Below, in pieces: positions 1 through 64,000 of a DNA stretch of 64,000 nucleotides. Source of the DNA: Mucispirillum schaedleri ASF457 (GTDB taxonomy: Bacteria > Chrysiogenota > Deferribacteres > Deferribacterales > Mucispirillaceae); assembly GCF_000487995.2 (NCBI RefSeq), contig NZ_CP097562.1, positions 1,423,001 to 1,487,000 of the forward strand, read 5' to 3'. The notes below the pieces were generated by a model. The model saw nothing but the letters and a program-made list of their open reading frames with translations, was not told the DNA's origin and did not search any database. The position numbers and the translations under genes were made by a program. Position 1 is the first letter of the stretch; each line of letters starts with the position of its first letter.

Positions 1-89
1 ATATAAGAAATAACACACTAATTTATATACATATATAATATGAAATATATCAGCTGAACTTAATACACATTTAAGTTCAGCTAATCATA

Positions 90-968
90 TTATTCTGCTG
101 TTAACAGCCCAGCAATTTCCCTATATCTTTTAGATGTTTCTTTTGATATATTTTCTGGAAGAACAGGTCCCGGAGCCTTTTTATCCCAGTCAAGAGTTTC
201 AAGATAATTGCGAACAATCTGTTTATCCATACTGTCCTGAATATGACCTGATTTATATTTATCTGCAAACCAGAAACGAGATGAATCAGGTGTTAAAACT
301 TCATCTATTAATATAACTTCATTTTCATAAAGTCCAAATTCAAGTTTAGTATCTGCAATGATAATGCCTTTTGATAAAGCAAGCTCTGATGCAAATGTAT
401 ATATTTTAATAGTGTAATCACGCATTTTTTCAGCATATTCTTTGCCAACAATATCACACATTTTTTCATAGGATATACTTTCGTCATGACCTACATCTGC
501 TTTTGTAGATGGAGTAAAAATAGGTGATGGCAGCTTATCTGCTTCCTGCAGACCTGCTGGCAGCTTAATACCGCATACAGCACCTGTTTTTAAATAATCT
601 TTCATACCAGAACCTGTAATATAACCACGGACAACACATTCAGCTAAAAGGGGTTTAGCTTTTTTTACAAGCATACTTCTGCCTTCAAGTATATCTTTAT
701 ATTTATGCACTTCTGCAGGCATCTCTTCTATTTTTGTAGTAATAAGATGGTTTTTTACTATATGAGAAGTTTTGTCAAACCAGAATGTTGAAAGTTCAGT
801 TAAAACTTCTCCTTTTCCTTCTATACCATTTGGAAGTATTACATCAAAAGCAGATAATCTGTCAGTTGAAACTATTAATAATTTATCATCTAAATCATAA
901 ATATCCCTGACTTTCCCTCTGCCTATAAGTTTTAAGTCAGGAAATTCTGTTTTCATAACTATATTCAT
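90..968 (-). CDS. purC: SAICAR synthase
   Basis: Phosphoribosylaminoimidazole-succinocarboxamide synthase joins CAIR and aspartate with ATP in the cytosolic de novo purine pathway. The protein is 292 aa, the longer PurC form. It shows the N-terminal [10 protein letters not shown] segment, the [10 protein letters not shown] nucleotide-binding motif near residue 40 and the [12 protein letters not shown] motif near residue 120. I chose the ATG at 968 because GAGGTGA lies 4 bases upstream; the frame is open for 24 more codons but without a better ribosome site. It is transcribed alone, divergent from the Lrp-type gene. No purine riboswitch is visible upstream. Identification is firm. Confidence 0.95.
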
Positions 969-1139
969 ATATTCACCTCGTAGATTATATTGATAATATT
1001 TTTCTCTGCTAAAATCAAGAAGTATAATTATATAAACCACAATTTTATCTACAAAAAATATAAAAGTGAAAAATTTTTGTATTAAAGATTATTTTTTATG
1101 GGAAAACATAAAATTTTACAAACAAAATAAACTATCCAC

Positions 1140-1168
1140 TTGAAATATTAAATAACTTGGTTTATATA
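1140..1168 (+). promoter_or_regulatory. Candidate sigma-70 promoter of the Lrp-type gene
   Basis: TTGAAA at 1140-1145 and TATATA at 1163-1168 are separated by 17 bases, about 30 bases ahead of the Lrp-type start codon. In such AT-rich DNA chance matches are common. Confidence 0.45.
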
Positions 1169-1196
1169 TATAGTTATCTGAAAATTGAGGTGATAT

Positions 1197-1646
1197 ATGG
1201 CTCTTGATTCTATAGATGTTCAAATTTTAAATATGCTTATAGAAAATGGAAGAATATCTTATACTGATATTGCTAAAGAAGTTGGTATGAAACCCCCTTC
1301 CGTTATTGATAGAATAAAAAAAATGGAAAGTGATGGTATAATTTATGACTATACTGCGAGAGTAGACTATCGCAAAATGGGTTTTGATATGGTAGCTTTT
1401 GTTGGTATTGTTATGGATAACCCTGTATATATTGATGATTTTGAAAATATTTTTAAAAATGTAGATGAAGATATAGTAGAATGTTACCATGTAACTGGTG
1501 ATTTTACACTGCTTTTAAAAGTAATCACTAAAAATACTAATACATTAGCAGGTATTATCCGTAAATTAAGAGAGCTTCCGGGAGTTGCAAGCACAAACAC
1601 AATATTAGTATTTTCAACTATGGTTAACAGAGTTCATAAAATATAA
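1197..1646 (+). CDS. Lrp/AsnC-family transcriptional regulator
   Basis: A 149-aa protein with the standard Lrp/AsnC layout. A winged helix-turn-helix covers about residues 1-60 (LDSIDVQILNML, then EVGMKPPSVIDRIKKM). A RAM ligand-binding and oligomerisation domain follows from about residue 65 to 145. Family members bind amino acids or related small molecules and act as dimers to octamers on target promoters. The start follows a TTGAGGTGA ribosome site. The neighbour 5 bases downstream is a glycosyltransferase, probably co-transcribed, which gives no clear hint of the effector. The regulon cannot be read from sequence. Confidence 0.9.
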   Translation: MALDSIDVQILNMLIENGRISYTDIAKEVGMKPPSVIDRIKKMESDGIIYDYTARVDYRKMGFDMVAFVGIVMDNPVYIDDFENIFKNVDEDIVECYHVTGDFTLLLKVITKNTNTLAGIIRKLRELPGVASTNTILVFSTMVNRVHKI

Positions 1647-1651
1647 AAAAT

Positions 1652-2419
1652 ATGAAAACAGTATCTGTTATTATACCTGTATATAACAGGACTTTTTCAA
1701 TTAGAGATGCAGTAGAAAGTGTATTAATACAGTCAGTTAAGCCGTCAGAGATAATTGTTATTGATGACGGCTCTTCTTTTGATATGGTTTTATATCTTAA
1801 AAACTATATGCAGCACATCCGTCTTATAAAGCTTAATGAAAATAAAGGCATAAGCTTTGCAAGAAACACTGGCATAAAAGCTGCATGTAGTGAATATATT
1901 GCTTTTTTAGATTCAGATGATTTATTTCTTCCTGAAAAACTGGAATATCAGCTAAACTATATGGCTGAAAATAATTTATATATAAGCCATACTGATGAAT
2001 TTTGGTATAGAAAAGACAGGTGGATAAATCAGGGTAAAAGTAACAAGCGGTATGGCGGATATATTTTTGATAAAATACTTGATAAATGCAGGATAAGCCC
2101 ATCTTCCCTAATAGTCCATAAATCAGTATTTGATGAGGCAGGATATTTTAATGAAGATTTAAGGGTTTGTGAAGATTATGAAATATCACTTAGATTTGCC
2201 TTAAAATATAATATAGGATACTTAGAAAAAAAGCTTATTATTAAACGGGCTGTTGAAGAAAACAGTTTAAGCAAAGGTATTAAGCATATAGAGCATATAA
2301 GATATGAAATTTTAGAGAAATTATATAGAAATATAAATAATATGCTTGATTTGGATTTAAAAAATGCTATGATTAATGAGATAGAAAGGAAAAAACACAT
2401 AATCAGCCCTTTTATTTGA
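1652..2419 (+). CDS. Family 2 glycosyltransferase
   Basis: A 255-aa GT-A fold glycosyltransferase. The N-terminus VSVIIPVYNR and IIVIDDGSS is the nucleotide-sugar binding start of GT2 enzymes. NKGISFARNTGI and FLDSDD (the metal-binding DxD-type motif) lie near residues 68 and 90, and a CEDYEISLR acid motif near residue 172 is the usual catalytic-base region. There are no membrane helices, so it probably works at the inner face of the membrane on a lipid-linked or LPS acceptor. It starts 5 bases after the Lrp-type gene and has no strong ribosome site of its own, suggesting coupling. Donor and acceptor are unknown. Confidence 0.88.
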   Translation: MKTVSVIIPVYNRTFSIRDAVESVLIQSVKPSEIIVIDDGSSFDMVLYLKNYMQHIRLIKLNENKGISFARNTGIKAACSEYIAFLDSDDLFLPEKLEYQLNYMAENNLYISHTDEFWYRKDRWINQGKSNKRYGGYIFDKILDKCRISPSSLIVHKSVFDEAGYFNEDLRVCEDYEISLRFALKYNIGYLEKKLIIKRAVEENSLSKGIKHIEHIRYEILEKLYRNINNMLDLDLKNAMINEIERKKHIISPFI

Positions 2420-2598
2420 CACTATGTCATATATTTATACCTGAACAATATCTAATAAAAAATCAATTTATCAACTAAAAATTATGTATTACACTTATTT
2501 TGCATAATATTTTTATGTATTTAAGCATAATAATATTAAAATCTTAAATGTGTAACCATTGTGTAGAGCCTGTTTAAAATAATGTAAAAACAAATTAA

Positions 2599-2628
2599 TT
2601 GACAACTTAATATTTTAATCTATATAGT
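2599..2628 (+). promoter_or_regulatory. Candidate promoter of the HAO-type cytochrome locus
   Basis: A perfect TTGACA at 2599-2604 is followed after 18 bases by TATAGT (2623-2628), about 90 bases before the start of the cytochrome gene. It lies in the 298-base gap 2420-2717, where I see nothing else clear. No convincing FNR or NarL site was found by eye. Confidence 0.5.
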
Positions 2629-2717
2629 AAAACTATGATATAGATTTAATGATAATTATATTAATCGTGAAACAATTCTTATTTTTGCCATTATTCTAAA
2701 AAACAGGGGAGGTTTAC

Positions 2718-3144
2718 ATGAATAAGGAGTTCATTGCAAATCTATTAGACACAAAGATTTATAATCTTATTGTATTAGTTATGTGTCTGTTATTCTGTTT
2801 TCTGACTATTCCAGCAAAAGCACAGGAACAGGATTTTCAAAAACCTAGAACATTAGGTGAATATATTGAGCAGGAAAAAACACTGTTTGATGTATTAAAG
2901 AAAAAACACCCAATTTTTCAATATGAAAAAGAGGGACGCTTAGTTGGTCAATACCATTTAAGCGACAGGCTGGAAGAGTTTTCCAGCATTAATGGCGGTC
3001 CTGCTGTTGCAAAAAGAAATAATGTTGAATATACAGCAGTTACTTACAGACTGGGATATGAAACAACATTAGACTATCCTAACAAATTTGTAGGACCAGA
3101 AAAATGTGCAGAATGTCACCCTGCTCAATATGAACAATGGAAAA
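2718..3144 (+). pseudogene. HAO-type multihaem cytochrome c, 5' fragment
   Basis: Start of an octahaem cytochrome of the hydroxylamine oxidoreductase-like family found in Epsilonproteobacteria and Deferribacterota, where it is linked to periplasmic nitrite or hydroxylamine metabolism. The ATG follows a GGGGAGG ribosome site. Residues 16-36 form a signal or membrane helix ending in AKA. The first haem motif CAECH comes near residue 132, followed by EQWKM, where homologues continue with a conserved histidine. Here the sequence runs directly into the left end of an IS3-family element. About the first quarter of the protein remains. The open frame continues into the element to 3179 and would give a 153-aa truncated product. 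Confidence 0.85.
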
Positions 3145-3164
3145 TGAACTTACCCGAAAAAGTT
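3145..3164 (+). repeat. Left terminal inverted repeat of the IS3-family element
   Basis: TGAACTTACCC followed by GAAAAAGTT. It matches the inverted right end in the first 11 bases and imperfectly afterwards. Confidence 0.85.
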
Positions 3165-3188
3165 GTACTAGCCATATAAGGAGTGTAT

Positions 3189-3746
3189 ATGGCAAGAAAA
3201 TACAGCTATGAGTTTAAGAAATATCTAGTAACAGTCATAGAAAATGGAATAATGAGTGCCAGTGAATTATCAAGATGCTGTAAAATTCATAAAGGAGTAA
3301 TATGTAATATCTATAACAGATATAAGCATTCAGGCGAATCAAGTTTACATCATAGCTTTACCCGCAATGAATATAGTAGAGATTTTAAATTAAATGTGTT
3401 AACTTATAAGGCATCAAATAATTTAAGTTATGAGCAGACAGCACTATATTTTAATATACCATCAGCATCAGTAATATATGACTGGAATAAGTTTTGCAGT
3501 AAGTTTATTGGAGATAATATGTCAGATAAGAATATCCCGAACAGTAAAAAGAGTAAACACTCAAACTCTACTGATATTAAACTCACTAAATCAGATGATA
3601 GTGAAGAAGTAAGACAATTAAAAGAGAGAATATCAGAGCTTGAAAAAGAGCTTTATTACAAGTCAGCGGAGAATGCATATTTAAAAAAGCTGGAAGCCTT
3701 AATGCAGTCAAAGGAACAGAGAGTTCAACAGAAAAAGCACAAATAA
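3189..3746 (+). CDS. IS3-family transposase OrfA (helix-turn-helix subunit)
   Basis: A 185-aa OrfA that recognises the element's ends. Two helix-turn-helix segments are visible, about residues 5-50 (ELSRCCKIHKGVICNIYNRYK) and 60-105 (YEQTALYFNIPSASVIYDW). A leucine-zipper-like coiled coil follows at the C-terminus (VRQLKERISELEKEL) for dimerisation. The two-HTH length fits the IS150 group. The ATG at 3189 follows AAGGAG; an in-frame GTG at 3183 overlaps that site and is less likely. Near its end CAGAAAAAGC (3731-3740) is a plausible slip site for the -1 frameshift that joins OrfA to OrfB. Confidence 0.88.
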   Translation: MARKYSYEFKKYLVTVIENGIMSASELSRCCKIHKGVICNIYNRYKHSGESSLHHSFTRNEYSRDFKLNVLTYKASNNLSYEQTALYFNIPSASVIYDWNKFCSKFIGDNMSDKNIPNSKKSKHSNSTDIKLTKSDDSEEVRQLKERISELEKELYYKSAENAYLKKLEALMQSKEQRVQQKKHK

Positions 3747-3772
3747 TAACTGCATTAAGGCTGTATTACAGT

Positions 3773-4573
3773 TTGGATATCCTGTTGTCTGTGAGTAATA
3801 TGAAAAGAAGCACTTACTATTATAATGTTAAAAAGCCTGCTGCATTAGATAAATATGCAGAAGTCAAGGCATATATATTAGAAATATATGAAAAATCTAA
3901 CAAGACTTACGGCTATCCAAGAATAACAAAGGCATTAGAGAAACTGGGTTATACTTATGACAGGAAGACAGTAGCAAAATTAATGAAGGAATTAAATATT
4001 TCATCAATAATCAGGGTTAAGAAAAGGTATAAACAAGGCAGAGTAAGTCATATATGCAGCAATAAATTAAACAGAGCCTTTACAAGTGAGAAACCATGTT
4101 TAAAATGGGTAACAGATGTGGCAGAGATAAAAATTAATAATGAAAAGGTGTATTTATCAGCAATAATGGATTTGTATAACAGAGAAATAACAGCATACAG
4201 TGTAAGCAAATATAATAATGAAGAAATGGTAATAGATAATTTAAAACAGGCAATAGATAAAACAAAAGATACAACAGGGTTAATGATACATTCAGACCAG
4301 GGTATATTATATCAGGCTAATCAATTTAGAAAGTTATTAAAGGAAAATAATATAGAGCAGAGTATGTCAAGGCGTGGCAACTGCTATGATAATGCTGTTA
4401 TGGAAAGTTTCTTTGCTACTTTAAAATGTGAATTGGTTTATATTAACAAATTCAAAAATATAGAACAGTTTAAATATGAACTTGAAAAATATATTGATTT
4501 CTATAATAATTACAGAATAAAAGCTAATGGACTTACACCTTTACAGGAAAAAGAAATTTATTTAGTGGCTTAG
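3773..4573 (+). CDS. IS3-family transposase OrfB (DDE integrase subunit)
   Basis: The catalytic subunit, 266 aa as an independent frame. It carries an HTH_21-like start (ILEIYEKSNKTYGYPRITKAL) and an rve integrase core with the DDE residues in WVTDVAEI, HSDQGILYQ and NAVMESFFATLK, ending with the usual NNYR and GLTPLQ. It lies in the -1 frame relative to OrfA. Translating that frame upstream from about 3735 gives EKAQIITALRLYYSLDIL, the typical join of an OrfAB fusion. It is therefore probably made by programmed frameshifting and not from its own start. The element looks able to move. Confidence 0.9.
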   Translation: MDILLSVSNMKRSTYYYNVKKPAALDKYAEVKAYILEIYEKSNKTYGYPRITKALEKLGYTYDRKTVAKLMKELNISSIIRVKKRYKQGRVSHICSNKLNRAFTSEKPCLKWVTDVAEIKINNEKVYLSAIMDLYNREITAYSVSKYNNEEMVIDNLKQAIDKTKDTTGLMIHSDQGILYQANQFRKLLKENNIEQSMSRRGNCYDNAVMESFFATLKCELVYINKFKNIEQFKYELEKYIDFYNNYRIKANGLTPLQEKEIYLVA

Positions 4574-4576
4574 TTC

Positions 4577-4596
4577 AAAATTTTTGGGTAAGTTCA
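4577..4596 (-). repeat. Right terminal inverted repeat of the IS3-family element
   Basis: Read on the minus strand it is TGAACTTACCCAAAAATTTT. A closely related sequence bounds the non-coding element at 12903-13406, and a solo copy of this end sits at 50540-50555. Confidence 0.85.
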
Positions 4597-5579
4597 TGCT
4601 CAGCTTTACAATTCTGCTCACTATGATAAAGGCATGAGATGTAATACATGTCATGACCCACACATGGTTACTAAAAATGACTGGAAAGATGAATATACTT
4701 TAACTGGTCTTAAAAAAGAATGTGCAGACTGCCACGCAACACAAAAAGAATTCTTTAAACCGGGTGGAATACATGCAGAAGATATATGATAAAGGCATGA
4801 GATGTAATACATGTCATGACCCACACATGGTTACTAAAAATGACTGGAAAGATGAATATACTTTAACTGGTCTTAAAAAAGAATGTGCAGACTGCCACGC
4901 AACACAAAAAGAATTCTTTAAACCGGGTGGAATACATGCAGAAGATAGATGCACAGCATGTCACATGCCTAATATTATGAGTTGTGAAAACTTTGGTGCT
5001 GTTCAGTTCCCAGACCATGCACTTGCTGATAATGTTCGTGCATCACACATTTGGAATATTAAAGTAGATAAAACAGCTAAAACATTAAACCCACCTGAGG
5101 GAGAGCCAAGAAAATCAAATGTTAAAGGATGGACTATTGCAAGAGATGAAAAAGGCCACTTCTTTGTAGATTTAATGTGGGCATGCGGTAGAACAAGTTT
5201 TAGTGATGTAAACCTTGTTGGACCTGGTGCAAGCGGATGTCACAGTCCAGTTCAAACTACACTGCCTGATAAACTTAAATACTATAATCAGGAGCAGGTA
5301 TATAATGATGTAATGAAATGGCAGCAGCCTGTAAAAGATGGCTATGACAAAATCAAAGCAGGTATTAAAGCGATTGATAGAGGTTTAGCTGATAACACAT
5401 TATTACCAGTTGAGAAAAAAGCAGAAATTATACTGCTTACTAAACAGGCTCAGGAAATCGTAAGCAAACTTGAAAAAGACGGCTCCTGGGGGGTTCATGG
5501 ACCAGCTTATTCTAACAAAATAGTTAGCGAAGCATTAGTTTATATTCAACAGGCTCAAAATATCCTTAAAGCTAATTAA
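4597..5579 (+). pseudogene. HAO-type multihaem cytochrome c, 3' fragment
   Basis: C-terminal part of the interrupted octahaem cytochrome. It resumes with AQLYNSAHYDKGMRC and contains haem motifs CNTCH, CADCH and CTACH. The C-terminal CGRTSFSD and GPGASGCHS segments and a helical SWGVHGPAYS tail are typical of this family's end. The central region that normally carries several more haem motifs, between EQWKM and AQLYNS, is absent. A 163-bp tandem duplication at 4622-4947 also breaks the frame, so only the second copy reads on to the stop at 5577-5579. An open frame from 4722 would give a 285-aa product without signal peptide. The gene is non-functional as assembled. Confidence 0.85.
4622..4947 (+). 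repeat. Perfect 163-bp tandem duplication in the cytochrome fragment
   Basis: Bases 4622-4784 and 4785-4947 are identical by direct reading. Each copy encodes the CNTCH and CADCH haem region. The unit is 163 bases, not a multiple of three, so it shifts the frame. Absence of any difference suggests a very recent event or an assembly artefact. Confidence 0.9.
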
Positions 5580-5610
5580 TAGTTACTTTAAAGATAGTGT
5601 ATAAGATTAT

Positions 5611-5641
5611 GGTGCTTGAAGATAAAATAAATTCAAGCACC
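5611..5641 (+). other. Strong hairpin between the cytochrome genes
   Basis: GGTGCTTGAA (5611-5620) pairs perfectly with TTCAAGCACC (5632-5641) around an 11-base loop. No T-run follows. It may stabilise or process the transcript, or set the ratio of the two cytochrome genes, and is not a classic terminator. Confidence 0.6.
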
Positions 5642-5665
5642 TTAACTAGATAATGAGAGATTGTT

Positions 5666-7756
5666 ATGAAGAAGATTAGGATAATTTTTTACCTGTTAAT
5701 AGCAATGTGCCTGTCTGTAACAACTTATGCTGAAGCTGAAATGGGTGGATATGCCCATATAGAAGGTATAAACCAAATAGGACTGGCAGACGCAGAAAAC
5801 CAATTAAAAGGTGAAAAAGCAACATTTGTTGATGTAAATTTTCAAGAAATGCGTGAAAGTATAGGCTATATCAACGGAGCTGTTTTTGTAATTGATAAAA
5901 ACTGGCTGCAGACTTTGCCAAAAGATAAAAATACTACATTAATATTCTATGGCTTAAACAGGCTGTCTTATGAGCCGGGTGAAGCAGCATCGCAGGCAGT
6001 GCAGGCAGGTTATAAAAATTCGTATGTAATGATAGACGGTGTTGAAGGATGGATAACTTCAGGCAGACCTGTTGTCAAAGAACGCATACAAAACTGGCAT
6101 ACAGCTCAAAATCTTGTAGAATTTACAGATGGTATACATAAAGATATTGTGTTTGGTGAAGTTCCTGCATGCCGTAACTGTCATGGAACATATAATAAAG
6201 AAATAGACAGAAGCAGTATAAAACTAGATAATGCTGCAGATAAAATGCAGATAAACAGAAACTGTGTAAAATGTCACGATGATTTAGGCAGTGCATTTGA
6301 AGGCAGTGTGCATGATGTAAATTATAAAGCACTGCTTGATGGCACTTTGCTTTATTACAATACACCAGAGCCGGGTAAAAAAGCACAGCCTTTATGTGTA
6401 GACTGTCATAAAACACATACAGGAACATTAAAAGGTGTAGAATCACCTAAAAAAGTCAGCTCAGAAAGCTGCATGCAGTGCCATAAAGGCAAAGGCAGTT
6501 TATATGAAGCCAGCTTTCATGGCAAAATGAATGTATTAAATACAGTTGGGCAGACTCCAACTATTGCATCATGTGCAGACTGTCATGGCGGTCATAATAT
6601 ATTTAAAAGTGATGATTTTCGCTCTGCATTATCCCTTAGCAACAGAATAGAAACATGTGGAAAATGTCATGAAGGTTCAACAAAAAGCTTTGTAACATAC
6701 ATTGCCCATGCAGACCATAAAGACAGAGAAAATCACCCTGTATTATACTGGGTAAATATTGGTATGTTGACATTAGTTATTACAGTATTTATCTTCTTTG
6801 GTATACATACAATTTTATGGGCTGTTCGTTTATTCTTAGTTAAAAGAGCAAATCCAGAAGCATGGAAAATAGCAATGGCTGCAGTAAAAAATGATAAAAA
6901 AGGCTTAAAAAGATTTTCGCTGCTGCATAGAATACAGCATTTAGGTCTTGCAATATCATTTATGGGCTTGTCACTTTCTGGTATGCCGCAGAAATTTTAT
7001 GATGCACCATGGGCTCATGCAGTTGCAGATTTTATAGGCGGCCCTATTAATTCAACAGTAATACACCACTGGTTTGCATTACTTTTAGGTCTGCTTTTTG
7101 CAACACATGTAATTGATGTAGTAACAAACCTTTGGACAAAACGGGATGCGATAAGAGATAAAGAAACAGGCAGACTTTCTGGAAAACTGTTTATAAAAGC
7201 AGTTTTTGGACCAGATTCTCTTATACCAAATGCACAGGATTTTAGAGATATTAAAGCTAACTTTAAATGGTTCTTAGGCAAAGGTCCAAGACCTGTATTT
7301 GACAGATGGGCTTACTGGGAAAAATTTGACTATTTAGCTGAAATCTGGGGAACATTTGTATTTGGTATTACAGGTTTAATCCTGCTGTTTCCTGTGCAGT
7401 CAGCAGCAATACTGCCCGGCTCAGCTGTAAATGTGGCTATTATATTCCACACTTATGAGGGTTTACTTGCTATGGCATTTATTTTCTCCATACACTTTTT
7501 TAACTCTCATTTCAGGCTGGATAAATTCCCTATGGATATGGTTATATTCCTTGGTAATGTTCCCGTGGAAGAAGCTCACCATGAAAGAGCAAAATGGGTT
7601 GAAAGGCTTAAAGTTGAAGGCAGGCTTAATGATATGGTGGAAGATGAAAAATCTGGACTTCGCACATTTATTGCTAAGTTTATAGGTTTTACACTAATGG
7701 CATTAGGTTTAGTATTGTTGGTGCTTATATTAGCAGCTTTAATACTAATGATATAG
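5666..7756 (+). CDS. Rhodanese-hexahaem cytochrome c-cytochrome b fusion protein
   Basis: A 696-aa membrane protein predicted to pass electrons between the quinone pool and the HAO-type cytochrome encoded upstream. A signal peptide covers about residues 1-25. A rhodanese-like domain spans about 30-135 (ATFVDVNFQEMRE, YVMIDGVEGWITSGRPV) but the usual active-site cysteine loop is not evident. Six CxxCH haem motifs follow near residues 169, 200, 244, 269, 303 and 331. From about residue 365 there are five to six membrane helices with histidines of the cytochrome b561/NapH-like type (HLGLAISFMGL, VIHHWFALLLG, FHTYEGLLAMAF). The gene is intact although its presumed partner is broken, so it may be an orphan or serve another partner. 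Confidence 0.85.
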   Translation: MKKIRIIFYLLIAMCLSVTTYAEAEMGGYAHIEGINQIGLADAENQLKGEKATFVDVNFQEMRESIGYINGAVFVIDKNWLQTLPKDKNTTLIFYGLNRLSYEPGEAASQAVQAGYKNSYVMIDGVEGWITSGRPVVKERIQNWHTAQNLVEFTDGIHKDIVFGEVPACRNCHGTYNKEIDRSSIKLDNAADKMQINRNCVKCHDDLGSAFEGSVHDVNYKALLDGTLLYYNTPEPGKKAQPLCVDCHKTHTGTLKGVESPKKVSSESCMQCHKGKGSLYEASFHGKMNVLNTVGQTPTIASCADCHGGHNIFKSDDFRSALSLSNRIETCGKCHEGSTKSFVTYIAHADHKDRENHPVLYWVNIGMLTLVITVFIFFGIHTILWAVRLFLVKRANPEAWKIAMAAVKNDKKGLKRFSLLHRIQHLGLAISFMGLSLSGMPQKFYDAPWAHAVADFIGGPINSTVIHHWFALLLGLLFATHVIDVVTNLWTKRDAIRDKETGRLSGKLFIKAVFGPDSLIPNAQDFRDIKANFKWFLGKGPRPVFDRWAYWEKFDYLAEIWGTFVFGITGLILLFPVQSAAILPGSAVNVAIIFHTYEGLLAMAFIFSIHFFNSHFRLDKFPMDMVIFLGNVPVEEAHHERAKWVERLKVEGRLNDMVEDEKSGLRTFIAKFIGFTLMALGLVLLVLILAALILMI

Positions 7757-7788
7757 CATAAGCATCAAATTAATTAAAATTAAACATA

Positions 7789-7826
7789 TATATCGCCAAG
7801 GTATAATTATCTTGGCGATATTTTTA
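7789..7826 (+). terminator. Rho-independent terminator after the cytochrome b gene
   Basis: ATATCGCCAAG at 7790-7800 pairs with CTTGGCGATAT at 7811-7821 and runs into TTTTT. It separates the cytochrome genes from the copper-chaperone operon. Confidence 0.85.
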
Positions 7827-7851
7827 TAAAATCAAATCATAGGAAGAGTTT

Positions 7852-8280
7852 ATGAAAAAAATTATATTATTTACTTTTATCATTAGTGCATTTTTATTTC
7901 AGACGGGTATTTGCGGCAGTATTGAAGTAAAAAATGCTATAATTTATGCTGCACCACCAAATGCAAACAATGGTGGAGCATTTATGGAAATTAAAAATTT
8001 AACAGATAAGGAAATGGTGCTTACTGGGGCTGAAAATAATGTCAGCAGAGTAACAGAGCTTCATACACATATAGAAGAACAGGGTATGAAAAAAATGGTG
8101 CAGGTAAAAGAAATTAAAATTGCACCAAAATCTAGTGCTGTATTAAAAAGAGGTGGCGACCATATTATGCTTATTAACCTGAAAAAGCCATTAAATGCAG
8201 GTGATACAGTTAATATTAAACTTATTTTTTCTAATAATGAAACGGTTAATGTTGATAACATAAAAGTAGTAAAACCATGA
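7852..8280 (+). CDS. PCu(A)C-family periplasmic copper chaperone
   Basis: A 142-aa secreted protein with signal peptide about 1-21 (ending TGICG). The cupredoxin-like PCuAC fold carries Cu(I) ligands in the family pattern: histidines and methionines in ELHTHIEEQGMKKMV (about 65-80) and the late HIM motif near residue 103 (GGDHIMLINL). Relatives deliver Cu(I) to haem-copper oxidases, often beside SCO proteins, as here. It is first in a tight set (7852-9895) with a membrane-anchored protein, SCO and a thioredoxin-like lipoprotein, all overlapping or nearly so. No oxidase gene is in the window, so the copper client is unknown. Confidence 0.88.
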   Translation: MKKIILFTFIISAFLFQTGICGSIEVKNAIIYAAPPNANNGGAFMEIKNLTDKEMVLTGAENNVSRVTELHTHIEEQGMKKMVQVKEIKIAPKSSAVLKRGGDHIMLINLKKPLNAGDTVNIKLIFSNNETVNVDNIKVVKP

Positions 8281-8735
8281 AAACATTTATAATACCTGTA
8301 ATTATAAGCATTATTGTGGGAGCAGCAGCTGCCTTTATTTATATCCAGTTTTCTAGTGACAGCAGGACAGATGTTTCAAGAGATTATGATTTAGTTCCTT
8401 TAAAGTGTGATTTAATGAAGAAAAAATGCACAAAAGAGTTTAACGGGCAGACTGTAACTTTTGATATGACTCCCCGCCCTGTTGAGATTATGGCAGAAAC
8501 AACAATAAGCCTTTCAGGTCTGAATTATGATTTTTATGATGCAAAAATCCGAATATTTGGATTAAATATGGATATGGGAACAATTATTGCTTCATTAGTA
8601 GAGAAAGATAATATATATATAACAAAGGTAGCTTTAAGTGCATGTCTTGTGGAAGATGTAATGAGATACAGGATTGCTGTTTATGACGGCAACGAGCCTA
8701 CAGGTTTATACATAGATTTTGATGTGCCAAGATAA
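8277..8735 (+). CDS. Membrane-anchored periplasmic protein of the copper-delivery set
   Basis: A 152-aa protein I do not recognise with certainty. An N-terminal membrane helix (about residues 3-24) is followed by a beta-rich domain, presumably periplasmic. Cysteines lie at KCDLMKKKC and in SACLVED; the paired cysteines could form a disulphide or bind copper. Its start overlaps the PCuAC stop by 4 bases (ATGA), showing translational coupling. Its place between PCuAC and SCO suggests a role in copper handling or oxidase assembly, perhaps analogous to FixH. That is inference from position only. Confidence 0.7.
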   Translation: MKTFIIPVIISIIVGAAAAFIYIQFSSDSRTDVSRDYDLVPLKCDLMKKKCTKEFNGQTVTFDMTPRPVEIMAETTISLSGLNYDFYDAKIRIFGLNMDMGTIIASLVEKDNIYITKVALSACLVEDVMRYRIAVYDGNEPTGLYIDFDVPR

Positions 8736-8750
8736 TATACTGGAAAGGAT

Positions 8751-9338
8751 ATGGAAAAACATAAAATTATAAAAACAGTAGTTATTTCATTTATATCTTT
8801 ATTTGCTGCAGTTTTAGTTTTTGGAGCAATAGTATATTATAATGAGCAGAATAAGTATGAATTTAAAGGGCAAAGCTCTCAAGGGGAGATTTCTCTAAGG
8901 GATTTAAGGGGGCATAATGTTGTTATATATTTTGGCTATACATACTGCCCTGATGTATGCCCTGTTACTCTTGAAACTCTTTCAAAAGCTGTTGAAAGTT
9001 TAAAAGAATATAATATCACAGCAAAAGACTTACTTTTATTATATGTTACATTAGACCCTGCAAGAGATACACCAGAAGCATTAGATGAATATGCTTTGTG
9101 GTTTTATCCAAACGGTATGGGCATCCGCTTTGAAGAAGAAGACCTTAAAAAAATTGCAAAAAAATATAATATAAAATATGAAATATTTCCAATGGAAGGC
9201 TCAGCTGTTGATTATTCTGTTGCTCACAGCTCTGCACTTTTCTTTTTTAATAAAGATGGAAAACTCATAGATAGAATAACAAACTTAACAGTTGATAATA
9301 TTGCTGCTTCCATTAAAAAAGTAATGGATATTAAATGA
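8751..9338 (+). CDS. SCO1/SenC-family copper and thiol protein
   Basis: A 195-aa membrane-anchored thioredoxin-fold protein. A membrane helix covers about residues 8-30. The domain opens with YFGYTYCPDVCPVT, whose CxxxC pair binds copper in SCO proteins, and the third ligand histidine is in VAHSSALFFF near residue 160. SCO proteins insert copper into, or reduce the thiols of, the CuA centre of oxidases and related enzymes. It starts 15 bases after the previous stop behind GGAAAGGA and overlaps the next gene by 4 bases. Confidence 0.92.
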   Translation: MEKHKIIKTVVISFISLFAAVLVFGAIVYYNEQNKYEFKGQSSQGEISLRDLRGHNVVIYFGYTYCPDVCPVTLETLSKAVESLKEYNITAKDLLLLYVTLDPARDTPEALDEYALWFYPNGMGIRFEEEDLKKIAKKYNIKYEIFPMEGSAVDYSVAHSSALFFFNKDGKLIDRITNLTVDNIAASIKKVMDIK

Positions 9339-9895
9339 AAAAAGTTCTGATTATGTTATCACTTGTTATTTTTGCTGCATGCAGCAAGCAGGATAAGAAA
9401 AATATCGTTATGCCTGTTGATAAAGCAATGCAGCAGGATAATGCAAAAGAATATATTGATATATTTATAAGTGATGATAATATATATACAAAAAACAATA
9501 AAGGGGAAGACAGATTAAGTATTCTTCTTTTTGGAGCAGATGGGTGCAGTGCATGTGCTGCTATGAAAAAATCACTAACTGAAAAAGGCAGTCTCAGCAA
9601 TTTTGTAAAAGAAAACTATCTGCCTTATTATATAAACATCAGCAGAAAAGAAAGTTGGAATATTAATGGTAAAACTTTAAGTTTATCAGAATTAAAAGAA
9701 AAATTTATGATTAGGGGCACACCTGTAACTGCTATAATGTATGGGGATAAAATACTGCTTATATACCCGGGCTATATTACACAAAACAGAATGCTTGGAA
9801 TAATGGAGTTTTTTTTGGATAAAAGCCTTTACTCTCTGGATAAAAATATAATATCAGAAAAATTAAAAGAATATTATAAAGAGAAAAATATATAA
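9335..9895 (+). CDS. Thioredoxin-like lipoprotein
   Basis: A 186-aa lipoprotein. The lipobox VIFAAC near residue 16 marks a lipid-anchored cysteine. The thioredoxin fold has a CSACAAMKK active site (CxxC near residue 71) and a cis-proline segment RGTPVTAIMYG near residue 130. It probably reduces periplasmic disulphides, for example apo-cytochrome c or SCO thiols. Its place between SCO and the cytochrome c synthase CcsBA supports this. It starts within the SCO stop codon region (ATGA overlap). An oxidase role such as SoxW-like cannot be excluded. Confidence 0.85.
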   Translation: MKKVLIMLSLVIFAACSKQDKKNIVMPVDKAMQQDNAKEYIDIFISDDNIYTKNNKGEDRLSILLFGADGCSACAAMKKSLTEKGSLSNFVKENYLPYYINISRKESWNINGKTLSLSELKEKFMIRGTPVTAIMYGDKILLIYPGYITQNRMLGIMEFFLDKSLYSLDKNIISEKLKEYYKEKNI

Positions 9896-9951
9896 CATAA
9901 ATAAAAGTTTTTTATGTTAATAAAATATAGATAATTAGGAGTCAGTGTTTT

Positions 9952-12810
9952 ATGAAGTTTGTTAAAATGTTTTGCTCAATATACACAACTATCGTGTTAT
10001 TAGCAATTTATGCTATATTATGTGCAGCAGCAACATTTATTGAAGCTGATGCGTCATACGGCATACAGGCAGCTCAGGATATGATTTACCGCACAACATT
10101 ATTTAATATAGTGCATATTCTTTTGCTGCTTAATCTTATTGCAGTTTTTGTATACAGAAAAGTCTGGAAGTCAAAAAAGTATTACAGCATAATACTGCAT
10201 GTATCTTTTATAGTTATACTACTTGGTGCTGCATTAACAAGATTTTTTGGTTTTGAAGGTGTTGTGCATATTAGAGAGCATTCATCATCTAATGTAATCA
10301 TTACTGATGAAGAATATTTAAATATAAGAGTAGCCATTGAAGATAATATTTATTATACAAATATTCCTGTTCGTTATAATAGTGTAACTCAAACTAAGTT
10401 TCATGAAAAAATACCTTTAAATAATTCAGAGCTGGAAGTAAAATTTAATTCATACATTCAAGGAAATAAAAATACTCCGCCTGTTATTAATGTTACAGCA
10501 TCATATAATGGTGACAGTAAAACAATGGATTTACCGCAAAGCTATCTTGATGCAAATATTGGTGAAACATTTGAATTAGGTGGTATGTATTTTCAGCTTG
10601 TATGGGGTCCTGCAGAGATACCTGTTCCTTTTGAAATATATTTAGAAGATTTTATATTAACAAGATATCCGGGCTCAAAAAGTCCTTCTTCTTATAAGTC
10701 AAAAATATTAGTTACAGATTATGATGATGATTCCAGCTTTGGATATGAGATATTTATGAATAATGTGTTAGATTATAAAGGATATAGATTTTTTCAGTCA
10801 TCTTATGACCAAGATGAAATGGGAACAATTTTTAGTGTAAATAAAGACCCGGGTAAAATCCCAACATATATTGGCTATTTTTTATTAACAGTTGGTTTTA
10901 TACTTAGTTTCTTTGGAAAAGGAAGCAGAGTATGGAGACTAAGCCATTATCTTAAAAAACAGAAATTATATGTTTATTTTATAGCATTTTCATCATTTTT
11001 ATTACTATCTGCATCAAACCTTTATGCTGAAGATATTACTTTGCAAAATGATAACTGGATAGAAGTTGCTTATGCATCTAATATGGGTCAGAGTGATAAT
11101 GCAGCAGCTGATGAGCATGCAGCTCATGTGCCATCACAGGAAGATATTGATGGATTAATTAAAAATATTTCTGAAAAAATGCAGGCTCATTCAGAAAAAG
11201 CAGGCAGACTGCTTGTTCAGGATATGCAGGGTAGAATAAAACCCCTTGATACTCTTGCTATGGATATGGTTCACAAATTAATTAGAAAAGATAATTTTAA
11301 AGGAATGAACCATGTTGAAATATTTTTAGGTATGATGATGTATTATGACTATTTTCAGCATATTAAAATGTTTCCAACAAGCTCTGAAGAGTTAAGAGAA
11401 AAACTTGGAACTCCAAAAAATGAAAAATATGTTTCATTTGCAGATGCATATGGCGAAAATGGTGAATATAAACTTAAAGAATATATTGATGCAGCATACC
11501 AGTCAAACCCAGCACACAGGACAAAATTTCAAAAAGATTTAATCAAGTTTGATGAGAAAATGGGTATAGCATATTATATGTATACAGCACAGATGTTTTT
11601 AGTATTTCCTGATATTACAGGCAATACAACCGGCTTTTTATCCCCGGGTGTTGCAATGGCATCACTTGATAAGGATACTACGCTAAAAATACAGGATTTA
11701 TTGAAACAGTATTTTGAAGGTGTAGATAAAGGCTTAAAAGAAAACAACTGGCAGGATGCAGATAAATATTTGGGTTTAATCAGTGAGTTCCAAAGAACAA
11801 ATGGTGCTCATCTTATCCCAGCAGAAAGCCGTATAAGTGCAGAAATCATGATGAATAAATATAATCCATTTAAAAACTTAACTTATATTTATGTTTTACT
11901 TGGTATTATAATGTTTGTTTTTGTTATTACTGCTATTATAAAAAATAAAGCTGTAAACAGCACTAAGGGCATAATATTTACAGGAATAACAATACTTGCA
12001 GTTGTTCTGCATACTGCTGCATTAATATGCAGGTGGTATGTTGCAGGACATGCACCATGGAGTAACGCTTATGAATCTATGATATATATAGCATGGGCGG
12101 GTGCTCTTGCTGGTCTTTTATTCTTCCAAAGGTCGCTTTTAGCTATTGCAGCCACTAACTTTGTAGCAGGCACTACATTATTTGTTGCAAATTTAGGTTT
12201 TATGGACCCACAGATTGGCACATTAGTTCCAGTGTTAAAATCATACTGGCTTAATATCCATGTGTCAGTTATTACAGCAAGTTACAGCTTTTTTGGACTA
12301 TGTTTTGTGCTTGGTATTATCAGTATGATACTTTTTGTTTTAAGAAGTCCAAAAAGAGCACATATTGACCAAAGTATAGTAAATGTGCACTGCATTAATG
12401 AAATTAGTATGATTTTAGGCTTAGGTCTGCTTACAATCGGCACATTTTTAGGTGGTGTATGGGCAAACGAAAGCTGGGGCAGATACTGGGGATGGGACCC
12501 AAAAGAAACATGGTCGCTGATTACTATTGTAGCATACACAATAATACTCCATGCAAGATTTATTAAAAAACTAAATAACCCTTATATATTCAGTGTATTA
12601 AGTACACTTGGCTTTTATACTGTGATGATGACATATTTTGGTGTAAACTATTATTTAAGTGGCATGCACTCTTATGCATCAGGTGAGCCAGTGCCAATAC
12701 CAACATTCTTATATGTAATGGCTGCACTGCATATTGCATTAATTGCAGCATCTTTTATGAAAAGAAAACTTGCTATGCCATCTTTTTCACAAAATAAAGA
12801 CAATGCATAA
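9952..12810 (+). CDS. ccsBA: CcsBA cytochrome c synthase (System II, ResB-CcsA fusion)
   Basis: A 952-aa fused cytochrome c haem lyase. The ResB/CcsB half lies at about 1-330 with three early membrane helices, a periplasmic domain and a fourth helix. A periplasmic linker follows, then the CcsA half from about residue 640 with six to eight helices. Haem-handling signatures are visible: AGHAPWSNAYES (external histidine), the WWD-type motif GRYWGWDPKETWS and the late SGMHSY histidine. The enzyme exports haem and ligates it to CxxCH motifs in the periplasm. Fused forms (NrfI type) occur in Epsilonproteobacteria with multihaem nitrite enzymes, matching the neighbouring cytochromes. A separate System I cluster lies at 59-62 kb. 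Confidence 0.95.
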   Translation: MKFVKMFCSIYTTIVLLAIYAILCAAATFIEADASYGIQAAQDMIYRTTLFNIVHILLLLNLIAVFVYRKVWKSKKYYSIILHVSFIVILLGAALTRFFGFEGVVHIREHSSSNVIITDEEYLNIRVAIEDNIYYTNIPVRYNSVTQTKFHEKIPLNNSELEVKFNSYIQGNKNTPPVINVTASYNGDSKTMDLPQSYLDANIGETFELGGMYFQLVWGPAEIPVPFEIYLEDFILTRYPGSKSPSSYKSKILVTDYDDDSSFGYEIFMNNVLDYKGYRFFQSSYDQDEMGTIFSVNKDPGKIPTYIGYFLLTVGFILSFFGKGSRVWRLSHYLKKQKLYVYFIAFSSFLLLSASNLYAEDITLQNDNWIEVAYASNMGQSDNAAADEHAAHVPSQEDIDGLIKNISEKMQAHSEKAGRLLVQDMQGRIKPLDTLAMDMVHKLIRKDNFKGMNHVEIFLGMMMYYDYFQHIKMFPTSSEELREKLGTPKNEKYVSFADAYGENGEYKLKEYIDAAYQSNPAHRTKFQKDLIKFDEKMGIAYYMYTAQMFLVFPDITGNTTGFLSPGVAMASLDKDTTLKIQDLLKQYFEGVDKGLKENNWQDADKYLGLISEFQRTNGAHLIPAESRISAEIMMNKYNPFKNLTYIYVLLGIIMFVFVITAIIKNKAVNSTKGIIFTGITILAVVLHTAALICRWYVAGHAPWSNAYESMIYIAWAGALAGLLFFQRSLLAIAATNFVAGTTLFVANLGFMDPQIGTLVPVLKSYWLNIHVSVITASYSFFGLCFVLGIISMILFVLRSPKRAHIDQSIVNVHCINEISMILGLGLLTIGTFLGGVWANESWGRYWGWDPKETWSLITIVAYTIILHARFIKKLNNPYIFSVLSTLGFYTVMMTYFGVNYYLSGMHSYASGEPVPIPTFLYVMAALHIALIAASFMKRKLAMPSFSQNKDNA

Positions 12811-12833
12811 TAAGTAAATAATATTTGATCTAT

Positions 12834-12865
12834 AACCCTGCTTTATTGATTAAGGCAGGGTTTTT
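12834..12865 (+). terminator. Rho-independent terminator after ccsBA
   Basis: AACCCTGCTTTA at 12834-12845 pairs with TAAGGCAGGGTT around a 5-base loop, followed by a T-run ending at 12865. Confidence 0.9.
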
Positions 12866-12902
12866 ATAATCTGTAGTTATTAAAATATTTTAATCATGGG
12901 AA

Positions 12903-13406
12903 TGAACTTACACTCAAAAATTTTTTATTGCATTCATTTTGAGCCTGAATTTACAGGCGAAAAATCTAAATTTTATAATATTATGATATTGTATAATATA
13001 TCCAAATTATTCTATTTTTTAGATACTTCGCCTTTGGCTCAGTAAGACAATGCAAGGGACAGGAAGTCCCGTCTGAAAGTAAGCGACGGGAGCATTTACT
13101 GCGACCAAGCGTGATTTAAAAAATACAAGGGGAGTGTCTTTTACGACGCAAGGACTTTCCGAGCGAGTAGCGATGGAATTAAAAGTCCGTAGCTGGACAG
13201 TATTTTTTAATAAAGTATAAATTTAGCTACTTCGCTTAAAAATCAAGCTCAGTAAGATATAAGTTGAAGTGTATGGCACTTTACTTAACTTAACTATCAT
13301 AGCTACTTCGCCTTTCAGGCTCAGTAAGACATAGAGCTTTCACATTTCAGTAAGACATGGGAGCAGGCTCAGTATTACTGCTATAAAATTTTTGAGTGTA
13401 AGTATT
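12903..13406. mobile_element. Non-coding MITE-like element with IS3-type ends
   Basis: A 500-bp segment filling most of the 12811-13545 gap. It is bounded by a perfect 19-bp inverted repeat: 12906-12924 against 13385-13403. The left end begins TGAACTTACACTC, close to the TGAACTTACCC ends of the IS3-family element at 3145-4596. Inside are three copies of a motif (AGATACTTCGC, then GGCTCAGTAAGAC) at 13021, 13224 and 13301. There are two GC-rich hairpins near 13057-13092 and an A/T stem made by AAAAAATAC (from 13122) with GTATTTTTT (to 13207). No coding frame is credible. It may have been mobilised in trans by the IS3-family transposase. Confidence 0.7.
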
Positions 13407-13545
13407 CAATCACTCTATTTATGCTGTATATTCTGAGCAAAGCAAAGAATATTAGTGAATTTCTGTAATTAAATTTAAAACCTTTTTAGAATACTATTAG
13501 ATACAAATATCAAAAGTTTATCCTGAAAAATCAGTAAAAGATATG

Positions 13546-14067
13546 TTACTGATTTACTTGATAATCGCCCTGATTAATTCTTTTTTTAACATGTTTTTTA
13601 ATAGTTTCTCTTTTAGTATTAGGCAGTCTGTCAATAAAAAGTGTGCCGTCAAGATGGTCTGATTCATGCTGCAAAATTCTTGAAAGCCTGTCAGTTGCTT
13701 CTATAATTTTTTCATTGCCAAATCTGTCCTGATATTTAACTTTAACATTCATATACCGCTTAACATATGCATACTCGCCAGGTATAGAAAGACAGCCTTC
13801 TTCTTCTAAAATTTCGCCTTCTTTTTCTAAAAATACAGGGTTAATAATTTCCATAGGGTTTTTATTTTCAGCACCGCTCATATCATCAAGCACAAAAAAA
13901 CGCTTAGATACACCAACCTGCGGAGCAGCAAGTCCAATACCTTTTGCTTGATACATTGTTTCAAACATATTATCAAGAAGCAGATGAAGTTCTTCATTAA
14001 ACTCTGTAACTTCTTCCGCTTTTTTTCTTAATATTTCACTTGGAAATGTTTTTATTTCTAAAATCAT
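13546..14067 (-). CDS. def: Peptide deformylase
   Basis: Removes the formyl group from nascent N-terminal methionine. The 173-aa protein has all three family motifs: GIGLAAPQVG near residue 45, EEGCLSIPG near 90 and QHESDHLDG near 135. The cysteine and two histidines bind the catalytic metal. The ATG at 14067 is preceded by AAAGGA with 6-base spacing; an in-frame GTG at 14082 overlaps that site and was not used. It follows the DciA-like gene and probably belongs to the obg operon. Confidence 0.95.
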   Translation of the reverse strand: MILEIKTFPSEILRKKAEEVTEFNEELHLLLDNMFETMYQAKGIGLAAPQVGVSKRFFVLDDMSGAENKNPMEIINPVFLEKEGEILEEEGCLSIPGEYAYVKRYMNVKVKYQDRFGNEKIIEATDRLSRILQHESDHLDGTLFIDRLPNTKRETIKKHVKKRINQGDYQVNQ

Positions 14068-14078
14068 AACAAATCCTT

Positions 14079-14525
14079 TCACTTAATTATCCAGCTTTCA
14101 AAACTATTGTGCTGGAAATAATTTATTAAATATTCTTTAAAATTTTCTGCTATTTTTTTATTATTTATTTTTTTTACAGAATTTTCAATATAATTTTTAC
14201 ATTTATCTGAAAGATTATATGCAGTCTGGCTTTGTTTTTTTACTTTCTCATATTTTGGGCTGTATTTAAAAACTACTTTTAATACATCTAAACCTTTTTC
14301 ATTAAGTATTAATTTAAAATCTTCTGTCATATAAGAAAGGTCAGTATACCATATATTATCATGCACTTTAATAGTTAATGTTTTTGTATAAGGGTCAAAG
14401 TGATATGGAGTAGTAACTGGTTTTAAGTTATCCATTACTACTGAATACCATATTTTATAAATATGGCTCATCTGCAATACTGCACTGTTAGAGCTGCTTT
14501 TCAATATCTGATTCAGCTTCTTCAT
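14079..14525 (-). CDS. DciA-like (DUF721) protein
   Basis: A 148-aa protein resembling the DUF721/DciA family. Residues about 20-85 show the expected pattern of a tryptophan (IYKIWYSVV), then a strand pair ending in LTIKVHDNIWYTDLSYM. DciA proteins help load the replicative helicase in bacteria without DnaC. The C-terminal half is basic and lysine-rich, probably flexible and nucleic-acid binding. Its start lies 38 bases inside the 3' end of obg, implying coupled translation. Sequence similarity is modest, so the functional transfer is tentative. Confidence 0.6.
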   Translation of the reverse strand: MKKLNQILKSSSNSAVLQMSHIYKIWYSVVMDNLKPVTTPYHFDPYTKTLTIKVHDNIWYTDLSYMTEDFKLILNEKGLDVLKVVFKYSPKYEKVKKQSQTAYNLSDKCKNYIENSVKKINNKKIAENFKEYLINYFQHNSFESWIIK

Positions 14526-15525
14526 TTTCTACCTTATGTTTTTTTACTATATCAGAAACATAATCTATTAATTCTTTTGTGCCGCTGCGTGTAAGTGATG
14601 ATATTCTAAAAAGAGTTATATCGTTATTTTTTGTATATTGTTCAAATTCAAAAAAAACATCATCATTGCATGCATCCATTTTTGCAGCTACAACTATTTC
14701 TTTTTTATCTTTTAAAGAACAGGCATAGAGAGCAAGTTCATTTCTAATAGTTTTATACCTTTCTACCATGGATTCTTCATGTGATGCATCTATAAAATGC
14801 AGTAAAAGAGATGTTCTTTCAATGTGTCTTAAAAACTGCTGCCCAAGCCCTGCTCCTGCATGAGCATTTTCAATCAATCCCGGCATATCTGCTATGACAA
14901 AACTTCCACCATGACCGTCTTTAATAACCCCAAGGTTTGGAGTAAGTGTAGTAAATGGATAATCTGCTATTTTTGGCTTTGCAGCAGAAACAACGGATAT
15001 AAATGTTGATTTACCTGCATTAGGAAACCCTATAATACCAACATCTGCTAAAAGTTTAAGCTCAAGCTCAACTTCTATTTCCTGCCCGGGTCTGCCGTCT
15101 TCTGCATATCGTGGTGCTCTCTGCTCTGGTGTAGCAAAGTTCATATTGCCTCTGCCTCCCCTGCCCCCAAGAGCTGCTAAAACTTTTTCCCCGTCATTAG
15201 TAATATCTGCTATAATATCACCAGTTTCTGCATTTCTGATAATAGTGCCAGCAGGAACAGGAAGTATTAAATCTTCTCCTGCTTTTCCATGCATATCACT
15301 TCCTTTGCCTTTTTCTCCGTCTGGTGCTTTGTAGATTGACTTATAGCGAAAATCCATTAAAGTATGTTTTGATTTATCACCAATGAAATAAATACTAGCA
15401 CCATTGCCACCATTACCGCCGTTTGGTCCGCCCTTTGGCACATATTTTTCTCTGCGAAAACTTATACAGCCATTGCCACCATTGCCTGCTTTTAGTTTAA
15501 TAGATGCTGTATCAATAAATTTCAT
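14488..15525 (-). CDS. obgE: Obg-family GTPase
   Basis: A 345-aa ribosome-assembly and stress GTPase. The glycine-rich Obg domain occupies about residues 1-158 (GNGGNGCISFRREK). The G domain follows with G1 GFPNAGKST near 165, switch TTLTPNLG, G3 DMPG near 212 and an AAKMD-type G4. It binds the 50S subunit in the cytosol. Genomic order rplU-rpmA-obg is the classic arrangement. A terminator-like hairpin lies just upstream (15552-15580), so obg may need its own promoter or read-through. Confidence 0.96.
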   Translation of the reverse strand: MKFIDTASIKLKAGNGGNGCISFRREKYVPKGGPNGGNGGNGASIYFIGDKSKHTLMDFRYKSIYKAPDGEKGKGSDMHGKAGEDLILPVPAGTIIRNAETGDIIADITNDGEKVLAALGGRGGRGNMNFATPEQRAPRYAEDGRPGQEIEVELELKLLADVGIIGFPNAGKSTFISVVSAAKPKIADYPFTTLTPNLGVIKDGHGGSFVIADMPGLIENAHAGAGLGQQFLRHIERTSLLLHFIDASHEESMVERYKTIRNELALYACSLKDKKEIVVAAKMDACNDDVFFEFEQYTKNNDITLFRISSLTRSGTKELIDYVSDIVKKHKVENEEAESDIEKQL

Positions 15526-15551
15526 ATTGTTTTAACCTGTAAAATGAATAT

Positions 15552-15580
15552 AATAAAAAAAGCCGGTATAAACCGGCTCA
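15552..15580 (-). terminator. Terminator or attenuator between rpmA and obg
   Basis: On the minus strand AGCCGGTTTATACCGGCT forms a GC-rich stem followed by a run of T. It sits 27 bases downstream of the rpmA stop and 27 bases ahead of the obg start. Confidence 0.8.
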
Positions 15581-15606
15581 AAAACCATATAATCAATATG
15601 GTATAA

Positions 15607-15870
15607 TTAACATGCTTTTTCAGTTTCAATCATTACAAATTGACCAAGTCTGCCTTTATTAACAAACTTAACATAGCCAGGAATAAGAGCGAATAATGTA
15701 TCATCTTTACCAATACCAACACCTTCGCCCGGTTTATATTTAGTGCCTCTTTGACGAATGATAATGTTACCTGCTTTTACTAATTCGCCGCCAAATTTTT
15801 TTACACCTAATCTTTTGGAATGGCTGTCTCTGCCGTTACGAGAACTACCGCCTGCTTTCTTATGAGCCAT
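15607..15870 (-). CDS. rpmA: 50S ribosomal protein L27
   Basis: An 87-aa ribosomal protein. The N-terminus [15 protein letters not shown] and the following RLGVKKFGG are the invariant L27 start, which reaches the peptidyl-transferase centre. No N-terminal cleavage extension of the Firmicutes type is present. It lies 9 bases after rplU, behind a GGAGATAAC ribosome site, and is followed by a strong hairpin. Confidence 0.97.
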
Positions 15871-15879
15871 TGTTATCTC

Positions 15880-16188
15880 CTACCCATTAATTTTAACAAC
15901 TTTTACTTTAGTAAACATTTGTCTATGACCTTGGCGTTTACGATAATCTTTTCTTCTTTTCTTTTTGAATATGTAAACCCTGTCAGCTTTTCCGTGTTCA
16001 AGCACTTCAACATCAATAGAAGCACCTTTAACAAAAGGTGAACCTGCAGTTTGCTTATCACCTGAAATAAAAAGAACTTCTTCAAATTTATGAGTGGCAC
16101 CTACTTCAACTTCTAACTTTTCAACATTGAAAATATCGCCTTCTTTTACGGTGTATTGTTTTCCACCAGTTTTAATTACTGCGAACAT
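15880..16188 (-). CDS. rplU: 50S ribosomal protein L21
   Basis: A 102-aa ribosomal protein beginning MFAVIKTGGKQY, with the conserved C-terminal KKRRKDYRKRQGHRQ segment that binds 23S rRNA. The ATG at 16188 follows GGAGGTTCTGC; the frame is open for 20 further codons upstream but without support. It leads the rplU-rpmA pair. No obvious L21 leader structure was seen in the 68 bases upstream. Confidence 0.97.
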   Translation of the reverse strand: MFAVIKTGGKQYTVKEGDIFNVEKLEVEVGATHKFEEVLFISGDKQTAGSPFVKGASIDVEVLEHGKADRVYIFKKKRRKDYRKRQGHRQMFTKVKVVKING

Positions 16189-16256
16189 GCAGAACCTCCA
16201 CCTATTATTAAGGAAAATTAATCTAATATAAAAAAATATTACTGTCAAGCAAAATT

Positions 16257-17429
16257 TTAATTTTCTTGTAATTTTTCTATTCCAGAGCCTTTTAGTGTTA
16301 CTTCTCGTCTCTCTCCGGAATTACTCATTATTATAATTTTTTTAGTAAAATCAGCATTTCTATCAGGGGCGAAAGTAAACCCTAAATAGCATGACTGACC
16401 TTTTTTTAATATAAAATTTGTTTCGTTATTATTAGCAATACATGATGGAAGATTTTTATTATTTACTACTACTATTCTAAAATTTGTGTCTTTACTTTCT
16501 GATAAAATAGAATAATGCTGGTCGGCATCACTTGTATTTGGTATAAGTATCTTCTGCACATTTCCACCAAAATATACTGTGCCAAAATCAAGCATATCAG
16601 CAGCAGAGCCGTAAAGAGTATATTCTTTTGCACCTGAAAGTATTCTTTTATTAAAGACTAATTTAGCAGAAAAATCACCTGCTGAGCTTGGCAGAAAGCT
16701 TATAACTATACCGCATGGGCTTTCAGTTGGCTCTTTTATTTCATTTTCTAATATTTTGCATGTGCTTAGTGCTTTATCTATTTTAAATGCGGTATCTCCA
16801 TTTATTTCATAAGTAAGCGGAGATGTATCTTTCCTGCTTGTTTTAAATATTTTAATATAGGCATATTTATCACTTTTTGTGCCAGCCGTTTCATTCTGCC
16901 ATTTTATAGAATATTCTGCTCTTTTATTATCAATATTTTCGCCGCTGTTATCTGTATAATATAATACAGTAGAATCAGGCATTAATATACCAGTGCCTTT
17001 AATATTGTATTCAACTGTATCTTTTTGGCTTTTAATATACATAATTTCAGAATATTCTTTAACTTCTGTAGGTGAAAATGTAAGAAGCAGACGGCATTTC
17101 TGACCTGCTGGGATAGAAAAAACTGTTTCTCCATAATGCTGAATACAGGAATCTTCTGTAATTGTAGAAAAAGTTTCTTTCGTATCATTATCATATATAT
17201 CTTCTGTTAATGGTGCAGCTTTAATGTCGCTTGTATGCATAGAAAGATGGGAAGAAAATGAAACAGCATATTCCATAGTAATGGAAGCTTTATTTTCTAT
17301 TGTAATAATCTGGCTTATGGAATTTGCTCTATCTTTATTAAAGAAAGAGTTGCCAAAATTAATAGTATCTGCAAAAGCACTGCCTGATATAATTATAAAT
17401 ATAAAAGCAAATACTGCTTTGTATCTCAT
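16257..17429 (-). CDS. Secreted protein with choice-of-anchor-D-like repeats
   Basis: A 390-aa exported protein of unknown function. A signal peptide covers about residues 1-20 (ending GSAFA). Three immunoglobulin-like repeats are visible, each ending in a strand pattern of the ASH/choice-of-anchor-D type: CRLLLTFSPTEVKEY then IKGTGI, CGIVISFLPSSAGDF then LYGSA, and CYLGFTFAPDRNADF then LKGSGIE. Each has a cysteine just before the first strand. Such domains occur in surface or periplasmic adhesion and scaffold proteins. A good ribosome site (AGGAG) precedes the start. It lies upstream of rplU on the same strand but seems functionally unrelated. Confidence 0.75.
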   Translation of the reverse strand: MRYKAVFAFIFIIISGSAFADTINFGNSFFNKDRANSISQIITIENKASITMEYAVSFSSHLSMHTSDIKAAPLTEDIYDNDTKETFSTITEDSCIQHYGETVFSIPAGQKCRLLLTFSPTEVKEYSEIMYIKSQKDTVEYNIKGTGILMPDSTVLYYTDNSGENIDNKRAEYSIKWQNETAGTKSDKYAYIKIFKTSRKDTSPLTYEINGDTAFKIDKALSTCKILENEIKEPTESPCGIVISFLPSSAGDFSAKLVFNKRILSGAKEYTLYGSAADMLDFGTVYFGGNVQKILIPNTSDADQHYSILSESKDTNFRIVVVNNKNLPSCIANNNETNFILKKGQSCYLGFTFAPDRNADFTKKIIIMSNSGERREVTLKGSGIEKLQEN

Positions 17430-17710
17430 ATATTCTCCTAATTAGCATATAAATACATTATATACTTTATTTTTGCAATATAAAAATATACAGTTTCAGC
17501 TGTATTTGTATAATATTTTTTCATAACCATTTGATGTATAAAAATAAAAAGATATTTTTCAAAATAAATTTTTGATAATATGTATTAGTAATAAAATAAT
17601 CTTTCAATAAGTTTGTAATATTTGTTACTAATAATAAGTATATATTGAATAAAATATATATCTGTCTTACAGCCGCAAATCTCATAAAGCAATATTTTGT
17701 TATTTCATTA

Positions 17711-18045
17711 TGGATTTACTCAAAAATTTTACATATCAGTCATTTTGGCCTGATTTTTACAGGCGAAAAATCTATAATTATATATTACAATTGTATACTT
17801 TTTAGATACTTCGGCTTTCAGGCTCAGTATGATAATGCAAGGGACAGGAAGTCCCGTCGCATAGCGTAAGCGACGGGAGCATTTACTGCGACCAAGCGTG
17901 GTTTAAAAAATACAAGGATGTATTTTTTAATAAAGGATAAATCAAGATACTTCGCTTTTAGGCTCAGGACGAGCCGCCTTTAGTAAGCGATAGGCGAACT
18001 TGTTTCGGCAGAGCGTGGTTTAAAAAATTCACGGATGAATTTTTT
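17711..18045. repeat. Dispersed non-coding repeat, second large copy
   Basis: Most of the 17430-18043 gap. It shares its order of blocks with the element at 12903-13406: an opening TTTACTCAAAAATTTT, a GCCTG/CAGGC hairpin beside GGCGAAAAATCT, the AGATACTTCG motif at 17804 and again at 17945, GC-rich hairpins, then GCGACCAAGCGTG and an A/T stem. Two A/T stems are present: AAAAAATACA with TGTATTTTTT (17905-17928) and AAAAAATTCA with TGAATTTTTT (18022-18045). The second overlaps the stop codon of the oligosaccharyltransferase gene and could end its transcript. The inverted repeat is missing on the right, so this copy looks truncated. Confidence 0.7.
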
Positions 18046-20158
18046 AATATTGTTTATAAAGACAAATTGGATTTACTTTATAAACAACCCCATAAGGATA
18101 CTGACTCATAACAGGAGTAAAATATTTTTCATCAGCATTCTGCAAAAGAAAAAGCTGCACAAATGATGAATTTAAAAGTGATGGAGAAAGAATATAAGTA
18201 ATAAATCCATTTGCGGCAGGCAGTAAAATAACAGAATAGCCAATTTGCAGAGAATAAGTCTGTGTATCAGTTAATCTGCCATTTTCTGTAAGCATAAGTT
18301 TAGATAGCTGTATATTATTTGCATTAGCTGTAAGCATACCTGTTTCCACATTAATATTTATATTATTTGAGCATAAAAGGGTATTATTATTGCCGGGCTG
18401 GCAGAATGTGGTAATTATTGATTCAGCATTGCCTGCTAAATAAGAAACAGCACTGTATTTTTGAATCATATCAAAAGTAAATAATATATAAATATTTTCT
18501 TTTTCAGGTCCTTTATCATAAGAGCTCATCACAGATGATACTTCATCAACAGTTCTATTATCTTTAAACATTTTCTGCACTTCTTCATATCCGCCGGAAG
18601 CAATGTATGATGATATATTGTAAAGTTCTTCCTGACTTCCTGTGAAACTTTTTGCAATCATCCATGTTTTAGGAGTAGACTGACTCATACCGCTGTGATA
18701 AACAGGAAATCCTGTAACATCAGTAATAGCAAGTCCATAATCCCACCATGTATATATTGTAGAATTATCAGGCAGTTCTTTTGCCATTTTATCTATTAAG
18801 GCATAAGTAGAAGTATTAATAGATGGTGCGGGCACCATATTATAGGCAGTTAGTTTCGCAGCAAAGATGCCTGTTAAAAGCATAACAGCAAGTAAAAGTG
18901 GTGCAAATGTATTTATATAAATGCTGCGGCTTTTATACTGTTTTGATAATTTTCTAAAAATATAATGAGAAGCAATATATATAATATAGCCAAGTCCAGC
19001 AGCAATAACAGGCATTAAAAACATTGCAAACCTGCCTGAGCTTATGAAAGTAACAAACCCCATGGCAAAAATTGGAGCAAGTGGCAGTGCTTTTTTGATA
19101 TTAGCTGTAAAAAATAAAATACCGCCTGTAAGCCCTAATATAAAAAGCAGTGTATTTTGAATTGTAAAATTAACTATTCCGCTGAAAGATTCTGCAGCAG
19201 CTTCACTTATTGTGTTATATACCCATGGGACAGGTGAGTTAGATGCTAAATTATTTGGCAGGAATGGAATATATACAGCCATAGAGCCAGCTAATGCACC
19301 AAGAGAATCTATGAATACAAGAGGGTTGGATGATATAATATATATCAGTGAAGCAAGTAATATATTTTTGTATTTATGATTATATATAAATAAACAAACA
19401 GCAAACACAACAAAATAAACAAGGTTAAAAAGTATATGGTTATAAAAATGCTGAAAGGCAAGCATAGTAAGCCCTAAACATGCAGAAAAAATATAAAGAT
19501 ATGTTTCTTTTTTGCTTTTAGAGGCAGCAAGCACAAACAAACTGGCAAGAAAAAGAAAAAACATATTTCCGCCGTCAGTATCAAATCTGCCTATTGCTGT
19601 TCTGCCATAGTAAACAGGTGCAAAAGTGGTTAAAAGCCCTGTAATTATACCTAATGCAGGATAGCCTGCTAAATAGAAATAAAGGCATACTGCCAGTATA
19701 AAAAAACTGCCAAGCCATGGCACCATATTTATAGCAGCATTATAGTAATCAACACCAGTAATATTATGTATTTTTGCAAGTATTACACTTAAAAGTGGTG
19801 CAGGGTCATAAAAAGGCACACCTTCTGGATAAAATATATCAATATCATCTCCTGCTGGCACATATTTTCCTGCATTTAACTCTTTTGCATGTCTTATGTA
19901 TTTATAAGCATCAAGGGTAGTCATCATAGGGGTATTTTCATAAAAGAACTGCTCTTTATTTTCTTTCCATACATCAAACTGGTCATACCTTGCATTAACT
20001 GAAATAAAAAAGGCAGCAAGTGAAGCAATCAGAAACACAATAAAGGAATATTTAGAGTGTTCTGTTGGAAAGTTCATATATGCAGTTATGCTGTTATATT
20101 TTGAAGAAAATAACTGTATTATTTTATTTTTTGCAACTATTTGTCTAATATCTGCCAT
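18044..20158 (-). CDS. pglB: STT3/PglB-type oligosaccharyltransferase
   Basis: A 704-aa membrane enzyme that transfers a lipid-linked oligosaccharide to asparagine in periplasmic proteins. About eleven to thirteen membrane helices fill residues 35-430. The signature WWDYG lies near residue 470 (IYTWWDYGLAITD) at the start of the periplasmic domain. Acidic loop motifs TLDAYKYIRHA and GRFDTDGGNM match the metal-binding loops of STT3. The ATG at 20158 has AGAGGA five bases upstream; an earlier in-frame ATG at 20164 is too close to it. The start lies within the 3' end of pepA. No other pgl gene is adjacent, so the glycan donor is probably made elsewhere. Confidence 0.93.
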   Translation of the reverse strand: MADIRQIVAKNKIIQLFSSKYNSITAYMNFPTEHSKYSFIVFLIASLAAFFISVNARYDQFDVWKENKEQFFYENTPMMTTLDAYKYIRHAKELNAGKYVPAGDDIDIFYPEGVPFYDPAPLLSVILAKIHNITGVDYYNAAINMVPWLGSFFILAVCLYFYLAGYPALGIITGLLTTFAPVYYGRTAIGRFDTDGGNMFFLFLASLFVLAASKSKKETYLYIFSACLGLTMLAFQHFYNHILFNLVYFVVFAVCLFIYNHKYKNILLASLIYIISSNPLVFIDSLGALAGSMAVYIPFLPNNLASNSPVPWVYNTISEAAAESFSGIVNFTIQNTLLFILGLTGGILFFTANIKKALPLAPIFAMGFVTFISSGRFAMFLMPVIAAGLGYIIYIASHYIFRKLSKQYKSRSIYINTFAPLLLAVMLLTGIFAAKLTAYNMVPAPSINTSTYALIDKMAKELPDNSTIYTWWDYGLAITDVTGFPVYHSGMSQSTPKTWMIAKSFTGSQEELYNISSYIASGGYEEVQKMFKDNRTVDEVSSVMSSYDKGPEKENIYILFTFDMIQKYSAVSYLAGNAESIITTFCQPGNNNTLLCSNNININVETGMLTANANNIQLSKLMLTENGRLTDTQTYSLQIGYSVILLPAANGFITYILSPSLLNSSFVQLFLLQNADEKYFTPVMSQYPYGVVYKVNPICLYKQY

Positions 20159-21653
20159 TATCATCCTCTAAATAATGTATTTTCAAAAACTGGAATAAAA
20201 GCCTTAAACCAAACCCTGTTGCTTCTTTTCCAAAAATAGGGTGAGATTTTTCTAAATAAGCAGGTCCTGCAATATCTAAATGTATCCAAGGGTAGTTATC
20301 TACAAACTGTTTTAAAAATAAAGCAGCATGCAGTGCCCCACCTTCTCTGCCAAAAGTGCTCATATTTTGTATATCTGCAACAGTGCTGTTTATACCTTGT
20401 TCATAGCCGTCAAAAAGCGGCAGTTCCCACACATCTTCTGCTACTTCCCATGAAATATCACTTACCTGCTTGCTCAAAAACTTCCTGTTTGAGAAAAGAC
20501 CTGCACAAAATGGTCCAAGAGCCACAATACATGCACCAGTTAATGTGGCAGCATCAATAATTATTTCAGGGTCTGTTTTTGCTGCCATATAAAGTGCATC
20601 TGCTAAAATAAGCCTGCCCTCTGCATCTGTATTTAATATTTCAACAGTTTTACCACTGGCAGAAGTTATTACATCACCAGGTACAAGAGCGTTTCTGCCT
20701 ATAATATTTTCTGCCAATGGTATATATGTGTTGATATTTATTTTAAGTTCAAGTTCAGCAATAAGTTTTGTTACTGCAAACATTAAGGCAGCACCTGACA
20801 TATCTGTTTTCATTGTAGTCATACTGGCAGCAGGTTTTAGACTGGAGCCACCGCTGTCAAAAGTGATACCTTTGCCAACAAGTGCAATATTTTTACTTGT
20901 TTCTGGTGCACCATTATACTGGATATGGATAAACCGCGGCATATTGCTGCTTCCCCTTCCTACTGCATATAAAAGGTTTAGATTATTTGCTTTTATATCA
21001 TTTTCATCCCATATAGATATATTCATAGCACTATGGCTGTTTGATTTAACAAATTCTGCAAATAATACAGGTGTTAAATGGTTTGCAGGAGTATTTATTA
21101 AATCTTTCATAATATTTATATTTGTAAAAACAGTATTCCACTGCTCTGCATTATCATCAATATATTTTTTAAGTCGCGGCATAGCAGTAATTATCTCTGC
21201 TTCAAAAGTATTTTCTGGAGTTTTCTTTGACTTAAAGTTTTCAAAGGAATAGTCTGCAAACATAAACCCTTCTAAAAATGCTTTTGTGCTTGAAAAATCT
21301 TTCTTTTCATTATAAATGTCTTCAAAAGAAATTATAGAAAATGATGATATTTTATCATTTTTAAAAATAGATGCAGTTTTTGCACCAAGCTCCATATAAA
21401 ACCTTGCGTCTTCCTGCTCTTTTGGAATATGTATAATATATATTTTTTTAAGTTTTTTATTAACATCTAAATAAAAGCTTTTAGATTCTTTTTCTTCAAA
21501 ATTAAAATAGTCGGACTGGATAATTTTTTGTATTTCATCATCTATTTTTTTCCCAGTAATCAGTCTTAAAGAACGAATGTTTTTATAAACCGGTATCAAT
21601 ATTACATCTTTTTTAGAATCAACGGCTATTTTTTTTCTGCATGAAATTTTCAT
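20145..21653 (-). CDS. pepA: Leucyl aminopeptidase (M17 family)
   Basis: A 502-aa cytosolic di-metal aminopeptidase. The catalytic C-terminal domain carries GKGITFDSGGSSLKP and the invariant NTDAEGRLILADAL, which hold the two metal ions and the catalytic lysine and arginine. The N-terminal domain is more divergent. I place the start at the ATG at 21653, since AGGTG lies upstream and the in-frame GTG at 21662 overlaps that site. It overlaps pglB by 14 bases, so the two are coupled. Confidence 0.93.
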   Translation of the reverse strand: MKISCRKKIAVDSKKDVILIPVYKNIRSLRLITGKKIDDEIQKIIQSDYFNFEEKESKSFYLDVNKKLKKIYIIHIPKEQEDARFYMELGAKTASIFKNDKISSFSIISFEDIYNEKKDFSSTKAFLEGFMFADYSFENFKSKKTPENTFEAEIITAMPRLKKYIDDNAEQWNTVFTNINIMKDLINTPANHLTPVLFAEFVKSNSHSAMNISIWDENDIKANNLNLLYAVGRGSSNMPRFIHIQYNGAPETSKNIALVGKGITFDSGGSSLKPAASMTTMKTDMSGAALMFAVTKLIAELELKININTYIPLAENIIGRNALVPGDVITSASGKTVEILNTDAEGRLILADALYMAAKTDPEIIIDAATLTGACIVALGPFCAGLFSNRKFLSKQVSDISWEVAEDVWELPLFDGYEQGINSTVADIQNMSTFGREGGALHAALFLKQFVDNYPWIHLDIAGPAYLEKSHPIFGKEATGFGLRLLFQFLKIHYLEDDNGRY

Positions 21654-22029
21654 AATAATCACCTGTCAAAATAAATTATATCTTTCTGCGAATATTTATA
21701 ATAAATTTTTTAGAAAAAGAATATAAAAATTTTGCATTTATACAAATATTCTAAAAAAAATACAATTAAAAGAGCTTAATATGTTATTATAGTAGAGAAA
21801 ATGCAAATTAATATCAAAAAATGCAGACTGTCTTATGGTGCAAAATCTATTGAAAGGCAAATGGTTATAAATTTTATAAAAAAGTGTAGGAAATAGGTAA
21901 AAATATAAATAAATTTATAAATTTATAAAAGAAAAACTTGCAAGCCATAAAATATAATGATAATAGATATAGATTATATTATCTTATTATAAGAAAAATG
22001 CTGTTACATACAGGGGGGCTGATAATTAA
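21654..22029. other. Divergent intergenic region pepA/parA
   Basis: 376 AT-rich bases between divergent genes. It must hold promoters in both directions, but no hexamer pair stands out. I saw no parS-like palindrome and no cluster of DnaA boxes, so nothing marks a replication origin. The G6 run at 22013-22018 serves as the parA ribosome site. Confidence 0.5.
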
Positions 22030-22818
22030 ATGAGTTGTAAGGTTATAGCTGTAGCTAACCAGAAAGGCGGTGTTGGTAAAACAACAACAGCAGTAAACCT
22101 TTCTGCATCGCTTGCAGTAGCAGAAGCCAGAGTTTTGCTTATAGATTTTGACCCTCAGGGGAATGCAACAAGTGGTGTAGGTGTAATGCCTGAAGAAATA
22201 GACAATGATATTTATGATGTTATTGTTAATGGTGTAGATATTAATTCTGCATTATACCATACAGAAATAGAAGGGCTTGATTTAATACCTGCCAGAATAG
22301 AGCTTTCTGCTGCAGAAGTAGAGCTTATACAAGAGCTTTCAAGGGAAACTAAATTAAAACGAGCTATTGCGGAAATAAAAGATAATTATGATTATATATT
22401 AATAGACTGTCCCCCATCACTTGGGCTTTTAACTGTGAATGCATTAACTGCAGCAGGCTCAGTTTTAATTCCTATGCAGTGTGAATATTTTGCTATGGAA
22501 GGTTTAGGACAGCTTATAAATACTATTAACTTAATTAAGGAAAATTTAAATACAGATTTATATATTGAAGGCATACTTCTTACAATGTATGATGTTCGCA
22601 ATAATCTTTCAAAAGAAGTAATGAATCAGGTGAAAACACATTTTCCTGACAAGGCTTTTAAAACAGTAGTGCCGAGAGCTGTTGCATTGAGTGAAGCACC
22701 AAGTTTTGGCAAACCTATTATACTATATCAGGCAAAATCAAAAGGCACAGAGTGTTATATAGAGCTTGCAAAAGAAATACTTATTAAAGCAAACCAGCAG
22801 GAACAGGATATAAAATGA
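22030..22818 (+). CDS. parA: Chromosome partitioning ATPase ParA/Soj
   Basis: A 262-aa P-loop ATPase for chromosome segregation. The deviant Walker A motif KGGVGKTTTA appears near residue 11, the switch region LLIDFDPQGNAT near 38 and the Walker B-like DYILIDCPPSLG near 125. It lacks the N-terminal HTH of plasmid ParA type Ia, so it is the chromosomal Soj form. It binds DNA non-specifically with ATP and is activated by ParB. The unusual ribosome site is a G6 run. The parB start overlaps its stop by 4 bases. Confidence 0.95.
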   Translation: MSCKVIAVANQKGGVGKTTTAVNLSASLAVAEARVLLIDFDPQGNATSGVGVMPEEIDNDIYDVIVNGVDINSALYHTEIEGLDLIPARIELSAAEVELIQELSRETKLKRAIAEIKDNYDYILIDCPPSLGLLTVNALTAAGSVLIPMQCEYFAMEGLGQLINTINLIKENLNTDLYIEGILLTMYDVRNNLSKEVMNQVKTHFPDKAFKTVVPRAVALSEAPSFGKPIILYQAKSKGTECYIELAKEILIKANQQEQDIK

Positions 22819-23684
22819 AAAAACCATTAGGACGAGGGCTTGATTCCTTAATTCCACGCAACAGCGAGGAAGCACAGGCAAAACACAGTGGTGTTGTTAC
22901 ATCTAATTTTTTTGAGCTTGGACTTACTGAAATTGTTCCAAACGATAACCAGCCACGCCGAGTTTTTGATAAAGAACTGTTAGAAGAGCTTGCTGAAAGT
23001 ATTAAACTGAAAGGAGTAATCCAGCCTGTTATTGTTACTAAGCTTGATAGCGGCAAGTATATGATAATTGAGGGAGAACGGAGATGGCGTGCTTCTGGTA
23101 TTGCAGGCAGGCAGAGTATACCTGTAGTTGTCCGCAATACTGATACAGCAAAGGAGCGTTTAGAGCTGGCACTTATAACTAATGCTCAGAGAGAAGATTT
23201 AAATCCTGTTGAGCTTGCAGTTGCATATCAAAAACTTATGGATGAGCACAGCTATAAGCATGAAGATTTAGGGGTAATAGTCGGCAAAAGCCGTTCAGCA
23301 GTTACTAACAGATTAAGGCTTTTAAATCTTCCAAAAGAAGTGCTTGATTTAATAGAAAAAAAAGAAATTAGTGAAGGTCATGCAAGAGCATTGCTTTCTC
23401 TAGATGATAAAGCAGAAATTATCCGCATTGCAAATATTATTAGAGATAAAAATTTATCTGTAAGAGATGTGGAAAATATGGTAAAATCTCGCAGTAAACC
23501 ATCTGAAAAGCATGAGAAAAAGCAGGATGCCAATATTCTTGAACTGGCAAATGAGATGGAAGTATTTTTTAACTCAAAAGTAGATATTAAGCCATCTAAA
23601 AAAGGCGGAGTTATAAATATTAAATATAATTCTGATGATGAGCTTGATACAATTATAAAAAAAATTAGAGGGGAACAATGCTGA
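22815..23684 (+). CDS. parB: Chromosome partitioning protein ParB/Spo0J
   Basis: A 289-aa parS-binding CTP switch protein. It opens with the ParA-interaction peptide KKPLGRGLDSLIP. The ParB/Srx CTPase domain follows at about 35-125 (DNQPRRVFD, then EGERRWRA), with an HTH at about 140-200 (LGVIVGKSRSAVTNRLRLL, EGHARALL) and a C-terminal dimerisation part. It forms an operon with parA and a bactofilin gene, overlapping both. No parS site was recognised by eye in the window. Confidence 0.95.
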   Translation: MKKPLGRGLDSLIPRNSEEAQAKHSGVVTSNFFELGLTEIVPNDNQPRRVFDKELLEELAESIKLKGVIQPVIVTKLDSGKYMIIEGERRWRASGIAGRQSIPVVVRNTDTAKERLELALITNAQREDLNPVELAVAYQKLMDEHSYKHEDLGVIVGKSRSAVTNRLRLLNLPKEVLDLIEKKEISEGHARALLSLDDKAEIIRIANIIRDKNLSVRDVENMVKSRSKPSEKHEKKQDANILELANEMEVFFNSKVDIKPSKKGGVINIKYNSDDELDTIIKKIRGEQC

Positions 23685-24064
23685 AAGTAGCAAAAGAAAC
23701 CGGTGGCGGCATAGACGCATTTTTAGGACAAAATACATCATTTAATGGAACATTAGTTTTTGAAGGTATTGTCAGATTAGATGGTAACTTTGAAGGTAAT
23801 GTTAAAAGTAATGATACATTAGTTATTGCTGAAAGCGGTAATGTTAATGCCCAAATAGAATCTGGTATTGTTAAAATATCAGGTACATTTGATGGCTTAG
23901 TAGTTGCAAAAAATAAAGTGGAGCTTTATAAGCCTGCTGTTGTATCTGGCACAATAAGAACTCCTGTTTTAAAAATGGAAGAGGGTGTTATCTTTAATGG
24001 AACACTGGAAATGGATAATGGCAGAAATAAGCCACTGACAGGTAAAAAAGAAGAAGAAAAATAG
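23678..24064 (+). CDS. Bactofilin (polymer-forming cytoskeletal protein)
   Basis: A 128-aa protein of the bactofilin family, which forms nucleotide-free filaments. The core at about 18-110 is a right-handed beta-helix with repeating G-x-V/I steps (GTLVFEGIVRLDGNFEGNV, GTFDGLVVAKNKVELY). The N-terminal tail is short, and the C-terminal tail is charged and lysine-rich. Bactofilins organise cell shape, stalks or ParABS positioning. The 7-base overlap with parB supports a link to chromosome or pole organisation, as described in Myxococcus. It is followed by about 290 bases without a gene. Confidence 0.9.
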   Translation: MLKVAKETGGGIDAFLGQNTSFNGTLVFEGIVRLDGNFEGNVKSNDTLVIAESGNVNAQIESGIVKISGTFDGLVVAKNKVELYKPAVVSGTIRTPVLKMEEGVIFNGTLEMDNGRNKPLTGKKEEEK

Positions 24065-24303
24065 CCAGACTGCCAAATAATTGCATAATAGTATTTATAT
24101 TTATATATTAAGATTTAATTTGGTAAACCGAGCTTGCAGCATATATATAAGTTTGGATTACATTACAGCTTAATAAAATGCGGCGAATGTTTTTATGTGT
24201 TTTTTTCATATATAATAAGGAAAAAATATAAAAATAGGCAGTAAAGGCATTATTAAGCTGGCAGAATAATGGCGAGAAAATTTTTTGATAATCTTGAAAA
24301 AAA

Positions 24304-24330
24304 GCAGCTGCTTAAATTTTAGGCAGCTGC
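24304..24330. other. Hairpin just ahead of the tpiA ribosome site
   Basis: GCAGCTGC (24304-24311) pairs with GCAGCTGC (24323-24330). The tpiA ribosome site AAGGAGG follows 7 to 8 bases later. On the minus strand a T-run follows the stem, so it could end antisense transcripts. The rest of the 24065-24352 gap shows nothing clear. Confidence 0.45.
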
Positions 24331-24352
24331 AAAGCTAAGAAGGAGGCTTACT

Positions 24353-25111
24353 ATGAGTCGTAAACCATTAATTGCAGGTAACTGGAAAATGAACAAAAAT
24401 GTATCTGAGGGAGCAGCTTTAGCAGCTGAAATTGCAGGTGCAGACATTGATTATTCAACTAGAGATGTGCTTTTTGCACCACCATTTACTGGTATTTATG
24501 CAGTAGCAGAAGCTGTTAAAAAAGCAGGTGGCAAAGCATTAGTTGCAGCACAGAATATCTATTTTGAAGAAAGCGGTGCTTTTACTGGTGAAGTTTCATC
24601 TGGCATGATAAAATCTGCTGGAGCATCATGGGTTATTCTTGGTCACTCAGAACGCAGAAGCATTTTTGGCGAAACTGATGAAATCATCAATAAAAAAGTT
24701 AAAAAAGCATTAGCAGATGGCTTATCAGTTATTTTATGTGTTGGTGAGACTCTGTGGGAGCGAGAAGCAAAAGCAGAAGTTGAAACAGTTCTTGCACAAA
24801 CAGGCAAAGGTTTAGAAGGTGTAGAAGACCTTTCTAATGTTGTTATTGCTTATGAGCCAGTTTGGGCAATAGGAACAGGCAAAACTGCATCTCCTGCTGA
24901 TGCGGAAGCAATGCATAAAGCGATTAGAGAATATATTGCAAAAATTCGTTCATCTGCAGCAGCTGAAAATATACGCATTTTATATGGCGGCAGTATGAAA
25001 CCAGACAATGCAAAAGAATTAATGGCATGCCCTGACATAGACGGTGGTCTTGTTGGCGGTGCAAGTCTTAAAGCAGATCAGTTTTTAAAAATAATTAATT
25101 TTGATAAATAA
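24353..25111 (+). CDS. tpiA: Triosephosphate isomerase
   Basis: A 252-aa TIM-barrel enzyme that interconverts dihydroxyacetone phosphate and glyceraldehyde 3-phosphate in glycolysis. It shows the N-terminal GNWKMNK (catalytic lysine), LGHSERR near residue 98 (catalytic histidine) and YEPVWAIGTGKTA near 170 (catalytic glutamate and loop 6). The phosphate-binding GGS and GLVGGASL close the barrel. A strong AAGGAGG ribosome site precedes it. It sits ahead of secG, a common order. Confidence 0.97.
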   Translation: MSRKPLIAGNWKMNKNVSEGAALAAEIAGADIDYSTRDVLFAPPFTGIYAVAEAVKKAGGKALVAAQNIYFEESGAFTGEVSSGMIKSAGASWVILGHSERRSIFGETDEIINKKVKKALADGLSVILCVGETLWEREAKAEVETVLAQTGKGLEGVEDLSNVVIAYEPVWAIGTGKTASPADAEAMHKAIREYIAKIRSSAAAENIRILYGGSMKPDNAKELMACPDIDGGLVGGASLKADQFLKIINFDK

Positions 25112-25124
25112 TTGATTGCATATA

Positions 25125-25150
25125 CTGGCTTATTTGTAAAAATAAGCCAG
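25125..25150 (+). other. Hairpin between tpiA and secG
   Basis: CTGGCTTATTT (25125-25135) pairs with AAATAAGCCAG (25140-25150) around a 4-base loop. No T-run follows, so it may only attenuate, or protect the tpiA message end. Confidence 0.6.
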
Positions 25151-25198
25151 ATAAGTTTACGGAGGTTAGAGGGGATATACCCTTAAAGTTAGGAAATT

Positions 25199-25555
25199 AT
25201 GTATACAATTGTTTTAGCACTATATGTATTTGTATGTATTTTATTAATAATTGCCGTTTTATTACAGAATAGTAAAAGTTCAGATTTAGGTGCAGCATTA
25301 GGTGGTGGCAGTGGCGAAATGTTTGGGCCAAAAGCACCGGCAAGCATTATGAATAAAATAACAACTGTTATAGCAGCAGCTTTTTTAGTGCTTTCTCTTA
25401 TTTTAGCTATTATGTCAGGTTTAGGCAATGATAGTGTTATGAGAAAAGCAAATATTCTTTCACAGCAGCTGCCGGCTGAGGCAACTCAAGCACCAGTAAA
25501 TATGCCTGCTCAGGGAAACAGCCCAGTTATTCCATCTAACACTCCTGCTGAATAA
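25199..25555 (+). CDS. secG: Preprotein translocase subunit SecG
   Basis: A 118-aa inner-membrane protein that assists SecYE translocation. Two membrane helices are visible, about residues 3-20 and 52-72. Between them is the conserved cytosolic loop QNSKSSDLGAALGGGSGEMFGPK typical of SecG. The tail is alanine/proline-rich and unstructured. It follows tpiA by about 90 bases. Confidence 0.93.
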   Translation: MYTIVLALYVFVCILLIIAVLLQNSKSSDLGAALGGGSGEMFGPKAPASIMNKITTVIAAAFLVLSLILAIMSGLGNDSVMRKANILSQQLPAEATQAPVNMPAQGNSPVIPSNTPAE

Positions 25556-25588
25556 TAAGTATTATTAATTACTCAAAAGGTTGTGAAT

Positions 25589-27244
25589 GTGAAAAAAAAT
25601 ATTTTACTAGTATTTTTGTATCTAATTACAGTCCTGCTTTTCAGTTCCTGCAAAAATCAGTCAGAAAAACAGGATATTCAGAAAAATAAAGTTGAAGAAA
25701 AAGAACTTTCATCAGTAGAAATTCCTTATGGTGATGCTTTATCCACAGGGGAAATTGCAGAGCCTATTAATCTTATCCCTGCTCTTGCTTCAGATTCTGC
25801 AAGCCATAATGTAACACAATATATATATAACGGTTTAGTTAAATATGATAAAGATTTAAATTTAGTTGGTGATTTAGCAGAATACTGGGAAATATCTGAT
25901 GATAAAAAAGTTTTTACATTTTATCTTAAAAAAGGGGTAAAATGGCATGATGGTGAAGAATTTACAGCAGATGATGTTAAATTTACCTATGAATTTATGA
26001 TTTCAGATGATACACCAACTGCTTATGACAGCGATTTCAGAGTGGTAGAAAGTGTAGAAGTAATTGATAGATATACAGTCAAAGTTACTTATAAAGAAGT
26101 ATTGTCTCCAGCACTTGCAAGCTGGGGAATATGGATGATGCCGCATCATGCTTTAACAGACAAGCCTAGCCGTTCCCCATTGCAGAGAAAACCAATAGGC
26201 ACAGGTCCATATAAACTAGAATCATGGAAAGCAGGTCAGTCTATTACATTAACAGCATTTCATGACTATTTTGAGGGCAGACCAAAAATAGAAAAAGTAT
26301 TTATCAGGGTTATCCCTAACCAGACAACTCAGTATTTGGAGCTTTTAAACGGTACAATAGATATTATGGGGCTTACACCTAAGCAGGACGCTCTTGATAC
26401 AAACACTCCAAAATATATAGATAATTATAATACATATTCTTTTCTTGATTTTTCATATACTTATGTAGGGTATAATTTTAAAAGAGCACCATTTAACAAT
26501 CAGCTTGTCCGCCGCGCATTAACTCATGCGATAAACAAGCAGAGTATAGTAGACGGGCTTCTTTATGGCAAAGGCATTGTGGCAGAAGGTCCTTACAAGC
26601 CTGATTCATATTGGTATAATCCAAATGCAAAAGGTCCAGAATATAATGTTGAAAAAGCAAAAGCACTACTTGCAGAAGCAGGGTTTAAAGATACAGATGG
26701 TGATGGCATACTTGAATATAACGGCAAGAAATTTACAATAGAATTAATGACTAACTTAAATAATGATGTCCGTGGCAAAATAGCAGAGCTTGTGCAGCAA
26801 AGCTGGGCTGATATTGGTATAGATGTGCAGATAAAAGTTCTTGAATGGGCAACAATGCTTGGCGAACTTAATAAAAATAACTTTCAGGCTGTAATTTTAG
26901 GCTGGTCTACAGTATTAGACCCAGACCAGTATGATATATGGGCAGCAGAAAGGTGCGGTGGCAACGGTCAAAACTATATATGTTACAGCAACGAAGAAAT
27001 AGACAGACTTTTAATAGAAGGCAGAAAAGTTTTTGATAATGAAGAAAGAAAGCTTTGTTATGACAAAGTGCAGGAAATATTAGCACAAGAACAGCCATAT
27101 ACATTTTTATATTTTCCATACAGCAGTATTGCTCTTAATAAGCGGTTTCAAAATGTGGAGCCTGCAAAAGCCGGCATTACATATAATTTTATAGACTGGT
27201 TTGTTCCAAAGCAGCAGCAAAAATACAAAATAGTTGTAGAATAA
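25589..27244 (+). CDS. Family 5 extracellular solute-binding lipoprotein (peptide ABC importer)
   Basis: A 551-aa substrate-binding protein of the DppA/OppA type. A signal peptide with lipobox LLFSSC near residue 20 anchors it to the membrane. SBP_bac_5 signatures follow: PALASDSASHNVTQYIYNGLVKYD, WHDGEEFTADDVKFTYE and IGTGPYKL. The start is a GTG; I prefer 25589, 8 bases after AAAGG, over the GTG at 25583. No permease or ATPase genes follow, so it must use an importer encoded elsewhere. The ligand is probably a peptide but is not determined. Confidence 0.9.
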   Translation: MKKNILLVFLYLITVLLFSSCKNQSEKQDIQKNKVEEKELSSVEIPYGDALSTGEIAEPINLIPALASDSASHNVTQYIYNGLVKYDKDLNLVGDLAEYWEISDDKKVFTFYLKKGVKWHDGEEFTADDVKFTYEFMISDDTPTAYDSDFRVVESVEVIDRYTVKVTYKEVLSPALASWGIWMMPHHALTDKPSRSPLQRKPIGTGPYKLESWKAGQSITLTAFHDYFEGRPKIEKVFIRVIPNQTTQYLELLNGTIDIMGLTPKQDALDTNTPKYIDNYNTYSFLDFSYTYVGYNFKRAPFNNQLVRRALTHAINKQSIVDGLLYGKGIVAEGPYKPDSYWYNPNAKGPEYNVEKAKALLAEAGFKDTDGDGILEYNGKKFTIELMTNLNNDVRGKIAELVQQSWADIGIDVQIKVLEWATMLGELNKNNFQAVILGWSTVLDPDQYDIWAAERCGGNGQNYICYSNEEIDRLLIEGRKVFDNEERKLCYDKVQEILAQEQPYTFLYFPYSSIALNKRFQNVEPAKAGITYNFIDWFVPKQQQKYKIVVE

Positions 27245-27250
27245 AGGATA

Positions 27251-27257
27251 GGGGGGG
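27251..27257 (+). repeat. Poly-G tract (G7) at the RgpF-like ribosome site
   Basis: Seven G follow AAAGGATA and end 6 bases before the GTG start of the RgpF-like gene, so the tract is itself the ribosome-binding region. Length change would alter spacing, not frame. Confidence 0.75.
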
Positions 27258-27263
27258 TATGTA

Positions 27264-28181
27264 GTGAAACGAATTTGTCTTTTTGCTGGTTTTAATATTA
27301 ATGGTATAATAGAAGATTATGTTCTTTATTATTTGCAGGAACTTTCCAAAATATCAGATATATACTATTTAGCAGATAATAAAATAATGCCGAAAGAATT
27401 TGAAAAAATTACCCCTTATGTAAAAGGTGCTTATGGATATAAGCATGGCAAATATGATTTTGGTTCATGGCAGGAGTTAATAAATAAAATCAGCTGGGAA
27501 AAGATAGCAGAATATGATGAACTAATTTTAACAAATGACAGTGTCTTTGGTCCGTTGTATGATTTACAAGAGTTTATAGAAAGCATTGAAAAAGATAAAG
27601 AGTGGGATTTATGCGGCATAAATACTGCTTATGATTTCCATACATGGCATCTAAGCAGTTATTTTTTAGTTTTCAGAAAAAATGGATTTTTGTCAGAAAC
27701 ATTTAAAGAGCATATTAACTCTATAGAAAAAGAAAATTCTGTTAAAAAAGTGATAGAAAAATATGAAATAGGACTTTCAAAAAAAATGGTGGAAGCAGGG
27801 TTTAATGTTAAAAATGCAGTAAAATTTAGGAAAAATATATATATTTCATGGCGTAGTTTTTTTACTGCCGGTTCTCCATTGATTAAGCGTAAAATTTTTA
27901 ATGATGAATTATTTTTAATATGCAGAACATTGAACTGGGAAAGTTTTTTTAAAAAGCATACAAAGTATAATACTTCATTTCTTTATACCTATGTAAACCA
28001 GTTTAAAAGCAGGTTTAGAATATTCAGGCTGATAAACAATAAAATTTTCTGGCAGTATGCAGGTAAAGGAATAATTAAAATAATTTGGACAAAGGAAAGA
28101 AAACTAATTCGTCTATTTGGAATATATCTGCTTAATATTTATAACTATGACAGCAATAAAATCAAACTGGTGGAGTATTAA
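27264..28181 (+). CDS. Rhamnan synthesis F-like glycan protein
   Basis: A 305-aa protein of the RgpF family, found in rhamnose-glucose polysaccharide and LPS clusters. Recognisable parts are LFAGFNINGIIEDYVLYYL at the start, YKHGKYDFGSW near 55, LTNDSVFGPLYDL near 90 and the WDLCGINTAYDFHTWHLSSYFLVF core near 115-140. It is cytosolic and presumed to be a glycosyltransferase. The start is GTG behind a poly-G tract. It opens the run of glycan genes and is 3 bases from the next gene. Confidence 0.8.
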   Translation: MKRICLFAGFNINGIIEDYVLYYLQELSKISDIYYLADNKIMPKEFEKITPYVKGAYGYKHGKYDFGSWQELINKISWEKIAEYDELILTNDSVFGPLYDLQEFIESIEKDKEWDLCGINTAYDFHTWHLSSYFLVFRKNGFLSETFKEHINSIEKENSVKKVIEKYEIGLSKKMVEAGFNVKNAVKFRKNIYISWRSFFTAGSPLIKRKIFNDELFLICRTLNWESFFKKHTKYNTSFLYTYVNQFKSRFRIFRLINNKIFWQYAGKGIIKIIWTKERKLIRLFGIYLLNIYNYDSNKIKLVEY

Positions 28182-28184
28182 AGT

Positions 28185-28646
28185 ATGGATAACTGTAGAT
28201 TAATTGAGCTAACATCTCATGGAGATAACAGGGGAAGTTTAATAGCTCTTGAAAAAGAACATGATGTGCCTTTTGATATAAAAAGAGTATTTTATATTTA
28301 TGATACTAAAAGAGGAACACCAAGAGGTCAGCATGCAAATAAAAAATCAGAGCAGATGCTTATATGTGTAAGTGGTTCATGTAGAGTTAAAGTGGATAAC
28401 GGTAAAGGTATGCAGGAAGTTTATGAATTAAATACACCAGAACAGGCTCTTTATACTGGCACTATGCTTTGGCGGGAAATGTATGATTTTTCTGGAGGCT
28501 GTGTTTTAATGGTAATAGCAAGTGAATATTATAATCCAGAAGAATATATCAGGGATTATGATAAATATATAGAATTAGTAAATGGGGGGGGGGATATAGG
28601 TAAATGTATATTCATCCTCTTGCTGATGTTAAAAGTAAAAATATAG
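28185..28646 (+). CDS. dTDP-hexulose 3,4-ketoisomerase (FdtA/QdtA/WxcM-like cupin)
   Basis: A 153-aa cupin that moves the keto group of dTDP-4-keto-6-deoxyglucose from C4 to C3, the first step to dTDP-Fuc3NAc or dTDP-Qui3NAc. Family motifs are [27 protein letters not shown], the catalytic [11 protein letters not shown] (histidine pair region) and [10 protein letters not shown]. The fold is complete by about residue 133. A G10 tract (28584-28593) then adds a frame-dependent tail: at G10 it reads 16 residues past the start of the next gene, while a change of one base would stop it within 2 to 4 codons after the tract. FdtA and QdtA cannot be told apart by eye. Confidence 0.85.
28584..28593 (+). 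repeat. Poly-G tract (G10) at the ketoisomerase/acetyltransferase junction
   Basis: Ten G in the last codons of the ketoisomerase, 10 bases before the ATG of the acetyltransferase. At G11 or G8 the ketoisomerase would end at the TAA directly before that ATG; at G10 it overlaps the start instead. Length changes could therefore tune translational coupling. Confidence 0.85.
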
Positions 28647-29062
28647 GAAAAAATACAAAAATATGGCAGTTTTGCATTGTATTTGAAAATGCTGTAATTG
28701 GTGAAAACTGTAATATTTGTGCCCATGTTTTAATAGAAAATGATGTAGTTATAGGTGATAATGTTACAGTGAAAAGCGGAGTTCAGCTTTGGGATGGTAT
28801 CTGTATAGAAGATAATGTTTTCATAGGTCCAAATGTAACATTTACAAATGATTTATATCCCCGTTCAAAAAAATATCCTGAAAAATTTTTGCAGACAGTA
28901 GTAAAAAAAGGTGCATCAATTGGAGCAAATGCAACAATTCTTCCGGGGATAATAATTGGCGAAAATGCTATGATAGCAGCAGGAAGCATTGTTACAAAAG
29001 ATGTGCCGTCTGATACTTTATATAAAACAAACATAACTGTTGAAACTAGGAGCCTGATATGA
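28604..29062 (+). CDS. dTDP-3-amino-sugar N-acetyltransferase (hexapeptide repeat family)
   Basis: A 152-aa left-handed beta-helix acetyltransferase of the FdtC/QdtC/WbbJ type. Hexapeptide repeats run through most of the protein ([26 protein letters not shown], then [19 protein letters not shown]). The catalytic histidine region of relatives corresponds to [15 protein letters not shown]. With the ketoisomerase before it and the aminotransferase after it, it completes a cassette making a dTDP-3-acetamido-3,6-dideoxyhexose. The 29059 start overlaps its stop. The ATG follows ATAGG and the upstream G10 tract. Confidence 0.87.
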
Positions 29063-30138
29063 TTAAATTTTTAGATTTACACAAAATAAATGAAAGATAT
29101 AGAAAAGAAATAGATGAAAGAATAAAAAAAGTATTAGACAGCGGCTGGTATCTTTTAGGCAAAGAAAACGATGAGTTTTGCGATAATTTTGCAAAATTCT
29201 GCGGCACAAAATATGCTGTTGGTGTTGCAAACGGATTTGATGCATTAAGGCTTGCTGTTATGGGTTTAGGTTTTAAATATGGTGACGAAATACTTGTGCC
29301 GTCAAATACATATATTGCTTCTATACTTGCCATATCAGAATGCGGCTGCACTCCAGTTTTAGTTGAGCCTGATATTAATACATATAATATTAACCCTGCT
29401 TTAATAGAAGAGAAAATTACAGATAAAACAAAAGCAATAATGGTTGTTCATTTATATGGTCAAACTGCTGATGTATCAAATATTAAAAAAACAGCAGATA
29501 AATATAATTTAAAAATAATAGAAGATGCAGCACAGGCTCATGGAGCATGTCATAATGGTAAAAAGGCAGGTAATCTTGGCGATATTGCAGGCTTTTCATT
29601 TTATCCGGGTAAAAATTTAGGCTGTTTAGGTGATGGTGGTGCGGTTACTACAAATGATGAAGAACTTTATAATAAAGTGAAAGCATTGAGAAACTACGGC
29701 TCACATAAAAAATATGAAAATTTATATACAGGCTTAAATTCCCGATTAGATGAAATTCAAGCTGCAATATTAGATGTAAAACTTAAATATTTAAATGATG
29801 ATAATAATTATAGAAAAAAAATTGCAAAATATTATATAGAAAACATTAAAAATGATAAAATAATACTTCCAAACTACAGCGATGAACATGTTTATCATAT
29901 TTTTGCTGTCAAAACAGAAAAAAGGGATGATTTGCAAAATTATCTTAAAGAAAACAATATAGAAACATTAATACATTATCCTATTCCACCACATAAGCAG
30001 GTTTGTTATAAGGGAATACTGGGTGAAAGCTATTCTGTAAGTGAAGAAATACATAAAACAATTTTAAGCCTGCCAATCTCTCCAGTAATTAAAATGGAAG
30101 AAGCAGAATATGTAGTAAAAGTTTTAAACAATTATTAA
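29059..30138 (+). CDS. dTDP-3-keto-sugar aminotransferase (DegT/DnrJ/EryC1/StrS family)
   Basis: A 359-aa PLP enzyme of the FdtB/QdtB group, installing the 3-amino group from glutamate. It opens [13 protein letters not shown], has [13 protein letters not shown] near residue 55, EDAAQAHGA near 160 and the PLP lysine in [17 protein letters not shown] near 185. Its 4-base overlap with the acetyltransferase shows a coupled cassette. rmlA and rmlB, which supply the precursor, are not in the window. Confidence 0.92.
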
Positions 30139-30151
30139 ATGGTAAAAAAAA

Positions 30152-31201
30152 ATGAAAGATAATATAGAATTATCAGTAATAATACCTGTATATAATGCAG
30201 GAAAATATTTGAAACAGTGTATAGATAGCCTTGTAATGCAGTCTTTAAATGAAATGGAGATAATATTTGTAAATGACTGTTCTCCATGCAGCGATGATGA
30301 AGAGCTTATTAAAAATTATATGAAAAAAGATGGCAGAATAAAATATTACAAGCATGAGAAAAACAAAGGCACTGCCGGAGCAATTAATACAGGACTTGAA
30401 AATTGTGCTGGAAAATATATTACAATTGTAGGAAATGATGATTATCTGCTTGATAATAAATGCTATGAATATCTTGTTGATGTGGCAAATAAGAGCAATG
30501 CAGATGTAACAGGATTTGGTGCATATTCTTTTAATGACGGAAATGATAAGGAAAAAACACAGATATACAAAAATTCATACTATAAAAAAGCAAAGAAAGT
30601 TAACCCTGATTATTTCCCATCAGAAGTTACATGGAATAAGCTTTTTAAAACTGAAAGCATAAAAAAAAATAACCTTATATTTAATACAAATGCAAAATAT
30701 GAAGATATAGAGTTTTGGTATAGATATGTAATTACAGTAAATCCAGTTATGCTGTATATTGATAAAAATTACTATATGTATAGGCAGAGAGCAAATTCTG
30801 TGATGTCTACACCGTCAAATTATATTAAAAGATTTGATGTATATAAAATGATATATAATTTTATCAAAGAAAATAATAAAGAAAAAGAATACAGAAATAA
30901 TATTATCAAATGGCTTAATTATCCAGAACAGTATGAAAACTTTACTGATGAAATAAAAGATATATACAGACAGCAGACAATAGAATTTATGAAAGAAATA
31001 AATATAAATGCTGAAGAAATATTTAATACCCTTGATATGAGAATATTCAAACTGTTTTTTAGTAATAACTATATTGCAGATAAATACAGCGAAGTAATAG
31101 AAAATTATAAAGCAGTAAAATATAAATATACAAAAGTAAATATATTTTTCCATAAATTAAAAAGAGAAATAAAAAGAATTGCAGCAAAGTTTAGGGGATA
31201 A
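30152..31201 (+). CDS. Family 2 glycosyltransferase
   Basis: A 349-aa GT2 enzyme. It has the opening LSVIIPVYNAGKYLKQCIDSL, IIFVNDCSP, KGTAGAINTGLENCAGKYI and the NDDY acid motif near residue 93. Where close relatives read GGARN, this protein reads AGAIN, an unusual variant. The C-terminal half is lysine-rich and cytosolic, ending in an amphipathic basic helix that could touch the membrane. It follows the sugar cassette by 13 bases. There is no G tract. Donor and acceptor are unknown. Confidence 0.88.
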   Translation: MKDNIELSVIIPVYNAGKYLKQCIDSLVMQSLNEMEIIFVNDCSPCSDDEELIKNYMKKDGRIKYYKHEKNKGTAGAINTGLENCAGKYITIVGNDDYLLDNKCYEYLVDVANKSNADVTGFGAYSFNDGNDKEKTQIYKNSYYKKAKKVNPDYFPSEVTWNKLFKTESIKKNNLIFNTNAKYEDIEFWYRYVITVNPVMLYIDKNYYMYRQRANSVMSTPSNYIKRFDVYKMIYNFIKENNKEKEYRNNIIKWLNYPEQYENFTDEIKDIYRQQTIEFMKEININAEEIFNTLDMRIFKLFFSNNYIADKYSEVIENYKAVKYKYTKVNIFFHKLKREIKRIAAKFRG

Positions 31202-31209
31202 TATAAAAT

Positions 31210-32055
31210 ATGAAAATATCTGTAATAATGTTAACATACAACCATGGAAAATATATTGAAAAAGCAGTCCAAAGTGTATGTGCTCAGCAGGGCGATTTTC
31301 AGCTTGAAATTATAATTGGAGATGACTGTTCAACAGATAATACAGCAGAAGTCATAGATGAACTTGCAGCAAAACATAAAGAAATAAAAATATTCAGACC
31401 AGAAAAAAATATAGGAATGCATGCAAATTTGAAAAAATGCTTATCACTTGCAGAAGGTGACTATATATCCATGTGTGAGGGCGATGACTGGTATATAAGC
31501 CCATATAAACTGCAAATGCAGATGGAATTTCTTGAAAAAAATAAAGACTGTGTTATGTGCAGCCACAGTTATATAGAATATAATCAAAAAGAAGATAAAT
31601 ACAGCACAATCAACTATCAGCAGGATTACAATGGGGGGGGGATTTACTGTTTTGAACAGCTTGTAACAGAATACAAGTGGACAAATTTTACAACATATAT
31701 GTATAGAAAAGAAGTTATAAATAAACTGCCTGAATTTATCTGGGAATTAAATGGTGCAGATTACAGTTTTAATATGCACTGTGCTGTTTATGGAAACCTT
31801 GGTATAATAAAAGAGCCATTAAGTGTATACAGAGCAGGTATAGGGCAGTGGTCAAGTTTATCTCTTATAAAACAGCAGCAGGACACTCTGGATTTTGCTT
31901 ATATTTCCAAAGAGCATTTTCATAAATATTATAACGGAAAATATGATGACATATTTGATAAAAGAATTGAAAAATCAATTAAAAATTTAAAACGAGTTAA
32001 AGCAAAAGCATTTAAAAATAAAATAAGAAGATTTTTTAAAATAAAAGAAAAATAA
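31210..32055 (+). CDS. Family 2 glycosyltransferase with in-frame poly-G tract
   Basis: A 281-aa GT2 enzyme. Motifs are ISVIMLTYNHGKYIEKAVQSV, IIIGDDCSTDNTAEV and the donor-site CEGDDWYI near residue 95. A G9 tract at 31633-31641 encodes three glycines at residues 142-144 within the catalytic domain, just before YCFEQLV. As assembled the frame is open (ON). A gain or loss of one G would truncate the enzyme at about half length. The basic C-terminus is typical of membrane-associated GT2 enzymes. Confidence 0.88.
   Translation: MKISVIMLTYNHGKYIEKAVQSVCAQQGDFQLEIIIGDDCSTDNTAEVIDELAAKHKEIKIFRPEKNIGMHANLKKCLSLAEGDYISMCEGDDWYISPYKLQMQMEFLEKNKDCVMCSHSYIEYNQKEDKYSTINYQQDYNGGGIYCFEQLVTEYKWTNFTTYMYRKEVINKLPEFIWELNGADYSFNMHCAVYGNLGIIKEPLSVYRAGIGQWSSLSLIKQQQDTLDFAYISKEHFHKYYNGKYDDIFDKRIEKSIKNLKRVKAKAFKNKIRRFFKIKEK
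31633..31641 (+). repeat. Poly-G tract (G9) inside a GT2 gene
   Basis: Nine G exactly filling three glycine codons (codons 142-144). Present state is in frame. Confidence 0.9.
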
Positions 32056-32123
32056 GTATAATGTTACAGTATTTTTTTTAAAAAGACATTCTATAAAAAC
32101 AGCAAAACTAAGGGATAGATTAT

Positions 32124-33578
32124 ATGGTATTCAGCTCTTTTACATTCCTGATATTTTTTCTTCCATTTACACTTATTGTTTTATATTCAATACCACACAA
32201 GTATAGAAATACATTTCTACTAATTATGAGCTTAATATTTTATATGTGGAGCAGCCCTCAATATCTGCTTGTTATGATTGGTGTTATAATCATTAATTAT
32301 TTCGTAGGCATATATATAGATAAGTATGATAAGACTGGGGGGGGGCGAAGTGCCATATTAAAGAAAAAGACATTAATCATTGGAATAGCAGTAAATGTAT
32401 TAGTGCTTTTTATCTTTAAATATTTATCATTTACAATTAACAGCATAAGTGAAGCATTACAGGTCTTTGGATTTAATGGCTGGATATTTAAAAACATAGT
32501 GCTTCCTGTCGGTATATCTTTTTATATTTTCCAAAGTATATCTTATCTTGTAGATATTTACAGGAAAGAAGCACCAGTTCAAAAAAGCATAAAAAATTTA
32601 GCTCTATATATATCAATGTTTCCACAGCTTGTGGCAGGTCCTATTGTCAGGTATAACTCAATAGCACAAGATATTGAAAAGCAGAGAAATATATCCTTTG
32701 AAGTTTTTATACTTGGGCTTAAAATCTTTATAACAGGGCTTGCAAAAAAAGTATTAATAGCAAACCAAATGGCAGTAATTGCAGACACTATGTTTAGTCA
32801 GGATGCATCATATTTAACAGCTGTTAATGCATGGATTGGTGCGCTTGCATATACATGCCAGATTTATTTTGATTTTAGCGGGTATTCTGATATGGCAATA
32901 GGTCTTGGATTAATGATAGGTTTCAGATTTCCTATTAACTTTAACTATCCATATATTTCATACAGTATAACAGATTTCTGGCGTAGATGGCATATTTCCC
33001 TTTCAAGCTGGTTTAAAGATTATTTATATATCCCGCTTGGCGGAAACAGAGTAAAAGTTTCAAGAATGTATCTTAATTTGCTTATTGTGTTTATAATCAC
33101 AGGTATATGGCATGGAGCGAACTGGACATTTTTAGTATGGGGATTGTTTCACGGTTTCTTTTTAATTTTTGAAAAAATAACAGGCTTAAATAAACAAGAA
33201 AAATATAAACCAATTCGCTGGCTATTAACAATGTTGATAGTAATCACTGCATGGGTATTTTTCAGAGCAGATACTATATATGATGCTTTACAGTATATTA
33301 AAGCTATGTTTGGCTTAAACAGTAATGCACAAGAGCTTATTTCAAGCCAGTTATATTTAAGCAACCCTTTGTTTTACATCATTATGGCAGCAGGTATCGT
33401 TGGCTCAACTCCACTTGTAAAAAAATATTTTATGCAAAATATTGATATATCTAAGCCGTTAAATGTATCTAAAAGAGTTTTATATATACAGAATGCTGTT
33501 ATGGTAGTTCTTTTAGCAGCTGTTTATATTATGCTTGCAAATAATACATATAATCCGTTTATATATTTCAGGTTTTAG
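32124..33578 (+). CDS. MBOAT-family O-acyltransferase (AlgI-like)
   Basis: A 484-aa polytopic inner-membrane acyltransferase with about ten helices. It carries FWRRWHISLSSWFKDYLYIPLGGN near residue 288 and ITGIWHGANWTFLVWG near 330, which holds the catalytic histidine. It passes an acyl group, usually acetyl, across the membrane for a periplasmic partner. The AlgJ-like protein right after it is the expected partner. A G9 tract at 32337-32345 encodes glycines 72-74 in the loop after the first helices; it is in frame now, and one base lost or gained would abolish the protein. Confidence 0.93.
   Translation: MVFSSFTFLIFFLPFTLIVLYSIPHKYRNTFLLIMSLIFYMWSSPQYLLVMIGVIIINYFVGIYIDKYDKTGGGRSAILKKKTLIIGIAVNVLVLFIFKYLSFTINSISEALQVFGFNGWIFKNIVLPVGISFYIFQSISYLVDIYRKEAPVQKSIKNLALYISMFPQLVAGPIVRYNSIAQDIEKQRNISFEVFILGLKIFITGLAKKVLIANQMAVIADTMFSQDASYLTAVNAWIGALAYTCQIYFDFSGYSDMAIGLGLMIGFRFPINFNYPYISYSITDFWRRWHISLSSWFKDYLYIPLGGNRVKVSRMYLNLLIVFIITGIWHGANWTFLVWGLFHGFFLIFEKITGLNKQEKYKPIRWLLTMLIVITAWVFFRADTIYDALQYIKAMFGLNSNAQELISSQLYLSNPLFYIIMAAGIVGSTPLVKKYFMQNIDISKPLNVSKRVLYIQNAVMVVLLAAVYIMLANNTYNPFIYFRF
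32337..32345 (+). repeat. Poly-G tract (G9) inside the MBOAT gene
   Basis: Nine G forming three glycine codons (72-74). Present state is in frame. The position near the 5' end makes it an effective on/off switch. Confidence 0.9.
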
Positions 33579-33586
33579 GTAGAGAT

Positions 33587-34822
33587 ATGAAGAAGATAAG
33601 TTTATTGTTAATAATATGTTTTATAATAAATATTATAACTGTTTTTTCGCTGAATAAAGATTTAAACAGATTAGTCATAATATGTGTTTCTGTTTTAATT
33701 TATGCTGCTCTTTATATAATTCTTTTAAAAATACATAAAAAAACAAATCAAATTAATAATATTATTTTTTTTACTTTCCTAATTATAATAACTGCACAAG
33801 GCATTATTTCTTTTAATTATAAAAACACAGTAAGCAGTGGTGAAAACAGGGTGCTGGCATTACTGCCGTCAGTGAACCCGTTTCATGAAAATTTTGCAAA
33901 AAAAATGGATACATATATTAATGACAGGATAGGGCTGCGGGGTGAAGCGATAAAAATATACAGTTCAATTCCATATATGAATGATTATAATATCCAGAAT
34001 AAAGTGCTGAAAGGTGTAGATGGCTGGCTGTATTTAAATGATGGTAATAATTATTTATACTATCAGGGAGTAAAAAAATATAATAAAGAAAAATTAGAAG
34101 TGGTAAGAAATAGTATAGAAAAAAATATAGAGTTTTGCGAAAAAAATAATATTTCATTAATCACGATTATTCCGCCTGATAAAGCAACTATTTATCCAGA
34201 ATACTATAACAAATATATTAAAAAACTTTCAGGTAAAGAAAATTATATAATATTAAAAGAATATATTGAAAAAACATTTAAAGATAAAAAAATCATTGTG
34301 CCATATAATGAATTAACCAAAGCAAAAGAAAATTTATTATATTTTGTAAAAGATTCTCACTGGAATTCTTATGGTGCTTATACTGCATATAAGCTGTTAG
34401 AAAGCAGCATAAAAGAGATTTATCCATCATATAAAACAATAGATGCAGATGAAATTATTAAGTGTGATAGAAGCGATTATACTCATAATGATTTAGAAAA
34501 AATGCTTGGCATTATAAATATAACATCAAATACAGTGCAGGATATATGTCCAAAAGAAAAGGGCATATTAGATCTTAGGTATGAAAATGCACATCAAACA
34601 ATATGGTGGAAAAAATCATATGGCAGTAAGGAAGCTCCAAAAATACTTTTAATTCATGATTCTTTTATGGTAGAGCTTGCACCATTTATAGAAAAAGGTG
34701 CATCACAAATAGGCAGTATATGGACTTATGGTAATGATTTTAACAGTCTGTCAGATATTATTCTTTCTTTTAAACCAGATTTAATAATATGGGAGCGTGT
34801 TGAGCGGCTTTGGTTTGAATAA
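33587..34822 (+). CDS. AlgJ/AlgX-like SGNH O-acetyltransferase
   Basis: A 411-aa protein, probably the periplasmic acetyl-transfer partner of the MBOAT protein 8 bases upstream. Two N-terminal membrane helices occupy about residues 5-55. The SGNH-like domain follows: NDRIGLRGEAI near 110, GWLYLNDGNNY, SLITIIPPDKATIYPEY, the catalytic VKDSHWNSYGAYTAYK (Asp-His) near 255 and LIHDSFMVELAPF (nucleophile serine) near 360. The pair would O-acetylate a surface glycan. If the MBOAT partner is switched off, this enzyme would presumably lack its acetyl donor. Confidence 0.87.
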   Translation: MKKISLLLIICFIINIITVFSLNKDLNRLVIICVSVLIYAALYIILLKIHKKTNQINNIIFFTFLIIITAQGIISFNYKNTVSSGENRVLALLPSVNPFHENFAKKMDTYINDRIGLRGEAIKIYSSIPYMNDYNIQNKVLKGVDGWLYLNDGNNYLYYQGVKKYNKEKLEVVRNSIEKNIEFCEKNNISLITIIPPDKATIYPEYYNKYIKKLSGKENYIILKEYIEKTFKDKKIIVPYNELTKAKENLLYFVKDSHWNSYGAYTAYKLLESSIKEIYPSYKTIDADEIIKCDRSDYTHNDLEKMLGIINITSNTVQDICPKEKGILDLRYENAHQTIWWKKSYGSKEAPKILLIHDSFMVELAPFIEKGASQIGSIWTYGNDFNSLSDIILSFKPDLIIWERVERLWFE

Positions 34823-34920
34823 TATTTCTACAATTATTTTTAACAATAAACTATTGACAATTTTAGCACAATGGGACATTCTATATAGTATTAAGGAATT
34901 TTTTTCCGGAGGTCAATGCA

Positions 34921-35325
34921 ATGTCTAAAATAAGAGTATTAATCGCAAAACCAGGTCTTGATGGTCATGACAGAGGTGCAAAGGTTGTTGCCCGCTCATT
35001 AAGAGATGCTGGCTATGAAGTTATTTACACAGGTCTTCGTCAGACACCTGAAGCAATTGTTGCAACAGCTGTTCAGGAAGATGTTGATGCTATCGGCTTA
35101 TCTATCCTTTCAGGTGCTCATAACACAGTATTTCCTAGAATTATTGAGCTTTTAAAAGAGAAAGATGCATCTGATATAGTGGTATTTGGTGGTGGAGTTA
35201 TACCAGAAACTGATATTCCAGGTCTTTTAGAAGCTGGTGTTGCTCATATTTTTACACCGGGCACTCCAACTGATGAAACAGTTAAATTTTTAGAAGAAAA
35301 TGTTAAACCAAAAAGCATAGCATAA
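34921..35325 (+). CDS. Cobalamin-binding subunit of an acyl-CoA mutase
   Basis: A 134-aa B12-binding domain, as in the C-terminus of methylmalonyl-CoA mutase or the small subunit of split mutases. It shows [25 protein letters not shown], with the DxHxxG motif whose histidine ligates cobalt, then [10 protein letters not shown] and [11 protein letters not shown]. The catalytic TIM-barrel subunit is not encoded nearby. MeaB follows after a terminator-like hairpin. A TTGACA (34854) lies upstream but without a well-spaced -10. The 98-base upstream gap is too short for a cobalamin riboswitch. Confidence 0.92.
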
Positions 35326-35350
35326 TAAGAAAATATTTTTAAATGTATAA

Positions 35351-35379
35351 GGGGGCATAAAAACTGCTCCCGTTTTTTT
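35351..35379 (+). terminator. Terminator-like hairpin before meaB
   Basis: GGGGGCA (35351-35357) pairs with TGCTCCC (35365-35371, one G-T pair), followed by G and seven T. It lies 15 bases before the meaB start, so it may limit read-through into meaB. Confidence 0.75.
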
Positions 35380-35393
35380 ATAAGGTGGTTTTT

Positions 35394-36308
35394 ATGAATG
35401 AATTTTGCAGTAAAGTATTTCGTGGAGATGTGCGTGCATCAGCAAGGCTTATGAGATTGGTTGATGACAGGGCAGAAGGTTATGAAGAGTATATGAAAGA
35501 AGTATGGAAACACACAGGTCATGCTCATATTATAGGTATAACTGGTGCACCGGGTGCTGGTAAATCTACCATGACAGATAAACTTATTGCAAAATACAGA
35601 AGTATGGGTAAAACAGTAGGTGTTGTAGCTATTGACCCTACAAGTCCATTTTCAGGCGGTGCTATACTTGGGGATAGGATAAGAATGGCAGACCATGCAA
35701 CAGATGAGGGTGTTTTTATCCGCAGTGTTGGAACAAGGGGGCATCTTGGTGGACTTTCTGTATCTACTATGGATATTGTTGCAGTAATGGATGCTATGGG
35801 AAAAGACATAGTTATTATTGAAACAGTTGGTGTCGGTCAGGATGAAGTAGAAATAGCAATGGTCGCAGATACCTGCATTGTAGTAACTGTTCCGGGGTTA
35901 GGTGATGACATACAGGCAATTAAAGCAGGTATTTTTGAGATAGCAGATATTTTTATTGTTAATAAGGCAGACAGAGAAGGTGTAGAAAGAACTGTTAAAG
36001 ATTTAGAAATAATGCTTGAAATGGTGCACCAAAGGACTACATGGAATGTGGAAGTGTTAAAAACAGTTGCTTCAAGAGATGAAGGAATAGATGATGTAGT
36101 AAATACAGTAATAAAGCATGCAGAATTTTTTGATAAAAATATTAAGCCAAAACGCATGGAAGACAGGCTTCTGCATGTGGCTTATGGAGTAGTCAGGGAA
36201 AAAATTGTTAAAGAAATATTTGCAGAAGATGAAATAAGAAAACTTCTGCAAAGCGGCTTTGACCCATATTCAGCAGTAGAAAAATTATGGGAAGCTAGAC
36301 AGCTGTAA
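35394..36308 (+). CDS. meaB: MeaB/ArgK-family mutase chaperone GTPase
   Basis: A 304-aa G3E GTPase that protects and reloads B12-dependent acyl-CoA mutases. The Walker A motif GAPGAGKSTMTDKL lies near residue 50. VVAIDPTSPFSGGAILGDRIRM and the switch FIRSVGTRGHLGGLS follow, with ETVGVGQDE near 145, a VNKADREG G4 motif near 190 and a C-terminal dimerisation arm. The ATG at 35394 is preferred because AAGGTGG precedes it; the in-frame GTG at 35385 lies in that site. Its neighbour is the cobalamin-binding mutase subunit. Confidence 0.95.
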   Translation: MNEFCSKVFRGDVRASARLMRLVDDRAEGYEEYMKEVWKHTGHAHIIGITGAPGAGKSTMTDKLIAKYRSMGKTVGVVAIDPTSPFSGGAILGDRIRMADHATDEGVFIRSVGTRGHLGGLSVSTMDIVAVMDAMGKDIVIIETVGVGQDEVEIAMVADTCIVVTVPGLGDDIQAIKAGIFEIADIFIVNKADREGVERTVKDLEIMLEMVHQRTTWNVEVLKTVASRDEGIDDVVNTVIKHAEFFDKNIKPKRMEDRLLHVAYGVVREKIVKEIFAEDEIRKLLQSGFDPYSAVEKLWEARQL

Positions 36309-36309
36309 T

Positions 36310-37358
36310 ATGCAGAAGTTAAGTATTGTTATCCCTGTATATAATACAGCCATATATTTAAAAGAATGTTTAGAAAGCATTATTAACCAGACTTATTCAG
36401 AAATAGAGATAATATGTGTAGATGACTGTTCGCCAGATAACAGTGCAGAAATTATAAAAGAATATGCTGCAAAAGACAGCAGAATAAAATACATAAAACA
36501 TACTGAAAATAAGTTTCAAGGGGGGCAAGAAACACTGGTATAAATGCAGCAGAAGGCTCATATATTACTTTTGTAGATAGTGATGATTATATGGCAGATA
36601 AAAGCTGCTATGAAAACATTATAAAAAAGATTGAGCAGTATAAAACTGATATAGGTATTTTTTCTTTTTTTGAAATAAAAAATAATACAAAAAAATATTA
36701 TAGAATAAGTAAATCTATTACAGGAATAAATAATCTTAACCAAAATAATTTTACAAAAGCACATTGTTCCCCATGTAATAAAATTTTTAAACTTGAAGAT
36801 ATAAAAAAGTATAATTTATCTTTTCCAGAAAAACTTAAATTTGAAGATGAGGCATTTTGGTATAAATATGTTGCAGCTTTAGAGCCAAAAGCATATATAG
36901 AAAATACACATTATTATGCATATAGAATCCGCAGCGGCTCCACAATGGACACCCGTGATAAATATATATATGACTATCTGGATATAACACTTGATATTAT
37001 TAATTATTTAAAATCAGCAGGCAAAGAAAACTATTATAAAAGTGCACTGCTTAATCTGCTTTACAGCCCTGCAGTGAGTGATGAAATATATAACTTATCA
37101 GAAGAAAACAGGAAAATAGTTGCAGATAAATTTTATCAGTGTATATATTATGTCGGCGACTATACACAAGAAATGAATGAAAGAATTGGTGCAAGAATAT
37201 ATGCTTATTTTATAGATAATAAATTTATCCGTGAAAAATATATAGAAGAAATCAAAAAATTATCAAAAATAAAATATAAAATTTTAAAACCAAATATTTT
37301 CTCTTATAAGCTGAAAAGAGAAATAAATAGAATAATAATGCAGATAAAAAACAAATAA
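36310..37358 (+). pseudogene. Family 2 glycosyltransferase, frame-shifted at a poly-G tract (OFF state)
   Basis: A GT2 gene split into two frames. The first (36310-36543) begins LSIVIPVYNTAIYLKECLESI and runs through IICVDDCSPDNSAEII, then ends with GGQETLV after a G6 tract at 36520-36525. The second frame resumes with ARNTGINAAEGSYITFVDSDDYM and continues to 37358. Adding one G gives FQGGARNTGINA, the conserved GT2 join, in one frame of about 350 codons. The rest of the gene shows no damage, so this is most simply a reversible OFF state and not decay. Its start overlaps the meaB end region with no ribosome site, suggesting coupling to meaB. Confidence 0.9.
36520..36525 (+). repeat. Poly-G tract (G6) at the frameshift of a GT2 gene
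   Basis: Six G where seven (or four) would restore the reading frame between FQGG and ARNTGINAAEG. Confidence 0.9.
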
Positions 37359-37372
37359 GGTATTTAAATATT

Positions 37373-38314
37373 ATGGATATATCAGTAATTATCCCATCAC
37401 TAAATGGCAGAAAATATTTTGATGAATTTTTATCATCAGTTATAAAAGAGTGCGAAAGCACACCATATAAAGCAGAAATAGTTATAGTTGATGATGGCTC
37501 AGAAGATGGCAGTATAGCTTACTTAGAAAGCACAGCATCAGATATATTAAAGCCTTATAAAAATATTAAAAAAGGAGCTTGTTCTGCCAGAAACTATGCA
37601 GTATCAAAATCAAGCGGCAGATATTTATTATTTCTAGATAATGATGTAATTATAGAAAAAGGATTTTTTGAAAAAATTGTTCCATTATTTAATGACAGCA
37701 GTGTAGGTGCCATTGCCTGTGCAGGTTATCAGTATGACAGCAGGAAGCAGATAGACGGAATAAAGCTGCTGAAATTTAAAAGAAGGTTTTTCAGATTTAC
37801 AAGCAATATATTAAATAAAAATATGAAAGAAGGGCTTAATGAATATTTATCCTTTGGTGTTCAGGGTGCTTATTTTGCTTGCAGAAAAGATGTGTTTAAT
37901 GAAGTATGCGGCATAAGTGAACTATTTGAGCCTTATTTATTAGAAGAAACTGATTTAATGTATAAAATCTTAAAACATGGCTATAAAATATTATACCAGC
38001 CAGATACCAAGCCACTGCATAAATGGGGGGGAACAATTGCAAGCAAAGTTTCTCCTAGAACAAAATATCTTTCAGTTAGAAATAAATATCTTTTTAATTT
38101 TATACACTTGCATTCTAAAAAATTATTTATACAGTTTATCCTGTTAAATATATATAGAATATTTAAATCAAATGACAGAAAAGCATTAAAAGAGCTTTAT
38201 TCTATGCGTAAAGCTATAATGCTGGAAAGAGAAAGAGAAAAAAACAGCTCTGTAAAAACTGATACAGAGCTTTTAAACTTTTCAAAAAAATACAGCAGAG
38301 AGATAGCTAAATAA
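37373..38314 (+). CDS. Family 2 glycosyltransferase
   Basis: A 313-aa GT2 enzyme related to rhamnosyl- and galactofuranosyl-type transferases. It shows ISVIIPSLNGRKYFDEF, IVIVDDGSEDGS, ARNYAVSKSSGRYLLFLDNDV near residue 80 and FEPYLLEETDLMYKILKHG (catalytic acid region) near 185. The HKWGGTIAS segment near 217 contains a G7 tract at 38025-38031, in frame now. The stop overlaps the convergent heptosyltransferase-like gene by 8 bases. Confidence 0.88.
   Translation: MDISVIIPSLNGRKYFDEFLSSVIKECESTPYKAEIVIVDDGSEDGSIAYLESTASDILKPYKNIKKGACSARNYAVSKSSGRYLLFLDNDVIIEKGFFEKIVPLFNDSSVGAIACAGYQYDSRKQIDGIKLLKFKRRFFRFTSNILNKNMKEGLNEYLSFGVQGAYFACRKDVFNEVCGISELFEPYLLEETDLMYKILKHGYKILYQPDTKPLHKWGGTIASKVSPRTKYLSVRNKYLFNFIHLHSKKLFIQFILLNIYRIFKSNDRKALKELYSMRKAIMLEREREKNSSVKTDTELLNFSKKYSREIAK
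38025..38031 (+). repeat. Poly-G tract (G7) inside a GT2 gene
   Basis: Seven G spanning the TGG-GGG-GGA codons of the WGG motif; present state in frame. Shorter than its neighbours, so possibly less mutable. Confidence 0.75.
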
Positions 38315-39338
38315 GTTTACTTATGGCATTTATAACATCATCAATATCAAATCCATTTTGATTATATTCTTGAGTTTTGTTTGCACACTGGATAAATTCA
38401 ACAAATCTTGGTGTCCCAATAACATAGTCTTTTTTGCCATACGAAATTATTTCACATACATTTGTTCCAACAGCTGAGGCAATATGCACTAATGCTGTAT
38501 CTACGGAAATAAGTAAATCAGCTGCCTGTATTAAAGCAAAAGTATCCTGTATATCAGTTTTATAAGTAATATGAAGATGTGGGCTGTTAATATCTTTAGC
38601 TATTAGCTGGTATTTTTCAATATAATCACTATAACCTATAATAAAAAAATGGTATTCAGGATATGTATTTATTAATTTAGTAAGTGTTTCTACAATTTTA
38701 TCATTAGAAAGGCTTTTATCACTGCCTTCGCCGTTAAAAATTATTATTTTATCATTGTCAGCAGTTTGTTTAAAATATTCTCTTGCTTTATTTTCCTTAT
38801 GTTTAGGTATATAAAGCTCATATTTATCATATTTGTCAATATCTGGGTTAATTATAGAATATGCAGAGCCTTCGAATGAGCTGAAAAGGTGGGTGTATGT
38901 TTTATACAAAAACTTTTTATCATACTTATATTTATTATTTTCTCTAAATTTTCCAGCAACAGCTCCATACAGCTTTGATGAAGTAATACCCCCCCCCATG
39001 ATAAATCTAATCATAAATCTATTAGACCATTTATATGAGCTGTCTACATCTATTAATATATCATATTTTTCATGCCTTGCTTTTAACAAATTTTTTAAAT
39101 GAAACACTGGGTTTAAAAAAATCTTTGTTCTAGTAATTTTATTGAAAGGCTTATTATATGTATTAAAGAAATAAAATTTATCTACATTTGGGTTATTTTT
39201 AAATGCAGCAGCATACATTTTTGTAGAAAAAATATGTATTTCTGCATCAGGGTATATTTTTTTAATTTCTCTAGGGTATCCAGTATAGATAACTCCATCA
39301 CCTAAAGCGCGTGCCATAGCCCATATAAGTATTTTCAT
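38307..39338 (-). CDS. Family 9 glycosyltransferase (heptosyltransferase-like)
   Basis: A 343-aa GT-B enzyme of the lipopolysaccharide heptosyltransferase type. The start WAMARALGDGVIYTGYPREIKKIYPDAEIHIFS fits the GT9 N-domain. The C-domain has IIIFNGEGSDKSLS, then LLISVDTALVHIASAVGTNVCEII (near residue 285), the nucleotide-sugar site. A C9 run at 38989-38997 (G9 on the coding strand) encodes glycines about 114-116 within MGGGITSSK; it is in frame now. The gene is convergent with the preceding GT2 genes. It probably adds a sugar to the LPS core, but the donor need not be heptose. Confidence 0.87.
   Translation of the reverse strand: MKILIWAMARALGDGVIYTGYPREIKKIYPDAEIHIFSTKMYAAAFKNNPNVDKFYFFNTYNKPFNKITRTKIFLNPVFHLKNLLKARHEKYDILIDVDSSYKWSNRFMIRFIMGGGITSSKLYGAVAGKFRENNKYKYDKKFLYKTYTHLFSSFEGSAYSIINPDIDKYDKYELYIPKHKENKAREYFKQTADNDKIIIFNGEGSDKSLSNDKIVETLTKLINTYPEYHFFIIGYSDYIEKYQLIAKDINSPHLHITYKTDIQDTFALIQAADLLISVDTALVHIASAVGTNVCEIISYGKKDYVIGTPRFVEFIQCANKTQEYNQNGFDIDDVINAISKLI
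38989..38997 (-). repeat. Poly-G tract (G9, minus strand) inside the GT9 gene
   Basis: Nine C on the plus strand, giving GGG GGG GGT with the following base on the coding strand. Present state in frame. Confidence 0.9.
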
Positions 39339-39474
39339 ATTTGCTCCTATTCATACCATATAATAAAAATTAATAATTAAGTAAAATAAACCTAATATAA
39401 TATAGAATAAAAATCAATATATAATAGGAAATCAAATGTCATCCAAAAATTTTAAAATGATGTAAAAAAATATA

Positions 39475-39503
39475 TTGACAATATAAAAAAGTTTTGTTAT
39501 ATA
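39475..39503 (+). promoter_or_regulatory. Candidate rRNA promoter, distal
   Basis: TTGACA (39475-39480), 17 bases, TATATA (39498-39503). It is the best-spaced of three TTGACA hexamers in the 419-base gap ahead of the 16S gene. Confidence 0.5.
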
Positions 39504-39620
39504 TACTTTCCCTTGATACAGAAGCTGCTGATATTCTTGGTTTAATATAGAAAGATGTGGCTTTAATATTGTTTTAAGAATTTTTATATAAAGTTTTGAG
39601 TAACTTATTTAAAAAAGTTC

Positions 39621-39649
39621 TTGACAATAATGAAAAAAAGTATTAGGTT
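39621..39649 (+). promoter_or_regulatory. Candidate rRNA promoter, middle
   Basis: TTGACA (39621-39626), 17 bases, TAGGTT (39644-39649). The -10 is weak, but tandem rRNA promoters are usual. Confidence 0.4.
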
Positions 39650-39682
39650 ATGTGACCCTGTTTATATTTAAGGGATTATGTA

Positions 39683-39710
39683 TTGACAACAGAATAGGTT
39701 AAATTGTGAT
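39683..39710 (+). promoter_or_regulatory. Candidate rRNA promoter, proximal
   Basis: TTGACA (39683-39688), 16 bases, TGTGAT (39705-39710), about 50 bases before mature 16S. Confidence 0.4.
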
Positions 39711-39757
39711 AGACAGCTTAAGTAATTAGTTAGGTAAGAATTTTTTTGGAATACAAT

Positions 39758-41310
<1,553 letters not shown>

Positions 41311-41595
41311 CTAAGGAAAGTAAGCAAGTCTGTCACGATATTAACCTAAACAATATGGGGGATTAATATCCCCCAGTAATTGAGTTAGTTTATCTTAAAT
41401 ATTTTTAATAAAGTATGAAAGATATTTAAATTAAACTAATAAGCTCTATAAGGGCATAAAGGTAAGAATATTTTTAATAATATTTATTCTGTATCAAGGC
41501 GATAATTTAAAGACCGCAGAGAGTTTACATATAAGTAAATGAGCAAGGGGTTTAAATTATCAACACAGAGACAGTATAAATAGATTAAAAAGATA

Positions 41596-41669
<74 letters not shown>

Positions 41670-41802
41670 TAGTATTAGGCGTATTTATAAGAATATTTTT
41701 ATCAGGACAAGGCGATTTTTTAGAGCGAAGAGAGTTTACATAAAGGTAAATGAGCAAGTGAGAAAAAATCAACGCAGTAATGATGAAAATAGATTATAAA
41801 AA

Positions 41803-41874
41803 GGGGTCTATAGCGAAGGATGATTAGAGCGGATGCCTGCTGCGTAGGCGATAGTTCAAGTCTATCTAGGCCCA
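41803..41874 (+). pseudogene. Degenerate second copy of tRNA-Ile
   Basis: It begins GGGGTCTATAGC and ends GATAGTTCAAGTCTATCT plus AGGCCCA, matching the intact tRNA-Ile at both ends. The D-arm is scrambled (GAAGGATGATTAGAGCG) and the anticodon stem-loop is shortened around GCCTGCTGCGTAGGC. It cannot fold as a normal isoleucine tRNA. Confidence 0.75.
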
Positions 41875-42000
41875 TAGTATTAGGCGAGCGATGTCTGGAA
41901 AGATTTTTTCAGCCATTAGTGAAGAAAATATGTTAGTTTGTTGTTTTAGAAAAGAAAATAATAAGTTTTAAATGTAAGAGTTTAAAATGACTTATAAAGA

Positions 42001-42073
42001 GGGGATATAGCTCAGCTGGGAGAGCACTTGCCTTGCAAGCAGGGGGTCAGCGGTTCGATCCCGCTTATCTCCA
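42001..42073 (+). tRNA. tRNA-Ala (TGC)
   Basis: A 73-base cloverleaf. The acceptor GGGGATA pairs with TATCTCC (one G-T pair), the D-arm has AGCTCAGCTGGGAGAGC, the anticodon loop is CTTGCAA with TGC, and the T-arm has GGTTCGATCC. CCA is not encoded. Confidence 0.97.
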
Positions 42074-42196
42074 TAGATATTAGAAATACATTTCATTTTT
42101 TTGATGGAATGTGTTTCCATCATTTATGGAATGAAGTAATGATTGACATAAGAATAAGAATTAAGTGAGAGGAGTATAGAGAGAACTGCAATTTAG

Positions 42197-45104
<2,908 letters not shown>

Positions 45105-45192
45105 TTTATACCTATAAAGTGGTTGTTACTCTATACTCCTTTTACTTAATTCTTATTTAAATGAATATTGGTTGGAATAATAAATTAAATCT

Positions 45193-45313
45193 GCTTTGGT
45201 GGTCATAGAGGGAAAGTAACACCTGTTCCCATACCGAACACAGCAGTGAAGGGTCCCATCGCCAAATGTACTTAGTGAAGATAACACTTGGGAGAATAGG
45301 CCGCCGCCAAAGC
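45193..45313 (+). rRNA. rrf: 5S ribosomal RNA
   Basis: A 121-base gene with the terminal helix GCTTTGGTGG (45193-45202) pairing with CCGCCAAAGC (45304-45313). The internal CCCATACCGAACACAGCAG and CCATCGCC are conserved 5S blocks. Confidence 0.95.
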
Positions 45314-45324
45314 TTAAAGATATA

Positions 45325-45360
45325 AGAGCTGTCTATATTATAATAGACAGCTCTTTTTTA
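45325..45360 (+). terminator. rRNA operon terminator, first copy
   Basis: AGAGCTGTCTAT pairs with ATAGACAGCTCT, followed by TTTTTT, 12 bases after 5S. Confidence 0.92.
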
Positions 45361-45483
45361 TGCTTTAAAGGCGGCCTAAAAATGCACAGGAAGTGCATTC
45401 TTTAGTGACTGCGGAAGAATTCATTTCGACCAAAGGATAAATAAAAAATCTAGGATTGATTTTTTATTATTGATTAACAAATT
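45361..45483. repeat. Dispersed repeat fragment between two terminator copies
   Basis: A non-coding insert separating duplicated 5S-terminator ends. It contains GACTGCGG, TTCGACCAAAGGATAAAT and an A/T stem AAAAAATC with GATTTTTT (45443-45465), the same architecture as the larger repeats at 13 kb and 17.8 kb but with different stem bases. Confidence 0.55.
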
Positions 45484-45571
45484 GCCGCCAAAGCTTAAAG
45501 ATATAAGAGCTGTCTATATTACAATAGACAGCTCTTTTTTTATGCTTTAAAGGCGGCCTAAAAATGCATTT
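45484..45571 (+). repeat. Duplicated 5S 3' end and terminator
   Basis: Repeats 45303-45389 almost exactly: GCCGCCAAAGCTTAAAGATA, the terminator stem and the TGCTTTAAAGGCGGCC tail. Differences are one base in the terminator loop and one extra T. The second terminator spans 45506-45541. Confidence 0.9.
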
Positions 45572-45765
45572 GTATATTTTATCTTTTTAGTTTATACATC
45601 ATTGTTTGAAAAATGTATTCAAGTATATACTATAAAGAAGTGCATCATTAAATTTAATCAGTCTAACAGTATCATATATCATTAATACACAGCATTATAT
45701 ATTTATTTATCATTTCAACACTCCTTAAGTTTTATCTGATAAAATTAATGGGATACATAATAACT

Positions 45766-46453
45766 TTATTTTTGATTAGTAATATCATTTTCTGAAGAAT
45801 TTAATTCAGAGATACTATAATATTTAATATAAATTCCAAGTGGATTTTTTGTTAAATCTTCTATACTTTCCACAGCAGTGGGTATTAAATATACTGTAAC
45901 TAAAGCCCTGTATCCTTTAATATAAAGCAGCACTCCTGATTTATCAAAAGTTTTTTCTTTCCAGTCTAATTGATAAGTATTAGATGTCATTTCTAATAAA
46001 GAGACAATTTCTACTTCTCTATTTATTTTTTTGCCTAATTCAAATGGATTTGTTGCTTTATCTTTATAAAAAACATTAGCTTTATTTATTGCAGGGTCAA
46101 CACTAACTGTTCTTAAAGTTTTTATAAAAGAAGCCACTTTTGCTCTAATAATTCTTTGGTCCAGTATAGTGCCTGCACGGATTTCACCACCACCAACAGT
46201 TTCTCCCAGTTTATTTACTTCAACAATATAAGGCACAAATTTTGATTGTGAACCTATATGAATAATTCCAGCAATATATATATAATACAAATCAATAAAA
46301 TGATTACAGTAATCAGTAGAAATTGTCTCTTTATTAGAGCTGTAAAAATCTGTATTTGCTAAATAACTCACTTATCTTTGCATTATATACATTTTTAGCA
46401 TTAGATAAAATATGTTCTTTATTGCTTCTTTTAAATTTATATAGTATATCCAT
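45766..46453 (-). pseudogene. TrbF/VirB8-like conjugation protein, degraded
   Basis: The main frame (45766-46371, 201 aa, GTG start) matches the inner-membrane TrbF family of conjugative type IV secretion. It has a membrane stretch YYIYIAGIIHIGSQSKFVPYIVEVNKLGE (about 28-56), then FIKTLRTVSVDPAINKANVFY, TYQLDWKE and ALVTVYLIPT with NPLGIYIKYYSISE near the end. The N-terminal cytosolic part appears in another frame from an ATG at 46453 (MDILYKFKRSNKE), so the gene is probably frameshifted near 46371. No other trb gene is complete here, so it is a remnant of a conjugative element. Confidence 0.7.
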
Positions 46454-46462
46454 GTTTATAGC

Positions 46463-46930
46463 CTATATATTTAGTGTATTATTATTTAAGTATTGTATGT
46501 TTAAATAATGATAATACTTTTCTAATTCTCCAAATAAAATTTTAAGTTTATCATTATTTTCTTTACCATCAATAAACTCTATTAATGTTAAGTATCTAAT
46601 AATTTCTTTAAATTCTGGATTTAAGTAAGAAATAAATATTTCAGTTTCTATCACTGAATATTTACCATAAATTTTTTTCTTATCTAAAAATATAAAGCTG
46701 GAATCTGCTTTATCTAGGATATCAAGCACGAGTTCCACATTTTCAACAGAAAAAATTTAACAATGAAAGTATGGAATACTATTGGATGATTCAAAACTTT
46801 TTTGTGTCTGGATAAATTCATCATATTTACTTTTATTATATTTTTGAGTTGAAAAAGTTTTGAATACTTTTGCACATTTTTCTTTATCAGAGAGAAAATT
46901 ATTGATTTGATTAATATTTACATTATTCAT
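46463..46930 (-). pseudogene. Uncharacterised gene split by one in-frame stop codon
   Basis: Reading the minus strand from the ATG at 46930 gives a 57-residue start (MNNVNINQINNFLSDKEK and onwards) ending at TAA 46757-46759. The same frame continues without break as IFSVENVELVLDILDKADSSF to 46463. The total would be 155 codons, so a single nonsense mutation explains the split. The product is hydrophilic, has no signal peptide and is not recognised. It lies next to the TrbF-like remnant on the same strand, suggesting the same decaying element. Confidence 0.55.
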
Positions 46931-47089
46931 TTAGCACTTCAAATGAATAATATTAGAAAAATAAAAAAATGGTGAGAGGTTATTTGAAATATGAGATGTG
47001 TAACCTTCTCCAATAAATTTTATAACTTATTTATATATAATGCTTTTTCATCTAGCATGACCTCTATTATGACTTTTGTTTTGATTAAT

Positions 47090-47647
47090 TTATAACTGGT
47101 TTTTGTTATCCTGCATTAACAAACTTTCTCGCTCTTTTTTAAATTCACGAGCAACTAGTCTTAAAATATCTTTTCTGGCTTCTATAAAATTATTAAGTGG
47201 TTTAGTTTTATCATACCCTATACACTGCTGTTCTCTTCCAAGATATATTAAAATATCTTTTGTTCCCCTTGATACAGCAGTGGGAGCATTAATACTTTTC
47301 ACTCTGCTTTCCATAAAATTTTGTTTATAAAGAATTTTATCATTTTCAAATACTTTTGCTTCTTGTATTGCTGTATCACAAGATACCAACTTTCTATCAA
47401 CCAAATTTAGATTTGTATGACTAATATTAACATCATATACATCAAGACTGATTCTTTCTGAAATCAACATTGCAACATATGGTATTTTTGCTTTGTTATC
47501 TTTTGTATTAATCTGTTTTTCTATATGACTATATAGTGATACTAACTGTATTGTTGCCTTTTTTAAATATTTATCATGAAAATCATCATATTTCTTTGTC
47601 AATGTAAGATTTTGATACAGTTTTCTTTGTAACTTATCATAATTCAT
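47090..47647 (-). CDS. Uncharacterised protein of the decayed conjugative region
   Basis: A 185-aa soluble, lysine-rich protein I do not recognise. Its N-terminal half is helical (LQRKLYQNLTLTKKYDDFHDKY). The middle contains ISERISLDVYDVNISHTNLNLVDRKLVSCDTAI, which looks beta-rich, then VSRGTKDILIYLGREQQ. There is no signal peptide or membrane helix. The ATG overlaps the end of the next upstream gene by 11 bases, so the two are an operon. Its base composition is even more AT-rich than the core genes, fitting acquired DNA. Confidence 0.55.
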   Translation of the reverse strand: MNYDKLQRKLYQNLTLTKKYDDFHDKYLKKATIQLVSLYSHIEKQINTKDNKAKIPYVAMLISERISLDVYDVNISHTNLNLVDRKLVSCDTAIQEAKVFENDKILYKQNFMESRVKSINAPTAVSRGTKDILIYLGREQQCIGYDKTKPLNNFIEARKDILRLVAREFKKERESLLMQDNKNQL

Positions 47648-47888
47648 TTATCCAGCCTTGTTTATTAATAATTTCTCTGTTTTCTGCTTCTAATTCTTCT
47701 CTATTTTTACCACAAGCAACAAAGAAATCTATTTCTTTTGTTGTCATAGGTATTAATGATATAAGTCTATCTTCTTCTTCTTCAGAAATATCTTTATCTA
47801 ATATACAATTCATATGGATGTTATGAGATATTTCTAAAATTTCTTCATCACTTAATACAATATTTTTTTCTTCTTCAATTTTAGTCAT
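47637..47888 (-). CDS. Small acidic uncharacterised protein
   Basis: An 83-aa, glutamate-rich protein (IEEEKNIVLSDEEILEISHNI). No family is recognised. It starts behind an AAAAAGGAGAATAAA ribosome site and overlaps the 185-aa gene by 11 bases. Acidic small partners beside a basic protein can be regulators or antitoxins, but nothing here proves that. Confidence 0.55.
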   Translation of the reverse strand: MTKIEEEKNIVLSDEEILEISHNIHMNCILDKDISEEEEDRLISLIPMTTKEIDFFVACGKNREELEAENREIINKQGWINEL

Positions 47889-48081
47889 TTTATTCTCCTT
47901 TTTACTAAAAATATTATTAGTATATTATATAATATATCTATTATTATTTCAACAAAAAGGCTTGAATTGATTGGTATTTTAATATACAAATTATCTGGCT
48001 ATTTAGTTGGATGGTCTTGCACAGGTGCGACTGGGTGGATTGGTTCTCTTTTCTCAACTTTAAAAAATGGAAGGGATGCCT

Positions 48082-48207
48082 ATGGTATATGATGATCATA
48101 TCATATTTTCATTATGTGTGCTATTAATGGCAATCATAATTTTTTGCATAAAAAATAACCACCTAGTGCGAATAAGTGGTTATTTTTTAATTATCAAGAT
48201 TAATTAA
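48082..48207 (+). CDS. Putative 41-aa single-helix membrane peptide (type I toxin-like)
   Basis: A short ORF starting MVYDDHIIFSLCVLLM, with a hydrophobic helix at about residues 7-22 and then IKNNHLVR. GGAAGGG lies 6 bases before the ATG. Size, single helix and position in front of a bidirectional hairpin resemble holin-like type I toxins. A caution is that the reading frame crosses the terminator hairpin (48150-48188) and its stop lies beyond it, so a terminated message would lack a stop codon. Confidence 0.35.
   Translation: MVYDDHIIFSLCVLLMAIIIFCIKNNHLVRISGYFLIIKIN
48150..48188. terminator. Bidirectional terminator in the inverted-repeat unit
   Basis: AAAAAATAACCAC (48150-48162) pairs with GTGGTTATTTTTT (48176-48188), with A and T runs on both sides, so it can end transcripts from either direction. 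Confidence 0.85.
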
Positions 48208-48255
48208 ACAGCCAACGAGGACTGTGACCCATCCAGTCCCCTGTGCTACTCTTAA

Positions 48256-48282
48256 TATAATAAATATTTTATATAAATTCAA
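48256..48282 (-). promoter_or_regulatory. Candidate minus-strand promoter for a convergent small RNA
   Basis: On the minus strand TTGAAT (48282-48277), 17 bases, TATATT (48259-48254). The predicted transcript of about 100 bases would start near 48246, carry a GGACTG...CAGTCC hairpin and end at the central terminator. Confidence 0.45.
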
Positions 48283-48422
48283 GCCTTTTTTACTTGTCTT
48301 TTTTTTCTTTTTAGTGTTTATTTATGCAAGGTTACATAGAATAAGTCCATAGCACATTGCGGACTGACAGTTAGTTACTCTGTATTTCCCATTAAATTAT
48401 CATTATGCTATGAGAAGAAGAT

Positions 48423-49169
48423 ATGATATTGTTAGATAATTATAAAGATGTATTAGATTATTATGCAAATACACCTGCAAATATGGTAGATAAGCAACAA
48501 TATAAATATGATGCAGGCACAAGTTTTGAATTAGATATAAATGATACAATCATTAAAAACTTTGATAGTTTTTTTCTTTATTGGCAAATAAAGTTTAGTT
48601 TTCATACTTTTTTTAATTGGACTGTAAATTTATCGCTAAATAATATTTTTACAAATCAACTCAATAATCAAAATAGTAACGATACAGATGTTAGTTTTTT
48701 ATTTAAAGATAAAAATAATATGTTTACAATAGACCATATGATAGTTACTCCTTATGCTGTATTCATTTTAGAAGCAAAAAATCATAAAGCCCAGACTAAA
48801 TATAAATCTGAATTGCATAAATGGCACATCATCAATGAAAAAAAGATTATCAATATTATTAATAATCCTGTTTTACAGGTGCTGAAATATAAAACAGTTG
48901 TTTCAACATTTATGTCCTATTATAAGATAAATTTGCCAATCATTCCTAAAGTGATTTTTAAACAGCAAGTAAATTTGGATGATATTACAGATAATGAAAA
49001 AAAATTGTGTATATATCCATGTGATTTATCAAAACTTATACATACATCAAAAAAAGATAATATTTTTCAACCAAATGAAGCTTTAAAATTTGCTAAAATA
49101 TTATTTTATTATGGATGCCATCCCATTGCATATGATGATAATAAGATAAACTGGAGTGTATCAAAATGA
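48423..49169 (+). CDS. NERD-domain protein
   Basis: A 248-aa soluble protein with a nuclease-related (NERD) domain at about residues 80-170. Visible features are the acidic DVSFLFKDKNNMFTIDHMIVTPYAVFILEAKNHK, which matches the D-H-x(n)-E-x-K core of restriction-endonuclease-like folds, and the following KWHIINEKK with NPVLQVLKYK (a conserved Q). The N-terminal 75 residues are not recognised. NERD proteins occur on plasmids and in defence or DNA-processing settings. The start of the next gene overlaps its stop by 4 bases. Confidence 0.75.
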   Translation: MILLDNYKDVLDYYANTPANMVDKQQYKYDAGTSFELDINDTIIKNFDSFFLYWQIKFSFHTFFNWTVNLSLNNIFTNQLNNQNSNDTDVSFLFKDKNNMFTIDHMIVTPYAVFILEAKNHKAQTKYKSELHKWHIINEKKIINIINNPVLQVLKYKTVVSTFMSYYKINLPIIPKVIFKQQVNLDDITDNEKKLCIYPCDLSKLIHTSKKDNIFQPNEALKFAKILFYYGCHPIAYDDNKINWSVSK

Positions 49170-49489
49170 ATAAAATTTTAATTGGTATAATAGTCATTGT
49201 CTTTATATATATTATTTTATTACTGCCACATATCATAAAAATCTACAATAGAATAAAAAAAGCTAATGACCAAGCTTCTTTTGAAGTTAATAAACAACAG
49301 CAATTAAATAGTAAACCTGTTTATAATAAATCTACTCTTAATTTTAATGAAATAACAATAAAAAATAGATATTATTTAGAAACTTTTATAAATAATATAA
49401 ACCCTCATTTACCGCCAGTATCAAGGGAAGAATCTAATATTGTTGATGTTAAAAGTCATATATTAAATAAAAATTTTTATAAAAATTAG
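49166..49489 (+). CDS. Small single-helix membrane protein coupled to the NERD gene
   Basis: A 107-aa protein with one N-terminal membrane helix (about residues 4-25, KILIGIIVIVFIYIILLLPHII). A basic, asparagine- and lysine-rich hydrophilic tail follows. ATGA overlap with the NERD gene indicates coupled expression and a possible membrane partner for it. No family recognised. Confidence 0.65.
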   Translation: MNKILIGIIVIVFIYIILLLPHIIKIYNRIKKANDQASFEVNKQQQLNSKPVYNKSTLNFNEITIKNRYYLETFINNINPHLPPVSREESNIVDVKSHILNKNFYKN

Positions 49490-49518
49490 GAATATCATTT
49501 CATATATAATTTTATCGT

Positions 49519-49549
49519 ATAAAAAAAGGGGAATTTAATGCTCCCCTTA
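49519..49549 (-). terminator. Terminator for minus-strand genes
   Basis: GGGGA and TCCCC arms (49528-49545) form a stem; on the minus strand it is followed by eight T. It faces the plus-strand genes' end as well and may act for both. Confidence 0.75.
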
Positions 49550-49602
49550 TAACATATTAAATATTGCGGTTAATGCAGAAATACAGAACTCAATACAGAA
49601 TG

Positions 49603-49909
49603 TTAATACTTATCACCATAGCTAGACATATAATCTATAAATGAACGCATATTTTCATTTAACTGCAAAATTTCTTTCAATATCTCTGAATTATATTGTG
49701 TTTGATATGCTTGAATTTGGAAGTGTCTTTCTGCTTTTTTCGCTTCATGGTCAAGTCTTTTCAAACGGTCATATCTTGCCTGCTGCTCTGAAAGTCTATC
49801 TAAATCAGCAGCTGAACATCCGCCCATTTGGAAGCAGGGAGATGAACGATATCAGCTCATAATTTGAAAAAAATAAGATAATAAGTATCGTTGCTATTTT
49901 TATATTCAT
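49603..49909 (-). pseudogene. Frameshifted exported coiled-coil protein
   Basis: A strong GGAGG site precedes an ATG at 49909 that opens a signal-like peptide (MNIKIATILIILFFS) but stops at 49805-49807. Another frame, overlapping, continues as MGGCSAADLDRLSEQQARYDRLKRLDHEAK to 49603, a charged coiled-coil segment of 74 codons. The second frame has no ribosome site of its own. The simplest reading is one secreted or lipid-anchored protein with a frameshift near 49830-49865. Its family is unknown; conjugation-associated exported proteins can look like this. Confidence 0.5.
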
Positions 49910-49960
49910 AACTCTCCTCCCAAATTTTGTCCAATAAAATTTTAGACTAACTATGCAGAA

Positions 49961-50200
49961 TTACAGCTGCATAGTTAGTTTATGCTTTTGTGGAATATGC
50001 AAAATATATATATTATATTCTTTTTGCTTGTTTTGTTCTTGTTTCTTTTCTTTATTAATATGCTGAGATAAAAATCCCTTACGCTCCTGCATAAATTCCT
50101 TACATATTTCTTTCAATTTATTCTGTCTTATTTCACATAACTTAAAAAACTGTGATGATACAGCAGATGAGTTTTTTTCATTACCGAGACTTACTATCAA
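49961..50200 (-). CDS. Short basic ORF, uncertain
   Basis: A 79-codon frame with a TTG start overlapping the TGA of an upstream frame (TTGA). It is lysine- and glutamine-rich (NKEKKQEQNKQKEYN). No family is recognised. It may be the tail of a broken gene. Confidence 0.3.
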   Translation of the reverse strand: MIVSLGNEKNSSAVSSQFFKLCEIRQNKLKEICKEFMQERKGFLSQHINKEKKQEQNKQKEYNIYILHIPQKHKLTMQL

Positions 50201-50417
50201 TTTTTTGCAGATTGTTCAAATATAGTATCTTTATTTATATCTATTTCTTTTGAGCTAAATACATTTCTTTGAAATACTTTCTCCAAATACTGCTCTTTAT
50301 TATTATTCAATAATTGATATTCTTCAAGAGCTATATTACAAAAATTAACTCTACTATCAATTATAAGCGGAGCGAATAATCTATTAAAACTTTTATATTT
50401 TAATATTAATTAAATAT
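50197..50417 (-). pseudogene. ORF remnant without a start codon
   Basis: An open minus-strand frame reading FNRLFAPLIIDSRVNFCNIA, then LEEYQLLNNNKEQYLEKVFQ, and ending SAKN at 50197. It looks protein-like but has no usable start before an upstream stop. It is probably a fragment of the same decaying element. The rest of 50418-50616 holds only AT-rich sequence and a solo IS-like end. Confidence 0.35.
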
Positions 50418-50539
50418 GTATTATTTGTATTTTTTTAAATTAGAAAATAGATGAATAAATATTGTATTTTAATCATTTCAGCTATCAAAAGACAGATACT
50501 TTAAATATGTAATGCACTACTGCAATATAGATAATTCAG

Positions 50540-50555
50540 ATTTTTGGTAAGTTCA
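50540..50555 (-). repeat. Solo IS3-type end
   Basis: On the minus strand TGAACTTACCAAAAAT, nearly the right end of the element at 3145-4596 (one C missing). No transposase or partner end was found nearby. Confidence 0.5.
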
Positions 50556-50616
50556 AAGACTGAAATATATTCTAAATTATTTTGCTTTTTTTAAATGTAT
50601 GCTGTAATATATATTT

Positions 50617-51747
50617 ATGAAAAAAATAAATTTTACAGTAATATTTATACTTCAATTATTTAATGTATTATATGCAGCTCCGTTGCAGTTCAGCCCTGCA
50701 CCAGATATTTCATCATATTTAAGTGATGATTTCCAAAATAATATACTGCCAAAAATCAGACCAGTATCTGATGCATACTTTAAAAAAACTGTAAAAAAAT
50801 ACACTCAAATATATACACCAGATAGTTTTATCCTATATCAGAATAAAATTGATGATAAATTAAGCATAAAAATTGGAAAGCAGTATTTGATGCCTAATTC
50901 CACACTTTCTATGCAGATATATTTAATAGAAAATCAAAGTGAATTTAGCTTTGTAGAAATATTTTTTATAGAATCTACTGGTAAAATCAGTCAGGTATAT
51001 TCTATATCTGGTTATGTATATACTTCCTTATTTGATACAGATAATAAAAGTTTTTCTTATAAACCACAGTGGCTTTATGGAACACTTGCTTTAATATATC
51101 ATGACAGTTCAGAATATACTGATTATGATATTTTAACAGATAAAAAAAGTGTTCGCCCTGCATCATTAATATTTATACCAGATAATGAAGAATATTTTTC
51201 AACCATTAATAATCCTGCCACATATCCTGCGGTAGATGTAATCAATAAAAAAAATGTGCTTACATTTTTAGTAAAAGACAGGCGTGTATTAGAATATTTT
51301 AATAAATATGAAGTAGAGCCGCAGGGAACATTTCAAAAATATTTTGGTGGTGCTGTTACAATGAAGGCATATATTTATGTATACAGTTACAGTATCAAAA
51401 GTATGGCAGATGATAAAAATAAAATAGAAATATTGTCAATCCCTGCACTTTTCCAGCTTGAAAGCGATAAAGGATATAACAGAAGCTATGCTTATCAGAA
51501 ATCATTTTATAAAAGCTTATCTATAAAAGAAACAAGTGATTATATGCGGGTCCTTGAAAAACCTAACGGTCATGAAATAACAGTTATAGAAAAAGTATAT
51601 TATAGAGCAAGAGATATACTATATACACCGTGGAATGATAAAGCAGCTGGAAAAGATATATGGTATGCTGTAATACTTCCGAAGCTGAATAAAACAGGCT
51701 ATGTTATAAGCAGTCAGGCAGATATAACAGAGAAAGGTGCAAGATAA
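50617..51747 (+). CDS. Secreted protein with C-terminal SH3-like domain
   Basis: A 376-aa exported protein with signal peptide about 1-20 (ending VLYAA). The long central part is not recognised. The last 70 residues (RVLEKPNGHEITVIEKVYYRARD, then WYAVILPKLNKTGYV) look like a bacterial SH3 domain, a fold common in cell-wall or surface-binding proteins. The stop overlaps the start of the formyltransferase gene by one base (TAATG), so they are co-translated despite no obvious functional link. Confidence 0.65.
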   Translation: MKKINFTVIFILQLFNVLYAAPLQFSPAPDISSYLSDDFQNNILPKIRPVSDAYFKKTVKKYTQIYTPDSFILYQNKIDDKLSIKIGKQYLMPNSTLSMQIYLIENQSEFSFVEIFFIESTGKISQVYSISGYVYTSLFDTDNKSFSYKPQWLYGTLALIYHDSSEYTDYDILTDKKSVRPASLIFIPDNEEYFSTINNPATYPAVDVINKKNVLTFLVKDRRVLEYFNKYEVEPQGTFQKYFGGAVTMKAYIYVYSYSIKSMADDKNKIEILSIPALFQLESDKGYNRSYAYQKSFYKSLSIKETSDYMRVLEKPNGHEITVIEKVYYRARDILYTPWNDKAAGKDIWYAVILPKLNKTGYVISSQADITEKGAR

Positions 51748-52637
51748 TGAGTTATAAAAACATATTTATATTTACAAATGGATATACAGGCTGCAAAGTT
51801 CTGCAGAAATTAAAGCAGTTAAGACAGACACCGTTTATTGCAACATCAGAGCAGACTAATTTAAGAAAGAAATCAAGCGGTGATATTTTATCATTTTCAA
51901 ATGATTTCCAGATATATGAAATAAATGGAGAATGTTACAGCAAAGCAAAGGATATACTTCCAAATGCTGATTTAATAATATGTATAGACTGGAAAAAAGA
52001 TTATTTTGAAAATGATAAGGCATCCTGCCCTGTATATTATATGCAGCCATCACTTTTACCAAAATACAGAGGGTATGGAGCTGTCAGTGAGCAGTTTATC
52101 CGTGGTGTAGTATATTCTGGAGTAACAATATATGAATATAATGGTGTAATAGATGGCGGCGATATTATATATCAGCAGGAAATAAAAGTAGAAAATTATT
52201 TTAAAGTATCTGATTTAATGGACAGACAGGCAGAATTAACAGCAGAATTTATTGCATCTTTATATAAAGGGGAAAAATACAGCAGAAAAAAACAGCAGGA
52301 AGAATATGCCTTTTATCTGCCAAAAATTAGGAAAAACAGTAAAAAAATTGATTTTAATGCAGATGCACTGTCTGTATATAATTTTATAAGAGCTTATACT
52401 TTTCCTTTCAGCGGTGCAGTATTTTACTTCAAAGGTGAAGAATATAAAATTATGGATGCATCTATTGAATCATGGAGCGGAATAGAGGGCAGACCTGGCG
52501 AGATTGTAACAATAAATGATTATGGTATTGTTGCAGCATGTGGAGAAGGCTCTATTTTAATAAAAGAAGTAGAGTATAATGGGCAGATTGTTAAATCATT
52601 AATGATGAATATATATGAGGGTGAAATACTTATATAA
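51747..52637 (+). CDS. Formyltransferase-family protein
   Basis: A 296-aa protein with the N10-formyl-THF transferase fold. The catalytic region reads MQPSLLPKYRGYGAVSEQFIRGV, then GVTIYEYNGVIDGGDIIYQ, giving the family's loop with the essential aspartate in DGGDI. In classic enzymes NPSLLP or NXH precedes it; here the asparagine/histidine pair is replaced (QPS), which may affect activity. A C-terminal domain (about 205-290) resembles that of Met-tRNA and sugar formyltransferases. A role on an amino sugar is plausible because of the glycan genes elsewhere, but unproven. Confidence 0.75.
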   Translation: MSYKNIFIFTNGYTGCKVLQKLKQLRQTPFIATSEQTNLRKKSSGDILSFSNDFQIYEINGECYSKAKDILPNADLIICIDWKKDYFENDKASCPVYYMQPSLLPKYRGYGAVSEQFIRGVVYSGVTIYEYNGVIDGGDIIYQQEIKVENYFKVSDLMDRQAELTAEFIASLYKGEKYSRKKQQEEYAFYLPKIRKNSKKIDFNADALSVYNFIRAYTFPFSGAVFYFKGEEYKIMDASIESWSGIEGRPGEIVTINDYGIVAACGEGSILIKEVEYNGQIVKSLMMNIYEGEILI

Positions 52638-52699
52638 ATATAAAACTGTGAAAAATAGTGATTGTTTCAAAAATTTTTTTTGTTTTTTTATTTTGTATA

Positions 52700-53519
52700 C
52701 AGGCAGTTAAAGAAATATGATGGGCCAGTTCAAAGTTTATGCTTGAAAAGTCGTAGACCATTGACCAGTCCAACTAAACACAGTGAATTAGAATTGGAGT
52801 TGATATCTACAATGTATGCAGCAAACGATTTATATGGTATGGCAGAGGTATATGTAAGACTTCTAGAATTTGGATATAATCGTAGTTCTGTAAGTATGTG
52901 TTGTGCAAATAAGGAAGAAAGGCTTAAAGTCATTAAATAAGGTAAAAAAGAGTTATACAATATATGAGAATATAACAGGTCAGTATATAGGTAACAAGGT
53001 TCAGATAGATATAAAATATGTTCCAAGGAATGTATAATGTTTCCAAGTTATAGCCAAAAATACTATAAGATAACGGCGATAGATGAATTCAGCAGAATGA
53101 GAGTATTAGAAATAGTAAAAGAAAAAAGCATATTTGAAACAGATAAATTTTTAGACAAACTGGAAAGTAAATTTGGCTTTCCAATAAATATCATTCAAGT
53201 GGATAATGGATATGAGCTTGTGAATGATAGAGAAGTAACAAATAAGAAAAGATACTTTGAAGAAACAGCAGACAAGAAAGGGTATACTATTAAACGAATA
53301 AGACCATACTCTCCATGGCAGAATGGAAAGGTAGAAAGAAGCTTTATGAGAAGATAGTAAAATTTTATATGCTAATAATAAATCTTACTTTAAAAATGAA
53401 TTAATTAATGCTGTTAAAATACACCAAGAACGATACAATGATACAATAATACTGCTAAAATATGCTTAAATTTTAAATCTCCATATGAGATTGTTGAAGA
53501 AAATAAGTTTATAATATAA
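52700..53519 (+). pseudogene. Degraded IS481-like transposase
   Basis: Several frames together spell one DDE transposase: LCLKSRRPLTSPTKH, then KKSYTIYENITGQYIGNKVQIDIKYVP, YYKITAIDEFSRMRVLEIV, INIIQVDNGYELVND (second aspartate), RIRPYSPWQNGKVERS (catalytic glutamate) and a tail ending FKSPYEIVEENKF. At least two or three frameshifts and a stop separate them. This order fits the integrase core of IS481/ISNCY-like elements and differs from the IS3 copy at 3.1 kb. Terminal repeats were not identified. Confidence 0.8.
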
Positions 53520-53597
53520 CAAAAGATAGTTTTTATTGAATCTGTAACATATGGCCTGTTAGTTAAGATATAGTTTTTATATTTTACAGATTTTTAA

Positions 53598-53626
53598 TTG
53601 ACAATAGATTTTAAATATTGTAAAAA
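53598..53626 (+). promoter_or_regulatory. Possible promoter of the cysteine peptidase-like gene
   Basis: TTGACA (53598-53603), 17 bases, TAAAAA (53621-53626), about 30 bases before the start codon. The -10 is weak. Confidence 0.35.
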
Positions 53627-53655
53627 CAATAATTGATTTATAAAATGGAGGGGCT

Positions 53656-54237
53656 ATGGCAGCAAAACAAGCAGTAAGACCATTAAAACAAGGTGATTTA
53701 ATAGGTATTTGTGGTGTTTATGCAATTATAAATGCTACAAAATATTTATTTCCAAAAGACCAGATTGATTTGGATGATTTATTTGCATTTATATTAACGA
53801 AAATAGATGAAAGAAATAATCCAAAACTTTTAACTGTTATTTTAAATGGTATGAGTAGGAGAACATTGGTAACTTTATATAATGATGTACTTAGAGAGTA
53901 TGTCTTTCATATCAAGAAAGATTTAGATATGGTGGCAGAAAAGAAAAAACTGGAATCTTCTCAAATAGGAACTGCTGTTCAAGAAATGAAAGAATTTTTA
54001 GACAGAAGTAATAAAGATGGAATACGCAGAATAATTATTGTTTGTATAGATGGTAAAATAAGCCACTGGACATGTATCACAAGAATAACAGATAAGAAAA
54101 TAGAGCTTTTTGATGGTGAAATAAAAAGTTATAATATTTCAAAATTTCACATTACAAAACAAGATGGTATAGTAGATTCTGATGAATTTTATATCTGCAA
54201 AGATAATGTAATATTTTTAGAAACTTATAGGGGCTAA
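53656..54237 (+). CDS. Predicted papain-like cysteine peptidase
   Basis: A 193-aa cytosolic protein. I infer a papain-like fold from Q12 and C19 in LKQGDLIGICGVYAIINA (oxyanion glutamine seven residues before the nucleophile), H137 in ISHWTCI and D153 in IELFDGEIKSY. Order and spacing match C39/C1-type peptidases. There are no export signals. A clear GGAGG ribosome site precedes it. It stands alone in the accessory region beside transposase debris, and a broken ORF follows. Function is not known; defence-related or bacteriocin-processing roles are only possibilities. Confidence 0.55.
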   Translation: MAAKQAVRPLKQGDLIGICGVYAIINATKYLFPKDQIDLDDLFAFILTKIDERNNPKLLTVILNGMSRRTLVTLYNDVLREYVFHIKKDLDMVAEKKKLESSQIGTAVQEMKEFLDRSNKDGIRRIIIVCIDGKISHWTCITRITDKKIELFDGEIKSYNISKFHITKQDGIVDSDEFYICKDNVIFLETYRG

Positions 54238-54254
54238 GAATATTAAAAAGATAA

Positions 54255-54488
54255 AATAATGATGAGAAGTTTTGTTGCCCAGCATATTTCAGTAAAAGTT
54301 CATAGCATGTTCATCATTACAATGGAACAGTTTGTAATGCTCCAGTAGGCAATTCATATTGTCAGGTTTTAAAAAATATTATGAAAAATAAAAATATTGG
54401 TGAAGAATATAAAATTGCAGGTTATTTTTTTAGTGATTGTGCAAAGAAACCATCTACGGGTTCTGTAAAAAATATGGACTATGTCTAG
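54255..54488 (+). pseudogene. Possible broken ORF after the peptidase-like gene
   Basis: Protein-like text is spread across frames: CNAPVGNSYCQVLKNIM, then GEEYKIAGYFFSDCAKKPS, ending before the terminator stem. There is no start codon in that frame. Family unknown; cysteine-rich. Confidence 0.25.
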
Positions 54489-54567
54489 TGGTTGTTAACT
54501 CCTTTATTTTATTTTTTTAGCTGAAAATAATATTTTATTTAAAGAGTTTTAACAACCACTTTTTTTA
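54487..54567 (+). terminator. Long-stem terminator
   Basis: AGTGGTTGTTAACTC (54487-54501) pairs with the GAGTT(T)TAACAACCACT arm ending at 54560, followed by seven T. It closes the accessory region. 54568-54768 is AT-rich with no gene. Confidence 0.75.
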
Positions 54568-54755
54568 TTGTTTTTTTCGCAATCGTTTTTAGATTTTACC
54601 TTATTATATACTAATTATAAATAATAATAATATTACTTAAATATATTTCCTATTTATTATCCAATATACTTATAATATTTATATATTCTAATTCTATTCT
54701 ATTGATATATTTTTACAATTAATAATATCAGAATAAGAATAATCTAGAGCCTTTG

Positions 54756-54764
54756 CCCCCCCCC
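54756..54764 (-). repeat. Poly-G tract (G9, minus strand) just after the efflux pump gene
   Basis: Nine C on the plus strand, 4 bases beyond the RND pump stop codon and outside any recognised coding frame. Confidence 0.75.
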
Positions 54765-54768
54765 TAGC

Positions 54769-57700
54769 TTATTTCCCCTTATTCAGCAGGCGTTTTATAT
54801 CCCTGTTTCTGCCAAAGTTTTTTAGCGGCAGTATATTTTTCAGTCTTGCAAAAAAGTTCTGTTTTTCTGTATCCTGCATATCTCCTGTATTTTCATCTTT
54901 TTTTAATCCGCCTCCTGTAAAAGAGTAAAGCACTGGAACTATAATCAATGTAAGCATAGTAGAGAATGCAAGCCCAAAAATTACTGCATTTGCCATAGGT
55001 CCCCAATACTGGCTCATTTCAGCTCCTGTTACAAACTTCATATTTTTAAAATCTATTCCATAGCCTGTAGCCATAGGAAGCATACCTAAAATAGTTGTCC
55101 ATGCTGTAAGCATTACAGGGCGGAAACGGACTGCTCCTGCTCTAATTATTGCATCTCTTGCTGCCATTCCTTCTGCCCGCAGCTGGTTTGTATAATCTAT
55201 CAGCACAATTCCATTATTTATAACAACTCCTGCCAAAGAAATAGTGCCTATACCTGTCATAATAATGCCAAAATTTGTATTTGTTATAACAAGCCCCCAA
55301 AATATACCGCCTATTGAGAGCACAATAGTAAATAATATTATAAATGTTTGAGATACAGAATTAAACTCTATTAAAAGCACCATCAGTATTAAAAACAATG
55401 CTGCAAGCAGAGCCTGTCCTAAAAACATACCTGCTTCCTGCTGGTCTTCTGTTTCTCCTGTATAGTTCATTGTATATCCTGACGGCAGTTCAAAATCTTT
55501 TAATATTTTCATAACATCCTGCATAACTTCCACACTGCTTCTGCCTTCTGCATTGGCTGTAACATTAACAACTCTTTTGAAATCTATCCTTGTAATAGTG
55601 CCAAAACCTGCACTTAATGTTACATCTGCCACAGAGGATATAGGCACATATTTACCCTGCGGTGTATTTATCATAAGGTTTTTTATATCGTCTATACTTT
55701 TTCTCTGTTCATCTGGCAGCCTGACTTTAATGTCATATTCATCATCGCCTTCTCTGTATTTGCCAACCTCAATACCATAAACAGAGCCGCGAACAGCCTG
55801 AGCTATACTTGAAGTATTAAGACCTAATAGTGCTGCTTTTTCTCTATCTACATCTATTCTTATTTCCGGCTTTGATTTTACATAATCATCCTTTAAATCC
55901 ACAAGTCCCGGTATCTGCTCTATTGTTTTTTTCACTTTTGCTGCAATACTTCCAAGCACATCAACATCTCTGCCTGATATTTCTATACTTACAGCAGCAC
56001 CAGTAGGAGGCCCCATCTGCTCTTTTTCCCACACAACTTCTGTACCGGGGAAGAAATTAAGCCGTTCCCTAATCCTGTTTATAGTGGCAGGGGATGGCTC
56101 GTTTCTATCTTCAAAATCTAAAAACTCTATTGTAAGCCTGCCTCTGTGGGTTGCTGTCCCACCTGCATCTGAATAGTCTGCAGCAGCACCACCAACTTCT
56201 CCAAGTGTAAGTTTTATATCATTTTCATTAAGAGTGGCTTCTCTAAATTTATTTACAAATCCGTTAGTTGTGGCAGCATTTGTGCCTTCTGGTGCATTTG
56301 CTCTTATAAAAACACGGGCAGGGTCGCTTTCTGGGAAAAACTCCACTCCAAGCCCTCTTGCCCCAAATAAAAACATAGGCAGTATTACAAAAAATATGGC
56401 TGCAAATAGTGCTGTGATTCTATGATTTAATGCAAAATTTACAGTTTTCATATAAAACTGTATAAATTTTCCAAACTTTAAATCGTTTTCTTCCCCTATG
56501 TGTTTATCATTTACCCGCATAAAAGTTGAGCTTATAACAGGATTAAAAACAAGTGCGACAAATAAAGATGAAAGTAGAGTAATAATAAGTGTAATTGGCA
56601 GGAATTTCATAAATCCGCCAATAACACCCGGCCAGAATGCCATAGGCAGAAATGCAAATACTGTTGTTAATGTGGAAGCTACAACAGGCCAGCCTATTTC
56701 TTCTGATGCAGCAATTGCCGCTTCCACTCTGCTTTTGCCTTCCTGCATGTGTCTGTATATATTTTCAACTATTACAATGGCATTATCCACAAGCATACCA
56801 AGAGCCATAATTAATGAAAACAATACAAGCATATTTAATGTTATTCCTAGAGCCTGCAGCACCATAAAAGATATAAGCATACTAAAAGGTATAATTACAG
56901 CTGCAAAAAGTGAATTTAATTTACCTAAAAATAAAAACAGCACTAGAAATACAAGTATAAAACCTGTAATCATATTATTTTCAAGTTCATTAACCATTGA
57001 TTTAATGTCTTTTGATATATCAGTAGTCAGTGTAAATTTAACAGCCGGTGGATACTCTGCCTCTGCATCTTTTATAGCATTTTTAACATCGTTTGCCATT
57101 TCTAATATATTTGCACCAACCCGTTTTTTAATAGATACGGATATGGCAGGCACACCATTTAATGAAGCATAGGAATCTTTATCTTCAAAAGAATCAAGCA
57201 CTCTTGCAACATCTCTTAAATATACAGGTATTCCATTCTTTACTGTAACAACTATATCTTCTATTTCCTTAGCATTAGTATATTCTCCGGGTATGCGGAC
57301 AAGATATTTACCCCTGCCAATATCAAGAGAACCGCCGGGGATATTGATATGCTCACCCTGCACAGCATTTGCTAAATCATTCATTGTAAGCGAATAAGAC
57401 TGCAGCCTTTCATAATCAAACACAATAAGTATTTCTCTATCTCTTGTTCCTGATAAATCTACTTCTAAAACACCTTTTATGCTTTCAAATTTATCCTGCA
57501 TTTCATCAGCTATTTTCTTTAAATCATGTTCAGGCACATCGCCAGAAATGGCTACAACAAACACAGGGAAATCGCTCATACTGATTTCTGTAATGATAGG
57601 CTCTTCTGTTAAATCCTGTGGCAAATCACTCTTAGCCTGGTCAACCTTATCCCTTACACGCTGTAAAGCCATATCAACATCAACATCAGGATTAAACTCT

Positions 57701-57978
57701 ATACTGATATTAGAAACACTTTCAGCACTGTATGAAATAATCTCTTTTACACCCTCTATGCCGCGTAATTTATTTTCTATTTTAAATGTAACAAGAGATT
57801 CCATATCAGTAGGCGAAACACCAGAATATATAGTTGTTATAAATATATATGGTATAGGAACATCAGGATTAGCTTCTCTAGGCAGGCTGATATATGCAGA
57901 TGACCCAAATATAATAAACACCATCATTAAGAGAAAAACAGCTTGTTTCCACTTTATAGCAGCTTTTGTTATAAGCAT
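54769..57978 (-). CDS. RND-family efflux transporter permease (HAE1-type)
   Basis: A 1069-aa proton-driven inner-membrane pump. The N-terminal helix and PREANPDVPIPYIFITTIYSGVSP segment are typical. Periplasmic porter loops lie at about 40-330 and 560-850, with twelve membrane helices around them. The helix 4 motif LVLFSLIMALGMLVDNAIVIVENIYRH carries the proton-relay aspartates, and the helix 10 counterpart is near residue 930. It works with the adaptor 3 bases upstream and an outer-membrane channel that is not in this window. Substrate (drugs, bile, metals) cannot be read, but the acidic relay favours the HAE family. Confidence 0.93.
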   Translation of the reverse strand: MLITKAAIKWKQAVFLLMMVFIIFGSSAYISLPREANPDVPIPYIFITTIYSGVSPTDMESLVTFKIENKLRGIEGVKEIISYSAESVSNISIEFNPDVDVDMALQRVRDKVDQAKSDLPQDLTEEPIITEISMSDFPVFVVAISGDVPEHDLKKIADEMQDKFESIKGVLEVDLSGTRDREILIVFDYERLQSYSLTMNDLANAVQGEHINIPGGSLDIGRGKYLVRIPGEYTNAKEIEDIVVTVKNGIPVYLRDVARVLDSFEDKDSYASLNGVPAISVSIKKRVGANILEMANDVKNAIKDAEAEYPPAVKFTLTTDISKDIKSMVNELENNMITGFILVFLVLFLFLGKLNSLFAAVIIPFSMLISFMVLQALGITLNMLVLFSLIMALGMLVDNAIVIVENIYRHMQEGKSRVEAAIAASEEIGWPVVASTLTTVFAFLPMAFWPGVIGGFMKFLPITLIITLLSSLFVALVFNPVISSTFMRVNDKHIGEENDLKFGKFIQFYMKTVNFALNHRITALFAAIFFVILPMFLFGARGLGVEFFPESDPARVFIRANAPEGTNAATTNGFVNKFREATLNENDIKLTLGEVGGAAADYSDAGGTATHRGRLTIEFLDFEDRNEPSPATINRIRERLNFFPGTEVVWEKEQMGPPTGAAVSIEISGRDVDVLGSIAAKVKKTIEQIPGLVDLKDDYVKSKPEIRIDVDREKAALLGLNTSSIAQAVRGSVYGIEVGKYREGDDEYDIKVRLPDEQRKSIDDIKNLMINTPQGKYVPISSVADVTLSAGFGTITRIDFKRVVNVTANAEGRSSVEVMQDVMKILKDFELPSGYTMNYTGETEDQQEAGMFLGQALLAALFLILMVLLIEFNSVSQTFIILFTIVLSIGGIFWGLVITNTNFGIIMTGIGTISLAGVVINNGIVLIDYTNQLRAEGMAARDAIIRAGAVRFRPVMLTAWTTILGMLPMATGYGIDFKNMKFVTGAEMSQYWGPMANAVIFGLAFSTMLTLIIVPVLYSFTGGGLKKDENTGDMQDTEKQNFFARLKNILPLKNFGRNRDIKRLLNKGK

Positions 57979-57981
57979 GGT

Positions 57982-59025
57982 TTACTCTCCCAGACGGACA
58001 GGTGAACCGTCTGATAAAAACTGCTGACCGCTTGTAATAAGCTCCCAGCCCGGCTCAATACCTGAAATAATTATTACTTTAGAGCCTATCATATCGCCTG
58101 TAACAACCTTTTTTTCTTCTGCTTTGCCATTATTGTTTATGAAAACTACTTTCTGACCATCTTTATCTATAACAGCATATATATCTGCAACCATTACATT
58201 TTGAAATGTTTTGCGGACAATATCCACTCTTACTATCCTGCCGGGTCTTATATCTCTGTCAAGAGCAATATCTATGCGGACTTTATGGGTTAAATTGCTG
58301 GCACTGTCACTTACTACTGAAATATAGTTAATAACACCCTGCTTGATATTTTTTTTGCTGCCAATTTCAGCCACATAAACATCAACTGTCTGACCAAGCT
58401 TTAAATATTTAACATCGTTTTCAGGCACATATACATAAATTTTCAGTTTAGACATATCTATAAGCCTGGCTACTTCTGTGCCGGGAGAAACATACTCGCC
58501 AATATCTGGCATAACATCATCAATAATACCTGTAACAGGGCTTTTTATAGTGCTTTTATTATATTCATCAAGAGCAAGCCTGTATGATACTTCTGATAAA
58601 TTATATGTTTTTTTTGCTGTATCATACTGCTTTTGGGAAACTGCTTTTTGAGCATACAGATTTTTCTGGCGTAAATATTCCTTTTTATCATCTTCTAACT
58701 GGACTTTTGCAGAGTTTAGGTTAGCAAGCAGATTATCTGTATTAATTTTTAATATGGCTTCACCCTGCTTTACAAATGAGCCTTCATCTTTTCCTATCCA
58801 TGTGACAGGTCCAGATATTTCTGATGGAACTGTAATATCATCCCATGCTTCTACAGTGCCTGGCAGAGTGTAATAATCTGTAATATCCTGAAGCACAACT
58901 TTTGTAACAGCCACATCAGTTGGTTTTACCTGAGCAGGCATATCATCTGCCTTATTCTCACCACTGCAGGAAGATAGTATTAAAAAAAATGAAAACAGAA
59001 ATAGATATAAATGAAATTTTTTCAT
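57982..59025 (-). CDS. RND efflux membrane-fusion adaptor lipoprotein
   Basis: A 347-aa HlyD/AcrA-type adaptor. The signal ends in lipobox LILSSC. Lipoyl-like halves appear in VPSEISGPVTWIGKDEGSFVKQGEAILKIN (about 70-100) and STIKSPVTGIIDDVMPDIGEYVSPGTEV (about 160-185), separated by a helical hairpin (LEDDKKEYLRQKNLYAQKAVSQKQYD). A beta-barrel and a membrane-proximal domain follow. I start at the ATG at 59025; the in-frame GTG at 59034 lies against the ribosome site. It forms an operon with the pump. Confidence 0.92.
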   Translation of the reverse strand: MKKFHLYLFLFSFFLILSSCSGENKADDMPAQVKPTDVAVTKVVLQDITDYYTLPGTVEAWDDITVPSEISGPVTWIGKDEGSFVKQGEAILKINTDNLLANLNSAKVQLEDDKKEYLRQKNLYAQKAVSQKQYDTAKKTYNLSEVSYRLALDEYNKSTIKSPVTGIIDDVMPDIGEYVSPGTEVARLIDMSKLKIYVYVPENDVKYLKLGQTVDVYVAEIGSKKNIKQGVINYISVVSDSASNLTHKVRIDIALDRDIRPGRIVRVDIVRKTFQNVMVADIYAVIDKDGQKVVFINNNGKAEEKKVVTGDMIGSKVIIISGIEPGWELITSGQQFLSDGSPVRLGE

Positions 59026-59135
59026 AAAAAACACTTCTCCACATGTATAATAGTAAATGAAATTAAGAGCAATATTATAATATTAATTAGAAAGTGTCAA
59101 AGTATAAAAACTTTTTCAAGACAAAACAGCAGGAT

Positions 59136-59279
59136 TTATCTATTTTCTTTTTCATCTTCCAGTATTTTTACTTTTTCTTCAAGCTGCTTTAATTTAGTAC
59201 CTGATGCATAAAAGTAGTAAGCCAATACTAACCAAATAAGAGCATAAGCTCCAATTAAATATTCAATATTATTCATCAT
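59136..59279 (-). CDS. CcmD-like small haem-exporter subunit
   Basis: A 47-aa peptide reading MMNNIEYLIGAYALIWLVLA, with one membrane helix (about residues 6-25). A charged coiled coil follows (GTKLKQLEEKVKILEDEKENR). This is the size and form of CcmD, which binds CcmC and helps release haem-loaded CcmE. It is directly downstream of ccmC (13 bases), the expected position. CcmD proteins are poorly conserved, so assignment relies on context. Confidence 0.65.
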   Translation of the reverse strand: MMNNIEYLIGAYALIWLVLAYYFYASGTKLKQLEEKVKILEDEKENR

Positions 59280-59292
59280 AAATCTGCTCCTT

Positions 59293-59967
59293 CTAATCTG
59301 TTTCTAATAACTTTATACGCCTTTCAATATTTATAAGCCTTAGCCTGCGTATTAAAAGCGAAATATATATAATAGTAAAAATTCCAAGACATACGAGCAT
59401 AGCAGTAAGCATATCAGGGTGCAGCCCGCCGCCCCCTTTCTGCACTACATTTGGATGTATTGTATTATTCCACCACTGTATTGATAAAAACACAACAGGC
59501 ACATCAATAAAGCCAATTATACCTACCGCTGCAGAAAATTTTGCACGCCTGTCGCTTTCATCCATAAACTGCCTTAGCATAATATAGCCTACATATATAA
59601 ACCATAAAAGAAGTGTAGAAGTAAGGCGTGGGTCCCAAGTCCAGAACTTGCCCCATGCAGGTTTCGCCCATAAAGGACCTGTTAAAATAACAATAGTGCA
59701 GAAAGCAAGCCCTATCTCTGCTGAGGCTGCTGCAATATCATCAAAAGTATATTTTTTTGTAATAAGATACAATATACTTGCCACAAATGTTACAAAAAAT
59801 GCAGCAAATCCAATCCATGCAGAAGCCACATGAAAATAAAATATTTTTTGCACTATTCCCATAATTCTTTCAACAGGTGCATAGAAAAAAGCAAAATAAA
59901 GCCCAATAGGCACTGCAGCAAAAAGAAGTATAGAAAATATTTTGTCTAGTTTTGCAAGTTTAAACAT
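59293..59967 (-). CDS. ccmC: Cytochrome c maturation protein CcmC (haem exporter)
   Basis: A 224-aa inner-membrane protein with six helices. The tryptophan-rich WWD-type motif is WGKFWTWDPRLTST near residue 118. Conserved haem-ligand histidines are in KIFYFHVASAWIG (near 45) and NTIHPNVV (near 170). It loads haem onto CcmE at the periplasmic face. A TAGGAG site precedes it. The order here is ccmE, ccmA, ccmB, ccmC, ccmD-like in transcription direction; ccmF and ccmH are not in the window. Confidence 0.94.
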   Translation of the reverse strand: MFKLAKLDKIFSILLFAAVPIGLYFAFFYAPVERIMGIVQKIFYFHVASAWIGFAAFFVTFVASILYLITKKYTFDDIAAASAEIGLAFCTIVILTGPLWAKPAWGKFWTWDPRLTSTLLLWFIYVGYIMLRQFMDESDRRAKFSAAVGIIGFIDVPVVFLSIQWWNNTIHPNVVQKGGGGLHPDMLTAMLVCLGIFTIIYISLLIRRLRLINIERRIKLLETD

Positions 59968-60124
59968 ATTAACTCCTATTAAAAATTTTTAAAGCGGCTT
60001 TTCTTTTTCCTTACTATTCGGGCGGGAAAAGACACCTCTCGCAAAAAACACTCGTCCATAAAATTTTTAAAACACACTCTGCCAAAATAATTTTGACTAT
60101 TACTTTCATACAGCTTCAATGATA

Positions 60125-60799
60125 TTATTCTTCTATAATGACACCAAATATGCCAAAAATAACAGCAGTAAATATTATATCAAATACTGCCATAAGTTTT
60201 ATCCAGTTGTAACTGTATGTTATATCATGACCCAGCAAAAATATATTTGTAGAAAGTATTGCTGCAATAATCACTGGTATTAATACAGGCAGCATTAAAA
60301 GTGGCAGCATAATCTCTCTTGTTTTTGTGCGGACACTAATCATTGAAAATAATGTGCCAGTTACTGAATAACCATAAGTTGCAAGCAGAATTATTATAAT
60401 CATAAGCCAGTGAGAAATAAGATTAATATTATAAAACACTAAAAACAGCGGAACTAATATTATTTCAAGTATAGTTAAAAATAAAAAGTTAGAAATCACT
60501 TTTCCAAAAAATACAGCACTTCTGTCAATTGGAGCAAGCATTAATGCTTCAAAATTACCGCCCTGTATTTCGCTCATCATAGTTTTATTAAGCCCTAAAA
60601 TACCTGAAAATGTAACAGCCATCCAAAAAATACCGCCTGCTATTTCCTGCTCTGTTTTACTTCCCGGCTCACTTATAAAACTAAAAACAAGTGTAATAAG
60701 CACACCAAAAACTAATGTTGCATTAACTGTTTCCTTAGTTCTCAGCTCCATTAATATATCTTTTTTCAAAATGGCAAAAACTGCTTTAAAGTAATTCAT
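60125..60799 (-). CDS. ccmB: Cytochrome c maturation ABC permease CcmB
   Basis: A 224-aa permease with six helices. It begins with a cytosolic segment (AILKKDILMELRTKETVNATLVFGVL) typical of CcmB and has EIQGGNFEALMLAPIDRSAVFFGKV in the loop contacting CcmA. With CcmA it releases holo-CcmE from CcmC using ATP. It overlaps ccmA by 14 bases. The 157-base gap to ccmC shows no clear feature. Confidence 0.93.
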   Translation of the reverse strand: MNYFKAVFAILKKDILMELRTKETVNATLVFGVLITLVFSFISEPGSKTEQEIAGGIFWMAVTFSGILGLNKTMMSEIQGGNFEALMLAPIDRSAVFFGKVISNFLFLTILEIILVPLFLVFYNINLISHWLMIIIILLATYGYSVTGTLFSMISVRTKTREIMLPLLMLPVLIPVIIAAILSTNIFLLGHDITYSYNWIKLMAVFDIIFTAVIFGIFGVIIEE

Positions 60800-61532
60800 C
60801 TTTTAAATCCTTATTACCTGCCACATCTAAATACATCTGCTCAAATGATGCAGTATCTATCTCTGACTTTAACTTGTTAAATACTATTTTTCCGCTTTTC
60901 ATAATAATCACATTGCTTGCTAAATCAAGCCCTGTATGAATATCATGAGTAACCATTAAGATAGTTTTATTATGGCTTAGCTGCTCTTTTAAAAGGTTTG
61001 AAAGCTTATTGCCTGCAAGACTGTCAAGTCCGGTATATGGCTCATCTAAAAATATAATTTCTGGTGAATGGATTAATGCTCTTGCAATAGATATTCTTTG
61101 CAGCATACCCCGCGAATAAGTGCGGATAGCGTCATTTCTTCTGGAATATAAATCAAGCTGTTTTAAAAGACTTTCTGCTTTCTGCCTTACATTTGATACA
61201 TTATAAAGTGAGCCATAAAACTCTAAATTTTCCACAGCAGAAAGACTTTCATATACAAAAGGCTGGTGAGAAATAACACCAAAATTTGCCCTGTAAACAT
61301 CAGCCAGCTTCCTGCTTTCCACTCCGTTATATAATAGTGTGCCAGAAGTCAGCCTTGTCTGCATAGAAAGTATTTTAAGAAGTGTAGATTTTCCTGCCCC
61401 ATTTGAGCCAAAAATTGTAATAGATTGACCTTTATATATATCTAAATCTATTTTTTTTAAAGCTGTAACTGTGCCATATATTTTACCTGCTTTTCTTAAA
61501 GAAATAAGACTTTTTTCACTATCTTCTGCCAT
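60786..61532 (-). CDS. ccmA: Cytochrome c maturation ABC ATPase CcmA
   Basis: A 248-aa ABC ATPase. Walker A is GSNGAGKSTLL near residue 39, the Q-loop is GVISHQPFVYESLSAVENLEFYG, the signature is YSRGMLQRISIARAL near 138 (SRGM in place of the common SGGQ) and Walker B is IIFLDEPYTGLD with MVTHD. SRGM-type signatures are normal for CcmA. It is coupled to ccmB. Confidence 0.92.
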   Translation of the reverse strand: MAEDSEKSLISLRKAGKIYGTVTALKKIDLDIYKGQSITIFGSNGAGKSTLLKILSMQTRLTSGTLLYNGVESRKLADVYRANFGVISHQPFVYESLSAVENLEFYGSLYNVSNVRQKAESLLKQLDLYSRRNDAIRTYSRGMLQRISIARALIHSPEIIFLDEPYTGLDSLAGNKLSNLLKEQLSHNKTILMVTHDIHTGLDLASNVIIMKSGKIVFNKLKSEIDTASFEQMYLDVAGNKDLKDELL

Positions 61533-61665
61533 ATAAAAAAGTTTACCCTTTCCCTTTAAATTTTTTAGACTTGCTTCATAAGAAACATACTATCTGCCAC
61601 TTTGCTAAAAAGTATAAATTTTAATCTCTAAATAGTATCCTAAATATATTAATTTTGCAATATAG

Positions 61666-61693
61666 ATACTTCGCTTTAGGCTCAGTATGACAT
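61666..61693. repeat. Dispersed AGATACTTCGC repeat, short copy
   Basis: AGATACTTCGC, TTTA, GGCTCAGTATGACA, the same motif as in the repeats at 13 kb and 17.8 kb. It lies in the 360-base gap between ccmA and ccmE, where no gene is visible. Confidence 0.75.
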
Positions 61694-61840
61694 CATCACA
61701 GCAGTTCTACTGCAAATTATCTATTATAAATTATTTTTCTACACTAACCACTGTCTATTCTGAGAATCTGATGTGATTAGCTGCAATTAACATTATAAAC
61801 TTTTTTAGTTACTATCTCAAAAACAGCAATATACATAAAT

Positions 61841-61866
61841 AAGGCTCGGTGGGGAGACCGAGCCTT
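61841..61866 (-). terminator. Strong hairpin downstream of ccmE
   Basis: AAGGCTCGG pairs with CCGAGCCTT around an 8-base loop. On the minus strand it is followed by TTATTTAT, a weak T-run. It separates ccmE from ccmA. Confidence 0.7.
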
Positions 61867-61892
61867 ATAACAGCTAATATCTTTTGAGGAGT

Positions 61893-62330
61893 TTATATAT
61901 CTGCGTTTATTTCCGCCATTGCTTTATTATGTTCTTCCACATCCATACCATCATAGCGGGATGGACATTTTGCTAAAAGTGAGTTAGCAACAAACTTTTT
62001 ATTTGCTTCATCATAAATGCCTTCCACAATAACTTCTACTTCTTCTTGAAAAGCATCAGGCACTATGCCTTTATATTCTACCTTAATGAAACTGTCATCA
62101 TTTTTATCTTTCATATCAAAAGCTAAATCAAGCTGGGCTTTTGTAACAGTGCCGCTCATAACAGTGCCGCTTACTTTTATGCCCTTGTCTTGAAATTTTG
62201 CAGGGTTATTAACTATTTCAGAAACTTCTGCATCATGCAGTGAATGGTTTGCAAAACCGCTTGCTAATAAATAGGTTAATGCTCCAACTACTACAAGACC
62301 AACTGCAATAAGTTTTTTTCTGCTGTTCAT
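61893..62330 (-). CDS. ccmE: Cytochrome c maturation haem chaperone CcmE (CxxxY type)
   Basis: A 145-aa periplasmic haem chaperone anchored by one helix (about residues 8-25, VGLVVVGALTYLLASGF). The OB fold holds IKVSGTVMSGTV and FIKVEYKGIVPDAF, then EVIVEGIYDEANKKFVANSLLAKCPSRYDG. Classic CcmE attaches haem to the histidine of HxxxY; here the position is a cysteine (CPSRY), the variant known from archaea and some Deltaproteobacteria. An AAGGGG site precedes the start. It is separated from ccmA by about 360 bases with a hairpin and repeat. Confidence 0.93.
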   Translation of the reverse strand: MNSRKKLIAVGLVVVGALTYLLASGFANHSLHDAEVSEIVNNPAKFQDKGIKVSGTVMSGTVTKAQLDLAFDMKDKNDDSFIKVEYKGIVPDAFQEEVEVIVEGIYDEANKKFVANSLLAKCPSRYDGMDVEEHNKAMAEINADI

Positions 62331-62507
62331 AAATACCCCTTATTTTCTATGATATTAATTTATATCAAAAAGTTTTATTATTAAATTCAAAAAAAAATTA
62401 ACTACACAATATCTACAACTTTTCATTGTATTATAATGAAAATCTATATATTGCCTACACAATCTGTTACTATAATGTTAATGCGTAATATATAAACGGA
62501 GGATATA

Positions 62508-63263
62508 TTGTTTGTATCAGAAATACCATCAATGTTTGCATCATTTATTGCAGGCATTTTAACATTTTTATCACCCTGCATTTTTCCACTGCTGCCGGGA
62601 TATATATCATTTATGTCTGGGGAAAGTTTAGAAAACTTAAAAACAGATACTGCAGACAGCAGCAGATTTTCTCCAAGATTTAAAGCATTTTTAGGTGCAC
62701 TTTTCTTTGGGCTTGGGTTCACTATTGTTTTTGTGGCTCTTGGTGCTACTGCCACATCTTTTGGCAGGGTATTAAACAGCTATCAGACACTGCTTTCGCA
62801 GATAGCAGGGGTTATTGTGATTATTTTTGGACTGCATATGATAGGTGTTTTTAAGATAAAGTTTTTAATGAAAACATCAAAAATTAACTATGAAAAAAAA
62901 TCATTTCCGTTTTTTTTAAATGCATTTTTTTTAGGGATAGCTTTTGTGCTGGGCTGGACGCCATGTGTGGGTCCTATTCTTGCAGGCATACTGGCTGTTG
63001 CATCGCAGGAATCATCAGTTACTCAAGGCATGCTGCTTTTGTTTGTTTATTCACTTGGGCTGTGGATTCCTTTTCTTGTGGCAGCATTAGCAGTAAATGA
63101 AGTAATCAGTGCTGTCCGAAAAGCTGGCAGATACCTTATATGGGTGGAAAGAATAGCGGGAGCACTGCTTATTATAATAGGACTGCTGCTTTTAACAAAT
63201 AAAATGACTGCTCTTACTGTCTGGTTTACAAAAGTTTTTTCTTTTCTGCCAGTTGTTGGATAA
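62508..63263 (+). CDS. ccdA: CcdA/DsbD-type thiol-transfer membrane protein
   Basis: A 251-aa six-helix inner-membrane protein that carries electrons from cytosolic thioredoxin to periplasmic thiol proteins, keeping apo-cytochrome c cysteines reduced. The redox cysteines are in LSPCIFPLLPGYISF near residue 25 and GWTPCVGPILAG near 148. The start is TTG at 62508, 6 bases after CGGAGG. It is divergent from ccmE and would serve both maturation systems and the thioredoxin-like lipoprotein at 9.3 kb. Confidence 0.93.
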   Translation: MFVSEIPSMFASFIAGILTFLSPCIFPLLPGYISFMSGESLENLKTDTADSSRFSPRFKAFLGALFFGLGFTIVFVALGATATSFGRVLNSYQTLLSQIAGVIVIIFGLHMIGVFKIKFLMKTSKINYEKKSFPFFLNAFFLGIAFVLGWTPCVGPILAGILAVASQESSVTQGMLLLFVYSLGLWIPFLVAALAVNEVISAVRKAGRYLIWVERIAGALLIIIGLLLLTNKMTALTVWFTKVFSFLPVVG

Positions 63264-63343
63264 TATTTTTTATAATTTGAATTTACCAAAAAAACTTAAA
63301 TAAAGCTATATAATGAATATAGCAAGATAATTAAGTCCATAAG

Positions 63344-63515
63344 GTCATACTGAGAGTGATAATGCGAAGTATCTAAAAATATAGATAATTTAAATATATT
63401 ATACATTACTGCAATATATGTAATTTAGATTTTTCGCCTTAAAATCAGGCTCAAAATGACTGTAACTTGAAAAATGTATGTCAATCCTGAGACTGCTCCT
63501 GTGTCTTACTGAGCC
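63344..63515. repeat. Dispersed repeat, inverted copies
   Basis: The motif appears inverted at 63344-63374 (GTCATACTGAGAG to GCGAAGTATCT) and 63502-63515 (TGTCTTACTGAGCC). Between them is GATTTTTCGCC with GGCTCAAAATGA (63430-63460), a block shared, inverted, with the element at 12.9 kb. It occupies the gap 63264-63545. Confidence 0.65.
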
Positions 63516-63545
63516 TTATATGACAATATTTTTGTTAAAGTCCAT

Positions 63546-64000
63546 CTATTTTACTTTTCTTTCAGTAAATTCTACTTTAAATTTTTCCATAATCTCTATA
63601 GATATATCAAACTCTTCAAGCAGTTTTTTAATTAAGCTGCCTAAAACAGAGTAAAGCTCTTTATATTTTAAAAGCAGCAGAACATCTCTTTCAGGGCTGT
63701 CACTTTGCTTATGTTTAATGCTGTTTATATCCTGCACTACTTTTATATAAATTGACTGCACATAGTGCATTAAAATTAAATAGAAATCATTTGTAGCAAA
63801 CTTCTGGACAGTATCTTCTACTATTTTCATATTAGCTTTATATGCAGTATAGTCTTCCCCTTTTGGTGCAACATCTGTGCATCTAAGTATTTCTTCAACT
63901 ACAGCACATTTCTCTAAACTTTCGTTACATATATCAATAGTTTTATTACAGAAATCTTTAGCATGATAAAGTTTTTTTAATGTTTCTTTAATCTGCCTTT
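63546..64000 (-). CDS. Uncharacterised helical protein, 5' end outside the window
   Basis: The frame is open from the window edge to the stop at 63546, so at least 151 residues are present and the start lies beyond 64000. It is soluble and helical, with several cysteines (DFCNKTIDICNESLEKCAVVEEILRC segment), then YVQSIYIKVVQDINSIKHKQ and LEEFDISIEIMEKFKVEF. An internal ATG at 63830 is not needed as a start. No family is recognised. Confidence 0.6.
   Translation of the reverse strand, partial: RQIKETLKKLYHAKDFCNKTIDICNESLEKCAVVEEILRCTDVAPKGEDYTAYKANMKIVEDTVQKFATNDFYLILMHYVQSIYIKVVQDINSIKHKQSDSPERDVLLLLKYKELYSVLGSLIKKLLEEFDISIEIMEKFKVEFTERKVK

What the first reader, a model, noticed from the sequence alone, without database searches (positions are those of the whole stretch)
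47954..48290. Palindromic 337-bp module: possible type I toxin-antitoxin or MITE
Perfect 15-bp inverted ends carry -35-like TTGAAT boxes facing inward. A toxin-like single-helix peptide (48082-48207) has an excellent ribosome site, and a predicted convergent RNA of about 100 bases meets it at a shared bidirectional terminator. This is the geometry of fst-like type I modules. Unlike those, the 5' parts are inverted repeats, so the two RNAs would resemble each other and be complementary mainly at the 3' ends. The ORF also runs through the terminator.
Basis: partly seen in the sequence, partly recalled or inferred. Interest (0 to 1): 0.7.

Follow-up and report, generated by a model that had tools for sequence, protein, structure and literature searches.

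The report
New type I toxin-antitoxin family in Mucispirillum
The 337-base stretch is one copy of a previously undescribed family of tiny toxin-antitoxin modules, found on plasmids, prophages and conjugative elements of the gut bacterium Mucispirillum, in which a 25-residue membrane peptide appears to be silenced by an RNA from the opposite strand; no such RNA-controlled toxin has been reported from this phylum in the papers I could search.

Summary
The window (genus Mucispirillum, Deferribacterota) carries one of about 27 related modules: 6 in this chromosome, about 20 in eight of nine other Mucispirillum genomes, and one on a 3-kb mobilizable plasmid. All share convergent promoters, a bidirectional terminator, and (when intact) a 22-26-residue single-helix peptide behind a Shine-Dalgarno site. 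Many sit in prophages, conjugative elements, beside integrases, or on the plasmid.

Three RNA features are specific to each module when cognate and non-cognate parts are compared: (1) the toxin leader is complementary to its own ribosome site (p about 1.5e-4); (2) the leader is complementary to the 5' arm of its own terminator (p about 9e-4), which would close the mRNA end to end; (3) the 5' parts of the two RNAs share sequence (p at most 5e-5). It is the opposite of Fst par, where direct repeats make the RNAs complementary.

The 15-bp ends occur only here and are -35 context, not transposon ends. The ORF reads through the terminator because this copy has A6 where the nearest relatives have A7; it may be altered or inactive. 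No expression or toxicity data exist here.

The parts
47962..47990 (+). Presumed toxin promoter: -35 TTGAAT (47962-47967), 17-bp spacer, weak -10 TACAAA (47985-47990); transcript start near 47995
   Evidence: Sequence; in relatives the same position carries TTGTAA/TTGCCT-17-TTTATT. Start site inferred, not mapped.
47954..47968 (+). Left copy of the 15-bp inverted end AAAAAGGCTTGAATT (extended -35 context)
   Evidence: absent from the toxin side of other modules.
48276..48290 (-). Right copy of the 15-bp inverted end, the antitoxin -35 context
   Evidence: relatives have similar context here, e.g. AAAGACTTGAATT, AAAGGCTTGAAAT.
47995..48081 (+). Toxin mRNA 5' leader (87 nt)
   Evidence: leader length 44-112 nt across the family.
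48019..48038 (+). Leader block shared with the antitoxin RNA (GCACAGGTGCGACTGGGTGG); 47996-48005 (TGGCTATTTA) is a second block
   Evidence: alignment; module-specific mimicry p<=5e-5.
48030..48038 (+). Leader segment ACTGGGTGG complementary to the 5' arm and loop of the own terminator (48159-48167, CCACCTAGT)
   Evidence: module-specific complementarity p about 1e-4 to 9e-4.
48045..48052 (+). Anti-Shine-Dalgarno segment TCTCTTTT, pairs with 48069-48076
   Evidence: leader x SD/AUG module-specific p about 1.5e-4.
48069..48076 (+). Shine-Dalgarno-like GGAAGGGA
   Evidence: Sequence; P(paired) 0.87.
48082..48207 (+). Toxin-like ORF, 41 aa here; homologous part is the first 23 or so codons (25-aa peptide in relatives)
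   Evidence: single hydrophobic helix; no Pfam or NCBIfam match.
48150..48155 (+). A6 run; A7 in the nearest relatives, where the reading frame ends in IKK-stop at the terminator's edge
   Evidence: L038, which also has A6, likewise reads through.
48149..48189 (.). Bidirectional terminator hairpin shared by both RNAs (the overlap and antisense region)
   Evidence: conserved in all modules, with compensatory changes.
48205..48249 (-). Antitoxin RNA 5' part with shared blocks (48246-48229 and 48214-48205); the antitoxin RNA runs about 48249 to 48146
   Evidence: antitoxin fold is a 5' hairpin plus terminator.
48254..48282 (-). Antitoxin promoter TTGAAT-17-TATATT
   Evidence: in the 12-module alignment TTG, TATATT and several positions around them are invariant.
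45766..46371 (-). Truncated VirB8-like conjugation gene 1.6 kb away, relic of a mobile element
   Evidence: Pfam VirB8 7e-23; 56% identical to the conjugative-element copy at L134.

Best explanation
This is a copy of a new family of type I toxin-antitoxin modules of Mucispirillum mobile elements. Shown by sequence: a plus-strand RNA encodes a small membrane peptide; a minus-strand RNA of about 75-105 nt starts at a strong promoter beyond the peptide gene; the two converge on one bidirectional terminator, so they are fully complementary over the terminator and the end of the reading frame. Supported by covariation: in the toxin mRNA the leader pairs with the ribosome site and with the 5' arm of the terminator, so the full-length mRNA is locked. 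[quoted passage not shown] its 5' part, which copies the leader's sequence, takes the leader's place as a trans blocker of the ribosome site or keeps the mRNA in the locked state; the duplex is degraded; loss of the element lets the longer-lived toxin mRNA be translated, and the peptide damages the membrane (addiction). The window copy carries a one-base slip (A6) that extends the peptide by about 16 residues, and it sits next to a conjugative-element relic, so its activity is uncertain.
For: About 27 module copies with the same order of parts: own genome and relatives and plasmid pRGF00059. Antitoxin promoter and terminator conserved, terminator with compensatory changes. Peptides: 22-26 aa, one hydrophobic helix, mostly an acidic start and basic end; dN/dS about 0.1-0.3 in four pairs. 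SD masked. Cognate versus non-cognate permutation on 13-18 modules: leader x own SD/AUG p about 1e-4 to 4e-3, leader x own terminator 5' arm p about 1e-4 to 1.5e-3, leader-antitoxin similarity p<=5e-5. Mobile context: parA/virB11 slot of a conjugative element, integrases, prophage tail genes, rep/mob plasmid. Known precedents: Fst par (PMC7472228), SprA2/SprA2AS with a non-overlapping 5' domain blocking the ribosome site (PMC6393315), AapA end-to-end locking (PMC6733600).
Against: No transcript, start-site or toxicity data. Whole 5'-part duplex between the two RNAs is no better than shuffles in most modules. Antitoxin 5' part x ribosome site is weak: helix test p 0.0065, energy test p 0.13, clear in L003, L074, L059, L116 but absent in L026 and L004. 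In the window's own subfamily the peptide evolves at dN/dS about 1, and the window copy about 2 on very few sites. Toxin promoter of the window copy is weak. Several copies are broken (L039, L072, L029).
Confidence: 0.8

Rival explanations
1. A miniature inverted-repeat transposable element: a non-autonomous mobile repeat whose 15-bp ends are transposase sites and whose ORF is fortuitous.
For: Perfect 15-bp ends found only as this pair; several related copies in the genome.
Against: Other copies lack the 15-bp ends. The inverted repetition in relatives lies inside the transcribed parts, while upstream promoter stretches are barely more alike than non-cognate ones (p 0.03, carried partly by this copy). 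Flanks show no target duplication by eye. Copies keep an SD, a peptide and a terminator over large divergence. Copies travel with larger elements.
Confidence: 0.04
2. A toxin-antitoxin module whose 5' inverted repeats have no RNA role: they are kept alike by template switching between inverted repeats (quasi-palindrome correction), while the antitoxin acts only through the 3' overlap, as proposed for TxpA/RatA.
For: The window copy shows what such conversion would look like: its toxin promoter carries the antitoxin's -35 context. Antitoxin 5' part x ribosome site is not significant by energy.
Against: The repeats occur in all modules, stop near the start sites rather than running on, and in A1 and C modules the two shared blocks are in swapped order in the two RNAs, which simple template correction does not create. 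The leader is also constrained to pair with its own ribosome site and terminator.
Confidence: 0.3
3. A small regulatory RNA pair or an attenuator that controls a neighbouring gene, with the peptide as a leader peptide.
For: Short ORF, terminator, alternative pairings between leader and terminator arm.
Against: The neighbours differ between copies; the module includes its own opposite-strand promoter; it occurs as a self-contained unit on a plasmid with only rep and mob genes annotated.
Confidence: 0.05
4. A dead relic: the family is a toxin-antitoxin family, but this particular copy is inactive after the frame slip and promoter change. (Compatible with the best explanation of the family.)
For: A6 slip, weak -10, dN/dS above 1, adjacent truncated VirB8 gene.
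Against: The leader x terminator helix (9 bp) and SD masking are kept. The C-subfamily peptide of pRGF00059 normally ends inside the terminator, so reading into it is not in itself fatal.
Confidence: 0.45

Closest known systems
Fst/par modules (pAD1 par, S. aureus SprA1/SprA2), type I
   Same: Convergent promoters, shared bidirectional terminator, short single-helix peptide, SD masked by a 5' stem-loop, location on plasmids and other mobile elements (PMC7472228); in SprA2 the antitoxin's non-overlapping 5' domain blocks the ribosome site (PMC6393315).
   Different: In par, direct repeats DRa/DRb make the 5' parts of the RNAs complementary; here the 5' parts are inverted repeats, so the RNAs are alike. 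Peptides lack the P-x-x-x-G motif and match no Pfam or NCBIfam model. Host phylum differs.
AapA/IsoA (Helicobacter) and hok/Sok
   Same: Toxin mRNA predicted to be locked by pairing of its 5' leader with its 3' end, with local anti-SD hairpins (PMC6733600).
   Different: There the 3' end masks the SD and is trimmed to activate; here the leader pairs with the terminator's own 5' arm, in competition with the terminator hairpin. The antitoxin lies at the 3' side and copies the leader instead of being antisense to it.
TxpA/RatA and cyanobacterial MsoT1/MsoA1 (3'-overlapping type I)
   Same: Antitoxin overlaps the end of the reading frame and the 3' UTR (PMC12390103).
   Different: I know of no shared 5' blocks there; peptides unrelated by the searches run here.

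Membership tests
Type I toxin-antitoxin (general) | Short hydrophobic peptide, under 60 aa, with one membrane helix | tested here: met
   22-26 aa in intact copies, maximum 17-residue hydropathy about 1.9-3.3 in the intact A and B copies; the diverged L064 is lower at 1.3 (which also lists broken copies).
Type I toxin-antitoxin (general) | Antisense RNA with its own promoter, complementary to the toxin mRNA | tested here: met
   Conserved opposite-strand promoter and terminator overlap. Sequence only; RNA not observed.
Type I toxin-antitoxin (general) | Peptide toxic; RNA relieves toxicity at RNA level | not testable with these tools
   Needs expression experiments.
Fst/par | Convergent promoters and bidirectional terminator | tested here: met
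Fst/par | Direct repeats DRa/DRb giving a second complementary region | tested here: not met
   Repeats are inverted. Whole 5' duplex no better than shuffles in most modules. Leader-antitoxin complementarity weak: helix p 0.008-0.05, within-group 0.02-0.09.
Fst/par | Fst peptide motif (PxxxG, charged tail) or family model match | tested here: not met
   No Pfam or NCBIfam match to any toxin family at E 10; no PxxxG in any peptide.
AapA/hok-like mRNA locking | 5'-3' long-distance pairing in the toxin mRNA | tested here: met
   Leader x own terminator 5' arm module-specific, p 1e-4 to 1.5e-3; formed in the predicted minimum-energy fold of L003, L048, L074, L123, not of the window copy.
AapA/hok-like mRNA locking | 3' processing converts inactive to active mRNA | not testable with these tools
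   Needs northern blots and structure probing.
MITE | Terminal inverted repeats shared by copies, with target duplication | tested here: not met
   15-mer found only as this pair; other copies lack it.
Rfam antitoxin or sRNA families | Match at gathering score | tested here: not met
   only rRNA and tRNA in the window; nothing significant at the module.

The most novel reading that the evidence does not exclude
A type I antitoxin that works by mimicry: instead of being antisense to the toxin leader, it carries a copy of the leader's own inhibitory sequences. Anchored by the 3' overlap, it would take over in trans the job of masking the ribosome site when the mRNA's own end-to-end lock opens.
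Probability: 0.35. Interest if true: 0.8.

Novelty: new variant of a known kind. Interest (0 to 1): 0.6.

Why it matters
Type I systems are reported only from Proteobacteria, Firmicutes and Tenericutes, plus one cyanobacterial candidate (PMC12390103). A multi-copy family in Deferribacterota, on plasmids, prophages and conjugative elements of a common gut commensal, would extend the range and give a natural series of diverged modules in which RNA covariation can be read. The shared 5' sequences pose a directly testable question: can an antitoxin RNA act by resembling its target's leader rather than by being complementary to it?

Tried and rejected
MITE: rejected. Fst-type direct-repeat complementarity: tested by duplex energy against dinucleotide shuffles and by cognate/non-cognate permutation; weak at best. 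Antitoxin 5' part x ORF, antitoxin 5' part x its own terminator arm, leader x antitoxin terminator arm: not significant. Rfam: nothing. Homology to named peptides: none in Pfam or NCBIfam. Wider distribution: models R1 and R2 found no module outside Mucispirillum among 46 genomes of the order; the one weak outside hit (G022) has no toxin-like ORF in the expected place. Viral contigs gave only unrelated matches; phage records none. About 25 permutation tests were run; the three results quoted as strong are the ones that survive a Bonferroni correction in the main sets.

Full report
The window lies in a 2.35-Mb single-contig genome of the genus Mucispirillum (Deferribacterota). The genus assignment rests on the same-genus genomes that hold the closest module copies being deposited as uncultured Mucispirillum (contigs of identical length CALUWI010000007, CALVEY010000068, CAMEOC010000021). 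Species M. schaedleri is my inference from genome size and composition.

Checking the observation. The 15-bp inverted ends, the inward TTGAAT boxes, the 41-aa ORF, the bidirectional terminator and the inverted 5' parts are all present. The 15-mer occurs exactly twice in the genome, at these two ends. The whole stretch folds far better than shuffles on both strands.

A family, not a singleton. DNA search of the own genome found further copies at 517 kb, 1753 kb and 1770 kb, the last a tandem pair. Searches of relatives and two covariance models of the antitoxin strand extended this. My census is about 27 copies: own genome 6 (window, L002, L004, L003, L012, L074); G001 2, G002 1, G003 3, G004 5, G005 4, G006 2, G007 2, G009 1; and one on plasmid pRGF00059. 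A few of these are decayed. Three subfamilies can be told by peptide: A (M-V/I-Y...FYIKK), B (M..ESW/ESY...IK), C (plasmid MFEIYAFFIAITFLYTIIKNRL, L029, L064). L004 has a B-type peptide inside A-type flanks, so cores are exchanged. No copy was found outside Mucispirillum in 46 genomes of the order.

The plasmid. HG796800.1 (pRGF00059, 2,994 bp, mobilizable) carries a Rep3 initiator, a Mob_Pre relaxase and one C-type module with a model E-value of 1.5e-10. The name suggests the rat cecum collection of PMC3913684 (listed; I did not read it to confirm). A minimal plasmid of rep, mob and this module is the classic setting of an addiction cassette.

Mobile context. L074 sits in a conjugative element (ParA, ParB, integrase, VirB11-like ATPase, TrbC, VirB4-type, VirB8, CagX/VirB9, TrbI). 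In that element and in those of L026 and L027 the slot between parA and the virB11-like gene is occupied by a B module in one and an A module in the others. L002, L004, L023 and L064 lie directly upstream of a tyrosine recombinase gene. L059, L065, L123 and L146 lie among prophage tail or connector genes. The window copy is 1.6 kb from a truncated VirB8 gene, 56% identical to the conjugative-element version. Others (L003/L012, L025, L028, L048, L070, L116) are in ordinary chromosomal surroundings as far as seen.

The read-through ORF. In L002, L003, L025 and L026 the sequence ATAAAAAAATAACC (A7) ends the frame as I-K-K-stop at the edge of the terminator, so the peptide's last lysines are encoded by the antitoxin's U tract read from the other strand. 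The window copy has A6 at 48150-48155 and reads on for 16 residues; L038 has A6 too and does the same. In subfamily C the stop lies inside the terminator in the plasmid copy, so partial overlap with the terminator is not abnormal for the family.

RNA architecture. For each module I defined toxin leader, ribosome-site region, terminator arms and antitoxin 5' part, with start sites inferred from promoters. I then compared cognate with non-cognate combinations by permutation, over all modules and within subfamilies, on 18 modules and on reduced sets of 13-14 less related ones. Leader and antitoxin 5' part share module-specific sequence: p<=5e-5 in every set. Leader and own SD/AUG region are complementary: p 1.5e-4 by energy and 3e-4 by helix score in the 14-set, 5e-5 to 4e-3 over all modules in the other sets and up to 7e-3 within subfamilies. 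Leader and own terminator 5' arm are complementary: p 1e-4 to 9e-4 over all modules, up to 1.5e-3 within groups; with the antitoxin's arm it is not significant (p 0.08-0.3). Examples of compensatory change: AAGCGGUU/AACCGCUU (L074, L123), UAGGUGGUU/AACCGCCUA (L059), GUGGUUA/UAACCAC (L026), UAGGCGG/CCGCCUA (L064), ACUGGGUGG/CCACCUAGU (window). Predicted folds show an SD hairpin in most modules and the closing helix in L003, L048, L074 and L123. The antitoxin mostly folds as a 5' hairpin plus the terminator.

What the shared 5' blocks do is not settled. Complementarity of the antitoxin 5' part to the ribosome site is significant by helix score (p 0.006 in the full and 14-module sets, 0.057 in another reduced set) but not clearly by duplex energy (p 0.05-0.16), and it is strong in L003, L074, L059 and L116 only. 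The inverted repetition is confined to the transcribed parts; promoter stretches are hardly more alike than non-cognate ones (p 0.03), the window copy being the clear exception. In A1 and C modules the two shared blocks are in opposite order in the two RNAs. I favour an RNA role, by analogy with SprA2AS, whose non-overlapping 5' domain blocks the ribosome site (PMC6393315), but repeat-driven sequence correction is a live rival.

Selection on the peptide. dN/dS is about 0.1-0.3 in L048/L012, L059/L116, L065/L004 and L070/L146, and about 1 in subfamily A pairs, where hydrophobicity, length and charge pattern are nevertheless kept. The window copy has more replacements than silent changes on very few sites. 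Together with the slip and weak promoter this makes an altered or inactive copy plausible.

Limits. Nothing here shows transcription, toxicity or antitoxin action. Start sites are inferred. Modules are related by descent, so permutation p values are approximate even in the reduced sets (leaders up to 71% identical). About 25 tests were run and choices were adaptive.

Against the literature. Fst par shares the frame but has direct repeats and another peptide (PMC7472228). AapA and hok share end-to-end locking (PMC6733600). Type I systems were stated in 2025 to be known only from three phyla plus the first cyanobacterial case (PMC12390103), and the searches here found no paper describing one in Mucispirillum. 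C. difficile gives the precedent that type I modules stabilise mobile elements (PMC7699646).

Noticed in passing
G000:C1 516125, 517080, 517592, 1713161, 1733726, 1736091, 1741441, 1752245, 1753200: The palindrome ATTTTAGC(C/G)GCTAAAAT occurs 9 times, only within the two mobile-element regions that also hold modules and parA/parB genes; it could be the ParB (parS) site of these elements. Absent from the window.
   Followed up: partly
L134 6642-7376 to 10186-11136 versus L026 695-1432 to 1869-2858: The same slot of a conjugative element, between parA and the virB11-like gene, holds a B-type module in one genome and an A-type module in another, as if cassettes are exchanged.
   Followed up: partly
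L004 1280-1557: Hybrid module: B-type peptide and terminator inside promoter and flank sequence 98% identical to the A-type module L002.
   Followed up: partly
L039, L072, L029, L038: Decayed modules: frameshifted or shortened peptides (L039, L072, L029) and one that has lost its leader (L038).
   Followed up: partly
window 48423-49169: ORF of 248 aa with a NERD (nuclease-related) domain directly beside the module; function unknown.
   Followed up: no
window 41804-41874: A tRNA-like match barely above the Rfam threshold (30.5 bits) between two good tRNAs in the rRNA operon spacer.
   Followed up: no
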